Positions 1-46,479 of a DNA stretch of 46,479 bases are shown here, piece after piece. The notes under the pieces were generated by a model. That model had not been told where the DNA came from and made no database searches. It was given only the letters and a program-made list of their open reading frames with translations. This stretch comes from Lachnospiraceae bacterium. GTDB taxonomy: Bacteria > Bacillota > Clostridia > Lachnospirales > Lachnospiraceae. A program made the translations under genes and the position numbers. How positions within the stretch are numbered: the stretch's first letter is position 1; every line of letters starts with the position of its first letter. The stretch spans positions 1-46,479 of the forward strand of contig JAFZSQ010000015.1 in NCBI GenBank assembly GCA_017619295.1. Reading direction: 5' to 3'.

Positions 1-37
1 GATTCCCGTCGGAGTCACTTGTAATTTAATTAAATAT

Positions 38-108
38 GGCGTGATAGCCAAGTGGTAAGGCCCCGGTCTGCAACACCGTCATCGCCGGTTCAAATCCGGC
101 TCGCACCT
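38..108 (+). tRNA. tRNA-Cys (anticodon GCA)
   Basis: The 71-nt cloverleaf can be folded by eye. D stem GCC/GGC is at 47-49 and 59-61. The anticodon loop CTGCAAC at 68-74 has GCA at 70-72. T stem GCCGG/CCGGC is at 84-88 and 96-100 with loop TTCAAAT. The discriminator is T108 and no CCA is encoded. Two stem positions do not pair: C40 opposite A103 in the acceptor stem, and C63 opposite T79 at the base of the anticodon stem. An intrinsic terminator follows directly. Identity is clear. Whether the mismatches lower function cannot be judged from sequence. Confidence 0.9.
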
Positions 109-114
109 CTCAGT

Positions 115-140
115 GGTCTTCATTTTGAAGACCCTTTTTT
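115..140 (+). terminator. Intrinsic terminator after tRNA-Cys
   Basis: Stem GGTCTTC (115-121) pairs with GAAGACC (127-133) across a short T-rich loop and is followed by TTTTTT at 135-140. Confidence 0.85.
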
Positions 141-217
141 ATTGTCAATTTGACAGTACTTTATAATTGTTGTATATTCCAAAGGTCAAGATTATATTGT
201 AAGAAAAGGATATTGAT

Positions 218-541
218 ATGTTTATTGTTTATGGAACCAAAGTTATGAAGAAGCACATGGGAACCACACATGATGAATTTCGCTGTGCTCACTGTAATAA
301 CGTAAGACACTATAGTATTACCAGAGTAAGAAAGTTCTTCTCATTATTCTGGATTCCGCTTATTCCTTATTCATCAAAGTACTTTGTACATTGCCCCGTT
401 TGCGATTACGGTTCAGAAGTGAAAAAGGATGCGCTTGAAAATTTGATTAATGGACCTGCTATTGAAGCAACTGAACAACCTGAAGCTTCAACCGGTGCAG
501 CTGATACAGAGTTTACCAATAATACTACCGACGGATTCTAA
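218..541 (+). CDS. Small zinc-ribbon protein
   Basis: The 107-residue protein has one CxxC knuckle near residue 23 (CAHC) and a second near residue 60 (CPVC), separated by a hydrophobic stretch (FFSLFWIPLIPYSSK). This is the layout of the small zinc_ribbon_15-type proteins common in Firmicutes, which probably bind one zinc. The C-terminal 40 residues are low-complexity and rich in Thr, Ala and Glu. AAAAGGA lies just upstream of the ATG. The next gene starts 29 bp downstream and could be co-transcribed. No specific function is known to me. Confidence 0.75.
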   Translation: MFIVYGTKVMKKHMGTTHDEFRCAHCNNVRHYSITRVRKFFSLFWIPLIPYSSKYFVHCPVCDYGSEVKKDALENLINGPAIEATEQPEASTGAADTEFTNNTTDGF

Positions 542-570
542 GATCTTGTTAACTACAAGGGGGACATTTA

Positions 571-1251
571 ATGAAGATTGGAATGATTGTTGCCATACCT
601 GAGGAAATCGGAGCATTGCTTAAAAGATGCGGCGAGCCTATGGACAGTTTTAAGGTTGATGGGTATGACATCTTCTGTTACAAAATCGGTGAGCATGAGC
701 TTTTTGTAGCGGGAAGCGGCGCGGGCGAGATAGCTGCAGCTGCCACTACACAGTTTTTGATTACTGCATTTAAAGTTGAAAAGATCATCAACTTTGGTGT
801 TGTAGGCGGGCTTACTGATGAGATGACATTATCAAATGTTGTAGTAGTCGAGAAGTGTGTTCACTATGATTTTGATGCGTCTCCTTTTGTTGAGGGAACA
901 GTTCCGGGTCAGTATGCACAGTTTCCTGACATATACATTCCTGCCGATAAGGAACTTCTTAAAGAAGCCATTGAGGCGGTTCCTACACTTAAACCCGTTA
1001 TCTGCGCATCAGCTGATAAGTTTATAGCTGATCCAAAGATGAAGAGAATTCTTCATGAGAAATACGACGCCGATATCTGTGAAATGGAGTCTGCAGGCAT
1101 TCTTCTTACCTGCCACAGAAACAAGATTCCTGCCCTTTGTATCAAAGCGGTCAGCGACAGCGTTGAGGGCGGCGAGCAGGAGTTTGCGAAGATGGTACAT
1201 GATGCTTCCAAAGCCTGTGTCAGAGTTCTTTTAAAGATACTTGGAAAATAA
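571..1251 (+). CDS. mtnN: 5'-methylthioadenosine/S-adenosylhomocysteine nucleosidase
   Basis: This cytosolic enzyme hydrolyses the glycosidic bond of MTA and SAH, releasing adenine, and so clears the by-products of SAM use. The 226-residue length is typical. Visible family residues are the general acid/base Glu12 (VAIPEEIGALL), the ribose-binding CEMES around 170-174 and the Ser-Asp pair at 195-196 (VSDSVEGG), which match the E. coli enzyme in order and spacing. AAGGGGG precedes the ATG. A strong terminator follows, so this gene ends its transcription unit. Confidence 0.9.
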   Translation: MKIGMIVAIPEEIGALLKRCGEPMDSFKVDGYDIFCYKIGEHELFVAGSGAGEIAAAATTQFLITAFKVEKIINFGVVGGLTDEMTLSNVVVVEKCVHYDFDASPFVEGTVPGQYAQFPDIYIPADKELLKEAIEAVPTLKPVICASADKFIADPKMKRILHEKYDADICEMESAGILLTCHRNKIPALCIKAVSDSVEGGEQEFAKMVHDASKACVRVLLKILGK

Positions 1252-1264
1252 TTAGTAAACCACT

Positions 1265-1298
1265 AAAAGTCCTAAGAAATGTTCTTAGGACTTTTTTT
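1265..1298 (+). terminator. Intrinsic terminator after mtnN
   Basis: A 14-bp perfect stem (1265-1278 with 1282-1295, core AGTCCTAAGAA) with a 3-nt loop runs into a T tract. Confidence 0.9.
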
Positions 1299-1362
1299 GT
1301 ATGGCTTTCAAAACTACATACCTACAAAGTATCGAACTTAGACTGAAAATGAGAGGTTACAA

Positions 1363-1391
1363 TTGACTTCGCCAAATTGAAGTGATAAAGT
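1363..1391 (+). promoter_or_regulatory. Candidate sigma-A promoter for the cstA pair
   Basis: TTGACT (1363-1368) is followed after 17 nt by TAAAGT (1386-1391), a weaker -10. The spacer carries the inverted repeat ACTTC (1366-1370)/GAAGT (1379-1383), a possible operator lying between the two promoter boxes. Inferred from sequence only. Confidence 0.45.
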
Positions 1392-1438
1392 GAAAATGGT
1401 GTTGCGTTTAGATAATATGGGCAACTTGAAAGGGTTAT

Positions 1439-1954
1439 ATGACAACTAAGGAAGCACTTGAGAAATTTCTTAAATCTTACGAGGCATATTACAATGTGGA
1501 AACAAATGATTGCCTTGAACCCTTCGATGCCACCGCAACTTTTTCCATTCACAACGAGCAGTACATGCTTGTTAAAGCCGCAAAATATGCTGACATAAAC
1601 AGCTTTGAATATGTTTATTTTTATACCGCCGACAGTGTTACGAAAGATGAAGTGATTACACTTACCGACAAGGCATGGAATGACGGTTTGAGTAAGGTTT
1701 CACCGGATACCAATCACAGAAATTCGGACATTACGCTGGTTTTAATCTGTGACAAGATTAATGATGAAACCAGGAAAGCCATAAAGAAGACAAGGCGATA
1801 TAAAAGTTATGCCTTCGGCTTTAAGGGCTGGAGTAATTTTAGGCTGATTGCACTCGAGTGCTCTTCAGGGGATGTAAATTACAATTTACAGGGTCGACTG
1901 TTGAAGAAGCTCGTTAGCAATATACTCACATATAAAAAAGGAGAAAAAACATGA
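1439..1954 (+). CDS. Unknown protein translationally coupled to CstA
   Basis: This 171-residue soluble protein has no signal peptide and no obvious motif that I recognise. It has mixed alpha/beta character with a basic stretch near residues 115-125 (RKAIKKTRRYKSYAFGF). Its TGA overlaps the ATG of the transporter gene (ATGA), so the two proteins are almost certainly made from one message in linked amounts. A role in regulating or sensing for the transporter is an inference from that overlap. AAAGGG lies 4 nt before the ATG. Confidence 0.7.
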   Translation: MTTKEALEKFLKSYEAYYNVETNDCLEPFDATATFSIHNEQYMLVKAAKYADINSFEYVYFYTADSVTKDEVITLTDKAWNDGLSKVSPDTNHRNSDITLVLICDKINDETRKAIKKTRRYKSYAFGFKGWSNFRLIALECSSGDVNYNLQGRLLKKLVSNILTYKKGEKT

Positions 1955-3663
1955 CAGCATTATTTATTATCTTAGCCGCTATTATTCTCCTGGCACTGGG
2001 CTATAGATTCTATGGTTCATGGCTCGAGAAACAGTGGGGCATCGATCCCAACAAGAAAACTCCCGCAGTGGAGATGGAAGATGGTGTCGATTATGTTGCA
2101 GCTAAGCCCGCTGTATTGATGGGACATCACTTCTCTTCAATCGCAGGTGCAGGCCCCATCAACGGACCTATTCAGGCTTCCGTATTCGGTTGGGTACCCG
2201 TATTCTTATGGTGCGTAATCGGTGGTATCTTCTTCGGAGGACTTCAGGACTTTGGTTCACTTTTTGCTTCCGTTCGTAACGAAGGTAAATCAGTTGGTGA
2301 AATCATCATGCAGTCCATGGGTAAGAGAGCAAAGAAGTTATTCATTATCTTCGCATTACTCGTACTTATCCTTGTTATCGCTTCTTTCGTTAACGTAGTT
2401 GCGGGAACATTCTTCACAGCAGCAGATGCAGGCCAGTTCGGATTTGTTTCAAATCCTACAGGTAATCAGACAACAGCAATGATTTCATTGCTCTTCATCG
2501 TGCTTGCTATTATTTATGGTATTCTTACAAACCGTGCAGGTCTTAAGGTTGGCCCTGCTACAGTTATCGGTATCATCGGTATCGCTGTAGCTGTTGTTAT
2601 CGGCCTTAACTGCGGTTTCGCAATGAGCCGTACAGCATGGATTGTATTCATCGGTGCTTATATTACAATTGCTTCACTTGTTCCTGTATGGATTCTCTTA
2701 CAGCCTCGTGATTACTTATCAAGCTTCTTACTTTACGGCATGATGGCTCTTGCTATTATCGGTATCGTAATGTGCGCTTTCACAAACCAGGCTACTTTCG
2801 AGCTTCCTGCATTTACAGGCTGGTCAACAAAGATCGGATCCCTCTTCCCCGCACTCTTCATTACTGTTGCGTGTGGTGCTTGTTCAGGTTTCCACTCACT
2901 TATTTCAACAGGTACATCATCCAAGCAGCTTGACACAGAGAAGAACGCAAAGGCTATCGGTTACGGCTCAATGCTTATCGAGTCCGCACTTGGTATCATC
3001 TCTCTTATCGCTGTAGGTATGGTTTACGGCAAGTACACAAACGGTGACTTCGGTTCACCCGCAGCTGCATTCGCAGCAGGTATTGCTACAATGTTCGGTG
3101 TAGAAGCTTCAACAATCTACAACACAATCTATGCATTACTTACACTTGCAGTTTCAGTATTCGCTTTGACATCACTTGATACAGGTACACGTCTTAGCCG
3201 TTTCATGTTCTCTGAGCTCTTCTTAAAGGAAGACGAGGAGACATATAAGGATGCAACAGGCGCTCGTAAGGTTCTTGCTCATCCTCTCTTCGGTACAACC
3301 CTTATGGTTGTTGTAGGCTGTATCCTTGGTGGTCTTTCACTCAGCCAGATCTGGGGTCTCTTCGGAGCAGCTAACCAGCTCCTTGCAGGTATTGCTCTTA
3401 TGGCAGTTGCTGCATGGCTCGGCGAAGTTGGAAAGAACAACAAGATGTTCTACATCCCCATGTGCTTCATGCTCATCGCTACAATCACATCACTTTGCAT
3501 TACAGTATTCAAGAAAGTTTCTGCAATGGCTCAGGGTGCTGAAGGCGCTATGGCTTGGGGTAACTGGTTCCAGCTTATCTTTGCTCTTGCAATGGTAGTT
3601 CTTGCTGTTATCCTTGTTATCGAGGGTATCGGCACATTCAAGAAGCAGGCAGCTAAGAAGTAA
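1951..3663 (+). CDS. cstA: CstA-family carbon starvation / pyruvate transporter
   Basis: This 570-residue polytopic inner-membrane protein has many hydrophobic segments and the family signature GHHFSSIAGAGPINGP near residue 54. Relatives (CstA, BtsT) import pyruvate, and some have been linked to peptide use. Uptake or re-uptake of pyruvate fits a fermenter that carries pyruvate formate-lyase 1.5 kb away. The start overlaps the preceding gene (ATGA) and has its own strong AAGGAG site. Codon choice looks strongly biased, suggesting high expression. A UUCG-capped terminator ends the unit. Confidence 0.9.
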   Translation: MTALFIILAAIILLALGYRFYGSWLEKQWGIDPNKKTPAVEMEDGVDYVAAKPAVLMGHHFSSIAGAGPINGPIQASVFGWVPVFLWCVIGGIFFGGLQDFGSLFASVRNEGKSVGEIIMQSMGKRAKKLFIIFALLVLILVIASFVNVVAGTFFTAADAGQFGFVSNPTGNQTTAMISLLFIVLAIIYGILTNRAGLKVGPATVIGIIGIAVAVVIGLNCGFAMSRTAWIVFIGAYITIASLVPVWILLQPRDYLSSFLLYGMMALAIIGIVMCAFTNQATFELPAFTGWSTKIGSLFPALFITVACGACSGFHSLISTGTSSKQLDTEKNAKAIGYGSMLIESALGIISLIAVGMVYGKYTNGDFGSPAAAFAAGIATMFGVEASTIYNTIYALLTLAVSVFALTSLDTGTRLSRFMFSELFLKEDEETYKDATGARKVLAHPLFGTTLMVVVGCILGGLSLSQIWGLFGAANQLLAGIALMAVAAWLGEVGKNNKMFYIPMCFMLIATITSLCITVFKKVSAMAQGAEGAMAWGNWFQLIFALAMVVLAVILVIEGIGTFKKQAAKK

Positions 3664-3683
3664 TTAAACTTTAAGGCAAATTA

Positions 3684-3721
3684 AAGGCCTGTGTCCTTCG
3701 GGGCACAGGCCTTATCTTTTT
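3684..3721 (+). terminator. Terminator after cstA with UUCG tetraloop
   Basis: A 13-bp stem (3684-3696 with 3701-3713) is closed by the very stable C(TTCG)G loop. Its T tract is interrupted (TTATCTTTTT). It sits between convergent genes. Confidence 0.85.
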
Positions 3722-3730
3722 GGTAAAAAT

Positions 3731-3910
3731 TCATTTTCTCATATTTTTCTCTACATTTTTTCTGGGTGTCATAATCTGGTGACCGCATCCAACGCACTTA
3801 AGCCTGAAGTCGGCACCGACCCTTAAAACTTCCCATTCATCGCTTCCGCAGGGATGCTTCTTTTTCATTCGAATCACATCCCCTACGTTAATATTCATAC
3901 TCTCTGCCAT
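3731..3910 (-). CDS. DUF951 family small protein
   Basis: Reading the minus strand from the ATG at 3908-3910 gives 59 residues with the DUF951 pattern: NVGDVIRMKKKHPCGSDEWE, then RVGADFRLKCVGCGHQIMTP. The single Cys plus the CxxC pair suggest one metal site. AGAGG lies just upstream. It follows the sirtuin gene by 12 bp and is probably its operon partner. In other Firmicutes DUF951 genes often sit near chromosome-maintenance or ribosomal genes; the function is unknown. Confidence 0.85.
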   Translation of the reverse strand: MAESMNINVGDVIRMKKKHPCGSDEWEVLRVGADFRLKCVGCGHQIMTPRKNVEKNMRK

Positions 3911-3922
3911 AGTAACCTCTGA

Positions 3923-4648
3923 TTATAACTGACTGAAAATCTCACCGATGGCGCCTGTCACCACAAGGTCTGCCTGCCTGTCTCTGGGGGTGGGAGTTTT
4001 ATTTATCAAAACCAGCTTATCTCCCTCGTAGTAATCAATGAGGCCGGCTGCAGGATATACAGCAAGAGAAGTTCCGCCTACGATAAGCATATCCGCATTG
4101 CTGATGAATCTGATGGAATCCATCATGGTTTTCTGGTCGAGACCCTCTTCATAAAGTACGACATCGGGCTTTATGGGACCACCGCACTTGTCACATTTAG
4201 GAATTCCCTCAGAATTTTTAATGTATGTTGCATCGAAGAATGCACCGCAGTTTTCACAGTAATTTCTGTGAACTGAGCCGTGAAGTTCGCAAACGGTTTT
4301 GCTTCCGGCTGCCTGATGGAGACCGTCGATATTCTGGGTAATTACTGCTTTGAGTTTACCTTGCTTCTCCCACTCCGCCAGCTTCAGATGAGCGGCATTC
4401 GGTTTTACCTCTAAAAAAAGCATCTTGTCTTTGTAAAAACGATAGAACTCATCAGTCTTTCTTCTGTAGAAGGTGTGACTCAAAATGGTTTCCGGAGGGT
4501 AGTCATACTTCTGGTTATAGAGACCGTCCACGCTTCGAAAGTCCGGAACCCCTGATTCGGTAGAAACGCCTGCTCCTCCGAAAAACACAATGTTGTTACT
4601 TTCCTCAACCCATTTTTTCAATGTAGCAATATCGTCGATTAATGCCAT
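3923..4648 (-). CDS. Sirtuin NAD-dependent protein deacylase (CobB/NpdA type)
   Basis: This cytosolic enzyme removes acyl groups from lysine side chains, consuming NAD and giving nicotinamide and O-acyl-ADP-ribose. The 241-residue protein shows the NAD loop GGAGVSTESGVPDFRS near residue 24, TQNIDGLH, catalytic His in ELHGS, four zinc cysteines as CENC and CDKC, and GTSLAVYPAAGL for NAD binding. All key residues are present, so it should be active. AAGGAGGGG precedes the ATG. It may reverse acetylation by acetyl-phosphate or acetyl-CoA, abundant in PFL-using fermenters; this last point is inference. Confidence 0.92.
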   Translation of the reverse strand: MALIDDIATLKKWVEESNNIVFFGGAGVSTESGVPDFRSVDGLYNQKYDYPPETILSHTFYRRKTDEFYRFYKDKMLFLEVKPNAAHLKLAEWEKQGKLKAVITQNIDGLHQAAGSKTVCELHGSVHRNYCENCGAFFDATYIKNSEGIPKCDKCGGPIKPDVVLYEEGLDQKTMMDSIRFISNADMLIVGGTSLAVYPAAGLIDYYEGDKLVLINKTPTPRDRQADLVVTGAIGEIFSQL

Positions 4649-4667
4649 AGTACCCCTCCTTTTGATA

Positions 4668-4699
4668 ACAAAAACCCCGGTGTAAAAAACACCGGAGTT
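4668..4699 (-). terminator. Terminator after the DUF1858 gene
   Basis: Read on the minus strand, AACTCCGGTGT pairs with ACACCGGGGTT (plus-strand arms 4673-4683 and 4689-4699) and is followed by a T run (plus-strand A4670-A4674). It separates the DUF1858 gene from the sirtuin gene. Confidence 0.8.
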
Positions 4700-4715
4700 A
4701 TTCTGTTAGGTTAAA

Positions 4716-4910
4716 TTATTGAATTGCGTCAATCTGCTGCATAAGGACATCAATGTCCATTCCATGAACCATGGCAGCCTCTTCAATTGATTCGCCCTGG
4801 GAGGCAGGACAACCGAGACAATGCATACCCATATCCATAAGAACGGGCGCGATGTCGGGATTAATCATTAATGCCTCGCCGATTAACGTATCTTTGGTAA
4901 TCTTAGCCAT
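4716..4910 (-). CDS. DUF1858 domain protein
   Basis: The 64-residue protein is a single DUF1858 domain: MAKITKDTLIGEAL, then MGMHCLGCPASQGESIEEAA with a CxxC in the usual place, and a C-terminal helix. The domain occurs alone or fused to hybrid-cluster and other redox proteins in anaerobes; its biochemical role is not settled. AAAGGA lies upstream. It is divergent from the PFL locus, sharing a 224-bp promoter region, which may mean shared response to redox state. Confidence 0.85.
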   Translation of the reverse strand: MAKITKDTLIGEALMINPDIAPVLMDMGMHCLGCPASQGESIEEAAMVHGMDIDVLMQQIDAIQ

Positions 4911-4960
4911 TTCTAAAATCCTTTCACGTATTACACGACTGTTACATTTGAATCCCCTAT

Positions 4961-4990
4961 AGTATAATACCGAAGCCTTGAAATATGCAA
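4961..4990 (-). promoter_or_regulatory. Candidate promoter of the DUF1858 gene
   Basis: On the minus strand TTGCAT (plus 4985-4990) is followed after 18 nt by TATACT (plus 4961-4966). Confidence 0.5.
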
Positions 4991-5022
4991 GTTTTGTACA
5001 TAAAAAAGTACATCTCCTTGCC

Positions 5023-5051
5023 TTGACTGAAATTCTCTATAATCATATAAT
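5023..5051 (+). promoter_or_regulatory. Strong promoter of the PFL locus
   Basis: TTGACT (5023-5028), a 17-nt spacer and a perfect TATAAT (5046-5051). Just upstream is the inverted repeat TGTAC (4995-4999)/GTACA (5008-5012), a possible operator. The 5' untranslated region carries a small hairpin TGCGA (5069-5073)/TCGCA (5081-5085). Confidence 0.75.
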
Positions 5052-5134
5052 GATAGTTACGAGATTGGTGCGATTTTCGGTCGCATACACATATTGTTTT
5101 TTATTATTTCAAAGTATGAATAGGAGGTTTACAA

Positions 5135-7171
5135 ATGAGACCTGAATGGACAGATTTTGTAACAGGTAAGTGGGACAGAGAAGTCAACGTTCGTGATTTC
5201 ATCCAGAAGAACTATCATCCTTATGATGGTGATGAGTCATTCCTCGCTGGCCCTACACAGAACACAAAAGACTTATGGGACATGGTGCTTGACTGCATGA
5301 AGAGAGAGCGTGAGGCAGGCGGTGTACTTGATATGGACACCAAGGTTGTTTCTACAATCACTTCTCACGGCCCCGGATATCTTGATAAGAGCAAGGAGAC
5401 TATCGTTGGTTTCCAGACAGATAAGCCTTTCAAGAGATCATTACAGCCCTACGGTGGTATCCGTATGGCAGAGAAAGCTTGCTCTGATAACGGCTACGAA
5501 GTAGATCCTGAGATCAGTGAGTTCTTCTCAACACATCGTAAAACACACAACGCAGGTTGTTTCGATGCTTACACACCTGAGATGAGAGCTTGCCGTACAA
5601 GCCACATTATCACAGGTCTTCCTGATGCTTACGGACGTGGACGTATCATCGGTGACTACAGAAGAGTTGCTCTTTACGGTATCGACAGACTTATCGAGGA
5701 TAAAGAGGACCAGAAGGCTTCTACAAGCAAGATCATGACAGACGATGTTATCCGTCTTCGTGAAGAGATTTCTGAGCAGATCGTTGCTCTTAAGATGATG
5801 AAAGAGATGGCTGCTTCCTATGGCTGCGATATTTCTAAGCCCGCTGCAAACGTACAGGAAGCTATCCAGTGGACATACTTCGGATACCTTTGCTCAGTTA
5901 AGGAGCAGAACGGTGCTGCTATGTCACTTGGCCGTACATCTACTTTCCTTGATTGCTACGCTGAGAGAGACCTTAAGAACGGTACTTTCACAGAGGAGCA
6001 GATTCAGGAGTTCGTTGACCACTTCATCATGAAGTTACGTTGCGTACGTTTCGCTCGTACTCCTGAGTACAACCAGATTTTCGCAGGCGATCCCGTATGG
6101 GTAACCGAGTCACTCGGTGGTGTTGGTGTTGACGGACGTCACATGGTAACAAAGATGAGCTTCCGTTACCTCCACACTCTTGAGAACCTTGGTGCTTCAC
6201 CCGAGCCTAACCTTACAGTTCTTTGGTCTACAAGACTTCCTGAAGGTTGGAAGAAGTACTGCGCTAAGATCTCCATTACAACATCTTCTATTCAGTACGA
6301 GAACGATGACCTCATGAGAGTTACACACGGTGATGACTACGGTATCGCATGTTGCGTATCTTCAATGGTTATCGGTAAGGAAATGCAGTTCTTCGGAGCT
6401 CGTGCTAACCTTGCTAAGTGCTTACTTTACGCTCTTAACGGTGGTATCGACGAGAAGACCAAGAAGCAGGTTGGTCCTAAGTACCGTCCTGTAGTTGGTG
6501 ACGTTCTTGATTACGATGACGTTATGGACAAGTTCATGGATATGATGGAGTGGCAGGCTGAGGTTTACGTTAACACCCTCAACATCATCCACTACATGCA
6601 TGATAAGTACTGCTACGAGAGAGCAGAGATGGCTCTTCACGATAAGAACGTTAAGAGATACTTCGCAACAGGTGTTGCAGGTCTTTCAATCGTTGCTGAC
6701 TCACTTTCAGCTATCAAGTTTGCTAAGGTTGAAGTTATCCGTGACGAAGATGGTATCATCACAGACTTCAAGACAACCGGTGAGTTCCCTAAATATGGTA
6801 ACGATGATGACCGTGTAGATGATATCGCTCGTGATATCGTTCACAAGTTCATGACAGCTGTAAGAAGACACCACACCTACAGAGAAGGTGTTCCTACAAC
6901 TTCAATCCTTACAATTACATCTAACGTTACTTACGGTAAGGCAACAGGTAACACACCTGATGGACGTAAGGCTGGACAGCCCTTTGCTCCCGGTGCTAAC
7001 CCTATGCACGGCCGTGATACTCATGGTGCAGTTGCATCCCTTTCATCGGTTGCTAAGCTTCCCTTCAACGATGCACAGGATGGTATCTCAAATACCTTCA
7101 CAATTATCCCCGGTGCTCTTGGTAAGGAAGATAAGATCTTCGCAGGCGACCTTGAGATGGACTTAAAGTAA
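5135..7171 (+). CDS. pflB: Pyruvate formate-lyase catalytic subunit lacking the glycyl radical domain
   Basis: PFL converts pyruvate and CoA to acetyl-CoA and formate by radical chemistry in anaerobic cytosol. The 678-residue protein covers the ten-stranded barrel, including the catalytic Cys406-Cys407 pair in [10 protein letters not shown], and [17 protein letters not shown] near the end. E. coli PflB is 760 residues and carries its radical glycine in a C-terminal domain. Here the reading frame stops at [17 protein letters not shown], exactly before that domain. The missing domain is encoded at 7438-7680. The ATG has a perfect AGGAGG 7 nt upstream. Codon use is strongly biased, as expected for an abundant protein. 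The activase is at 20558. Confidence 0.95.
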
Positions 7172-7202
7172 TTAACCCGACTTCGTAGAGGAGGTGGCCT
7201 GT

Positions 7203-7412
7203 ATGGACGAAAAGGCAATGATTGACGATTTAGTTAAAATGCTTGACGGTGGAATGGCTAAAGGCGTCGGACACATCAATGTGGATACCGAAGAGACCAA
7301 AGAACCTGAATCTCCCGTAGCCGTTCAGACCATGGGTTGTACAGATTGTTCAAGAACTCCCTTAGCGTGCAGTGTTCCCACACTGCACCAGGGGATTGAC
7401 GATTATCAATAA
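7203..7412 (+). CDS. Small protein resembling the start of the glycyl radical domain, with Cys tail
   Basis: The 69-residue protein lies between the two PFL pieces. The ATG at 7203 is chosen because AGGAGG (7189-7194) sits 8 nt upstream; an in-frame GTG at 7194 overlaps that site. Residues 10-27 (LVKMLDGGMAKGVGHINV) match residues 11-28 of the downstream radical protein ([18 protein letters not shown]). After that, similarity ends. Instead of the radical loop there is a linker and a tail with Cys46, Cys49 and Cys56 (GCTDCSRTPLACSVPTLHQG). It cannot carry a glycyl radical. A role in assembly, docking or redox protection of split PFL is inference. Confidence 0.8.
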   Translation: MDEKAMIDDLVKMLDGGMAKGVGHINVDTEETKEPESPVAVQTMGCTDCSRTPLACSVPTLHQGIDDYQ

Positions 7413-7437
7413 TAGAAAATGAAAGGAGACAAACATT

Positions 7438-7680
7438 ATGGCAGCAAGTACAGCACAGGTTTCCAACCTTGTTAATTTACTTGATGGTTACGTTGTAAAA
7501 GGCGGCCATCACCTTAATGTTAACGTATTAAACAGAGATACATTATTAGATGCACAGAAGAACCCTGAGAAATATCCTCAGCTCACAATCCGTGTTTCCG
7601 GATACGCTGTTAACTTCATCAAGTTAACACCCGAGCAGCAGGCAGACGTTATTTCCAGAACATTCCACGAGGCAATCTAA
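7438..7680 (+). CDS. Stand-alone glycyl radical subunit of pyruvate formate-lyase (GrcA/YfiD-like)
   Basis: The 80-residue protein is the complete C-terminal domain of [33 protein letters not shown], then the radical loop RVSGYAVNF with Gly55, ending in [14 protein letters not shown]. In E. coli the free protein GrcA (YfiD) has this domain as a spare part for oxygen-damaged PFL. Here it is the only copy at the locus and must complete the truncated catalytic subunit. The strong AAGGAG and separate ATG show independent translation. Gly55 would be activated by the radical-SAM activase at 20558. A terminator follows. Confidence 0.93.
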
Positions 7681-7695
7681 TCGCAGAATGATTTC

Positions 7696-7728
7696 AAGGA
7701 CCCAAGCATTTCGCTTGGGTCCTTTTTT
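7696..7728 (+). terminator. Terminator of the PFL operon
   Basis: A 12-bp perfect stem AAGGACCCAAGC (7696-7707) with GCTTGGGTCCTT (7713-7724), 5-nt loop, followed by TTTT. Confidence 0.93.
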
Positions 7729-7802
7729 CTGTTCGGTTGTTCCACCTCCACCACGCATATGGTAGAATAGAGCAAACACTTATTGGCCTATTTTGGAGAT
7801 TT

Positions 7803-7988
7803 TTTGACTCAAACCGGTAAATCTAGTTTGCTTAGTCACAGAAATTCGCCGGTTGATGAAACCGGGACGGTTCAAACTTTGACTAAGAACACTCTGAACC
7901 AATGGTTTAGTCAAAAATCAGGATGCGAGAAAGAGGAAATAACAGGAAAATGATTGACTAAGATGAACCATAAAGAGCATCTTAGTCA
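7803..7988 (+). repeat. Six alternating TTGACTAAG-type half-sites in a 377-bp intergenic region
   Basis: The gene-free stretch 7681-8057 contains the PFL terminator and then a cluster of one motif in alternating orientation: TTGACT (7804-7809), CTTAGTCA (7831-7838), TTGACTAAG (7879-7887), TTTAGTCAA (7906-7914), TTGACTAAGATG (7954-7965) and CATCTTAGTCA (7978-7988). The last two form an 11-bp stem with a 12-nt loop, and the middle two form a 9-bp stem. CCGGT/ACCGG words recur between them. No convincing promoter -10 follows any TTGACT. Possible readings are an array of regulator half-sites, or folded RNA upstream of the Nudix gene. Confidence 0.6.
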
Positions 7989-8057
7989 CAAAAACCGAAA
8001 AATGACCATTTTCCAGGGAACCAGACAGAAAAAAAGCAAAAGGAAGGCATAATACTA

Positions 8058-8537
8058 ATGGACAGAGATATGACAGTCCCCTGCGAGGAAGGATTAATCA
8101 ACATCCGAGTGGGTGCAATTATAATGAAGAACGGAAAACTTCTCATGGTGGGAAACGATAAAAATGAGTACCTGTATTCCGTGGGAGGCCGAATCAAGTT
8201 TGGAGAAACATCGGAAGAGGCAATCGTTCGAGAAGTACTTGAAGAGACAGGTGTAAAGCTTGAAGTGGACCGCCTGGGCTTCATTCATGAAAACTACTTT
8301 TATGGAGACAATGAAAAGAATCTCGGAAAGTTGATTTACGAAATATCCTATTACTTCTACATGAAAACACCGGAAGACTTCGAGCCGGTATGCATGAGCA
8401 TGACTGAAGATGACCATGAGGAATTCTTGCGTTGGATTGATATTGATGATCCAATCAAGTATTACCCTGAATTCTTCCGAAATGAACTCGCAAATCCGGT
8501 AAGAGAAGTAAAGCATTTCCTGAAAGACGAAAGGTAA
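8058..8537 (+). CDS. Nudix hydrolase
   Basis: The 159-residue protein has a full Nudix box near residues 48-70 (GGRIKFGETSEEAIVREVLE followed by ETGV), so it should be a metal-dependent hydrolase of a nucleoside-diphosphate-linked substrate. The N-terminus (EEGLINIRVGAIIMKNGKLL) and the FxxxF-rich C-terminal half resemble small Nudix proteins annotated as mutT-like; the substrate cannot be told. GGAAGG lies 10 nt before the ATG. It is first in a four-gene same-strand cassette and is preceded by the repeat-bearing region. Confidence 0.88.
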   Translation: MDRDMTVPCEEGLINIRVGAIIMKNGKLLMVGNDKNEYLYSVGGRIKFGETSEEAIVREVLEETGVKLEVDRLGFIHENYFYGDNEKNLGKLIYEISYYFYMKTPEDFEPVCMSMTEDDHEEFLRWIDIDDPIKYYPEFFRNELANPVREVKHFLKDER

Positions 8538-8548
8538 AGCAATAAAGC

Positions 8549-9016
8549 ATGATAACCATTGAAGAAATACCGGTAGAAAGAATCGATGACTTCTGGGAAA
8601 TCCACATAAAGTATCTGGTTGAAGATGGCATTGTCGATGACTCGGAGGATATCGAATATTTCTCCGGTGATGAATACAGAAGTATTATCAAAGAGCACAT
8701 GCTCCGCGAGACTGATAAGCACCACATGGTATATTTCACCACGGACAACAAACGCATCGGCGCGGCCCAATATAATACCTATCAAAGCGAGGACGGCAAG
8801 TGTTTTATTCTGGACTTTTGGGTATTCCCGGAATATCGCGGCAATGGTACAGGCCACAAATGTTTCGATGCATTAATGGAATACACGAAAGCAGACGGTG
8901 CATCTTACTATGAAATAAACAGCACCAAAGAAGACTCCATAAGATTTTGGAAATCTCTTGGATTTACAGAGAACGGCATGGACGAATATGATATGCCGCT
9001 TTTTATAAAACGCTAA
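8549..9016 (+). CDS. GNAT-family N-acetyltransferase
   Basis: The 155-residue protein has the GNAT acetyl-CoA-binding motif A at VFPEYRGNGTGHKCFDALME and motif B features (YYEINSTKEDSIRFWKSLGF). It would transfer an acetyl group from acetyl-CoA to an amine; the acceptor is unknown. The gene begins 11 bp after the Nudix stop codon and is followed 15 bp later by an adenylyltransferase-like gene. That neighbourhood is compatible with a detoxification or antibiotic-modification role, but this is only suggestive. Confidence 0.85.
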   Translation: MITIEEIPVERIDDFWEIHIKYLVEDGIVDDSEDIEYFSGDEYRSIIKEHMLRETDKHHMVYFTTDNKRIGAAQYNTYQSEDGKCFILDFWVFPEYRGNGTGHKCFDALMEYTKADGASYYEINSTKEDSIRFWKSLGFTENGMDEYDMPLFIKR

Positions 9017-9031
9017 AATGAAGGGAAAACA

Positions 9032-9793
9032 ATGTTACCAAAAGAAACAGAAAATCTAATAAATGAATTTACAGAGAAGTCTAAAGATATTCTTGGAGAC
9101 AACTTAGTTGGAATATACCTGCACGGTTCAGCCGTTATGGGATGCTTTAACCCAGGCAAAAGCGACATCGATCTCATCATCGTGGTTAATAATCCCATGA
9201 CAGACAAAGTCAAAAAAGAATATTTGGACATGGTTGTTAAATACAACGAGCAGGGACCTGCCAAGGGAATCGAAATGAGTGTCGTTCTTAAGAAGGTATG
9301 CAATCCATTTGTATATCCCACACCCTTTGAAACTCACTTTTCGGTAGGCCACCTGAACTGGTATAAGGAAAAGCCTGATGAGTATATCAAGGCAATGAAG
9401 GGCGAGGATACAGACCTTGCAGCTCATTTTACAATCATAAACAAAAGGGGCAAATGCCTGTATGGCGCGCCCATAAAGGAAGTATTTGCGGAAGTTCCAA
9501 GCAAAGATTACATGGATTCCATATGGGACGATATCGCGGAAGCTCCGGAAGATATAGCAGATAACACCATGTATCTGACATTAAATCTGGCAAGAGTTCT
9601 GGCCTACAAGAAAGAGGGCCTCGTCCTTTCCAAAAAAGAAGGCGGAGAATGGGCAATAAACAATCTCCCCCAAGAGTTCCACTCACTTATAACAGACGCT
9701 ATGAGAGAGTACGAAGAGTCCGCAGAGATCGACTACGACATTGAACTTGCCAAAAGATATGCAGAGTACTTAATAAATGAAATAAGGGGATAA
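9032..9793 (+). CDS. Aminoglycoside adenylyltransferase-like nucleotidyltransferase
   Basis: The 253-residue protein combines an N-terminal polymerase-beta-type nucleotidyltransferase fold with a helical C-terminal DUF4111 domain, as in AadA/ANT(3'')-type enzymes. The active site reads [20 protein letters not shown] around residues 30-49, with the GS and the DxD metal ligands intact. The C-terminal stretch [20 protein letters not shown] followed by [11 protein letters not shown] matches the AadA layout. Known relatives transfer AMP from ATP to streptomycin or spectinomycin. The actual substrate here is not known, and chromosomal relatives are not always resistance enzymes. GAAGGG lies upstream. 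Confidence 0.82.
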
Positions 9794-9797
9794 ACAC

Positions 9798-10181
9798 ATG
9801 AAAATAGAACACATAGCAATGTTCGTCAACGACCTGGAAAAAGCTAAAGATTTCTTCGTAACTTACCTTGGCGGCAAATCAAACGAAGGATATCATAATA
9901 AGACAACAGACTTCCGTTCATATTTTATAAGCTTCGATGACGGCGCAAGGCTTGAGATAATGACAAGACCCGAGGTGACCGATCCCGAAAAAGAAGAAAA
10001 CCGAACCGGTTATCATCATTTGGCATTTTCAGTAGGCAGCAAGGAGACAGTGGACGAGCTGACAAAGAAACTTCGTGAAGCAGGATACGAAGTAATCCGA
10101 GGCCCCAGAACAACGGGAGACGGCTACTATGAGAGTTGTATCGTTGGTATAGAGGGCAATCAAATAGAAATCACAATATGA
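9798..10181 (+). CDS. VOC (glyoxalase/bleomycin-resistance fold) protein
   Basis: The 127-residue protein has two VOC beta-alpha-beta-beta-beta units. Likely metal ligands are His5 (KIEHIAMFV), Glu near residue 53 (ARLEIMT), His near residue 74 (YHHLAFSV) and Glu near residue 124 (NQIEITI). Members include glyoxalase I and antibiotic-sequestering or -opening proteins. It starts 4 bp after the adenylyltransferase stop, clearly in the same transcription unit, and closes the cassette. The substrate is undetermined. Confidence 0.85.
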
Positions 10182-10203
10182 ACCTAGTGGTAAATCTATA
10201 TAA

Positions 10204-10257
10204 AAACCATTAAAATGATGGTAAAAAGTGCAATATTTACCATCATTTTGATGGTTT
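10204..10257. repeat. 22-bp inverted repeat made of two nested palindromes, upstream of ldhA
   Basis: Arms 10204-10225 and 10236-10257 pair over 22 bp with one wobble and a 10-nt loop. Each arm is itself a palindrome: CCATTAAAATGATGG (10207-10221) and CCATCATTTTGATGG (10240-10254), centred 33 bp apart, about three helical turns. No T run follows, so it is a poor intrinsic terminator. A tandem operator controlling the downstream dehydrogenase is the favoured reading; an RNA hairpin is the alternative. Confidence 0.7.
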
Positions 10258-10290
10258 CAGGCATTGGTAACATCAAACAGGAGGTACATT

Positions 10291-11331
10291 ATGGGCAAGA
10301 CAAAAATCGCATTTTTTGACGCTAAGGATTATGACAAGAATTCATTTATGCTGGCGAATCAGAACGAGGAATTCGATATCACCTACTACGAAGCGAGACT
10401 TTCCTCAGACACTTATAAGCTTGCGGAAGGCGCGGATGCAGTCTGCGTATTCGTAAACGATGACATAAATGCTTTTGTTGTGGACAAGCTCCACGAAATG
10501 GGTATCAAGCTTATTGCACTTCGTTGTGCCGGTTACAACAACGTTGACATAGAGCATGCCTTTGGAAAAGTCCATATCGTACGCGTGCCCGCATACTCAC
10601 CCTACGCGGTGGCTGAGCATGCCATGGCCCTGCTCCTTACCTCAATCAGAAGAATTCATAAAGCATACATCAGAACCAAGGACTTTAACTTCAGCTTAAG
10701 CGGCCTCACCGGCTTCGACCTTCACGGCAAGACCGTAGGTGTAGTCGGCACAGGTAAAATCGGCAGAATCTTCATTGACATCTGCCGTGGCTTTGGAATG
10801 CATGTTATAGCATATGATAAGTTCCCTGCCAAGGATACAGACATTGAATATGTTTCTCTTGACGAGTTATGGCAGAGAAGTGATATCATATCCCTCCACT
10901 GTCCTCTGACTGATGAGAATCATCATATGATTAATGCCGATAGCATGGATAAGATGAAGAAGGGCGTGGTGATAATCAACACATCCAGAGGCGCCCTTAT
11001 AGATACAGAAGCGTTGGTTGAGGGAATCAAAGCAAGAAAGATTGGTGCAGCCTGCCTTGATGTATATGAGGAGGAATCTAATGTATTTTTCCACGATTAC
11101 TCAGGTCACATTGTAAATGATGACACTTTGGCAAGACTTATTTCCATGCCAAACGTAATTGTTACATCACATCAGGCTTTCCTTACAAACGAAGCTCTTT
11201 CAAACATTGCTGACACCACACTTAACAACGTCAGAGAGTTCTTCGAGAAGGATACCTGCTCAAACGAAGTATGCTACAAGTGCGATAAGGTTGGCGGTTG
11301 CCCCCAGAAGCACGAGAAGAAATGCTTCTAA
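10291..11331 (+). CDS. ldhA: D-lactate dehydrogenase (2-hydroxyacid dehydrogenase) with Cys-rich tail
   Basis: It reduces pyruvate to D-lactate with NADH, an alternative sink to PFL. The 346-residue protein shows the substrate-domain LRCAGYNNVD, the Rossmann GVVGTGKIGRIFIDI near residue 152, the catalytic Arg in INTSRGALID, the Glu in LDVYEEESN and His in TSHQAFLTNEA. The ATG at 10291 is chosen over upstream in-frame codons because AGGAGG (10279-10284) fits it. E. coli LdhA ends soon after the last helix; here a tail adds five cysteines (323, 328, 331, 337, 345). A palindromic region lies upstream. Confidence 0.9.
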   Translation: MGKTKIAFFDAKDYDKNSFMLANQNEEFDITYYEARLSSDTYKLAEGADAVCVFVNDDINAFVVDKLHEMGIKLIALRCAGYNNVDIEHAFGKVHIVRVPAYSPYAVAEHAMALLLTSIRRIHKAYIRTKDFNFSLSGLTGFDLHGKTVGVVGTGKIGRIFIDICRGFGMHVIAYDKFPAKDTDIEYVSLDELWQRSDIISLHCPLTDENHHMINADSMDKMKKGVVIINTSRGALIDTEALVEGIKARKIGAACLDVYEEESNVFFHDYSGHIVNDDTLARLISMPNVIVTSHQAFLTNEALSNIADTTLNNVREFFEKDTCSNEVCYKCDKVGGCPQKHEKKCF

Positions 11332-11349
11332 ACTTTCGGGAAAAGATAT

Positions 11350-11778
11350 ATGAAGATATTGGTCGGCGCGTGCCTTTTGGGGCAGAAATGTAAATATAAC
11401 GGCGGAGACAACTACAGCGAGGCTGTTGCGGAATACATAAAGGGACACGAGATAATCCCCGTATGTCCTGAGGTAGAAGGCGGATTGCCGACACCCAGAA
11501 TTCCGAGCGAAATTGTGAACGGAGTCGTAACCAACGCAGAGGGCGAAACCGTTGATAGGGAATTTAGAAAAGGCGCTGAATTATGCCTTAAGAAGGCACT
11601 TGAAGAACATGTGGACCTGGCAATTCTTCAATCCAGAAGCCCTTCATGTGGCGTGAACCAAATCTACGACGGAACCTTCACCGGTAAACTCGTGAGTGGA
11701 AAAGGCGTTTTTGCCAGACTGCTTGAAGAGAACGGGATTAAAACTATAGATGTGGAAGAGATAGGGAGTAAGAAATAA
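11350..11778 (+). CDS. DUF523 family protein
   Basis: The 142-residue protein carries the DUF523 signature throughout: MKILVGACLLGQKCKYNGG, PVCPEVEGGLPTPRIPSEIV, LQSRSPSCGVNQIYDGTFTG. The conserved cysteines (near 8, 14, 39 and 99) suggest a metal or iron-sulfur site. It starts 18 bp after ldhA, with a modest GGGAAA site. Its stop codon overlaps the next start (TAATG). The function of the family is unknown to me. Confidence 0.88.
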   Translation: MKILVGACLLGQKCKYNGGDNYSEAVAEYIKGHEIIPVCPEVEGGLPTPRIPSEIVNGVVTNAEGETVDREFRKGAELCLKKALEEHVDLAILQSRSPSCGVNQIYDGTFTGKLVSGKGVFARLLEENGIKTIDVEEIGSKK

Positions 11779-12014
11779 TGGATGCTACAATCCGCAAGGT
11801 CCAGCCGGGAAACTGGGGTAAGGGCTATGGAAGGTCGATGATGGAACGCGTCCTTGAAGACATAAAAGCCCAAGGCTTTAATGAAGTTTATCTATGGGTT
11901 TTTACCGAGAATCACAGAGCCAGACACTTCTATGAATCTAATGGATTTGCTTGTACAGAGAAAATTCAGCCCGCGCTTGGCGCAGAAGAAATCTGCTATG
12001 AAAAAAAGTTGTAA
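11778..12014 (+). pseudogene. Truncated GNAT acetyltransferase (motif A/B remnant)
   Basis: The 78-residue frame holds only the second half of a GNAT domain: the acetyl-CoA loop PGNWGKGYGRSMMERVL at residues 10-26, then VYLWVFTENHRARHFYESNG (motif B), ending normally. The N-terminal strands and helices that form the acceptor pocket are absent, since GNATs usually need about 140 residues. The start overlaps the DUF523 stop by one base, so translation by re-initiation is possible. I read it as a 5'-truncated or internally deleted gene; a working mini-domain is not excluded. Confidence 0.6.
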
Positions 12015-12018
12015 TGAT

Positions 12019-12432
12019 ATGAGTAAGAACGAATTAGAGATGTGGCATTTTGCGGGAGATGAAAACACCAGTAACTATTTGCTTGATTTGGTATTAGCGG
12101 GGAGGAAGAGAGCCTCCTCCAGTAGCTTGGAAGCATACCGTATTCAAGATGAGGATATTCCGAAAGTGGGAGAACTAAGCATTGTTACTGATTGGAACGG
12201 ACGCCCACACTGTGTTGTAAAAACCACAAATATCCAAATTATTCCATACAGGGATATTACATTTGAGATTGCACAACTTGAAGGGGAAGATGATTCTTTA
12301 GATAGCTGGAGAGAAAAGCATGCAGCTTTTTTCATGAGGGAAGGTAAAGAACTTGGATATGAATTCTCTGAAGACATGGATGTGGTTTTTGAAGAATTTG
12401 AGTTGGTAGAAATAATCAAGGGTAATAAGTAG
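12019..12432 (+). CDS. ASCH domain protein
   Basis: The 137-residue protein fits the ASCH fold, a small RNA-binding-like beta barrel: AGRKRASSSSLEAY near residue 28, then PKVGELSIVTDWNGRPHCVV and EGEDDSLDSWREKHAAFF. Some ASCH proteins hydrolyse N4-acetylcytidine, but residues here do not let me claim that. The ATG at 12019 follows the GNAT remnant by 4 bp and lacks a good ribosome binding site, so it probably depends on translational coupling. Confidence 0.8.
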   Translation: MSKNELEMWHFAGDENTSNYLLDLVLAGRKRASSSSLEAYRIQDEDIPKVGELSIVTDWNGRPHCVVKTTNIQIIPYRDITFEIAQLEGEDDSLDSWREKHAAFFMREGKELGYEFSEDMDVVFEEFELVEIIKGNK

Positions 12433-12441
12433 GTAAATCTT

Positions 12442-13095
12442 TTGGCCTCAACAATGCTTCATTATACGATATCAAGTTTAATATTGAATGAAATCCAGGT
12501 AAGTGATAAAGAGCGCTTCCTCTTGGGTGCATCCATGGGCCCTGACGCTTCCTCACATGAAGACGGCTCATATGTTACTGCTCATTATATAAAACGTAAT
12601 TCCGATGAAACAAGGAAAGGAGTCGTTTGGACTGATTTTTCAAAGCAGTATGAGAAGGTCATTCTGGACGACGATTTTGTTTTGGGATATTATTGCCACT
12701 TGATTATGGATGCCGTTTGGCTTTATGATATGGCAGACAGGTATGTTCGTTGTTACCCGCTTGTAGAAAGAGACAAAGCTTACAAAAGGGGCTACAGGGA
12801 TTACGATAAACTAAACTATCTGCTGGAAAACGAGTATAATCTGGAAAAGCCTTCCTTTAATAAATTGAGTAACCCAATATCGGAAATATCCGAAGAAAGA
12901 CTTTTGAAGGTCCTGGATTTCTTCGCAAAATGTTTTGACCAAAGCCCAAGCAAGAAAGAAGACCTGGACATCTATAAATGGGATAAAGTTAAGGATTATA
13001 TCCTAAGAAGCACTTCTTTGTGTGTTTCTGAGGTTAAGGCTTTAAGAAATAAAACTGGCGGTATAAATCCCAAGGATTTATTCGTGAAAGTATAA
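12442..13095 (+). CDS. Putative zinc-dependent hydrolase (phospholipase C-like fold)
   Basis: The 217-residue all-helical protein has spaced His and Asp residues expected for a metal site: MLHYTI, SMGPDASSHED, TAHYIKR and YYCHLIMDAVWLYD. This resembles Zn-dependent PLPC/HD-like cytosolic hydrolases often found in Firmicutes, but the match is by pattern only. The TTG at 12442 is favoured because AGTAGGT lies 8-9 nt upstream; an ATG at 12454 is the alternative. It follows the ASCH gene by 9 bp. Confidence 0.6.
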   Translation: MASTMLHYTISSLILNEIQVSDKERFLLGASMGPDASSHEDGSYVTAHYIKRNSDETRKGVVWTDFSKQYEKVILDDDFVLGYYCHLIMDAVWLYDMADRYVRCYPLVERDKAYKRGYRDYDKLNYLLENEYNLEKPSFNKLSNPISEISEERLLKVLDFFAKCFDQSPSKKEDLDIYKWDKVKDYILRSTSLCVSEVKALRNKTGGINPKDLFVKV

Positions 13096-13120
13096 AAGGA
13101 GTACCAAGAAATACAAAGCA

Positions 13121-13807
13121 ATGAAATTCACAAAAACCCTTAGCAATAACCGCACCACCGGTGCAATCTTAATCAACTCGATTTTCAGTGCCATTGCCCT
13201 TTTCGTAAATGGCCTTGGCGTATATCTTACAATTCAGGCCAACATCGGCGCAGGCCCCTGGGATGTTTTGAATCTTGGCCTTTCGAAGACCTTCGGAATC
13301 CTTTACGGAACAGCATCCATTGCGGTATCCTGTACGATTCTTGCAATTGATGTGGCCCTGAAAGAGCCCATCGGCATTGCGATGATTATCGATGCAATCG
13401 TTGTGGGAAAAGCAGTTGATTTCTTCAATAAGATAAACCTGGTGCCTAAAGCAAATTCCTATGCCACAGGAATTCCCATGATGATAATCGGCCTTATTAT
13501 AATGGCATATACGGAATATGCTTACATGAGTGCATCCCTTGGCTGTGGTCCCAGAGACACCTTGCTTGTGGGACTTACCAAACGGGCAAAGAAGCTTCCC
13601 ATCGGCGGAGTTTTGATAGTACTTTTAAGTACAGTTACTTTAGTAGGATGGCTCCTTGGAGGACCGGTAGGCATCGGAACCATTATTTGTGCTTTCGGCA
13701 CAGGCCCCATAGTCCAGATCGCATTCCACACGGTGAAGTTTGATGCCACAAGAGTCAGACACCAGCATATTCTGGATTCGCTGAAAGTTATTTGCCATTC
13801 TTCATAA
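13121..13807 (+). CDS. YczE/YitT-type integral membrane protein
   Basis: The 228-residue protein has five to six hydrophobic segments. It shows the family repeat GAGPWDVLNLGLSKTFG near residue 42 and its second copy SLGCGPRDTLLVGLTKR near residue 140. YczE in Bacillus is linked to lipopeptide production, but most relatives have no assigned role. The nearest AAGGAG is about 19 nt before the ATG, farther than usual, and no closer in-frame start exists. No strong terminator follows. Confidence 0.8.
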   Translation: MKFTKTLSNNRTTGAILINSIFSAIALFVNGLGVYLTIQANIGAGPWDVLNLGLSKTFGILYGTASIAVSCTILAIDVALKEPIGIAMIIDAIVVGKAVDFFNKINLVPKANSYATGIPMMIIGLIIMAYTEYAYMSASLGCGPRDTLLVGLTKRAKKLPIGGVLIVLLSTVTLVGWLLGGPVGIGTIICAFGTGPIVQIAFHTVKFDATRVRHQHILDSLKVICHSS

Positions 13808-13900
13808 TCTTTCGTAAATCTTAAAGATTCTCTTCGGTTATATTTTAATTTCCCCCAATATAATTAACCTGTAAATAATTGTATTAGAGGAGAGTTAAAT

Positions 13901-15118
13901 ATGAGGAAGAGAATCTTTTTATGTTCAGTAATGCTTGCACTCCTGGCAGCAGGATGCGCACAGACTTCGGATGTGAAGGAATCCGAAAACAAACAGGGAA
14001 TTTTTGAAGAGGTCGACAATGCACTGAAGACCGAAGGGGTAACCAAGGGAGAAACACCTGAGACTCCGGAAGTGACTGAAACATCCACAGGCCCCCTTTG
14101 GACCAGAGGCGGCGAAGACTTTACAATGGATGCGACTTTGTCACAGTACGGAAGTGGAACAACCCTTACAATCACTTCAGAAACTACAGAAGACGGAAAT
14201 GATCTTTCTACCATGACCGTTTTTAAGGATGGAAAAGAAGTGGCCAAGAATCGTCTTGTTTTCATTGTGAACAGGGATGACAAATTTGTATCTTTTGGAT
14301 TTGATCAGATAGACGAGATTGGATTTGCGGATTGTACCATGGACGGAAATGACGATATCATCGTTATCGGCCAGACAGAACGCGGCAAAGAAGTTGCCAT
14401 CTGCGAGTGGGAGAAGAGATATTCCGAAGAGTACAACGACAGCTTCTACTCCAACGACATGCTTTCGGACTCTATGGAGAAAGTACTCGGAAATGATTTG
14501 TCCGTTGCCACTGTAACCAAGGCAATCTGCGGCGATTCCTATACAGGATCCTTTGCTTCCTATAAAGAAGCTTACACGGCAGCAGCCAACCTGGCAAAAC
14601 TCAAATACGGAGAGGATGTAAAATTTTCCCTTATGTATTTTAATGATGATGACATACCGGATCTGTTGATGAGCGTCCCCAGCTTGATTTCATTATATAT
14701 GTATGACAATGCAGGTATCCACTGCCCCATTTATGAATGGCCCTTCGGAGCCGGAGGAAATGCGGGATATGACTTGCTCACAAAGCATGCCGCAGTAGCA
14801 AACTTTGACCATGATTATGCAGGCTTGATTGGTTATGAAACCTACATGATTATGAATGAAAAATATGAGATGAAAACGGCCTACTACTCTGAATGCTTTA
14901 ACTTCGATGACCTTAACGACAACGGAGTACCGGATCCCGAGGAAACCACCGATGAAGCCCTTAACAATGCCCAGGGCAAGATAAAGTACGTGGACTGCAC
15001 GGGAGCAAACCTTTCCGAGGCTGAGGTGGAGCAGAAAATGAATGAGCTGGCCAAACTCGGAACCGAGTGTATAGAGGAAGACCTGTCCTATGACGACCTT
15101 TTAGCGAAACTTAAATAA
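13901..15118 (+). CDS. Putative secreted lipoprotein of unknown function
   Basis: The 405-residue protein begins with a short basic N-region, a hydrophobic core and the lipobox LLAAGC, so Cys19 should be lipidated and the protein anchored outside the membrane. A Glu/Thr/Pro-rich linker follows to about residue 65. The remainder contains several Asp/Asn-rich loops (DCTMDGNDDI, MYFNDDDIPD, FDDLNDNGVPDPEE) that look like calcium-binding or EF/FG-GAP-like turns. I do not recognise the family. GGAGAG precedes the ATG, and a terminator follows. Confidence 0.8.
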   Translation: MRKRIFLCSVMLALLAAGCAQTSDVKESENKQGIFEEVDNALKTEGVTKGETPETPEVTETSTGPLWTRGGEDFTMDATLSQYGSGTTLTITSETTEDGNDLSTMTVFKDGKEVAKNRLVFIVNRDDKFVSFGFDQIDEIGFADCTMDGNDDIIVIGQTERGKEVAICEWEKRYSEEYNDSFYSNDMLSDSMEKVLGNDLSVATVTKAICGDSYTGSFASYKEAYTAAANLAKLKYGEDVKFSLMYFNDDDIPDLLMSVPSLISLYMYDNAGIHCPIYEWPFGAGGNAGYDLLTKHAAVANFDHDYAGLIGYETYMIMNEKYEMKTAYYSECFNFDDLNDNGVPDPEETTDEALNNAQGKIKYVDCTGANLSEAEVEQKMNELAKLGTECIEEDLSYDDLLAKLK

Positions 15119-15125
15119 TTTTTGT

Positions 15126-15155
15126 AAAAAGAGCACAATCTCAGTGCTCTTTTTT
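15126..15155 (+). terminator. Terminator after the lipoprotein gene
   Basis: AAAAAGAGCAC (15126-15136) pairs with GTGCTCTTTTTT (15144-15155) over a 7-nt loop. Confidence 0.9.
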
Positions 15156-15157
15156 CG

Positions 15158-15187
15158 TTCACATATTACCCCTTTTGATGCTATAAT
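15158..15187 (+). promoter_or_regulatory. Promoter of gdpP-rplI-dnaB with flanking inverted repeat
   Basis: TTCACA (15158-15163), an 18-nt spacer, then an extended -10 TGCTATAAT (15179-15187). CCCTTTT (15170-15176) and AAAAGGG (15191-15197) flank the -10 as an inverted repeat, a possible operator. Confidence 0.65.
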
Positions 15188-15220
15188 GATAAAAGGGTCA
15201 TAATGCATAAGGGAGAAAAG

Positions 15221-17272
15221 ATGAAAAGACGACTTAAAATGAAAGGCAGAATGAAGTCATACCTCCAGTTCACCCTGTATCTGGGTGTTCTTCTGGCCGG
15301 CGTAAACTTTGTTGTTTTCCTTGTAAACAAAACCGCAGGTCTTATTTTGGCATGCTTCACTTTGTTCTACATAGCTATAGTTCTTGCCTTGTATTTCTAC
15401 AATAAGCCTCTGTTCATGAATGAGATGATAAGTTTCGCCACTCAATATGGACAGATACAAAAGTGCATTCTAAGGGAGCTGGAGCTTCCATATGCGCTTA
15501 TTGATGATACCGGTAAGGTTATATGGCATAACAATGCCTTTGAACGCGCCATAGGCAAACCAAAGGGAATAAATAAAACCATAACGTCCCTTGTGCCGGA
15601 AATAACCAAGGAACAATTGCCTTTGGGAGTTGAAGAGACCGAATCCGAGATGGAACTTTCCATCGAGAATTCAGATTATCAGGTTAAATTCAAGAGAATC
15701 AGCCTTCGTGAGATGGCCGAGAACTCAGACATTATAGATGCAGCCAATTACGATGGATTCCTCATTGCCATGTATCTCTTTGATCAGACTGCACTTCATC
15801 TGGCATTACAGGAAGTCGACGATCAGTCCCTGGCTGTAGGACTTATTTATCTTGATAACTATGACGAGGCTTTGGAGAGTGTCGAGGAAGTTCGTCGTTC
15901 ACTTTTGATAGCTCTTATAGACCGTAAGGTTAACAAGTATATTGCAGGTTTGGATGGCATCTCCAAGAAGCTTGAGAAGGATAAGTACTTGATTATCCTC
16001 AGAAAGAAAGCAGTTGAGCAGCTTGAGGAGAACCGTTATGACCTCCTTGAGGATGTTAAGACCGTTAATATCGGTAATGAGATGGCAGTAACTTTAAGTA
16101 TCGGTATTGGTGTAGACGGACTTACCTATGCCCAGAATTATGAGTTTGCAAGAACTGCCATTGACCTGGCTCTCGGACGAGGCGGCGATCAGGCGGTTGT
16201 CAAGACTCCTACCAACGTAACCTACTACGGCGGAAAGAGCCAGCAGATAGAGAAGAACACAAGGGTTAAAGCAAGAGTTAAAGCTCATGCCCTTAAAGAG
16301 ATTATTACCTCCAAGGACCAGGTTCTTGTTATGGGACACAGAAATCCCGACGTGGACTGTTTTGGTGCTGCAGTGGGTATTTATCGTATTGCGGAGACAT
16401 TGGAGCGTAGATGCCATATCGTCATGGGCGAGTACAATTCAACCATGGAACCTTTGGTTGATATGTTTAAAAACAACGACTCCTACGAACCTGATATGAT
16501 TATCAATAATCAGCAGGCTATAGCCATGGCAGGCAGCAACGTTGTTCTTGTAGTAGTAGATGTTAACAGACCGGGAATCACAGAGTGTCCCGAGCTTTTA
16601 AGAATATGTAAATCTGTAGTGGTTCTTGATCACCACAGACAGAGCACAGACACCATTGAGAATGCTACACTCTCATACGTAGAGCCCTATGCATCCAGTG
16701 CCTGTGAGATGGTTTCTGAAATTCTTCAGTACACCAGCGACAACATTAAGATTAAGAACGAAGAAGCAGACTGCATGTACTCAGGTATCGTTCTTGATAC
16801 CAACAACTTCATGAGTAAGACCGGTGTAAGAACCTTTGAGGCAGCAGCATTCTTAAGAAGAAACGGTGCAGATGTTACCAGAGTAAGAAAACTCTTCAGA
16901 GAGAATGCCATTGACTACAAGGCCAAGGCAGATGCAGTCAGCCAGGCAGAGATTTACAGAAATATGTTTGCCATTTCCGTATGTTCACCTGAGGATGTTA
17001 ATGAGCCTACGGTTGTCGGAGCTCAGGCAGCCAACGAGCTTCTTAACATTAAGGGAATCAAGGCAAGTTTTATCCTTACGGAATATCAGGGCAAGATATA
17101 CATAAGTGCCCGTTCCATAGACGAAGTAAACGTACAGATTATTATGGAGCGTCTTGGCGGAGGCGGACATATATCTTCCGCAGGAGCACAGCTTGAGAAC
17201 GTTGGTGTCGAGGAGGCAGTGGGCGTTCTTAAGGATACACTTGATCGAATGCTGGACGAGGAAGCAATCTAG
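15221..17272 (+). CDS. gdpP: Cyclic-di-AMP phosphodiesterase GdpP
   Basis: This membrane protein hydrolyses c-di-AMP to pApA, setting the level of a second messenger for potassium and osmotic control. The 683 residues contain two N-terminal membrane helices, a PAS-like segment (YALIDDTGKVIWHNNAFERA), a degenerate GGDEF domain (GLIYLDNYDEALE), a DHH domain (MGHRNPDVDCFG near 371, VVDVNRPG, VLDHHRQS near 470) and DHHA1 (GGGGHISSAGAQ near 647). Metal ligands are intact. The ATG at 15221 is preferred over 15203 because GGGAG fits it. It leads the conserved gdpP-rplI-dnaB order. Confidence 0.93.
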   Translation: MKRRLKMKGRMKSYLQFTLYLGVLLAGVNFVVFLVNKTAGLILACFTLFYIAIVLALYFYNKPLFMNEMISFATQYGQIQKCILRELELPYALIDDTGKVIWHNNAFERAIGKPKGINKTITSLVPEITKEQLPLGVEETESEMELSIENSDYQVKFKRISLREMAENSDIIDAANYDGFLIAMYLFDQTALHLALQEVDDQSLAVGLIYLDNYDEALESVEEVRRSLLIALIDRKVNKYIAGLDGISKKLEKDKYLIILRKKAVEQLEENRYDLLEDVKTVNIGNEMAVTLSIGIGVDGLTYAQNYEFARTAIDLALGRGGDQAVVKTPTNVTYYGGKSQQIEKNTRVKARVKAHALKEIITSKDQVLVMGHRNPDVDCFGAAVGIYRIAETLERRCHIVMGEYNSTMEPLVDMFKNNDSYEPDMIINNQQAIAMAGSNVVLVVVDVNRPGITECPELLRICKSVVVLDHHRQSTDTIENATLSYVEPYASSACEMVSEILQYTSDNIKIKNEEADCMYSGIVLDTNNFMSKTGVRTFEAAAFLRRNGADVTRVRKLFRENAIDYKAKADAVSQAEIYRNMFAISVCSPEDVNEPTVVGAQAANELLNIKGIKASFILTEYQGKIYISARSIDEVNVQIIMERLGGGGHISSAGAQLENVGVEEAVGVLKDTLDRMLDEEAI

Positions 17273-17296
17273 TCCATACAAAGGAGTAATACATAA

Positions 17297-17743
17297 ATGA
17301 AAATCATATTGTTACAGGATGAGAAGAAGCTGGGTAAGAAAGGCGATATCATCGAAGCTAACGACGGATATGCAAGAAACTATATTTTACCCAAGAAGAT
17401 AGGTGTTGAGGCTACAAGCAAGAACTTAAACGACCTTAAGCTTCAGAAAGCCAACAATGAGAAACTTGAGCAGGAAAGACTTGATAATGCCAAGGAACTT
17501 GCCAAGAAGATAGAGGAGTCCAAGGTAGTGGTTAAGATGAAAGCCGGCGAAGGCGGTAAAGCTTTCGGTTCCGTTTCATCAAAGGAAATCGCTGCAGAGC
17601 TTAAGACTCAGACAGGTATCGAAGTAGACAAGAAGAAACTTGTTCTTGCAGATTCCATAAAGAACTTCGGTACATACGAAGTTGGAGTTAAACTCCACCC
17701 TGCCGTTACGGCAACATTAAGAGTACAAGTTACGGAAAGTTAG
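17297..17743 (+). CDS. rplI: 50S ribosomal protein L9
   Basis: The 148-residue protein begins MKIILLQDEKKLGKKGD and contains the L9 signature KKLGKKGDIIEANDGYARNY, followed by the long connecting helix and the C-terminal 23S-binding domain with KAFGSVSSKEIA. It binds 23S rRNA at the base of the L1 stalk. AAGGAG lies upstream. It sits between gdpP and dnaB, a standard Firmicute order. Confidence 0.97.
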   Translation: MKIILLQDEKKLGKKGDIIEANDGYARNYILPKKIGVEATSKNLNDLKLQKANNEKLEQERLDNAKELAKKIEESKVVVKMKAGEGGKAFGSVSSKEIAAELKTQTGIEVDKKKLVLADSIKNFGTYEVGVKLHPAVTATLRVQVTES

Positions 17744-17753
17744 AGGATAGAAA

Positions 17754-19094
17754 ATGGCTTCACCCGAAGAGTCCATTTTAAAAAGGGTTCTCCCTCATAG
17801 TGTGGAAGCTGAGCAGTCGGTTATCGGTTCCATGATTATGGACAGAGATGCAATCCTTACGGCTTCTGAAATCATCACGGGGGATGATTTCTACAACAAG
17901 CAGTATGGCGTAATCTATGACACCATGGTGGAGCTTTACAATGCAGGCAAGCCTGTTGATTTGATTACACTTCAGAATGCTCTCAAGGAGAAGGAACTTC
18001 CTCCGGAATCATCAAGTCCCGAGTTCATAAGGGACATTGTTTCCGCAGTTCCCACATCTGCGAACATTAAATACTATGCTAACATCGTTGCTGAGAAGTC
18101 CACCTTCAGAAGACTTATCAAGGTTAACGAGGAAATAGCCAATACCTGCTACGCAGGAAAAGAACCCTTGGAAGTCGTTTTAAACGACACCGAAAAGAAA
18201 GTTTTTGATTTAGTACAGAAGCAGAACCATGGCGATTTCGTTCCCATCAAACAGGTGGTTATGGATGCCATGGACAAGATAGAGATTGCAGCCAAGAACG
18301 GTGGCGCCGTTACGGGTATTCCCACAGGCTTCATTGATTTGGACTACCGTATGGCAGGCCTTCACCCCGCAGATTTAATTCTTATTGCGGCAAGACCTTC
18401 AATGGGTAAGACAGCCTTTGTTCTTAACATTGCGCAGCACATTGCATTTAAGCAGAATCTTCCCGTTGCCATATTCTCTCTCGAGATGTCCAAGGTTCAG
18501 CTGGTAAACAGACTTTTTGCTTTGGAATCCAGTGTTGATTCACAGCACATAAGAACCGGTCAGCTCTCCGATAACGAATGGGAGAAACTTATCGAGACAG
18601 CCGGAATTATCGGCGGTTCCAACCTTATAATAGACGATACCCCCGGAATTTCCATTCCTGAACTTAGAAGTAAGTGCCGTAAGTACAAGTTAGAGAAGGG
18701 GCTCTCTTGTATCATGATCGACTACTTACAGCTCATGTCAGGTACCGGAAAGGGTGATTCAAGACAGCAGGAGATTTCGGATATTTCCAGATCCCTTAAG
18801 GCGGTAGCCCGTGAACTTGATGTGCCTGTAATAGCACTTTCACAGCTTTCCCGTGCGGTTGAGCAGCGTCCCGATCACAGGCCCATGCTTTCAGACCTTC
18901 GTGAATCCGGAGCCATCGAGCAGGATGCGGACGTTGTAATGTTCATCTACAGAGATGATTACTACAACCATGACACGGAGAAAAAGGGAATCGCGGAGAT
19001 CAACATCGCAAAACAAAGAAACGGCCCTACAGGAACTGTGGAGCTTAAATGGTTACCTGAGTATACCAAGTTTGCGAACCTCCAAAAACAATAG
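17754..19094 (+). CDS. dnaB: Replicative DNA helicase DnaB
   Basis: This hexameric 5'-3' helicase drives replication forks. The 446-residue protein has the N-terminal helical domain (PHSVEAEQSVIGSMIMD), a linker, and the RecA-like domain with Walker A ARPSMGKTAFVLN near residue 212, Walker B IMIDYLQLM, and SQLSRAVEQRP and LRESGAIEQDADVV of the DnaB family. The length is normal, with no intein. The gene starts 10 bp after rplI. A terminator follows 4 bp after the stop. Confidence 0.97.
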   Translation: MASPEESILKRVLPHSVEAEQSVIGSMIMDRDAILTASEIITGDDFYNKQYGVIYDTMVELYNAGKPVDLITLQNALKEKELPPESSSPEFIRDIVSAVPTSANIKYYANIVAEKSTFRRLIKVNEEIANTCYAGKEPLEVVLNDTEKKVFDLVQKQNHGDFVPIKQVVMDAMDKIEIAAKNGGAVTGIPTGFIDLDYRMAGLHPADLILIAARPSMGKTAFVLNIAQHIAFKQNLPVAIFSLEMSKVQLVNRLFALESSVDSQHIRTGQLSDNEWEKLIETAGIIGGSNLIIDDTPGISIPELRSKCRKYKLEKGLSCIMIDYLQLMSGTGKGDSRQQEISDISRSLKAVARELDVPVIALSQLSRAVEQRPDHRPMLSDLRESGAIEQDADVVMFIYRDDYYNHDTEKKGIAEINIAKQRNGPTGTVELKWLPEYTKFANLQKQ

Positions 19095-19098
19095 ATTT

Positions 19099-19126
19099 AA
19101 AAGCCTTCATTTTCGAGGGCTTTTAT
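19099..19126 (+). terminator. Terminator after dnaB
   Basis: AAAAGCCTTC (19099-19108) pairs with GAGGGCTTTT (19115-19124), with one wobble. The T run is part of the 3' arm. Confidence 0.75.
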
Positions 19127-19156
19127 AATACTTAAATGTGTAAATAGGGAATTAAA

Positions 19157-20542
19157 ATGAAAAAGTTAAAAGAAAGATTTTCGGCCCTTCTGGAGAAATA
19201 CTATTCAGGGGATTTGTTTAGCTACAAGGAAATCTATGGAATGTGGTCCCCACTTATTTTGGATGCATTCTTTATCAATGCCATCGCCATGATTTCCACC
19301 TCTCTCGTCAGTTCTTCCGGAGAGGATTCAATTGCGGCGGTCAGCATGATAAATCCTTTGGGGGCCCTCTTGATTTGCGGATTCAGCGCCCTGTCCACCG
19401 GCGGTACCGTGGTGGTGGCGCAGTATAAAGGCAAAGGCGATGACGAGGACGTAAGCAGAGCATCGGGACAAACCATTATGTCCACAATGCTTATTACGAT
19501 TCTGGTAAGCCTGCCCTTTATCATATTCGCTTCCCCCATAACCCACTTTTTCTACAGTGGGGCTGAGGAGAAGGTACTTGCCAAGGCCGCAATTTACCTT
19601 ATAGGTATCGGAATATCCATGATTCCGTATGCTTTTTATACAGCCGTATTCGGAATCTTCAGAGGCTTAGGGGAAACCAAACTTTGCCTGAACCTTACAC
19701 TTTATATAAACATTTCCTTCTTCCTTTTGAGCATTCTCTTCATTAACGTTATGAAGATGGATGTAATGGGAAGCGCCCTTGCCTACATAATCGCCAGGGC
19801 CTTCGGAGCGGTAATAGCAGCCATTTACCTCTTTGGAACCAGGAAAGAAATAGCCAAGGTTAAACTTAAACATGTGCTGGGATTTGACACGAAGGTAATC
19901 GGTTCGATTTTAAAAATCAGCTTACCTTTCGGATTCGAGCAGTTCGTCCTTCAGGGCGGCTCTCTCCTGGTACAAAAATACATGGTAGTTCTCGGAACGG
20001 AGATGATAGCTGCCAATGCCATCGCAAACTCCGTTTTGATGATTATATATGCTCTGCCTCAATCTGTGGGCAACCTTGTTGCGGCAGTAATCGGCAGATG
20101 TATAGGAGCGGGAAGAAACGACGAAGCAAGAAAGTACGAAAAAAGCCTTTTGGGTTTGGGAACCGTATCCCTTGCGGTAAGTATAGTCGTATTCTTACCC
20201 ATGATGCCGCTTATTCTTCCTGTATATAACCCTTCGGAGCTTATTACTCCCATTATTTACAGGATAATGATAATAGCCGTAATCCCCATGGTATTTATCT
20301 GGCCGCAGTCCACAATCACTCCAAACATTCTAAGGTCGGCGGGAGATTCCGCTTACGCATCTATTATTTCCCTTGTGGGAATGTGGATTTTCAGAGTGGG
20401 AGCAGGATACGTGGCAGCAGTTCCTCTGGGATTCGGAATCACCGGATTCTGGGTATGCATGGTGGCTGAATGGCTCTTCAGAGCAGTACTTTACGGAATC
20501 AGACTAAAAGGCGATAAGTGGCTTTTGCAAAAAACAATATAA
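19157..20542 (+). CDS. MATE family efflux transporter
   Basis: This 461-residue membrane protein has about twelve predicted helices in two six-helix halves, as in multidrug and toxin extrusion proteins, which export organic compounds in exchange for H+ or Na+. Visible family features are DAFFINAIAMISTSLVSSSG at the first helices, GTVVVAQYKGKGD and the matching second-half QSVGNLVAAVIGRCIGAG. AGGGAA lies upstream. It ends 15 bp before pflA and may be co-transcribed with it. The substrate cannot be assigned. Confidence 0.9.
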   Translation: MKKLKERFSALLEKYYSGDLFSYKEIYGMWSPLILDAFFINAIAMISTSLVSSSGEDSIAAVSMINPLGALLICGFSALSTGGTVVVAQYKGKGDDEDVSRASGQTIMSTMLITILVSLPFIIFASPITHFFYSGAEEKVLAKAAIYLIGIGISMIPYAFYTAVFGIFRGLGETKLCLNLTLYINISFFLLSILFINVMKMDVMGSALAYIIARAFGAVIAAIYLFGTRKEIAKVKLKHVLGFDTKVIGSILKISLPFGFEQFVLQGGSLLVQKYMVVLGTEMIAANAIANSVLMIIYALPQSVGNLVAAVIGRCIGAGRNDEARKYEKSLLGLGTVSLAVSIVVFLPMMPLILPVYNPSELITPIIYRIMIIAVIPMVFIWPQSTITPNILRSAGDSAYASIISLVGMWIFRVGAGYVAAVPLGFGITGFWVCMVAEWLFRAVLYGIRLKGDKWLLQKTI

Positions 20543-20557
20543 GGAGAAATATATTAT

Positions 20558-21316
20558 ATGGAAGGAAGAATTCATTCTTTAGAGAGCTTCGGCACAGTTG
20601 ACGGACCCGGCGTAAGATACGTGGTTTTCTTACAGGGATGCCCCATGAGATGCCTTTACTGTCATAACCCGGATACCTGGTCAATGACAGCGGGAACCCC
20701 AATGGACTCATCATATATAATTGAGCAGTATGAGAGAAATAAGAGTTTTTACAATGGAGGCGGAATTACAGTCACCGGCGGCGAACCCCTTATGCAGATA
20801 GATTTCCTTTTGGACCTTTTCACAAAGGCAAAGGAGAAGGATATCCATACCTGCCTCGACACATCGGGAATCGCATACAACCCTAACAATACTGCGTATA
20901 ATGAGAAACTGGAAAGACTCTTAAAGATGACCAATCTCGTTATGCTTGACATTAAGCATATCGATCCGGAAAAACACAAGGTTCTCTGCAGCCAGCCAAA
21001 CGAAGGAATCCTGGCATTTTTGGAACTCCTTGATAAGAGAGGCGTTGATACCTGGATTAGACACGTGGTTGTGCCCGGATACAGTGATGATGAGAAGGAC
21101 CTTTACAACCTTGGCCATCACATCGGTCAGTACAGCTGCATTAAGGCTTTGGATGTTCTGCCCTATCATACTATGGGTGTGGTAAAATACGAGAATCTCG
21201 GCATCGACTATCCTTTAAAGGGTGTGAAAGCCATGGATCCCGGAAGAGCAATCGAGCTTAAAAAGATTATCATCAAGGGCATCAAAGACAGACGCGCCGA
21301 AGATGGAATAAAATAA
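20558..21316 (+). CDS. pflA: Pyruvate formate-lyase activating enzyme (radical SAM)
   Basis: This radical-SAM enzyme abstracts hydrogen from the glycine of PFL to make the glycyl radical. The 252-residue protein begins GRIHSLESFGTVDGPGVRYV and has the CxxxCxxC cluster motif in CPMRCLYCHNP near residues 28-38, then VTGGEPLMQ and HVVVPGYSDD, all typical of PflA. It is unlinked to the split PFL at 5.1-7.7 kb, so its substrate there must be the small Gly55 protein rather than a fused domain. AAGGAG precedes the ATG. Confidence 0.95.
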   Translation: MEGRIHSLESFGTVDGPGVRYVVFLQGCPMRCLYCHNPDTWSMTAGTPMDSSYIIEQYERNKSFYNGGGITVTGGEPLMQIDFLLDLFTKAKEKDIHTCLDTSGIAYNPNNTAYNEKLERLLKMTNLVMLDIKHIDPEKHKVLCSQPNEGILAFLELLDKRGVDTWIRHVVVPGYSDDEKDLYNLGHHIGQYSCIKALDVLPYHTMGVVKYENLGIDYPLKGVKAMDPGRAIELKKIIIKGIKDRRAEDGIK

Positions 21317-21326
21317 ATAAAATATA

Positions 21327-21355
21327 TTGTAAAAAGAAAAATATTGATATATAAT
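21327..21355 (+). promoter_or_regulatory. Promoter of the ferredoxin gene
   Basis: TTGTAA (21327-21332), 17-nt spacer, perfect TATAAT (21350-21355), in an AT-rich tract. Confidence 0.7.
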
Positions 21356-21404
21356 TAACAAGGTAGAAGCAAACTGATTTTAATATTGTAAGGAGGATAT
21401 AGAG

Positions 21405-21575
21405 ATGGCATTTGTTATTAACGATACTTGTATTGCTTGTGGCGCATGTGCTAATCAGTGCCCTGTTGGCGCTATCAGCGAGGCTGACGGTAAGATGGTA
21501 ATCGATGAGGCTACCTGCATCAGCTGTGGTTCTTGCGCAGGACAGTGCCCCGTAGGAGCAATTGAGGAAGCTTAA
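21405..21575 (+). CDS. Two-cluster [4Fe-4S] ferredoxin
   Basis: The 56-residue protein is a clostridial-type ferredoxin with two CxxCxxCxxxCP motifs: CIACGACANQCP at residues 9-20 and CISCGSCAGQCP at 38-49. It carries low-potential electrons between enzymes such as pyruvate:ferredoxin oxidoreductase, hydrogenase and Rnf, none of which is in this window. The AGGAGG site, its own consensus promoter and its own terminator mark it as a single, probably highly expressed gene. It lies directly after pflA. Confidence 0.97.
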   Translation: MAFVINDTCIACGACANQCPVGAISEADGKMVIDEATCISCGSCAGQCPVGAIEEA

Positions 21576-21599
21576 TTCCGATAATAAACAAGAACTTTA

Positions 21600-21630
21600 A
21601 AATGCGTGGCGATATTCGCCACGCATTTTT
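21600..21630 (+). terminator. Terminator after the ferredoxin gene
   Basis: A 13-bp perfect stem AAATGCGTGGCGA (21600-21612) with TCGCCACGCATTT (21616-21628), 3-nt loop, ending in a T run. Confidence 0.93.
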
Positions 21631-21650
21631 ACGTAAATAAGAAAAAATAC

Positions 21651-21679
21651 TTGAAAAGCCTTGCAAAATATGTTAATAT
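21651..21679 (+). promoter_or_regulatory. Candidate promoter of rpsF-ssb-rpsR
   Basis: TTGAAA (21651-21656), 17-nt spacer, TAATAT (21674-21679). The -10 is imperfect, and an overlapping TATAAC is spaced too far. Confidence 0.45.
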
Positions 21680-21699
21680 AACTTTCCGTGATATGAAAT

Positions 21700-21724
21700 C
21701 CTTGCTCCGTTTTTGGAAGCGGGG
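21700..21724 (+). promoter_or_regulatory. Candidate S6:S18 autoregulatory leader hairpin
   Basis: In the rpsF leader, CCTTGCT (21700-21706) pairs with AGCGGGG (21718-21724). The apical part contains CCG and a T-rich loop. Leaders of rpsF operons in many bacteria carry a hairpin with an exposed CCG that binds the S6:S18 complex. Here the CCG and position fit; the full consensus has not been checked. Confidence 0.4.
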
Positions 21725-21751
21725 CCAGAGACCAAAAGGAGGTACTTAAGC

Positions 21752-22042
21752 ATGAACAAATACGAATTGGCAGTTGTTGTTAGTGCGAAAGTCGAAGATG
21801 AAGAAAGAGCAGCAGTCGTAGATAAGTGCAAAGCACTCATCGAGAGATTTGGTGGCCAGATCACCAATATCGACGACCAGGGCAAGAAGAGACTTGCTTA
21901 TGAAGTTCAGCACATGAAAGAGGGCTTCTATTACTTCATTCAGTTCGACGCAGAGCCTACTGCTCCCGCTGAAATCGAGAGCCGTATTCGCATTATGGAC
22001 AACGTTATCCGATTCTTAATTGTCAGAACAGACGAAGAATAA
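21752..22042 (+). CDS. rpsF: 30S ribosomal protein S6
   Basis: The 96-residue protein begins MNKYELAVVVSAKVEDEERA and contains KRLAYEVQHMKEGFYYFIQF, the S6 core. The ATG at 21752 is chosen because AAAGGAGG precedes it; an upstream in-frame ATG lies in the leader hairpin region. S6 pairs with S18 on the platform of the small subunit. rpsF-ssb-rpsR is the standard bacterial order. Confidence 0.97.
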   Translation: MNKYELAVVVSAKVEDEERAAVVDKCKALIERFGGQITNIDDQGKKRLAYEVQHMKEGFYYFIQFDAEPTAPAEIESRIRIMDNVIRFLIVRTDEE

Positions 22043-22100
22043 TCGGAGATATCCGCTCGATGACGGAGAGGCTCCGTACATCAGAAGGAAGGTATAAAAT

Positions 22101-22562
22101 ATGAATAGAGTAATTCTTATGGGTCGTTTGACCAGGGATCCTGAAGTTAGATACGCACAGAATGAGAACGGTACAGCAGTAGCTCGTTTCTCAATTGCTG
22201 TTGACAGAAGATTTAAGCGTGACGGTGAGCCCGATGCAGACTTCTTTAACTGCACTTGCTTCGGTAAGCAGGCTGAGTTTACAGAGAAGTACTTACGCAA
22301 GGGAACCAAGATGCTTATTACCGGCCGTATTCAGAACGACAACTACACCAACAAGGATGGACAGACAGTTTATTCTGTAAGAGTCATGGTTGATGAGATG
22401 GAGTTCGCTGAGAGTAAGAATGCAGCAGGTAACGGGGGTAGCTTCAATGCTGGAAGCACACAGGATTCCGCTAGTAGTTCACCTATGCCCGCACCTTCGG
22501 GAGCAGGCGACGGCTTCATGAATATTCCTGATGGAATAGACGAAGAGTTGCCGTTTAACTAA
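22101..22562 (+). CDS. ssb: Single-stranded DNA-binding protein
   Basis: The 153-residue protein has the OB fold (MNRVILMGRLTRDPEVRYAQ, then FFNCTCFGKQAEFTEKYLRK), a Gly/Ser-rich flexible linker from about residue 112, and the acidic tip DEELPFN that recruits replication and repair proteins. AGAAGGAAGG precedes the ATG. It is embedded between the genes for S6 and S18, as in most Firmicutes. Confidence 0.97.
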   Translation: MNRVILMGRLTRDPEVRYAQNENGTAVARFSIAVDRRFKRDGEPDADFFNCTCFGKQAEFTEKYLRKGTKMLITGRIQNDNYTNKDGQTVYSVRVMVDEMEFAESKNAAGNGGSFNAGSTQDSASSSPMPAPSGAGDGFMNIPDGIDEELPFN

Positions 22563-22589
22563 TCGATTATCAGACAGGAGGCATATAAA

Positions 22590-22853
22590 ATGGCTTTTAA
22601 TAAGGCAGAGAAGTCCGATTCTCCCATGAAAAGAAAAGGCGGAATTCGCAGAAGAAAGAAAGTATGCGTATTCTGTGGCAAGGACAACGTAATTGATTAC
22701 AAGGACGTTGCTAAATTAAAGAGATACGTATCTGAGAGAGGCAAAATTCTTCCCAGAAGAATCACAGGCAACTGTGCTAAGCACCAGAGAGCTCTTACAG
22801 TAGCTATCAAGCGTGCTCGTCACATCGCTCTTATGCCCTACGTTCAGGACTAA
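22590..22853 (+). CDS. rpsR: 30S ribosomal protein S18
   Basis: The 87-residue basic protein contains the S18 core: [35 protein letters not shown] and [20 protein letters not shown]. The N-terminal [13 protein letters not shown] is longer than in E. coli but usual in Clostridia. The CxxC plus another Cys/His suggests the zinc-binding form. AGGAGG lies upstream, and a shared terminator lies downstream. Confidence 0.97.
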
Positions 22854-22871
22854 TTTAGAAGAGACATAATT

Positions 22872-22907
22872 AAAGCGCTTTGGAGTTTTCCAAAGCGCTT
22901 TTTTTAC
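22872..22907. terminator. Bidirectional terminator between rpsR and a convergent gene
   Basis: AAAGCGCTTTGG (22872-22883) pairs with CCAAAGCGCTTT (22890-22901). T run on the plus strand; A tract on the left side can serve the minus-strand gene. Confidence 0.9.
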
Positions 22908-22917
22908 CTATTAGTTT

Positions 22918-23907
22918 TTACACTTCGCTGATATGTTTTGTTGTACCGTTTGAGTATCCGATTCTGGCCTCGGGATTATGCTGTGAGATAGCCAAAAAGA
23001 TTGTAGCAATCAAATCATCCTTATGGCGAACACTCGATGCCATATCCGCAATGGATAGAACCGCCTGTCCCAAAGTATGAACCTTAATATTTGTAAGAAT
23101 GGGAACAAAGTTCATTCTCTGAACGAACTTATATGCCCATACTATGTCGGTATACTTAACCGCCACAAATGTATTTCCCATACTGATGATATGGTTGGGT
23201 GTAAGGAACACCTTACAGCTTTTAAGATAAGTGGTCTCGGGACTTTCAATTTCTCTGTTAAGCTCTTCCGCCTGTTCATCGGAAAGCTTCTTAAAGGCTT
23301 TTGAATATCTGTGCATTCCCAATGCACCGCCAAGAATCAGACCAAAGGAAACAATGCCCACAATTACCGCAAGGACAATAAGGATTATATCCATGCCTGT
23401 TTTGGCTTCCATATTGATTGCCTTGTTCTCAAAGTAATCGTCGAAGTCGCTATCCGTAAGCATGTATTCAGGGTCTGTCTCATCCTCGTTATAGACATCA
23501 ATGGCCATGTCTTTCACCTCAGCATTAACATCGCTGATGGTTCCTACGATACGGTATTCGCCCTTGTCATCGATTTGCTTACAGATTCTGTCATACATTG
23601 ATTCACTGCATCTTAAGATGTAGAGATCGCTGTCATCATAGACATAGTAATACTGTTCGCTGCTGTCATAATAGCCTATATCATAAGGATAATCATATGT
23701 ATCTACATAAACATAGATATCCTCTTCGAGCTTTTTATCATTATAAGCCTCATAAAAAGGAATGGCTGCTCCCTGATGGATTCTTGTAAGAAACTCGTTA
23801 AATACCAAAAGGAAGATGGTCAAAGCGGCAAGAATAATGCCCACTACCAATGCTATCCTGTTTGAGCTTATAGTTTTCTGGATTCTTTCGTCCTTTAATT
23901 CACTCAT
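22918..23907 (-). CDS. Two-helix membrane protein with Tyr/Asp-rich outer domain, unknown function
   Basis: The 329-residue protein has one membrane helix near residues 18-38 and another near 173-197. The region between them (about 130 residues) would be extracellular and is unusually rich in Tyr and Asp around residues 63-95 (for example SSEQYYYVYDDSDLY). The cytosolic C-terminal part (HIISMGNTFVAVKYTDIVWA, then NFVPILTNIKV) looks like a PH-like beta domain found in uncharacterised Lachnospiraceae proteins; I recall a DUF6709 label but am unsure. AAGGGAG precedes the ATG. It is divergent from pyrC. Confidence 0.75.
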   Translation of the reverse strand: MSELKDERIQKTISSNRIALVVGIILAALTIFLLVFNEFLTRIHQGAAIPFYEAYNDKKLEEDIYVYVDTYDYPYDIGYYDSSEQYYYVYDDSDLYILRCSESMYDRICKQIDDKGEYRIVGTISDVNAEVKDMAIDVYNEDETDPEYMLTDSDFDDYFENKAINMEAKTGMDIILIVLAVIVGIVSFGLILGGALGMHRYSKAFKKLSDEQAEELNREIESPETTYLKSCKVFLTPNHIISMGNTFVAVKYTDIVWAYKFVQRMNFVPILTNIKVHTLGQAVLSIADMASSVRHKDDLIATIFLAISQHNPEARIGYSNGTTKHISEV

Positions 23908-23962
23908 TTATTTACTCCCTTATTAAATCTTTAAACGAAAAAAATATACCATATTTGTATCC

Positions 23963-23991
23963 TTGTGGCAATTGATACTTTGTGGTAGTAT
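23963..23991 (+). promoter_or_regulatory. Promoter of pyrC
   Basis: TTGTGG (23963-23968), 17-nt spacer, TAGTAT (23986-23991) within TTTGTGGTAGTATCTTA. The same TGTGGTAGTAT word and spacing recur at the pyrK promoter. A hairpin CGATA (24022-24026)/TATCG (24033-24037) precedes the GGAAAGG ribosome binding site. Confidence 0.7.
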
Positions 23992-24050
23992 CTTAGCAAA
24001 GCAAGCAATTTATCTTTAAAACGATACCGGGATATCGGAAAGGTGAACTG

Positions 24051-25199
24051 ATGATGAAAGAAGCTATGTTAAATGTTTTTCCCAAAGATCATACTATAGT
24101 AATGCTCCCCGGCTTTTGTGATGTACATGTGCATTTTCGTGAGCCGGGATTTTCTTATAAGGAGACCATCCTTACGGGCTCCAGGGCGGCGGCGAGAGGT
24201 GGCTACACCACGGTTTGCACTATGCCAAACCTTAACCCCGTTCCGGATTCAAGGGAAAACCTTGATATCCAGTTAAAGGCCATTAAGGAAGCGGGACTTA
24301 TTAATGTCATTCCCTACGGTTCCATTACTGTTAAGGAAGCGGGCAAGGAGCTTTCCGATATGGAAGCCATAAAAGATGATGTTGTGGCTTTTTCCGATGA
24401 CGGAAAGGGAATTCAGGATGAGGACATGATGAGAAAGGCCATGCTTAAAGCCAAAGAACTTGGCAAAATCATCGTGGCCCACTGTGAGGTAAATGATTTA
24501 CTGCACGGCGGCTATATCCATGACGGCATCTATGCCAAGGAACATGGGCATAAAGGAATCTGCTCTGAAAGTGAGTGGAAGGAAATTGAAAGAGACGTAA
24601 GACTTGCCAAGGAAACAGGCTGTGCATATCATGTATGCCACATCTCCACAAAGGAAAGCGTTGATATTATAAGAAAAGCAAAGGCTGAGGGAGTTGATGT
24701 GACCTGCGAAACAGGACCTCACTACCTTGTTATGGACGAGAATGACTTACAGGAAGACGGCCGTTTCAAAATGAACCCGCCCCTCAGAAGCAGGGAAGAC
24801 AGAGCAGCTCTTATCGAAGGCATCAAGGACGGCACCATTGATATGATTGCCACCGACCACGCTCCTCACTCTGCGGAAGAGAAATCCAAGGGACTTGCAG
24901 GAAGCGCTTTCGGAATAGTTGGTCTTGAAACTGCATTTCCTCTTCTTTACACCAAGCTGGTAAAGGAGGGCATCATAACCCTTGATAAGCTGACAAAGCT
25001 TCTGGTGTTCAATCCCATGGAACGCTTCGGAATAAAGGAAGGTCACGACTTCTCCATCTGGGATCTGGATGAGAAGTTTACGGTTAATCCCGATGACTTC
25101 GTCTCAATGGGCAAGGCTACACCTTTTGAAGGCTGGGAATTGTATGGCGTAAATAAAATGACGGTTTGTAACAGCAAAGTTGTTTATTCGAATATGTAA
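24051..25199 (+). CDS. pyrC: Dihydroorotase
   Basis: It catalyses the reversible cyclisation of carbamoyl aspartate to dihydroorotate. The 382-residue protein shows the metal motif DVHVHFREPG near residue 25, CTMPNLNPVPDS for substrate binding, AHCEVND, CHISTKES and the catalytic Asp in IATDHAPHSAEEK. The N-terminal beta domain of longer dihydroorotases is short here, as in other Clostridia. GGAAAGG lies upstream; ATG 24051 or 24054 may be used. Its first 35 codons include a CCCGGC/GCCGGG hairpin that matches the attenuator in front of pyrK, so coding and regulation overlap. Confidence 0.94.
   Translation: MMKEAMLNVFPKDHTIVMLPGFCDVHVHFREPGFSYKETILTGSRAAARGGYTTVCTMPNLNPVPDSRENLDIQLKAIKEAGLINVIPYGSITVKEAGKELSDMEAIKDDVVAFSDDGKGIQDEDMMRKAMLKAKELGKIIVAHCEVNDLLHGGYIHDGIYAKEHGHKGICSESEWKEIERDVRLAKETGCAYHVCHISTKESVDIIRKAKAEGVDVTCETGPHYLVMDENDLQEDGRFKMNPPLRSREDRAALIEGIKDGTIDMIATDHAPHSAEEKSKGLAGSAFGIVGLETAFPLLYTKLVKEGIITLDKLTKLLVFNPMERFGIKEGHDFSIWDLDEKFTVNPDDFVSMGKATPFEGWELYGVNKMTVCNSKVVYSNM
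24108..24155 (+). promoter_or_regulatory. Terminator-like hairpin inside the pyrC coding region
   Basis: CCCGGC (24108-24113) and GCCGGG (24143-24148) flank a 29-nt loop holding ATGTACAT, followed by ATTTTCTT. It is 57 nt after the ATG, against 56 nt for the matching pyrK attenuator. ATACTATAG is 40 nt after the ATG in both. The stem encodes part of LPGF and REPG of the enzyme. Confidence 0.5.
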
Positions 25200-25207
25200 T
25201 CAATGTG

Positions 25208-25237
25208 AAAGCGGGGTGCAACAGCACCCCGCTTTTT
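25208..25237 (+). terminator. Terminator after pyrC
   Basis: A 12-bp perfect stem AAAGCGGGGTGC (25208-25219) with GCACCCCGCTTT (25224-25235), 4-nt loop, then T. It separates pyrC from pyrK-I. Confidence 0.92.
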
Positions 25238-25261
25238 AACCATTTACATTCAGATTCCCCC

Positions 25262-25290
25262 TTGCCACATCCTTTCCTATGTGGTAGTAT
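25262..25290 (+). promoter_or_regulatory. Promoter of pyrK-D-F-E-B-I
   Basis: TTGCCA (25262-25267), 17-nt spacer, TAGTAT (25285-25290) inside TATGTGGTAGTATATCT, the same box as at pyrC. Downstream, CGATA (25320-25324)/TATCG (25331-25335) and GGAAAGGT are also shared. Confidence 0.75.
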
Positions 25291-25349
25291 ATCTAATCAG
25301 AACAGGTAAATCTTTAATGCGATACAGAGATATCGGAAAGGTTGACAGT

Positions 25350-25418
25350 ATGAGAAGATTAAGATTTTACAAACGAATTCTACAGAATAATACTATAGAT
25401 TTTTACCCGGCTTATTAA
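25350..25418 (+). CDS. Putative 22-residue leader peptide of the pyr operon
   Basis: The ATG follows ATCGGAAAGG by about 10 nt. The peptide begins MRRLRFYKRILQ and ends TIDFYPAY, with stop TAA at 25416-25418 placed inside the terminator hairpin just after its 5' arm. Many codons are U-rich (TTT, TAC, ATT, TAT). The PAY end aligns with PGF of PyrC at the same distance from the ATG. Its position suggests that a ribosome reaching the stop codon would block the terminator. Translation is not proven. Confidence 0.65.
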   Translation: MRRLRFYKRILQNNTIDFYPAY

Positions 25419-25448
25419 TGTATTTTACATTTAATGGCCGGGTTTTTT
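25405..25448 (+). terminator. Attenuator in the pyrK leader
   Basis: ACCCGGC (25405-25411) pairs with GCCGGGT (25437-25443). The loop has a second stem AATGTA (25417-25422)/TACATT (25426-25431). Six T residues follow (25443-25448). It overlaps the leader peptide stop and lies 28 nt before pyrK, as in ribosome-coupled attenuation such as E. coli pyrBI. No PyrR-type binding loop is recognised. Confidence 0.85.
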
Positions 25449-25475
25449 ATGGCAAACAGTAAAAAGGAATGCAAG

Positions 25476-26210
25476 ATGAAAGATGTTATGTTAACCGTTG
25501 AGGGAAACAAGGCCCTCACCAAAGATGTATATAAGATGACGCTGTACGGAGACTGCAGCGACATAACCGCTCCGGGACAGTTCATTAATATAAAGATTGA
25601 TGGCTTGTATTTAAGACGTCCAATTTCAGTATGCGATATGAACTGGAATGAACTTACCATTATATATAAGGTAGTCGGTAAGGGAACAGAAGCCTTAAGC
25701 AAGATGGTTAAGGGCATGGAGATTCAGGCTCTGACAGGCTTAGGAAACGGATACGATATGGCCGATGCGGGAGATAAGCCTTTGCTTATCGGCGGTGGTG
25801 TCGGAGTTCCTCCCCTTTATAATCTGGCAAGACTTCTTATTGAAAAGAAAGTTAAACCTACGGTTATTCTCGGCTTTAACAAAAAGGACGAAATCTTCTA
25901 TAAAAAGGAATTTGAGAAACTTGGCTGTGAGGTAAGAGTAACAACCGTTGACGGAAGCGAAGGAACAAAGGGTTTTGTGACCGACGCTTTTCCTGAAGAC
26001 TACACTTATACCTACTGCTGCGGTCCCGAGCCCATGCTTAAGGCGGTATATAAAACCGCAAAAACAAGTGGCCAGTACTCATTCGAAGAGAGAATGGGTT
26101 GCGGCTTTGGCGCATGTATGGGATGCAGCTGCAAGACCATAACAGGATACAAGAGAATCTGCAAGGACGGCCCTGTCCTTAGGAAGGAGGAAATCTTATG
26201 GGAAGATTAA
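25476..26210 (+). CDS. pyrK: Dihydroorotate dehydrogenase electron transfer subunit
   Basis: PyrK passes electrons from dihydroorotate oxidation, via FAD and a [2Fe-2S] cluster, to NAD+. The 244-residue protein shows the FAD-binding RRPISVCD near residue 48, the nucleotide-binding LLIGGGVGVPPLYNLARLL, YCCGPEPML and the cluster cysteines in GCGFGACMGCSCKT with a fourth in RICKDGPV. The ATG at 25476 is chosen for AAGGA 7 nt upstream; in-frame ATGs at 25434 and 25449 lie in or next to the attenuator hairpin. It overlaps pyrD by 13 nt. Confidence 0.94.
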   Translation: MKDVMLTVEGNKALTKDVYKMTLYGDCSDITAPGQFINIKIDGLYLRRPISVCDMNWNELTIIYKVVGKGTEALSKMVKGMEIQALTGLGNGYDMADAGDKPLLIGGGVGVPPLYNLARLLIEKKVKPTVILGFNKKDEIFYKKEFEKLGCEVRVTTVDGSEGTKGFVTDAFPEDYTYTYCCGPEPMLKAVYKTAKTSGQYSFEERMGCGFGACMGCSCKTITGYKRICKDGPVLRKEEILWED

Positions 26211-27109
26211 GCGTTAACCTTTGCGGAATCGAACTTGATAACCCTGTGATTCCTGCCTCCGGGACTTTCGGCTACGGCTATGAGTTTGCAGATTACTATG
26301 ACATAAACTGCCTCGGAACCTTCTCTTTTAAGGGAACCACCAAAGAGCCTCACTTCGGAAATCCCACACCAAGGATTGCTGAGTGTACCAATGGACTTAT
26401 CAATTCCATCGGCCTTCAGAATCCCGGAGTTGATAAGGTTATTTCCGAGGAACTTCCGAAGCTTAAGAAATGTTTTAAAAAGCCGGTTATGGCCAACGTA
26501 AGTGGCTTTGCAGTAGAGGATTTCGCTTTTACCTGCGAGAAATTAGATAAAGAAGAGCAGGTTGGATGGCTTGAAGTAAATGTAAGCTGCCCCAACGTTC
26601 ACGGCGGCGGAATGGCCTTCGGAACCAATGCGGAAACGGCGGCAAGCGTTGTAAGTGCGGTTAAAAAAGTCACCAAGAAGCCCGTAATCATCAAGCTTTC
26701 ACCCAATGTTACAGACATCGTAACCATTGCAAAAGCCTGTGAGGCAGCGGGAGCAGACGGCATCAGCCTTATAAATACACTTCTTGGAATGAGAATTAAT
26801 CTTAAAACCAGAAAGCCCGTGGTAGCCAACAAGATGGGCGGTTTTTCAGGCCCCGCCATTTTCCCTGTGGCTGTAAGAATGGTTTACCAGGTTGCAAATG
26901 CAGTTAAGGTGCCGGTTGTTGGCATGGGTGGCGTTAGCTCAGCCGAGGACGTAATCGAGATGATGCTTTCGGGAGCCACCGCAGTTGAAGTGGGAGCCGC
27001 AAACCTTGTGGATCCCCTGGCAAGTAAGAAGATTATTGAAGACCTGCCCAAAACCCTTGATAAGTACGGAATAGATAACATAAAAGACATTATAGGAGGC
27101 GTTAATTAA
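26198..27109 (+). CDS. pyrD: Dihydroorotate dehydrogenase catalytic subunit (class 1B)
   Basis: This FMN enzyme oxidises dihydroorotate to orotate and forms a PyrD2K2 heterotetramer with PyrK. The 303-residue protein shows [17 protein letters not shown] near the N-terminus, [13 protein letters not shown], the catalytic Cys in [24 protein letters not shown] and the FMN phosphate loop [26 protein letters not shown] precedes the ATG, which lies within pyrK. It overlaps pyrF by one base (TAATG). Confidence 0.96.
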
Positions 27110-27807
27110 TGGGAAGAGACGTAATTGTAGCCTGCGATTTTGCCAGCGCTGAAGACACATTTAAGTTCCTTGACAAATTTACAGGCAGAAAGCCTTTTGT
27201 AAAAATCGGAATGGAGCTCTACTATGCGGAGGGACCTTCCATAGTTAGAGAGATTAAGAAGAGAGGTCATAAGATTTTCCTTGATCTTAAACTTCACGAT
27301 ATTCCAAATACCGTAAAGAAAGCCATGTCCGTTCTTTCACACTTGGACGTTGATATCTGTAACCTCCATGCGGCAGGAACCACAGCCATGATGCAGGCTG
27401 CACTTGAGGGACTTACAAGAGAAGACGGCACAAGACCTCTTCTTATTGCAGTAACCCAGCTTACTTCAACAGACCAGGAAGCAATGGAGAGAGATCTCCT
27501 TATAAATAAACCAATCGATGAGGTTGTTATGCACTACGCCCTTACCGCCAAGAATGCAGGACTTGACGGTGTAGTTTGCTCACCCCTTGAGGCTGGCAAG
27601 GTACATGATACTTGCGGCAAGAATTTCCTTACAGTAACCCCCGGAATCAGATTTGCGGATGGGGACAAGGGAGATCAGAAGAGAGTAATGACACCTGCCG
27701 ATGCCAAGGAAATCGGTTCAGACTATATAGTAGTGGGAAGACCCATTACAGCCGCAGAGGATCCCGTAGCTGCATATGAAAGATGCATCAGGGAATTCTG
27801 CGATTAA
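27109..27807 (+). CDS. pyrF: Orotidine 5'-phosphate decarboxylase
   Basis: It converts OMP to UMP, the last step of the pathway. The 232-residue barrel protein has the catalytic motif [13 protein letters not shown] near residues 58-70, [13 protein letters not shown] and the phosphate-binding end [20 protein letters not shown] overlap with pyrD and an AGGAGG in the end of pyrD indicate coupled translation. Confidence 0.96.
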
Positions 27808-27828
27808 GCCAAACTTAAGGAGTACGAA

Positions 27829-28464
27829 ATGGAATTAAAAGAACAGATTGCAAAAGACTTACTTAAAATCAAAGCGGTTTTCTTCAGACCCGACGAGCCC
27901 TTTACCTGGGCCAGCGGAATCAAGAGCCCCGTTTATTGCGACAACCGTTTAACCCTCACAGCTCCCGAAGTAAGAGATGATGTGGAGAACGGTCTTGTAA
28001 CACTTATCAAAGAAAACTATCCCGATGCCGAGGTTCTCATGGGAACATCCACAGCAGGTATCGCTCACGCAGCCATCTGCGGACACATTTTAAAAATGCC
28101 CATGGGCTACGTAAGAAGCGGTGCAAAGGATCACGGCAGAGGAAACCAGATTGAGGGTAAACTCGAAAAGGGCCAGAAGGTTGTAGTTGTGGAAGATTTA
28201 ATCTCCACAGGCGGAAGCGTTATCGAGGTTGTAAATGTACTTAGAGAGGCCGGCGCCGAGGTTCTCGGAGTTGTATCCATCTTCACCTACGGCATGAAGA
28301 AGGGCCTTGAGAGACTTGAGGAAGCCAATGTTAAAAACATCTCCCTCACAAACTTCGATTGCATTGCGGAGGTTGCAGCCAAGGAAGGTTATATTGCCGA
28401 AGCTGATATAGAAAGACTCATCGCCTTCAGAAACAACCCTTCAGATGAGAGCTGGATTAAATAA
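27829..28464 (+). CDS. pyrE: Orotate phosphoribosyltransferase
   Basis: It joins orotate and PRPP to give OMP. The 211-residue protein has [41 protein letters not shown] (catalytic flexible loop) and the PRPP motif [14 protein letters not shown] near residue 120. AAGGAG lies 6 nt before the ATG. It follows pyrF by 21 bp and is 10 bp before pyrB. Confidence 0.96.
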
Positions 28465-28474
28465 GGAGATTAAA

Positions 28475-29398
28475 ATGAGAAGCGTAATCGACATTGTTGA
28501 TTTAAGCACAGAAGAGCTTGACGATTTAATCAAAGTCGCAAGAGACATTATCGCCAATCCCGACAAGTATGCTCACGTTTGTGACAGAAAGAAGCTGGCA
28601 ACCTTATTCTTTGAGCCTTCAACCAGAACAAGGTTAAGCTTTGAAGCTGCAATGTATGAACTTGGTGGACATGTAATCTCAGTTCCCGATGCAGGTTCAT
28701 CCTCAGCATCAAAAGGCGAGAGCGTATCCGATACCGCAAGAGTTGTAAGCTGCTATGCCGACATCATTGCAATGCGCCATCCCAAGGAAGGTGCAGCCTT
28801 TGTAGCAGCAAGCAAGGCAACGGTTCCCGTAATCAACGCAGGTGACGGCGGACACTGCCACCCCACACAGACTCTTGCAGACTTGCTTACAATTGAACTT
28901 GAGAAGAACCGCCTCGGAAACTTAACCGTAGGTTTCTGCGGAGACCTTAAATTCGGTCGTACGGTTCACTCCCTTATAAATGCCCTTTCAAGATACGAAG
29001 GAAACAAGTTCGTTCTTATCTCCCCTGAGGAGTTGAAGCTTCCTTCCTATGTTAAAAAGGACGCCATCAAGTCAAAGGGAATCCCCTACGAGCAGACCAC
29101 CAATCTTGAGGAGGCAATGCCTAAGCTTGATATCCTCTACATGACAAGAGTTCAGAGAGAGAGATTCTTCAACGAAGAGGATTACTTAAGACTGAAAGAC
29201 AGCTACATCTTAACTCCCGAGAAATTAAGAAAGGCAAAACCTGACCTGGCAATCCTTCATCCCCTTCCCAGAGTTAATGAGATATCCGTGGCAGTGGATG
29301 ATGACCCCAGAGCATGTTACTTCAAGCAGGTTGAGAACGGCAAATACATGAGAATGGCTCTCATTCTTAAATTGTTAAAGGAGGCAGGTACTTTATGA
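28475..29398 (+). CDS. pyrB: Aspartate carbamoyltransferase catalytic chain
   Basis: It condenses carbamoyl phosphate and aspartate, the committed step. The 307-residue protein shows the carbamoyl-phosphate loop [13 protein letters not shown] near residue 48, [27 protein letters not shown] and [11 protein letters not shown]. The ATG at 28475 fits AAGGAGAT. The stop overlaps the start of pyrI (ATGA), so catalytic and regulatory chains are made together. Carbamoyl phosphate synthase genes are not in this window. Confidence 0.96.
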
Positions 29399-29817
29399 AT
29401 ATAGATTCAATTCATAACGGTGTGGTAATCGATCATATAACTGCAGGACATTGCTTCGACCTTTACGAGATGCTTCATTTGGGAGAACTTGATTATCCCG
29501 TGGCTCTTATTAAGAACGTAGAGAGTAAGAAAATGGGCCGCAAGGACATCATCAAAGTCGATGCGGACATCGAGTTAAACCTTGATGTTATAGGTTACGC
29601 AGAGCCCGGTGCCACGGTAAACATCATCAAGGATGAAAAGCTGGTTGAGAAGAAGGTCCTGGAGCTTCCCGAGAAGCTTACAAACGTAATTAAGTGCAAA
29701 AATCCCAGATGTATCACATCAACAGAGCAGGAGCTTCCCCACATCTTTAAACTCACCGACAGGGAGAACAAGGTTTACAGATGTGCCTACTGTGAGACAA
29801 AAGCACAGGAAAATTAA
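29395..29817 (+). CDS. pyrI: Aspartate carbamoyltransferase regulatory chain
   Basis: PyrI binds the allosteric nucleotides CTP, UTP and ATP and holds PyrB trimers in the holoenzyme. The 140-residue protein has the N-terminal allosteric domain ([19 protein letters not shown], then [12 protein letters not shown]-like segment) and the zinc domain with four cysteines, CKNPRC and CAYC near residues 103-135. Its presence implies feedback control at the enzyme level on top of the leader-level control of the operon. It is the last pyr gene. Confidence 0.95.
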
Positions 29818-29878
29818 GCAATATTTAACTTTTTTGTTCATTTTATTTATGGAAACCTTTAAAATAATATGTTATTAT

Positions 29879-29908
29879 ACCTTCGGCGTAAAAGCCGGAG
29901 GTTTTTTT
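29879..29908 (+). terminator. Terminator of the pyr operon, with the next gene's ribosome binding site in its 3' arm
   Basis: ACCTTCGGC (29879-29887) pairs with GCCGGAGGT (29894-29902), followed by seven T. GGAGG at 29897-29901 is the only ribosome binding site for the ATG at 29909. A possible -10 TATTAT (29873-29878) would place the transcript start inside the 5' arm. Confidence 0.85.
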
Positions 29909-32230
29909 ATGATTAAAAAGATATACTTAAAAGCGCTGCTTATTTACATGGCAGTATTCTTTGCGGTTATTACATATATGGAAGTGGCTGTAAGAATAAT
30001 CATGGACGGTAAGATTCAGGGTAGAAACCTTACATTTTTCCTGTTTGTCCCCGCCCTTTCTCTTTTCTTCTCCCTGCTTTCGGGGTTTGGAAAAGAACTT
30101 TTAAACAAGATTCTTTTACCCGTAGTAGTATTTGTAATAACGTTTTTCTACATTGCACAAACAATATATTTTAAAAACTTCGGATCCCTCTTCTCCATCT
30201 CAATGGTGGGAATGGGAGGAGATGCCATCGGAAACTTCGGATGGGCATTGGTTGACACAATCAAGAAATCAATTGGAGCGGTAATCGTTCTTCTTATTCC
30301 CCTTGTTGTAGTCATCCTTCTTGAAGTATTTAAGGTGATTAAGGGCGAGAAGATATCCTGGCCCGTTCGTGGAGTGGCTTTACTTGCCGCTGTATTCCTT
30401 TGGACTATTGCTGTTTTAAGTCTCCCCATTTTCGGAAAGGGAAGACAGAGTGCCTATAACGCATACCATAACCCCATGTCCGACACAGACTCCACAGCCA
30501 ACAAGCTCGGAGCCATGACCACATCCCTTGTGGAGGCGGCTTCATACTACTTTGGCTTGAGACTTGAGGATGATACGGCACTTAAAAACGTAGATATCGA
30601 CGTGCTTTCATCTGAAACCGAGGAGAAAGAGGTTGAAATCGTTCCTCAGATTGACGAGAGATTCAACTTCACTCAGGTAGGTGATGCTGCAGTTGATGAG
30701 GACATTAAGGCTCTTTGCGATTACTTCAATGAAAAGAAGCCTACCTATACCAATGAATTTACAGGTAAGTTTGAGGGCTATAACCTTATTTATATCTGTG
30801 CCGAGGCCTTCTGGGAGTATGCGGTAAACGAGAAAGTTACCCCCACTCTTTATAAGATGGCCAACAACGGCATTGTTCTCAACAATTATTACAACTCCTT
30901 TAAGAACACCACAACAAACGGAGAGTACGCCTTCGTTACTTCCATTTGGCCCGATGTTTCAAGACTTGCGGACACCGGACGTGACGTAGGTTCCTTCCCT
31001 CAGTCCGCATCCAAGTACATGCCCTACGGTCTTGGAAAAATCTTCGAGGCCGACGGAGCTAAAACTTACGGATACCACAACTACTATAGTGAGTACTACA
31101 GAAGATGTCTCTCCTGGCCCAACATCGGATTTACCAATTGTAAGTTCATGGGCGAGGGCATGGAGTTTAGTACCGAGTGGCCTGCATCTGACCTTGAGAT
31201 GATGGAGCAGTCCATTCCCGATTACATAGATGATGACAGATTCATGGCCTACTACATGACCTTCAGCGGTCACGGCCCCTACACCAACGCCAACGTAATG
31301 TACAACAGAAACGTGGCTGAGGTTAAGGCGAGACTTGCCGATGAGCCTCCCATGGATGATGAGGCTTACGGATATCTTGCCGGAGAGCTTGAACTTGACA
31401 GAGCCATGGAGTACCTTCTTAACAAGCTTGAGGAGAAGGGTATCCTTGATAAAACTTTGATTGTCCTTGTAGGCGACCACTATCCCTACAACATCTCCGA
31501 GGCAGGAAGAGATTCCCTTGCGGGACACCCCGTGGATCCTTCCATTGAGAGATATCACTCAACCTGTATCATGTACAACGCAGGACTTAAGGAGCCCATC
31601 GTAAGCGATACTTACTGCTGTAACGTGGATATTTTCCCTACAGTCCTTAATCTCTTTGGAATCAAGTACGACTCAAGACTCCTGGCGGGAAGAGACATAT
31701 TCTCCAGCGGAGTTCACAGAGCCATGCTTTATAATAAGACCTTCCTTTCTGACATGGTAACCTACAACAACGAAACCGGTTCCGCAGTCTGGACTGAGAA
31801 AGCAGCCGACTGGTCAGATGAGAAGAAGGACCAGTATCTCGAGACCATGATCTCCCTTAACGAATCGGAGTACGCGGCCTCCATTAAGATGCTTAGCAAA
31901 AACTTCTACTTCTACTTATGGAGAAATTCGGCATTGATGACTCAGGAAGAAATTGATGCTGAGAATGACAGAGAGGCAAGAGTAAATGCCACGGCAGCAG
32001 AACTTCGTGCAATAGATGAGCAAAAAGCTGCAGAGGAAGCAGCAAGACTTGCGGCAGAACAGCAGGAAATGGTTCCCCTTCTTGATGAGAACGGAAACCA
32101 GGTTCTTGACGAAAACGGTGAGCCTGTTATGGTTCCTGTAGAGAATCCCGAACCCGCCCCCGAAGAAGGAGCGGTACCCGAGGAGGCTCCCGCAGAACCC
32201 GCCCCTGTAGAACCTGCACCTACAGAATAA
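29909..32230 (+). CDS. LTA synthase-family sulfatase-fold membrane protein
   Basis: These enzymes build or modify glycerol-phosphate polymers at the outer membrane face. The 773-residue protein has about five N-terminal membrane helices, then an extracellular alkaline-phosphatase-fold domain: YICAEAFWEYAVNEKVTPTL, the likely nucleophile Thr in FKNTTTNGEYAF, and VLVGDHYPYNIS with metal ligands Asp-His. ATG 29909 is chosen because GGAGG is 7 nt upstream, although longer in-frame starts exist in pyrI. The last 60 residues are Pro/Glu-rich with a LDENG repeat, likely a wall-spanning or disordered tail. Confidence 0.87.
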   Translation: MIKKIYLKALLIYMAVFFAVITYMEVAVRIIMDGKIQGRNLTFFLFVPALSLFFSLLSGFGKELLNKILLPVVVFVITFFYIAQTIYFKNFGSLFSISMVGMGGDAIGNFGWALVDTIKKSIGAVIVLLIPLVVVILLEVFKVIKGEKISWPVRGVALLAAVFLWTIAVLSLPIFGKGRQSAYNAYHNPMSDTDSTANKLGAMTTSLVEAASYYFGLRLEDDTALKNVDIDVLSSETEEKEVEIVPQIDERFNFTQVGDAAVDEDIKALCDYFNEKKPTYTNEFTGKFEGYNLIYICAEAFWEYAVNEKVTPTLYKMANNGIVLNNYYNSFKNTTTNGEYAFVTSIWPDVSRLADTGRDVGSFPQSASKYMPYGLGKIFEADGAKTYGYHNYYSEYYRRCLSWPNIGFTNCKFMGEGMEFSTEWPASDLEMMEQSIPDYIDDDRFMAYYMTFSGHGPYTNANVMYNRNVAEVKARLADEPPMDDEAYGYLAGELELDRAMEYLLNKLEEKGILDKTLIVLVGDHYPYNISEAGRDSLAGHPVDPSIERYHSTCIMYNAGLKEPIVSDTYCCNVDIFPTVLNLFGIKYDSRLLAGRDIFSSGVHRAMLYNKTFLSDMVTYNNETGSAVWTEKAADWSDEKKDQYLETMISLNESEYAASIKMLSKNFYFYLWRNSALMTQEEIDAENDREARVNATAAELRAIDEQKAAEEAARLAAEQQEMVPLLDENGNQVLDENGEPVMVPVENPEPAPEEGAVPEEAPAEPAPVEPAPTE

Positions 32231-32231
32231 T

Positions 32232-32290
32232 GTGCAATTGGGGACAGGCCCCAACTGCACCGTGCAATCGGGGACTGTCCCCGATTGCAC
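32232..32290. repeat. Tandem pair of 29-bp palindromes
   Basis: Units 32232-32260 and 32262-32290 are separated by 1 bp. Both start GTGCAAT and end TGCAC around a GGGGAC core. The second is a perfect palindrome of 14-bp arms around one central T; the first has a mismatch and a 5-nt centre. They lie between the sulfatase stop and a terminator. They look like dispersed extragenic palindromes of Clostridia; copy number elsewhere in the genome cannot be seen here. Confidence 0.8.
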
Positions 32291-32297
32291 CAAATAA

Positions 32298-32326
32298 AAA
32301 GGCGATTCCGATTTGGAATCGCCTTT
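32298..32326. terminator. Bidirectional terminator between the sulfatase gene and mecA
   Basis: AAAGGCGATTCC (32298-32309) pairs with GGAATCGCCTTT (32315-32326). The A tract upstream and TTT downstream let it serve convergent transcripts. Confidence 0.88.
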
Positions 32327-32341
32327 ATTGATTAAAGCTTA

Positions 32342-33136
32342 TTAAATTTGAGATAAGGTGTTCAAAGCATTTCCGATACATACGGGAGAGAAGTGCTCTT
32401 CCATATAGGACTCGGCGTTGTTCATTGCTCTGAATAGTACTGCATATTCCGAAAGCAGGTTGCAAACCTTTGCAAATTCTTCAACCGTGTAGTCACCCTG
32501 CTTAACAAGGAGTAAGTACTCGCCTGTTGCCTCGTTCTTGTAAACGGATGAGGGTGCGGTAAATCTATCATTTATAAGATGGGCAATATCGATGATATCT
32601 GAGATAGATACAAAGATGAATGCCTGCATCAGTCCTTTGACTGAAGATTTCACAGTATTTGCATCGGGGGCCTTGGGAACTTCCGGTGTGGGAGCAGCCA
32701 TTGTACCGCCCTGAGCTTCTGCATGGTTCAAAACCTCGTCACAGGAATCCTTGATTCTCTTGAAGAGATTGAGAACTTCCTGGGTGTGATCTTCCGCTTC
32801 GTCGTATACTGTATCTGTTTCTTCTTCGAAATCCTCGTCCTCTTCCTCATTGGAGGGAGCAAACTTGGAAAATCTTGTATCCAACTCTTCGGGGTCTTCA
32901 ACCTTCGTTATTATAAGTACAACATATTCAGAGAAAGGAATTGCTTCAATCATAAGCGGAATATCTTCCGCTTCAAAGCCAAACTCGAAGGAGGCCTGCT
33001 GCATCATATCTCTAAAGAGATCCTTGGCCTTCTGAGTACCGTAGGCAAGCTCGCTGATCTTCAGACTTCTGCATGCCAAATCTTCCTTGGTAAGGGTGCA
33101 ACGAATCTGATTATCATTCACTTTTTCAATCTTCAC
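32342..33136 (-). CDS. mecA: Adaptor protein MecA
   Basis: MecA delivers substrates to the ClpCP protease in Firmicutes. The 264-residue protein starts MKIEKVNDNQIRCTLTKEDL, the N-terminal substrate-binding domain, and has LFRDMMQQASFEFGFEAED. A very acidic linker follows near residues 92-115, then a C-terminal domain (FIFVSISDIIDIAHLI, YLLLVKQGDY) that binds ClpC. The start codon is GTG at 33134-33136 with AGGAAG 7 nt upstream. Length is in the MecA range. Confidence 0.9.
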   Translation of the reverse strand: MKIEKVNDNQIRCTLTKEDLACRSLKISELAYGTQKAKDLFRDMMQQASFEFGFEAEDIPLMIEAIPFSEYVVLIITKVEDPEELDTRFSKFAPSNEEEDEDFEEETDTVYDEAEDHTQEVLNLFKRIKDSCDEVLNHAEAQGGTMAAPTPEVPKAPDANTVKSSVKGLMQAFIFVSISDIIDIAHLINDRFTAPSSVYKNEATGEYLLLVKQGDYTVEEFAKVCNLLSEYAVLFRAMNNAESYMEEHFSPVCIGNALNTLSQI

Positions 33137-33765
33137 AAAATCACTTCCTTTTCATAATATGTGCCATGTTAACAGTTACATATTTTAGGATAAAGATATA
33201 TTATATCCACTAACCCCAATAGTCAATACACTGAAAGTAGAGTTTATAGATTTTTAATTCTTTTTTTAGAAATAGTTTCTTTGATTTATTATCGGCATGA
33301 TTTATACTTTACATTAGTGACGGCCCCGTAATATATGTACGGGAAAGGAGAGTTGTCGATTCACTTCGGAAGGGAGATCTCCCTTCTTGATTCGAATTAT
33401 ATCGAATTTGTCTTATAGACTGAGCGTCTATTACCGTGTTTCAACATTTTTATTCCAAACTAAAATCCACGTTGAAAAAGTAATTCATTATTTTTATAGC
33501 ATATTATTTTAATTATTTTATTCGTACGCGGGGCATCACATGCAGACTATTTGTTTTGCAACAAACCGATTTCATATCACGGACCTTCAATAAGTGTGGT
33601 TTGATTGCAAAAAACATGGATTAAATATGCCGATGTTTAACTGTCTGATATAAAAAAGGAAGGCCTCTTCTAACATTAAAATTCAAAATTTCTTAAAAAT
33701 TTTGATAATGACTACAAGTTAATAGTCTGCTATAATTGAGGACGATTAGGAGGAGATGTGAGATT
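33137..33765. other. 629-bp gene-free region, possible small RNA
   Basis: No credible reading frame is seen. The first part is AT-rich. A promoter-like TTGATT (33281-33286), 16 nt, TATACT (33303-33308) is followed by a more GC-rich structured stretch: CCCGTA/TACGGG hairpin (33325-33330, 33338-33343), the 16-bp palindrome AAGGGAGATCTCCCTT (33370-33385), AGAC/GTCT (33417-33420, 33426-33429) and TTTCAAC/GTTGAAA (33440-33446, 33471-33477). A second structured segment lies near 33530-33625. It matches no riboswitch class I can name. The far end holds the promoter of the next gene. Confidence 0.5.
33728..33736 (+). promoter_or_regulatory. Extended -10 promoter of the SH3/GH18 gene
   Basis: TGCTATAAT (33728-33736) is an extended -10 with perfect TATAAT; the -35 region is poor. 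AGGAGGAG follows at 33748-33755. Confidence 0.6.
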
Positions 33766-35490
33766 ATGAAACGAGTGATTCCCGCATTGATTGCAATCGT
33801 CCTCATTATTTTGATTGCAGGGATAGCCCTTGGAGGTAAGTTAATAGAGAAGTATTCCTACTCAGATGAGATGGATAATTTGGAAGAGTATTTCGGAATA
33901 ACAGACCCTAACCAGGTGCCTATTTTATATAGAGGAGAAAAGTTAGAGACTAAGCTTTTAAATAAGAACGGACAGCTTTATTTAGACCTTGATTCCGTAC
34001 ACGAGCTTTTGAACGAGAGATTCTACTGGGACAATCGTGAGAACTGGCTTTTGTACGCAACTCCCACCGCCAAGATGGTGAACCAGATCGGAGCAAGCTC
34101 CTATACCGTTACAAACGGAATGGGCTATGAGTCCGAGATCGAGGGAGAGGACCTGGGATACCCCATTTCCTTTACCGAAGGTGAAGGCGAAAGTGAAGTT
34201 TTATATGTAGCCTTAGAGTATGTTCACAAGTTTACCAACTTCCACTATGAAGTTTACGAGGATCCAAAGAGAGTGATTCTCGATACAGAGAGCAGAGAAT
34301 ATCAGGAGCTGACAGTTACCAAGGATTCTGCCGTAAGACACAGAGGCGGAGTTAAGAGCCCTATTCTTAAGAAGGTAACTGAAGGAGATAAGCTTATTCT
34401 TCTTGAGGAGATGGAAGACTGGTCCAAGGTTGAAACCCTGGACGGCTTCATCGGATACATTGAGAAGAAGCATTATGAGGGACCTGTAAGTGCTGTTGCC
34501 GATTTTGCAAACAACTACGCAGAGCCCGAGTACACATCCCTTACTTCAGATTCAAAGATCAGCCTTGGCTGGCATGTAGTTGCAGCCACAGCAGGTAACG
34601 ATACAATTTACGAGGCTTTGCAGTACCAGAAGGGATTGGACGTTATTTCCCCCACCTGGTTTAAGCTCACCGACGATGCAGGAAACATTTCAAGCTTCGC
34701 CACAGCAAACTACGTATCTATCGCTCATAACATGGGACTTCAGGTTTGGGGTGTAATTGATGACTTCACTAACACCGTGGACGATTATGAAATCCTTTCC
34801 TATACAAGTAAGAGAGAAAGAATTATCGAGACTCTTATTTCGGAAGCAAAGAATGTAGGCCTTGACGGAATCAACGTTGACTTCGAGAAGGTTTCAAACA
34901 GCGCAGGCCCCCACTATGTTGAGTTCTTAAGAGAGCTTTCCATCGAGTGCCGTGCCAACAACCTTGTTCTTTCCGTTGACGACTATGTGCCCTACAACTT
35001 CAACTCCCAGTACAACATCCCCGCTCAGGGCGAGGTTGCCGATTACGTAATCATTATGGGATACGATGAACACTACCACGGATCCGGAGATCCCGGAAGT
35101 GTTGCTTCTATAGATTACGTTAAACATGGTATTACAGAGACCTTAAAGACAGTTCCCGCTAAGAAGGTTATAAACGCACTTCCTTTATATACCATTCAGT
35201 GGAGAACCACAGGAACCACAGTAACAGACGATTATGTTACAATGGTTAACCAGGCTGACATGGTATCCCGCCTCGGCGGTAACTACACCTGGGATGAAAC
35301 CACATGCCAGAACTACTTGGAGGTTGACCTTGGCGGAACCTTATATCAGGTTTGGCTTGAGGATGCAGAGTCCATCCAGGTTAAACTTAACGTCATGAAA
35401 GCCAACGAAATCGGCGGCGTGGCAGTATGGAGACTTGGATACGAAGATCCTGCCATCTGGAACGTTATAAGCGCATACAGCGAAAACTAA
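33766..35490 (+). CDS. Secreted SH3 domain and glycoside hydrolase family 18 protein
   Basis: It probably acts on cell-wall or other N-acetylglucosamine polymers. The 574-residue protein has an N-terminal membrane anchor (VIPALIAIVLIILIAGIALG), a domain resembling the copper-amine-oxidase N-terminal fold to about residue 175, a bacterial SH3 domain near 185-240 (VRHRGGVKSPILKKVTEGDK), and a GH18 barrel with the catalytic DGINVDFEKV near residue 366 and the Glu in place. The layout resembles YaaH/YdhD wall hydrolases. It lies 1 bp upstream of the next gene. Confidence 0.87.
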   Translation: MKRVIPALIAIVLIILIAGIALGGKLIEKYSYSDEMDNLEEYFGITDPNQVPILYRGEKLETKLLNKNGQLYLDLDSVHELLNERFYWDNRENWLLYATPTAKMVNQIGASSYTVTNGMGYESEIEGEDLGYPISFTEGEGESEVLYVALEYVHKFTNFHYEVYEDPKRVILDTESREYQELTVTKDSAVRHRGGVKSPILKKVTEGDKLILLEEMEDWSKVETLDGFIGYIEKKHYEGPVSAVADFANNYAEPEYTSLTSDSKISLGWHVVAATAGNDTIYEALQYQKGLDVISPTWFKLTDDAGNISSFATANYVSIAHNMGLQVWGVIDDFTNTVDDYEILSYTSKRERIIETLISEAKNVGLDGINVDFEKVSNSAGPHYVEFLRELSIECRANNLVLSVDDYVPYNFNSQYNIPAQGEVADYVIIMGYDEHYHGSGDPGSVASIDYVKHGITETLKTVPAKKVINALPLYTIQWRTTGTTVTDDYVTMVNQADMVSRLGGNYTWDETTCQNYLEVDLGGTLYQVWLEDAESIQVKLNVMKANEIGGVAVWRLGYEDPAIWNVISAYSEN

Positions 35491-35491
35491 A

Positions 35492-36544
35492 ATGAACACC
35501 AAATTTATTACACTGGATACAGAAAATCCGGATCCCAGCGTTTTAAAGGAAGCCGGAGAGATTATCAAAAGAGGAGGGCTTGTTGCTTTTCCCACAGAGA
35601 CCGTATATGGCCTTGGGGGAGACGCATTAAACCCCGAATCCTCCAAAAAGATTTATGCAGCAAAGGGTCGTCCTTCGGATAACCCTTTGATTGTGCATAT
35701 ATGGAGACTTGAGGATTTGCCCGTAGTGGCAAGGGAGATTCCCGATATCGCCTATAAGCTGGCGGCAGAGTACTGGCCCGGTCCTCTTACCATGATTTTT
35801 AGAAAAAGCGACGCTATCCCATTTGAAACCACAGGGGGACTTGATACCGTAGCTGTAAGATTCCCTGACAACAAGATTGCTCTCGGCTTTATCAAAGAGG
35901 CGGGAGGCTTTGTTGCGGCACCAAGTGCAAACCTTTCGGGAAAACCAAGCCCTACTTTATCTAAGTATGTTAAGGAAGACATGGACGGTCGAATCGAGAT
36001 GATTCTTGACGGCGGTCAGGTAGGTATCGGTTTGGAGTCCACCATTATAGATCTGACAAGTGAAGTTCCTACTATCCTTCGCCCCGGTTTTATCACAAGA
36101 GAAATGCTTCTTAAGCTACTAAATGAAGTGGATGTTGATAAGACTATCCTAGACGGCAATTCAAAGGCTGCTCCCAAGGCTCCCGGAATGAAATACCGCC
36201 ACTATGCTCCCAAGGGTGATTTGACCGTAATAGAGGGTGAAACTTCAAAGGTCATTTCCTATATTAATGAAAAGACAAAAGAAGCGGTTAAAGACGGGAA
36301 AAAAGTATGTGTTATCTGTACTGATGAGACCGAAGACGCTTTTGCCGCAAAGATAAAAAAGAGTGTGGGAAGCAGGGCAGACGAAGCTTCCGTAGGTAAG
36401 GAACTCTACAGAGTCTTAAGAGAATGCGACGATGAGGATATAGAAGTTATTTTCTCGGAATCCTTTGATGCCACAGGCTTTGGACAGGCCATAATGAACA
36501 GGCTTTTAAAGGCTGCCGGCCACCACGTAATAAACGTGGATTAA
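35492..36544 (+). CDS. Threonylcarbamoyl-AMP synthase (Sua5/YwlC)
   Basis: It makes threonylcarbamoyl-AMP from threonine, bicarbonate and ATP for t6A37 modification of ANN-decoding tRNAs. The 350-residue protein is the long Sua5 type: an N-terminal YrdC domain (GGLVAFPTETVYGLGGDALN, AAKGRPSDNPLIVHI, SANLSGKPSPT) and a C-terminal Sua5 domain starting after PGMKYRHYAPKGDL. One base separates it from the previous stop and the ribosome binding site is weak, so translation may be coupled. Confidence 0.93.
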   Translation: MNTKFITLDTENPDPSVLKEAGEIIKRGGLVAFPTETVYGLGGDALNPESSKKIYAAKGRPSDNPLIVHIWRLEDLPVVAREIPDIAYKLAAEYWPGPLTMIFRKSDAIPFETTGGLDTVAVRFPDNKIALGFIKEAGGFVAAPSANLSGKPSPTLSKYVKEDMDGRIEMILDGGQVGIGLESTIIDLTSEVPTILRPGFITREMLLKLLNEVDVDKTILDGNSKAAPKAPGMKYRHYAPKGDLTVIEGETSKVISYINEKTKEAVKDGKKVCVICTDETEDAFAAKIKKSVGSRADEASVGKELYRVLRECDDEDIEVIFSESFDATGFGQAIMNRLLKAAGHHVINVD

Positions 36545-36614
36545 GTATGGAAAAAGTAGGCAAGACGTTTTATAATATTTGAAGAAAACAATACATATAT
36601 CGGGGAGTCAGACC

Positions 36615-37046
36615 ATGATAGCAATCGGAAGTGACCACGGCGGTTACGAATTAAAAGAATTGGTTAAGAAACATTTGGACGAAATCGGCGAGAAATACGA
36701 TGATAAGGGATGCTATTCCTTAGAATCCGTTGATTATCCCGCTTTCGGAAGAGCCGTTGCCGAAGCAGTAGCTAAGGGCGAGGCAGACAAGGGAATAGTT
36801 ATCTGTACCACAGGTATCGGTATTTCCATCGTTGCAAACAAGGTAAAGGGTATCAGATGTGCCCTTTGCTCAGATACCGTTTCAGCAAGACTAACAAGAG
36901 AACATAACGACGCAAATGTTCTTTCTATGGGAGCCGGAATCGTGGGTCCCAATCTTGCCATTAGTATCGTTGACACTTTTCTTAACACCGAATTTTCAGG
37001 ATTAGAGAAGCACGCCAGACGTGTCTCACAAATTGAACAAAACTAG
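36615..37046 (+). CDS. rpiB: Ribose 5-phosphate isomerase B
   Basis: It interconverts ribose 5-phosphate and ribulose 5-phosphate, feeding PRPP for the pyr and upp enzymes. The 143-residue protein has AIGSDHGGYELKELV, CTTGIGISIVANKVKG with the catalytic Cys near residue 67, and EHNDANVLSMGAGIVG. ATG 36615 is chosen for the GGGGAG site just upstream. A hairpin follows. Confidence 0.94.
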   Translation: MIAIGSDHGGYELKELVKKHLDEIGEKYDDKGCYSLESVDYPAFGRAVAEAVAKGEADKGIVICTTGIGISIVANKVKGIRCALCSDTVSARLTREHNDANVLSMGAGIVGPNLAISIVDTFLNTEFSGLEKHARRVSQIEQN

Positions 37047-37052
37047 CCAATG

Positions 37053-37108
37053 AATCCACAGCACATTCATTTATCCTGATTGAATGCACTGTGGATTTAT
37101 CATATAAT
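37053..37108 (+). promoter_or_regulatory. upp promoter overlapped by a long inverted repeat
   Basis: TTGAAT (37080-37085), 17-nt spacer and perfect TATAAT (37103-37108). The inverted repeat AATCCACAG plus CATTCA (37053-37069) with TGAATG plus CTGTGGATT (37081-37097) covers the -35 and spacer, interrupted by a 2x2 mismatch, 11-nt loop. It could be an operator or a weak terminator for rpiB; no T run follows. Confidence 0.65.
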
Positions 37109-37143
37109 TAACTAAAAGGGAAATGATAGGAGGAAAAACAATT

Positions 37144-37773
37144 ATGGCTAAAGTAGTGTACATGGATCATCCTTTGATTCAGCACAAAATCGGTTACATC
37201 AGAAGAAAGGAAACAGGTACAAAGGATTTCAGAGCAACAATCGGTGAAATCGCAATGCTTATCTGTTATGAAGCTACAAGAGATTTGAAGCTTTCAGACG
37301 TTGAGATAGAGACTCCTATCTGCAAGACAACAGTTAAGGAGCTTAAGGGTAAGAAGATGGCAATCGTTCCCATCCTTCGTGCAGGACTTGGAATGGTTGA
37401 CGGTATGCTTTCACTTATTCCCGCAGCTAAGGTTGGTCATATCGGACTTTACAGAGATCCCGAGACCATGAAACCCGTTGAGTATTATTGCAAACTCCCT
37501 GCAGATTGTGCAGACAGAGAGATTTTTGTAGTTGACCCCATGCTTGCAACAGGCGGTTCAAGCGTAGCAGCTATTCAGATGCTTAAGGACAAGGGATGCA
37601 AGAACATCCACTTCATGTGCATCATCGCAGCTCCCGAAGGCGTTAAGGCTATGACTGAGGCTCATCCCGATGTAGACCTTTATGTAGGTGCTCTTGATGA
37701 GAAACTTAACGATCACTGCTACATCGTTCCCGGACTTGGAGACGCAGGCGACAGAATCTTCGGAACAAAATAG
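37144..37773 (+). CDS. upp: Uracil phosphoribosyltransferase
   Basis: It salvages uracil with PRPP to UMP. The 209-residue protein shows [20 protein letters not shown] at the N-terminus, [16 protein letters not shown], the PRPP loop [12 protein letters not shown] near residue 130 and the uracil-binding end [22 protein letters not shown] precedes the ATG at 37144; an upstream in-frame ATG at 37123 overlaps the ribosome binding region. It has its own consensus promoter. Confidence 0.96.
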
Positions 37774-37797
37774 TTTCTATATTTACAGGGGGTAATT

Positions 37798-38277
37798 ATG
37801 AAACGACAGGATTACATCTCCTGGGACGAGTACTTTATGGGTATAGCACATCTTGCAGGTATGCGTTCCAAGGATCCCAATACACAGGTTGGTGCATGCA
37901 TTGTCAGTGATGACAATAAGATTCTCTCCATGGGTTATAACGGATTCCCCAGAGGCTGTTCTGATGATGAGTTTCCATGGGAGAGAGAGGGCGATGTCCT
38001 TGACACCAAGTATGCTTTCGTAACCCACAGTGAGCTTAACGCCATTCTTAACTACAGAGGTGGCACTCTTGAAGGGTCGAAATTATATGTATCGCTTTTC
38101 CCTTGTAACGAGTGTGCGAAAGCGATTATTCAGGCGGGCATTAAGACTATCGTTTACGACAGTGATAAGTACGCCGACACACCAACGACCTTGGCATCCA
38201 AGAAGATGCTTAAGGCAGCAGGCGTAGATTTTTATCAGTATAAAAAAACAGGAAGAAAGATTACTCTTGATATGTAA
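37798..38277 (+). CDS. Deoxycytidylate deaminase (dCMP deaminase, ComEB-type)
   Basis: It deaminates dCMP to dUMP, providing substrate for thymidylate synthase. The 159-residue protein has the zinc site HSELNAIL (His and catalytic Glu near residue 78) and FPCNECAKAI (two Cys near residues 104-107). DPNTQVGACIV and the Arg/Asp-rich insert FPWEREGD are typical. GGGGG precedes the ATG. It follows upp by 24 bp and is likely in the same unit. Confidence 0.93.
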   Translation: MKRQDYISWDEYFMGIAHLAGMRSKDPNTQVGACIVSDDNKILSMGYNGFPRGCSDDEFPWEREGDVLDTKYAFVTHSELNAILNYRGGTLEGSKLYVSLFPCNECAKAIIQAGIKTIVYDSDKYADTPTTLASKKMLKAAGVDFYQYKKTGRKITLDM

Positions 38278-38301
38278 TTTTTCCCGGGAAAGGAGAAGCA
38301 C

Positions 38302-39459
38302 ATGAACAGATTAAAGAAGCCTTTAACTCTTCTTTTGGTTCTTGTGCTTTTTTGGTGCTCTTATCCACCCATGCCCGTTCATGCCGAGACCACAAAGGAG
38401 AAGCTTGATAAGGCTAAGCAGGAGAAGCAGGAAATCCAGGGAAAGATAAGCGAGAATGAGGAAAAGAAGGCGGCCCTTGATGAAAAGAAGGGACAGCTTC
38501 AGAACCAGCTTTCGGGCCTTAATTCGGATTTAAATGAAATCGTTGCAAACCTTAACGATTTGGAAGCCCAGATTGAAGCCAAGGAAGCTCAGATTGATGA
38601 AACCACCAATCAGCTTAACGAGGCAATAAAGACTGCCGATGACCAGTATGCGGCCATGAAAAAGAGAATCCAGTTCATGTATGAAATGGGTGATAACACA
38701 TACTGGGAAATGCTTGTGGAGGCAGGAAGCTTTGCGGCAATGATTAATGCCGCCGAGTACATCGAAGAGCTTACAGCTTACGACAGACGAAAGCTTGAAG
38801 AGTACAAGGAAATAAGAGATACCATTCAGAAACTTCAGGAACAGCAGATTTCGGAACTTGAGGAACTGGATGAATTAAAGGAGCAGGTTGAAGCCGAGCA
38901 GAACAGAGTCTGGGGACTTGTAAACCAGACCAAGAATAACATCTCTGCTACGGAGGGTGAGATTTCGGCGGCTGAGGAAGCGGCGCTTGCTTACGAGGCA
39001 GAACTTAAGGCCAAGGAGCAGGATATTGCAGCCCTCCAGAAACAGCTGGCTGAAGAGCTTCGTTTATCACAGTTATCCGCAAACTCCGTATGGAGAGATA
39101 TTTCGGAAGTAACCTTTGCCGAAGGTGACAGATACTTATTGGCAAGCTTAATCTACTGCGAGGCCGGCGGTGAACCCTATGCCGGACAGGTGGCGGTAGG
39201 AGCTGTAGTAGTAAACAGGGTACTTAGCCCTGTCTTCCCCAACACCATGGCGGGAGTTATCTACGCACCAAGACAGTTCTCTCCTGTAGGCAGCGGACGA
39301 CTTGAAGTAATCATGGCTTCCGGCAAGGCTACGGCATCCTGCTTTAAGGCAGCGGATGAGGCCATGTCAGGTGGAACCAACGTAGGAAACTGCGTATATT
39401 TCAGAACACCTGTTGAAGGCCTTAGCGGTATCAACATCGGCGGACATGTATTTTATTAG
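38302..39459 (+). CDS. Secreted coiled-coil cell wall hydrolase (PcsB-like N-terminus, SleB-type catalytic domain)
   Basis: The 385-residue protein has a signal peptide (LTLLLVLVLFWCSYPPMPVHAE), a long coiled coil from about residue 30 to 265 rich in Gln, Glu and Lys, and a C-terminal Hydrolase_2/SleB domain: YLLASLIYCEAGGEPYAGQV, VVVNRVLSPVFPNTMAGVIY, PRQFSPVGSGRL. The catalytic Glu in YCEAGGEP is present. Such coiled coils usually hold the enzyme in check until a division or FtsEX-type partner activates it; that is inference. AAAGGAG lies upstream. Confidence 0.9.
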   Translation: MNRLKKPLTLLLVLVLFWCSYPPMPVHAETTKEKLDKAKQEKQEIQGKISENEEKKAALDEKKGQLQNQLSGLNSDLNEIVANLNDLEAQIEAKEAQIDETTNQLNEAIKTADDQYAAMKKRIQFMYEMGDNTYWEMLVEAGSFAAMINAAEYIEELTAYDRRKLEEYKEIRDTIQKLQEQQISELEELDELKEQVEAEQNRVWGLVNQTKNNISATEGEISAAEEAALAYEAELKAKEQDIAALQKQLAEELRLSQLSANSVWRDISEVTFAEGDRYLLASLIYCEAGGEPYAGQVAVGAVVVNRVLSPVFPNTMAGVIYAPRQFSPVGSGRLEVIMASGKATASCFKAADEAMSGGTNVGNCVYFRTPVEGLSGINIGGHVFY

Positions 39460-39504
39460 ACAATTTCAAATAATTTTGCTATAATGTCAGAAAGTACAAA
39501 AGTG

Positions 39505-39534
39505 AAGGGACGGAAAATATTCCGTCCCTTTGTG
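39505..39534. terminator. Bidirectional terminator between convergent genes
   Basis: AAGGGACGGA (39505-39514) pairs with TCCGTCCCTT (39521-39530), serving the wall hydrolase on the plus strand and possibly the DUF402 gene on the minus strand. Confidence 0.85.
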
Positions 39535-39540
39535 TTTAAA

Positions 39541-40023
39541 TCAAAGTTTCTCGTATTTATTTAAGGTTTCCTTCATCTCATCGAAGTCGCCTGAGTAGAT
39601 ACACTTAAGAAGGAAATCCAGACGATCCAACGCATTACATAACTGCGACTGAGTGATAAGATGCTGTCTTCCGGCATCGCTTAACTCATCTAAATCAATG
39701 ACCTGGAGTCTTCCGTCCGGATGAACGATCACATCCGCAAGAAGGTCCGTGACGGTTAACTTGTTGGCATCCTTGTCAAAATCGTAATCCACGATGTCGC
39801 AGTACCAGTAAAGTAAATCGCCTGTTGGTCTGTAAAACTTATTGAGCTTAATTCCGGAACCTAAAAAATAGCAGGAAGAACCGTGATCAAAGTCCTTCTT
39901 CGGCTTTAAAGTTTTCCATCTTGTAACCAGGATGTTATCGTCAACAAATACGATATCATCGTCCCTTAGTGCTATGTTCTGATCCGGTATCAGTCTCTTG
40001 CGATATAGTTCAATTTGCCCCAT
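39541..40023 (-). CDS. DUF402 family protein
   Basis: The 160-residue protein matches DUF402: GSSCYFLGSGIKLNKFYRPT, WYCDIVDYDFD, LTVTDLLADVIVHPDGRLQV and DLDELSDA. This is a small beta-barrel fold. Some members are nucleoside phosphatases or RNase-associated, but activity here is undetermined. GGAGGGG precedes the ATG. It stands alone on the minus strand between the wall hydrolase and the ATP synthase operon. Confidence 0.85.
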   Translation of the reverse strand: MGQIELYRKRLIPDQNIALRDDDIVFVDDNILVTRWKTLKPKKDFDHGSSCYFLGSGIKLNKFYRPTGDLLYWYCDIVDYDFDKDANKLTVTDLLADVIVHPDGRLQVIDLDELSDAGRQHLITQSQLCNALDRLDFLLKCIYSGDFDEMKETLNKYEKL

Positions 40024-40135
40024 ATAACCCCTCCGCTTAATAGCTTATTGAAATGGTACACTTTGGCGAAGTAAAAGTCAATGAAAAACAGCTGAAAAAG
40101 AAATAAAAAAACAAGTCGGAATTTACTGTATTTAA

Positions 40136-40164
40136 TAGACATTTTCACCATTTTAAAGTATAAT
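40136..40164 (+). promoter_or_regulatory. Promoter of the atp operon
   Basis: TAGACA (40136-40141), 17-nt spacer, perfect TATAAT (40159-40164), followed by AGAGGAG before the first gene. Confidence 0.75.
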
Positions 40165-40209
40165 CTAAGTTAAGTTTTTATGCGGTTTCGCAGGCGCGAG
40201 AGGAGATAT

Positions 40210-40452
40210 ATGAAAGGAGATCGGACAGTATTTAAAGCATTGACATTGATCATGCAATTCGGAATTAATATGCTGGTGCCGATCTTTCTTTGTTCTTTCG
40301 CAGGTTTATTTATAGACAGAAAGTTTGGAACAGGCTGGGCTTTCATAGCCGGCTTCTTTTTCGGAGCCGTGGTCGGAGGCAGAAATGTATATATTTTCGC
40401 CAAGGACATTATGAAGAGTAACAGCAGTGATAAGAGACATGAAAAGCATTAA
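40210..40452 (+). CDS. atpZ: AtpZ-type small membrane protein
   Basis: The 80-residue protein has two membrane helices (QFGINMLVPIFLCSFAGLFI and a Gly/Phe-rich GWAFIAGFFFGAVVGG), as in AtpZ/AtpI accessory proteins encoded at the head of atp operons. They are linked to Mg2+ or Ca2+ transport and c-ring assembly. ATG 40210 is chosen for GAGAGGAG upstream. The end overlaps the next gene. Confidence 0.85.
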   Translation: MKGDRTVFKALTLIMQFGINMLVPIFLCSFAGLFIDRKFGTGWAFIAGFFFGAVVGGRNVYIFAKDIMKSNSSDKRHEKH

Positions 40453-40912
40453 GGAAGCCGGAGTTTATCTTCGCACATTGATAGAACTTTTGGCCGGCGT
40501 GGTCCTTTGGGGACTGGTTTTTCAGATTCCTTTCTTCTTTGTGGAGAGGAAGGGGTATTACGTCTTGGGCGTCTGGTACGGAGTTGTCATTGCAGGGCTT
40601 ATGGCCTTTGACATGTGGAGAAACGTACCAAAGAGCGTTGACAGAGGAAATGCCGGAGCCAGAAAGTATACGATACTTACCGGAATCACAAGATATGCAG
40701 TCGTGCTCATTCTCTACGGACTTATTTGTTACTTTGATTTCGGAAGCCCCATAACCGCTTTTGTGGGGATAATGGGTTTGAAGGTAGCGGTCTATTTACA
40801 ACCGTTTACGCATAAAAGATTTTCTAAATGGTTTTCCTGGAAGGAGATCGAATATCCTCCCTACGTACCGGAGGAAGAGGTTGAACCTGAGGAAGACAGG
40901 GACATAATATAA
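40439..40912 (+). CDS. ATP synthase subunit I-like membrane protein
   Basis: The 157-residue protein has four hydrophobic segments (TLIELLAGVVLWGLVFQIPF, GVVIAGLMAFDMW, YAVVLILYGLICYF, GIMGLKVAVYLQPF) and a Glu/Pro-rich acidic C-terminus. Position between atpZ and atpB, size and topology match the poorly conserved AtpI family, which helps c-ring assembly. ATG 40439 overlaps atpZ; a GTG 12 nt earlier is an alternative start. Confidence 0.75.
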   Translation: MKSIKEAGVYLRTLIELLAGVVLWGLVFQIPFFFVERKGYYVLGVWYGVVIAGLMAFDMWRNVPKSVDRGNAGARKYTILTGITRYAVVLILYGLICYFDFGSPITAFVGIMGLKVAVYLQPFTHKRFSKWFSWKEIEYPPYVPEEEVEPEEDRDII

Positions 40913-40927
40913 TAAGGAGGTGAGACT

Positions 40928-41659
40928 ATGGGATATGGAATTGTGCTGTCTGCCGATAATGTAGATTTCATGGTGCACGGTATTTTTCAGTACAGCTTCT
41001 TCGGACACCAGGTTTGGATAACAACCACCCAGGTATGTCTGTTGATAGTTGTTCTTGGACTGACAATTTTTGCGTTGGTTGTCAATCACAAGATGAAGAA
41101 AGCCACTGAAGTTCCCAAAGGACTTCAGAACGTCGTGGAAATGCTGATCGATTTTCTGGACGGCATGATTAAAGGTACCATGGGCAAACACGCCAAGGTT
41201 TTCCGTAACTACATCGGAACCATAGCCATATTTATTCTGGTAAGTAATATTTCCGGCTTGATTGGCTTGAGGCCGCCCACGGCAGATTACGGAGTTACGT
41301 TCCCTATGGGTGTGACGACGTTTCTGATCGTCCATTTCCTGGAGTTTAAACATCACAAGCCGTTAGAGTTGTGGGCAGCAAAGTGTTCACCACTGCCGCC
41401 CTGGTTGCCTGTGTGGTTACCGGTAACACTCATCGGTGATTTCGCCGTACCGATTTCATTGTCATTGCGTTTGTTCGCAAATGTGTTATCCGGAACGGTT
41501 ATGATGTCGCTAATCTATGGATTACTTAGATACTTGGCAGTAGGTTGGCCGGCGGCATTGCATGTTTACTTCGACATTTTTTCCGGCGCAATTCAGACAT
41601 ACGTATTCTGTATGCTGACGATGACATACATCACAGACGCTTACGGAGATGAAACCTAA
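40928..41659 (+). CDS. atpB: ATP synthase F0 subunit a
   Basis: Subunit a forms the ion half-channels against the c ring. The 243-residue membrane protein has the conserved helix PISLSLRLFANVLSGTVM with the essential Arg, and FSGAIQTYVFCMLTMTYI at the end. The length and helix pattern are normal. AAGGAGGTG precedes the ATG. It is likely sodium-coupled, judging by the c subunit next door. Confidence 0.95.
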   Translation: MGYGIVLSADNVDFMVHGIFQYSFFGHQVWITTTQVCLLIVVLGLTIFALVVNHKMKKATEVPKGLQNVVEMLIDFLDGMIKGTMGKHAKVFRNYIGTIAIFILVSNISGLIGLRPPTADYGVTFPMGVTTFLIVHFLEFKHHKPLELWAAKCSPLPPWLPVWLPVTLIGDFAVPISLSLRLFANVLSGTVMMSLIYGLLRYLAVGWPAALHVYFDIFSGAIQTYVFCMLTMTYITDAYGDET

Positions 41660-41675
41660 ACAAATCAATTCTTAG

Positions 41676-41942
<267 letters not shown>

Positions 41943-41978
41943 TAATGCCTTCAAAACTTTAAGAAAGGAGGCAGAAGG

Positions 41979-42548
41979 TTGAAGATGCTATTAACAACGA
42001 ATCTCATGGTTCTGACATCTGAGGAAGGTCTTTCAAGACTCTTTGGCTTGGATTTTCAGCTCCTTGCAGATGCGGTACTGACATTAATCGCTATATTCTT
42101 CCTTTGCTTCATCTTCTCTTTCTTCCTTTTCAAACCTGTCAGAAAGATTCTGGAAGACAGATCCGAAAAGATTAAGAATGAACTGGACAGCGCAGCTTCC
42201 GACATGGAAGAGGCCAGAGCCTTAAAAGAAGAGTATGAAACCAAAATGAAGAATGTGGATAAGGAAGCTCAGGCAATCCTTGATGATGCCAGAAAGAGAG
42301 GTATGGATAACGAGAACCGTATCATCTCCGAGGCTAAAGAGGAAGCCGGCAGAATTATCGAGCGTGCCAGAACTGAAGCTGAACTGGAGAAGAAGAAAAT
42401 GGCCGATGATGTTAAGAGAGAAATCATCACCGTTGCATCCGCTATGGCGGGCAAGGTTGTTGCCGCTTCCATCAATACAAAAGTTCAGGACGATTTGATC
42501 GATTCCACATTGAAGGAAATAGGTGAGGGTACATGGCTGAGCGAATAG
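41979..42548 (+). CDS. atpF: ATP synthase F0 subunit b
   Basis: The 189-residue protein has an N-terminal membrane helix (VLTLIAIFFLCFIFSFFLFK) and a long charged coiled coil that forms the peripheral stalk (from KPVRKILEDRSEKIKN on). The TTG at 41979 is chosen because AAAGGAGG lies 7-8 nt upstream; ATG 41985 is the alternative. It overlaps atpH by 16 nt. Confidence 0.93.
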   Translation: MKMLLTTNLMVLTSEEGLSRLFGLDFQLLADAVLTLIAIFFLCFIFSFFLFKPVRKILEDRSEKIKNELDSAASDMEEARALKEEYETKMKNVDKEAQAILDDARKRGMDNENRIISEAKEEAGRIIERARTEAELEKKKMADDVKREIITVASAMAGKVVAASINTKVQDDLIDSTLKEIGEGTWLSE

Positions 42549-43081
42549 CTAGAACTTACGGCGAGGCTCTATACTCCCTTGCCGTAGAGAAGAATAAAAC
42601 CGATGAGTTTTTCTCAGAGGTTTCGGTTATTCTCACCGCTTTTAATGCAAGCCCCGATCTTTTCAAACTTTTGACGCATCCGCAGATCACAAAGGAAGAA
42701 AAGGTTAAGGTTATCGAGAATGTCCTCAAGGGACGCGTAAGCGATGAGATAACAGGTTTTCTTACGATTATCGTTACCAAAGAGCGTAATAAAGAGATTC
42801 CTGAAATACTGGAATACTTTATCGACAGGGTAAAAGAGGACAAGGGTATCGGAAAGGCTTATGTAACAACAGCCATTCCCCTTGACGAGATCAGAAAGGC
42901 ACAGATTAAAGAGAAACTGATTTCTACTACGCCTTATAAAGAGATGGAGATGGAATTTGATGTTGATGAGTCGCTCATCGGCGGAATGACCATCAGAATC
43001 GGTGACAGAGTTGTGGACAGCTCGATTTCTTCGAAGCTTGCGGATCTAACCAGACAATTATATAAGATTCAGTTGGGGTAA
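42533..43081 (+). CDS. atpH: ATP synthase F1 subunit delta
   Basis: Delta links the F1 head to the b stalk. The 182-residue protein starts MAERIARTYGEALYSLAVEK and ends with the delta signature ESLIGGMTIRIGDRVVDSSI then SSKLADLTRQL. The start lies inside atpF, suggesting coupled translation. Confidence 0.95.
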   Translation: MAERIARTYGEALYSLAVEKNKTDEFFSEVSVILTAFNASPDLFKLLTHPQITKEEKVKVIENVLKGRVSDEITGFLTIIVTKERNKEIPEILEYFIDRVKEDKGIGKAYVTTAIPLDEIRKAQIKEKLISTTPYKEMEMEFDVDESLIGGMTIRIGDRVVDSSISSKLADLTRQLYKIQLG

Positions 43082-43098
43082 AACCCATATACTATTAA

Positions 43099-44622
<1,524 letters not shown>

Positions 44623-44650
44623 GATTTGCTAAAGCTTGGAGGAAGACACT

Positions 44651-45514
44651 ATGGCGTCAATGAGAGACATTAAAAGACGTAGAACAAGTATCACCAGCAC
44701 CCAGCAGATCACCAAGGCCATGAAACTCGTTTCAACCGTTAAGTTGCAGAAGGCGAAAGGTACTGCCGAGAAGACCCATGCATATTTTGAAACAATGTAT
44801 GAGACTGTTAAGAGTATCTTAGCAAAGGCGGGTGAAATTAATCACAAGTATTTGAGAGCAGGTTCGTCAGACAAAATTGCTCTGATTCTCATCACCTCCA
44901 ACAGAGGTTTGGCAGGCGGCTATAATTCAAACATGGTTAAGCTCATCTTAGGAAGCGACCTTCCCAAGGAGAGACTTAAAATATATGCTATCGGTAAACG
45001 AGGCGCTGAGGCCCTCCGTAAAAAGGGATACGAGGTTGTTGATGTTAACACCGACATTATAGAAGCCCCCACCTATGTTGATGCCATGAAAATGGCTAAC
45101 AACCTTCTTGGTTTGTTTGAGAAGGATGAAATCGGCGAGATTTACCTGGCGTACACCCACTTTAAGAATACTGTAAGCCACGAGCCTACCCTTATGAAAC
45201 TTTTACCGGTTGAGATCGAAGTGGAGGAGTCAGAGGCAGCTGATGCAGATGATAAGGCTATCATGTGCTTCGAGCCCGAAGACGAAGAGGCTTTGGATTT
45301 ACTGGTTCCCAAGTACGTTACAAGCATTATCTACGGCGGACTTGTAGAGGCTGTTGCCAGTGAGAACGGTGCCAGAATGCAGGCTATGGATTCTGCCACC
45401 AACAATGCTGAGGAAATGATTGATCACTTGACACTCATGTATAACAGAGCTCGTCAGGGCTCCATTACACAGGAGTTAACTGAAATTATCGCTGGTGCGG
45501 AAGCTATCAGCTAA
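44651..45514 (+). CDS. atpG: ATP synthase F1 subunit gamma
   Basis: Gamma is the rotating central shaft. The 287-residue protein begins MASMRDIKRRRTSITSTQQI with TKAMKLVSTVKLQKAK, has LITSNRGLAGGYNSNMVK and ends RMQAMDSATNNAEEMID and YNRARQGSITQELTEIIAGA. ATG 44651 is chosen because TTGGAGGAAG, sometimes read as an earlier TTG start, is the ribosome binding site. Confidence 0.96.
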   Translation: MASMRDIKRRRTSITSTQQITKAMKLVSTVKLQKAKGTAEKTHAYFETMYETVKSILAKAGEINHKYLRAGSSDKIALILITSNRGLAGGYNSNMVKLILGSDLPKERLKIYAIGKRGAEALRKKGYEVVDVNTDIIEAPTYVDAMKMANNLLGLFEKDEIGEIYLAYTHFKNTVSHEPTLMKLLPVEIEVEESEAADADDKAIMCFEPEDEEALDLLVPKYVTSIIYGGLVEAVASENGARMQAMDSATNNAEEMIDHLTLMYNRARQGSITQELTEIIAGAEAIS

Positions 45515-45522
45515 ACTATTAG

Positions 45523-46479
<957 letters not shown>

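Follow-up and report, generated by a model that had tools for sequence, protein, structure and literature searches.

The locus analysed here raises the question whether a pyruvate formate-lyase (PFL) whose glycyl radical domain is encoded by a small gene of its own is a working enzyme, and which further parts may belong to it. In many anaerobes of the gut and rumen, PFL is a main route by which formate and acetyl-CoA are made; oxygen destroys its radical. The window, that is the whole stretch of 46,479 nucleotides of Lachnospiraceae DNA that was analysed, carries a gene for the catalytic subunit (CAT), a gene for the glycyl radical subunit (GRC) and, in the gap between them, a third gene (MID) that the preliminary description of the locus overlooked. 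Our comparisons indicate that this is very probably an obligate split enzyme, and that MID, or a cysteine tail at the end of the catalytic protein, is likely to be a part of it.

The preliminary description held that a catalytic protein with an intact Cys406-Cys407 pair ends before the radical domain, and that this domain is a separate 80-residue gene with the motif RVSGYAV. The alignments agree with both statements. CAT scores 1096.3 bits against TIGR01255 (cut-off 994.2), with positions 2-665 of 744 covered; the match stops at 665 and the remainder is the GRC gene. When aligned to E. coli PflB, residues 10-681 correspond to CAT 4-669 and residues 682-758 to GRC 8-79, which gives a seamless division at 681/682 with CAT on one side and GRC on the other. 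The cysteine pair is presumably equivalent to C418/C419 of the E. coli enzyme, a correspondence which we take from the family. By its sequence GRC belongs with a family for which NCBI already has a model, 'autonomous glycyl radical cofactor GrcA3' (NF038360; 153.7 bits for GRC and 159.1 for a second copy in the same genome, curated cut-off 158). A PF02901 search of the source genome (95.8% complete, 99 contigs) returned one PFL-like ORF, the split one, and neither a second nor a full-length PFL; no intact PFL for GRC to rescue was found there.

The features of the locus are collected in Table 1. Ribosome-binding motifs lie just upstream of both the CAT and the GRC gene, as had been described. 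Highly biased codons had been ascribed to both genes, and this stands for CAT, where 108 of 155 codons from five two-fold pairs end in C, but not for GRC (12 of 19). MID has 6 of 12 such codons ending in C and pflA has 28 of 58, yet an unrelated gene of the window reaches 62 of 86. The promoter-like site is weak because four such sites occur in the region against a mean of 5.8 in shuffled sequences. Three terminator-like sites compare with a shuffle mean of 2.2, and the one behind GRC is the sole one on the plus strand. The activating enzyme gene reaches 291 bits with TIGR02493 (cut-off 231.75) and is the sole match above the cut-off. The ferredoxin gene was considered as a marker of split operons and rejected, as two unsplit loci (L184, L193) and one re-fused locus (L200) also have one within 1.5 kb of flank.

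Table 1. Features of the split PFL locus, with positions in the window
Feature	Position	Strand	Remark
Promoter-like site TTGACT-17-TATAAT	5023..5051	+	11/12 consensus, ahead of operon
CAT, PFL catalytic subunit, 678 aa	5135..7171	+	Without radical domain, without Cys tail
Active-site Cys406-Cys407	6350..6355	+	Sole CC pair in CAT, GIACCVSS
MID, third component, 69 aa	7203..7412	+	AGGAGG upstream
MID cysteines, residues 46, 49, 56	7338..7370	+	Three Cys
GRC, glycyl radical subunit, GrcA3-like, 80 aa, no cysteine	7438..7680	+	Pfam Gly_radical 50-106 of 106
Radical glycine Gly55, RVSGYAV	7600..7602	+	Invariant in 19-sequence alignment
Intrinsic terminator, 12-bp stem + T run	7696..7724	+	Closes CAT-MID-GRC operon
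pflA, PFL activating enzyme (radical SAM)	20558..21316	+	13 kb downstream; Pfam Radical_SAM
2x[4Fe-4S] ferredoxin, 56 aa	21405..21575	+	After pflA; closes five-gene order in relatives

The N-terminal half of MID resembles the first half of the radical domain and is followed by VQTMGCTDCSRTPLACSVPTLHQGIDDYQ; the glycine loop is absent. In hhalign, the first third to half of MID matches the N-terminal half of GrcA over 33 columns (P 95.9, E 5.8e-9), and all 17 aligned MID members match NF038360 weakly, with a best E of 9.7e-5. To obtain a wider sample, genome contigs were scanned for MID, which confirmed at least 391 of 590 candidate stretches, and the best 80 loci were kept. The three MID cysteines are invariant in an alignment of these best 80 loci and the window. 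In Pfam, NCBIfam and the PDB no entry represents MID as a separate family and, GrcA3 aside, none was a convincing match; no PDB chain matched the MID profile better than E 0.5. Single members or pairs of members match DUF6174 (E 0.0009) and LipS2 (E 0.057) weakly. Twelve apparent second copies of MID were rejected, being members of a different small family.

As the 80 loci were fetched by MID itself, they are informative on the company that MID keeps. A free radical gene is present in all 80 of these best loci, and a split catalytic gene, whole or represented by its end at contig ends, adjoins MID in 79. An activase gene lies within the fetched stretch in 67 of the 80 and the full order CAT-MID-GRC-pflA-ferredoxin is seen in 51; the other loci are at contig ends, have another arrangement or were missed by our search patterns. 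In locus L274 MID comes after GRC. In two genomes MID lies away from CAT, on the same contig in G307 and on different contigs in G003, and so linkage alone cannot account for its retention. Among the same best 80 loci, a ribosome-binding motif of at least four bases precedes MID in 75 and GRC in 80. All three genes are under purifying selection, with a median dN/dS of 0.041 for CAT, 0.093 for MID and 0.060 for GRC (228, 132 and 226 usable pairs from 250 random pairs each); saturated pairs were dropped, so that the MID value rests on less diverged pairs.

The split is also found in a genome of the same genus (L037), and comparison of the locus across the Lachnospiraceae shows that the arrangement is common in the family and not peculiar to the source genome. 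TIGR01255 matches 338 of 397 genomes of the family, and the MID profile matches 135 of the 397 at E <=0.001; 99 of the matches listed reach at least 50 bits, and the weaker ones are mostly the N-terminal half of GrcA itself or other small ORFs. Matches of at least 50 bits occur in four families of the order, and MID is further found in two families of the same class outside the order, with 68 bits in one and 44 and 48 bits in the other. Still other families of the class have split catalytic genes without MID.

A tree of 92 catalytic domains places 62 split and seven unsplit enzymes in one clade (SH-aLRT 99), with 23 canonical full-length PFLs outside it. The split state changes three times on this tree, which is most simply read as one split followed by two re-fusions. 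Constraining the split enzymes to a single clade was rejected (AU p 0.007), and moving six of the re-fused enzymes to the canonical PFLs was weakly rejected (p 0.04). These six have no cysteines in the linker. In the seventh, L200, the parts are naturally fused as CAT-TCGCEEVTC-GRC and the cysteines are kept. A larger tree of 122 rows has a fourth change, which involves the long-branched L284 and may be an artefact. Left out of the trees were L182, which is the same locus as L215, L283, in which CAT is cut, L299, whose stretch has no CAT, and loci lacking a catalytic ORF of sufficient length; of identical sequences one copy was kept. One row (L243) was scored by hand as having MID, which there sits inside a longer ORF. 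The earlier view that the split is not decay is upheld by its presence in the same-genus genome and in several families, by the purifying selection and by the re-fusions on the tree. The two proteins very probably function as a heteromer, because no other PFL was found, both halves are conserved and re-fusions have occurred.

Most split catalytic proteins that lack a MID partner gene terminate in a cysteine tail of their own, for example DCSNGACSTPTLFEGLDNQ or DCACCEP. Among the 62 split enzymes of our first set, MID is present in 30, all of them without cysteines in the tail; of the 32 without an adjacent MID, 29 carry at least two cysteines at the C-terminus, one carries a single cysteine and two carry none. 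The enlarged set of 92 split enzymes contains 52 with MID, 36 with a cysteine tail (out of the 40 without an adjacent MID), none with both and four with neither nearby. Some of these rows were chosen because they have MID, others for a free radical gene in the absence of MID, and the ratio 52:36:4 is therefore not a population frequency; 19 of the 30 rows added to the first set came from loci chosen for MID within the family. In the source window the cysteines are on MID and there are none in the CAT tail. The four enzymes with neither are L039, which has MID elsewhere in the genome, L220, L239, which has one cysteine, and L284; L283, whose CAT is cut by the contig end and which is outside the 92, also has neither. 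The existence of such enzymes means that the dithiol is not indispensable everywhere.

The exchange between MID and tail is also seen when relatedness is taken into account. In ten independent pairs that differ in MID on well-supported branches of the set of 92, the tail changes as expected in 8.6 on average and never in the opposite direction (sign test, median p 0.004). Among the first 62 enzymes four such pairs were available, and the result was not significant. The association of a cysteine element with a separate radical subunit has few shared independent origins (three pairs, not significant), and among unsplit PFLs a linker cysteine is found in one of 30, L200. The preliminary description saw in GRC the permanent partner of the catalytic protein. 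The conserved split supports this part of the claim, but the enzyme does not appear to be a two-protein one, as MID or an equivalent cysteine tail is nearly always present.

Whether on MID or on the tail, the dithiol is placed between the catalytic and the radical parts. There are nearly always at least two cysteines, mostly spaced by 0-7 residues, and the C-terminus is acidic. The commonest class of catalytic-protein tail is C-x4-C, for example CSNGAC, with 10 of the 32 rows without an adjacent MID in the tree set, and it is present in six of nine extra loci outside the order. One tail (G117) was found by the MID profile itself (E 5e-5), and its enzyme, L207, is sister in the tree to L210, whose MID gene ends in a nearly identical motif. 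At least this one CAT tail seems, by its sequence, to be recognisably MID's own.

The best explanation of these observations as a whole is that of a heteromeric PFL that has a dithiol and can exchange its radical subunit; we would give this explanation slightly less than an even chance. CAT alone would be inactive, and GRC would dock at the place that the fused radical domain takes up in other PFLs. PflA would install the radical on the glycine of GRC, and the radical would then pass to Cys407/Cys406. The dithiol, on MID or on the C-terminal tail of the catalytic protein, would be the third element and probably re-reduces or protects the active-site cysteines as a mobile group. If the radical subunit is missing or has been destroyed, MID may fill the empty radical-domain site with its radical-domain-like N-terminal half, and its flexible cysteine tail could reach the exposed active-site cysteines, as does the C-terminal dithiol tail of the ribonucleotide reductase R1. 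A fresh radical subunit would displace MID and would then be activated. We infer the docking, the placeholder role, the dithiol chemistry and the order of repair from comparisons of this kind. The role of MID or the tail in dithiol repair is tentative, and a touch more so is the specific form in which a swinging dithiol, like that of R1, sits on the enzyme's own tail or on a mimic of the radical domain in the empty site and gives self-repair together with a replaceable radical subunit. We know of no such self-repair kit in other glycyl radical enzymes.

The C-terminal tail of R1 re-reduces an active-site disulfide and is in turn regenerated by thioredoxin or glutaredoxin, and R1, a thiyl-radical enzyme, shares its barrel fold with PFL. 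E. coli R1 ends in CESGACKI, and its C-x4-C motif (CESGAC) resembles CAT tails such as CSNGAC. The short motif is all they have in common and might be convergent, and many CAT tails (CACC, CC, CxxC) have no R1-like motif. Unlike in R1, the dithiol is here often on a separate protein and its spacing varies.

Studies of the E. coli enzyme bear on the proposed docking. GrcA is reported to let a PflB that lacks its own glycine make formate in vivo (PMC12338860), YfiD to restore oxygen-cut PFL, and a truncated PFL with YfiD to be, after activation, as active as the wild type (PMC8683613). In the same study, binding of YfiD is undetectable and activation is poor when PFL is cut at 695 (PMC8683613). 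This result calls for caution on easy docking, yet GRC brings along the 682-695 segment, which has no match in YfiD in the alignment. Works on the inactivation of PFL by oxygen that PMC12288474 cites have Cys419 and sulfinyl radicals in their titles, which makes the active-site cysteines plausible targets. Together with the number, spacing and placement of the cysteines and the likeness to R1, these targets lead us to favour a reductase arm like that of ribonucleotide reductase over two rivals.

The stronger rival is that MID is an assembly adaptor or placeholder which occupies the site of the radical domain and hands over GRC or PflA, with cysteines that serve metal binding or dimerisation and not redox chemistry. 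The copy of the radical domain's first half in MID would suit an adaptor, and PflB 696-733, the start of which MID overlaps by alignment, is described as critical for YfiD binding (PMC8683613). A metal site, however, would fix the number and spacing of its ligands, and the spacing found is mostly 0-7 with many members having two cysteines. MID and the tails, with two to four cysteines at variable spacing, gave no match to a known Fe-S small subunit and no conserved set of four ligands. The CAT tails, moreover, lack the docking half entirely, and we regard the adaptor as unlikely.

Somewhat less likely again is a built-in radical quencher, in which, as oxygen rises, the thiols of MID or the tail donate a hydrogen atom to the glycyl or thiyl radical, so that the polypeptide is switched off and escapes cleavage. 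The anatomy would be the same, with a cysteine pair between the catalytic and radical parts, and the loss of this pair in the six re-fused PFLs would fit a safety device for a separate radical subunit alone. But an exchangeable radical subunit has less need of quenching, a single cysteine would be enough where at least two are nearly always retained, and the re-fused L200 retains its cysteines. The last alternative, that GRC is a spare part alone and the catalytic gene a broken PFL or an assembly error, has the family name 'autonomous glycyl radical cofactor' in its favour and next to no probability, since assembly error and decay are contradicted by the single PFL-like gene found in the genome, the recurrence of the split in the same-genus genome and across families in independent assemblies, and the dN/dS of 0.04-0.09.

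For the heteromeric enzyme with a replaceable radical subunit, a second radical-subunit gene in an oxygen-defence cluster could be the source of spares. A second free radical gene of the source genome (L036, 5061-5306) is divergent from a gene for superoxide reductase (desulfoferrodoxin), beyond which lie rubrerythrin and a CRP-type regulator; the context in the same-genus genome is identical. In genome G215 the second copy adjoins rubrerythrin and thioredoxin, the latter identified by eye. The idea of the preliminary description that an oxygen-damaged enzyme could be repaired by swapping the radical subunit gains some support from this, because the second subunit adjoins superoxide reductase and rubrerythrin genes. 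Oxygen-defence neighbours were found for three of ten second copies examined (L036, L038 and L246, from two genera), and no rubrerythrin or superoxide reductase match lies beside the other seven. We thus reject the notion that the second GrcA is an oxygen-defence gene everywhere. Six of the seven copies are neighbours of the same type of gene, which by eye looks like SpoIIIAA, and the seventh (L254) adjoins neither this nor an oxygen-defence gene. A further locus fetched with the second copies (L262) is the operon copy of G307 and not a second copy.

The split enzyme shares with E. coli PflB (formate C-acetyltransferase 1) the catalytic domain, the adjacent cysteine pair, the RVSGYAV motif and a PflA-type activase. 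It differs in consisting of two or three chains where PflB is one, and PflB has no cysteine pair in the linker between the catalytic and radical parts. Small cysteine-containing partners of glycyl radical enzymes are known from 4-hydroxyphenylacetate decarboxylase and benzylsuccinate synthase; those subunits carry Fe-S clusters with more ligands, and the enzymes have intact radical domains. GrcA/YfiD and GrcA3 are, like GRC, small free-standing glycyl radical proteins, but YfiD acts as a spare to a PflB that is intact, and GRC is the sole radical domain of its PFL. YfiD also has a disordered N-terminus of about 60 residues according to PMC8683613, in place of which GRC has the 682-695 segment.

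Two PDB entries named 'Formate acetyltransferase', 38la and 38lb, likewise have chains without a radical domain. Their best matches to split enzymes have 76% and 74% identity over about 205 N-terminal residues, and 38lb continues beyond the split point with ECDMCEMKELDD. By this identity, and not by placement in a tree, their catalytic chains look like members of the split clade; a search of the PDB chains matched no GrcA3-like chain from the two entries. A literature search, whose scope took in few subscription journals and parts of papers, found no description of a split PFL, of GrcA3 or of MID. The gene pfl comes up in papers about Roseburia and about short-chain fatty acids of the gut, and the parts available do not mention a split. 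Three findings appear to be new: the family to which MID belongs, the exchange of MID for a cysteine tail, and a spare subunit encoded in an oxygen-defence locus.

A whole lineage has apparently turned the vulnerable radical part of this enzyme into a separate protein and added a dithiol module. If true, this would help to explain how strict anaerobes survive brief exposure to oxygen, and it would give a job to a small-protein family that is present in many genera and lacks its own Pfam or NCBIfam model. Engineers would gain a naturally repairable PFL to work with, and a direct test of how PFL is linked to ribonucleotide reductase would become possible.

A second split glycyl radical enzyme, different from the split PFL, was found at locus L043, where the radical protein is again separate from the catalytic protein. 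The catalytic gene has a second copy in tandem, and the catalytic proteins belong to the PFL2/glycerol dehydratase group and cover the TIGR01774 profile up to position 708 of 786. They are followed by a free radical protein of 84 residues, which spans profile positions 710-786 and carries the motif LVRVAGYSAYF. The division falls at the same boundary as in the split PFL, and the L043 enzyme has no Cys tail. Neighbouring genes are ABC-transporter-like, as assigned by eye.

A further family of proteins of 60-100 residues resembles the Cys-tailed third protein of the split PFL (MID) in its N-terminal half, and has different Cys tails (HHGRCDVGSPWAKGTVSNCDA or CCHMYGRPASETVALLDMYTD). Its genes sit at unrelated loci, and the two members tested had no Pfam or NCBIfam match.

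In one genome (G307, L262) the order of the pfl genes is catalytic gene, activating enzyme gene pflA and radical subunit gene, while MID is found at a separate position of that contig. In another (G003, L242) MID lies among other genes, apart from the catalytic gene. A Lachnospiraceae-type operon was also found on a contig labelled Candidatus Gastranaerophilales (L064, JAMPHU010000053.1); its sequence groups next to the window, and the contig is probably mislabelled or from a mixed MAG. Directly upstream of the window's operon, and divergent from it, are genes for a Sir2 deacetylase and a small DUF1858 protein containing CxxC.

Free-standing radical subunit genes (grcA) also occur outside the operon. 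In the window's own genome, the spare copy is oriented divergently to a superoxide reductase gene, beyond which lie genes for rubrerythrin and a CRP-like regulator. In six other genomes (L051, L255, L256, L257, L259, L260) the second copy adjoins one shared kind of gene, SpoIIIAA-like by eye only. This site, whose link to PFL is not obvious, is a conserved place.

Coordinates of the additional features
Feature	Location	Positions	Strand
Second split glycyl radical enzyme	L043 (G016:C118)	4329-4580 and 4622-6958	-
Sir2 deacetylase and DUF1858 genes	Window	3923-4910	-
Spare free grcA cluster	L036 (G000:C35)	2912-5306	
MID-like small protein	L263	5948-6205	
MID-like small protein	L252	5740-5961	
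Other MID-like small proteins	L247, L248, L249, L250, L251, L253, L258, L261, L264, L265
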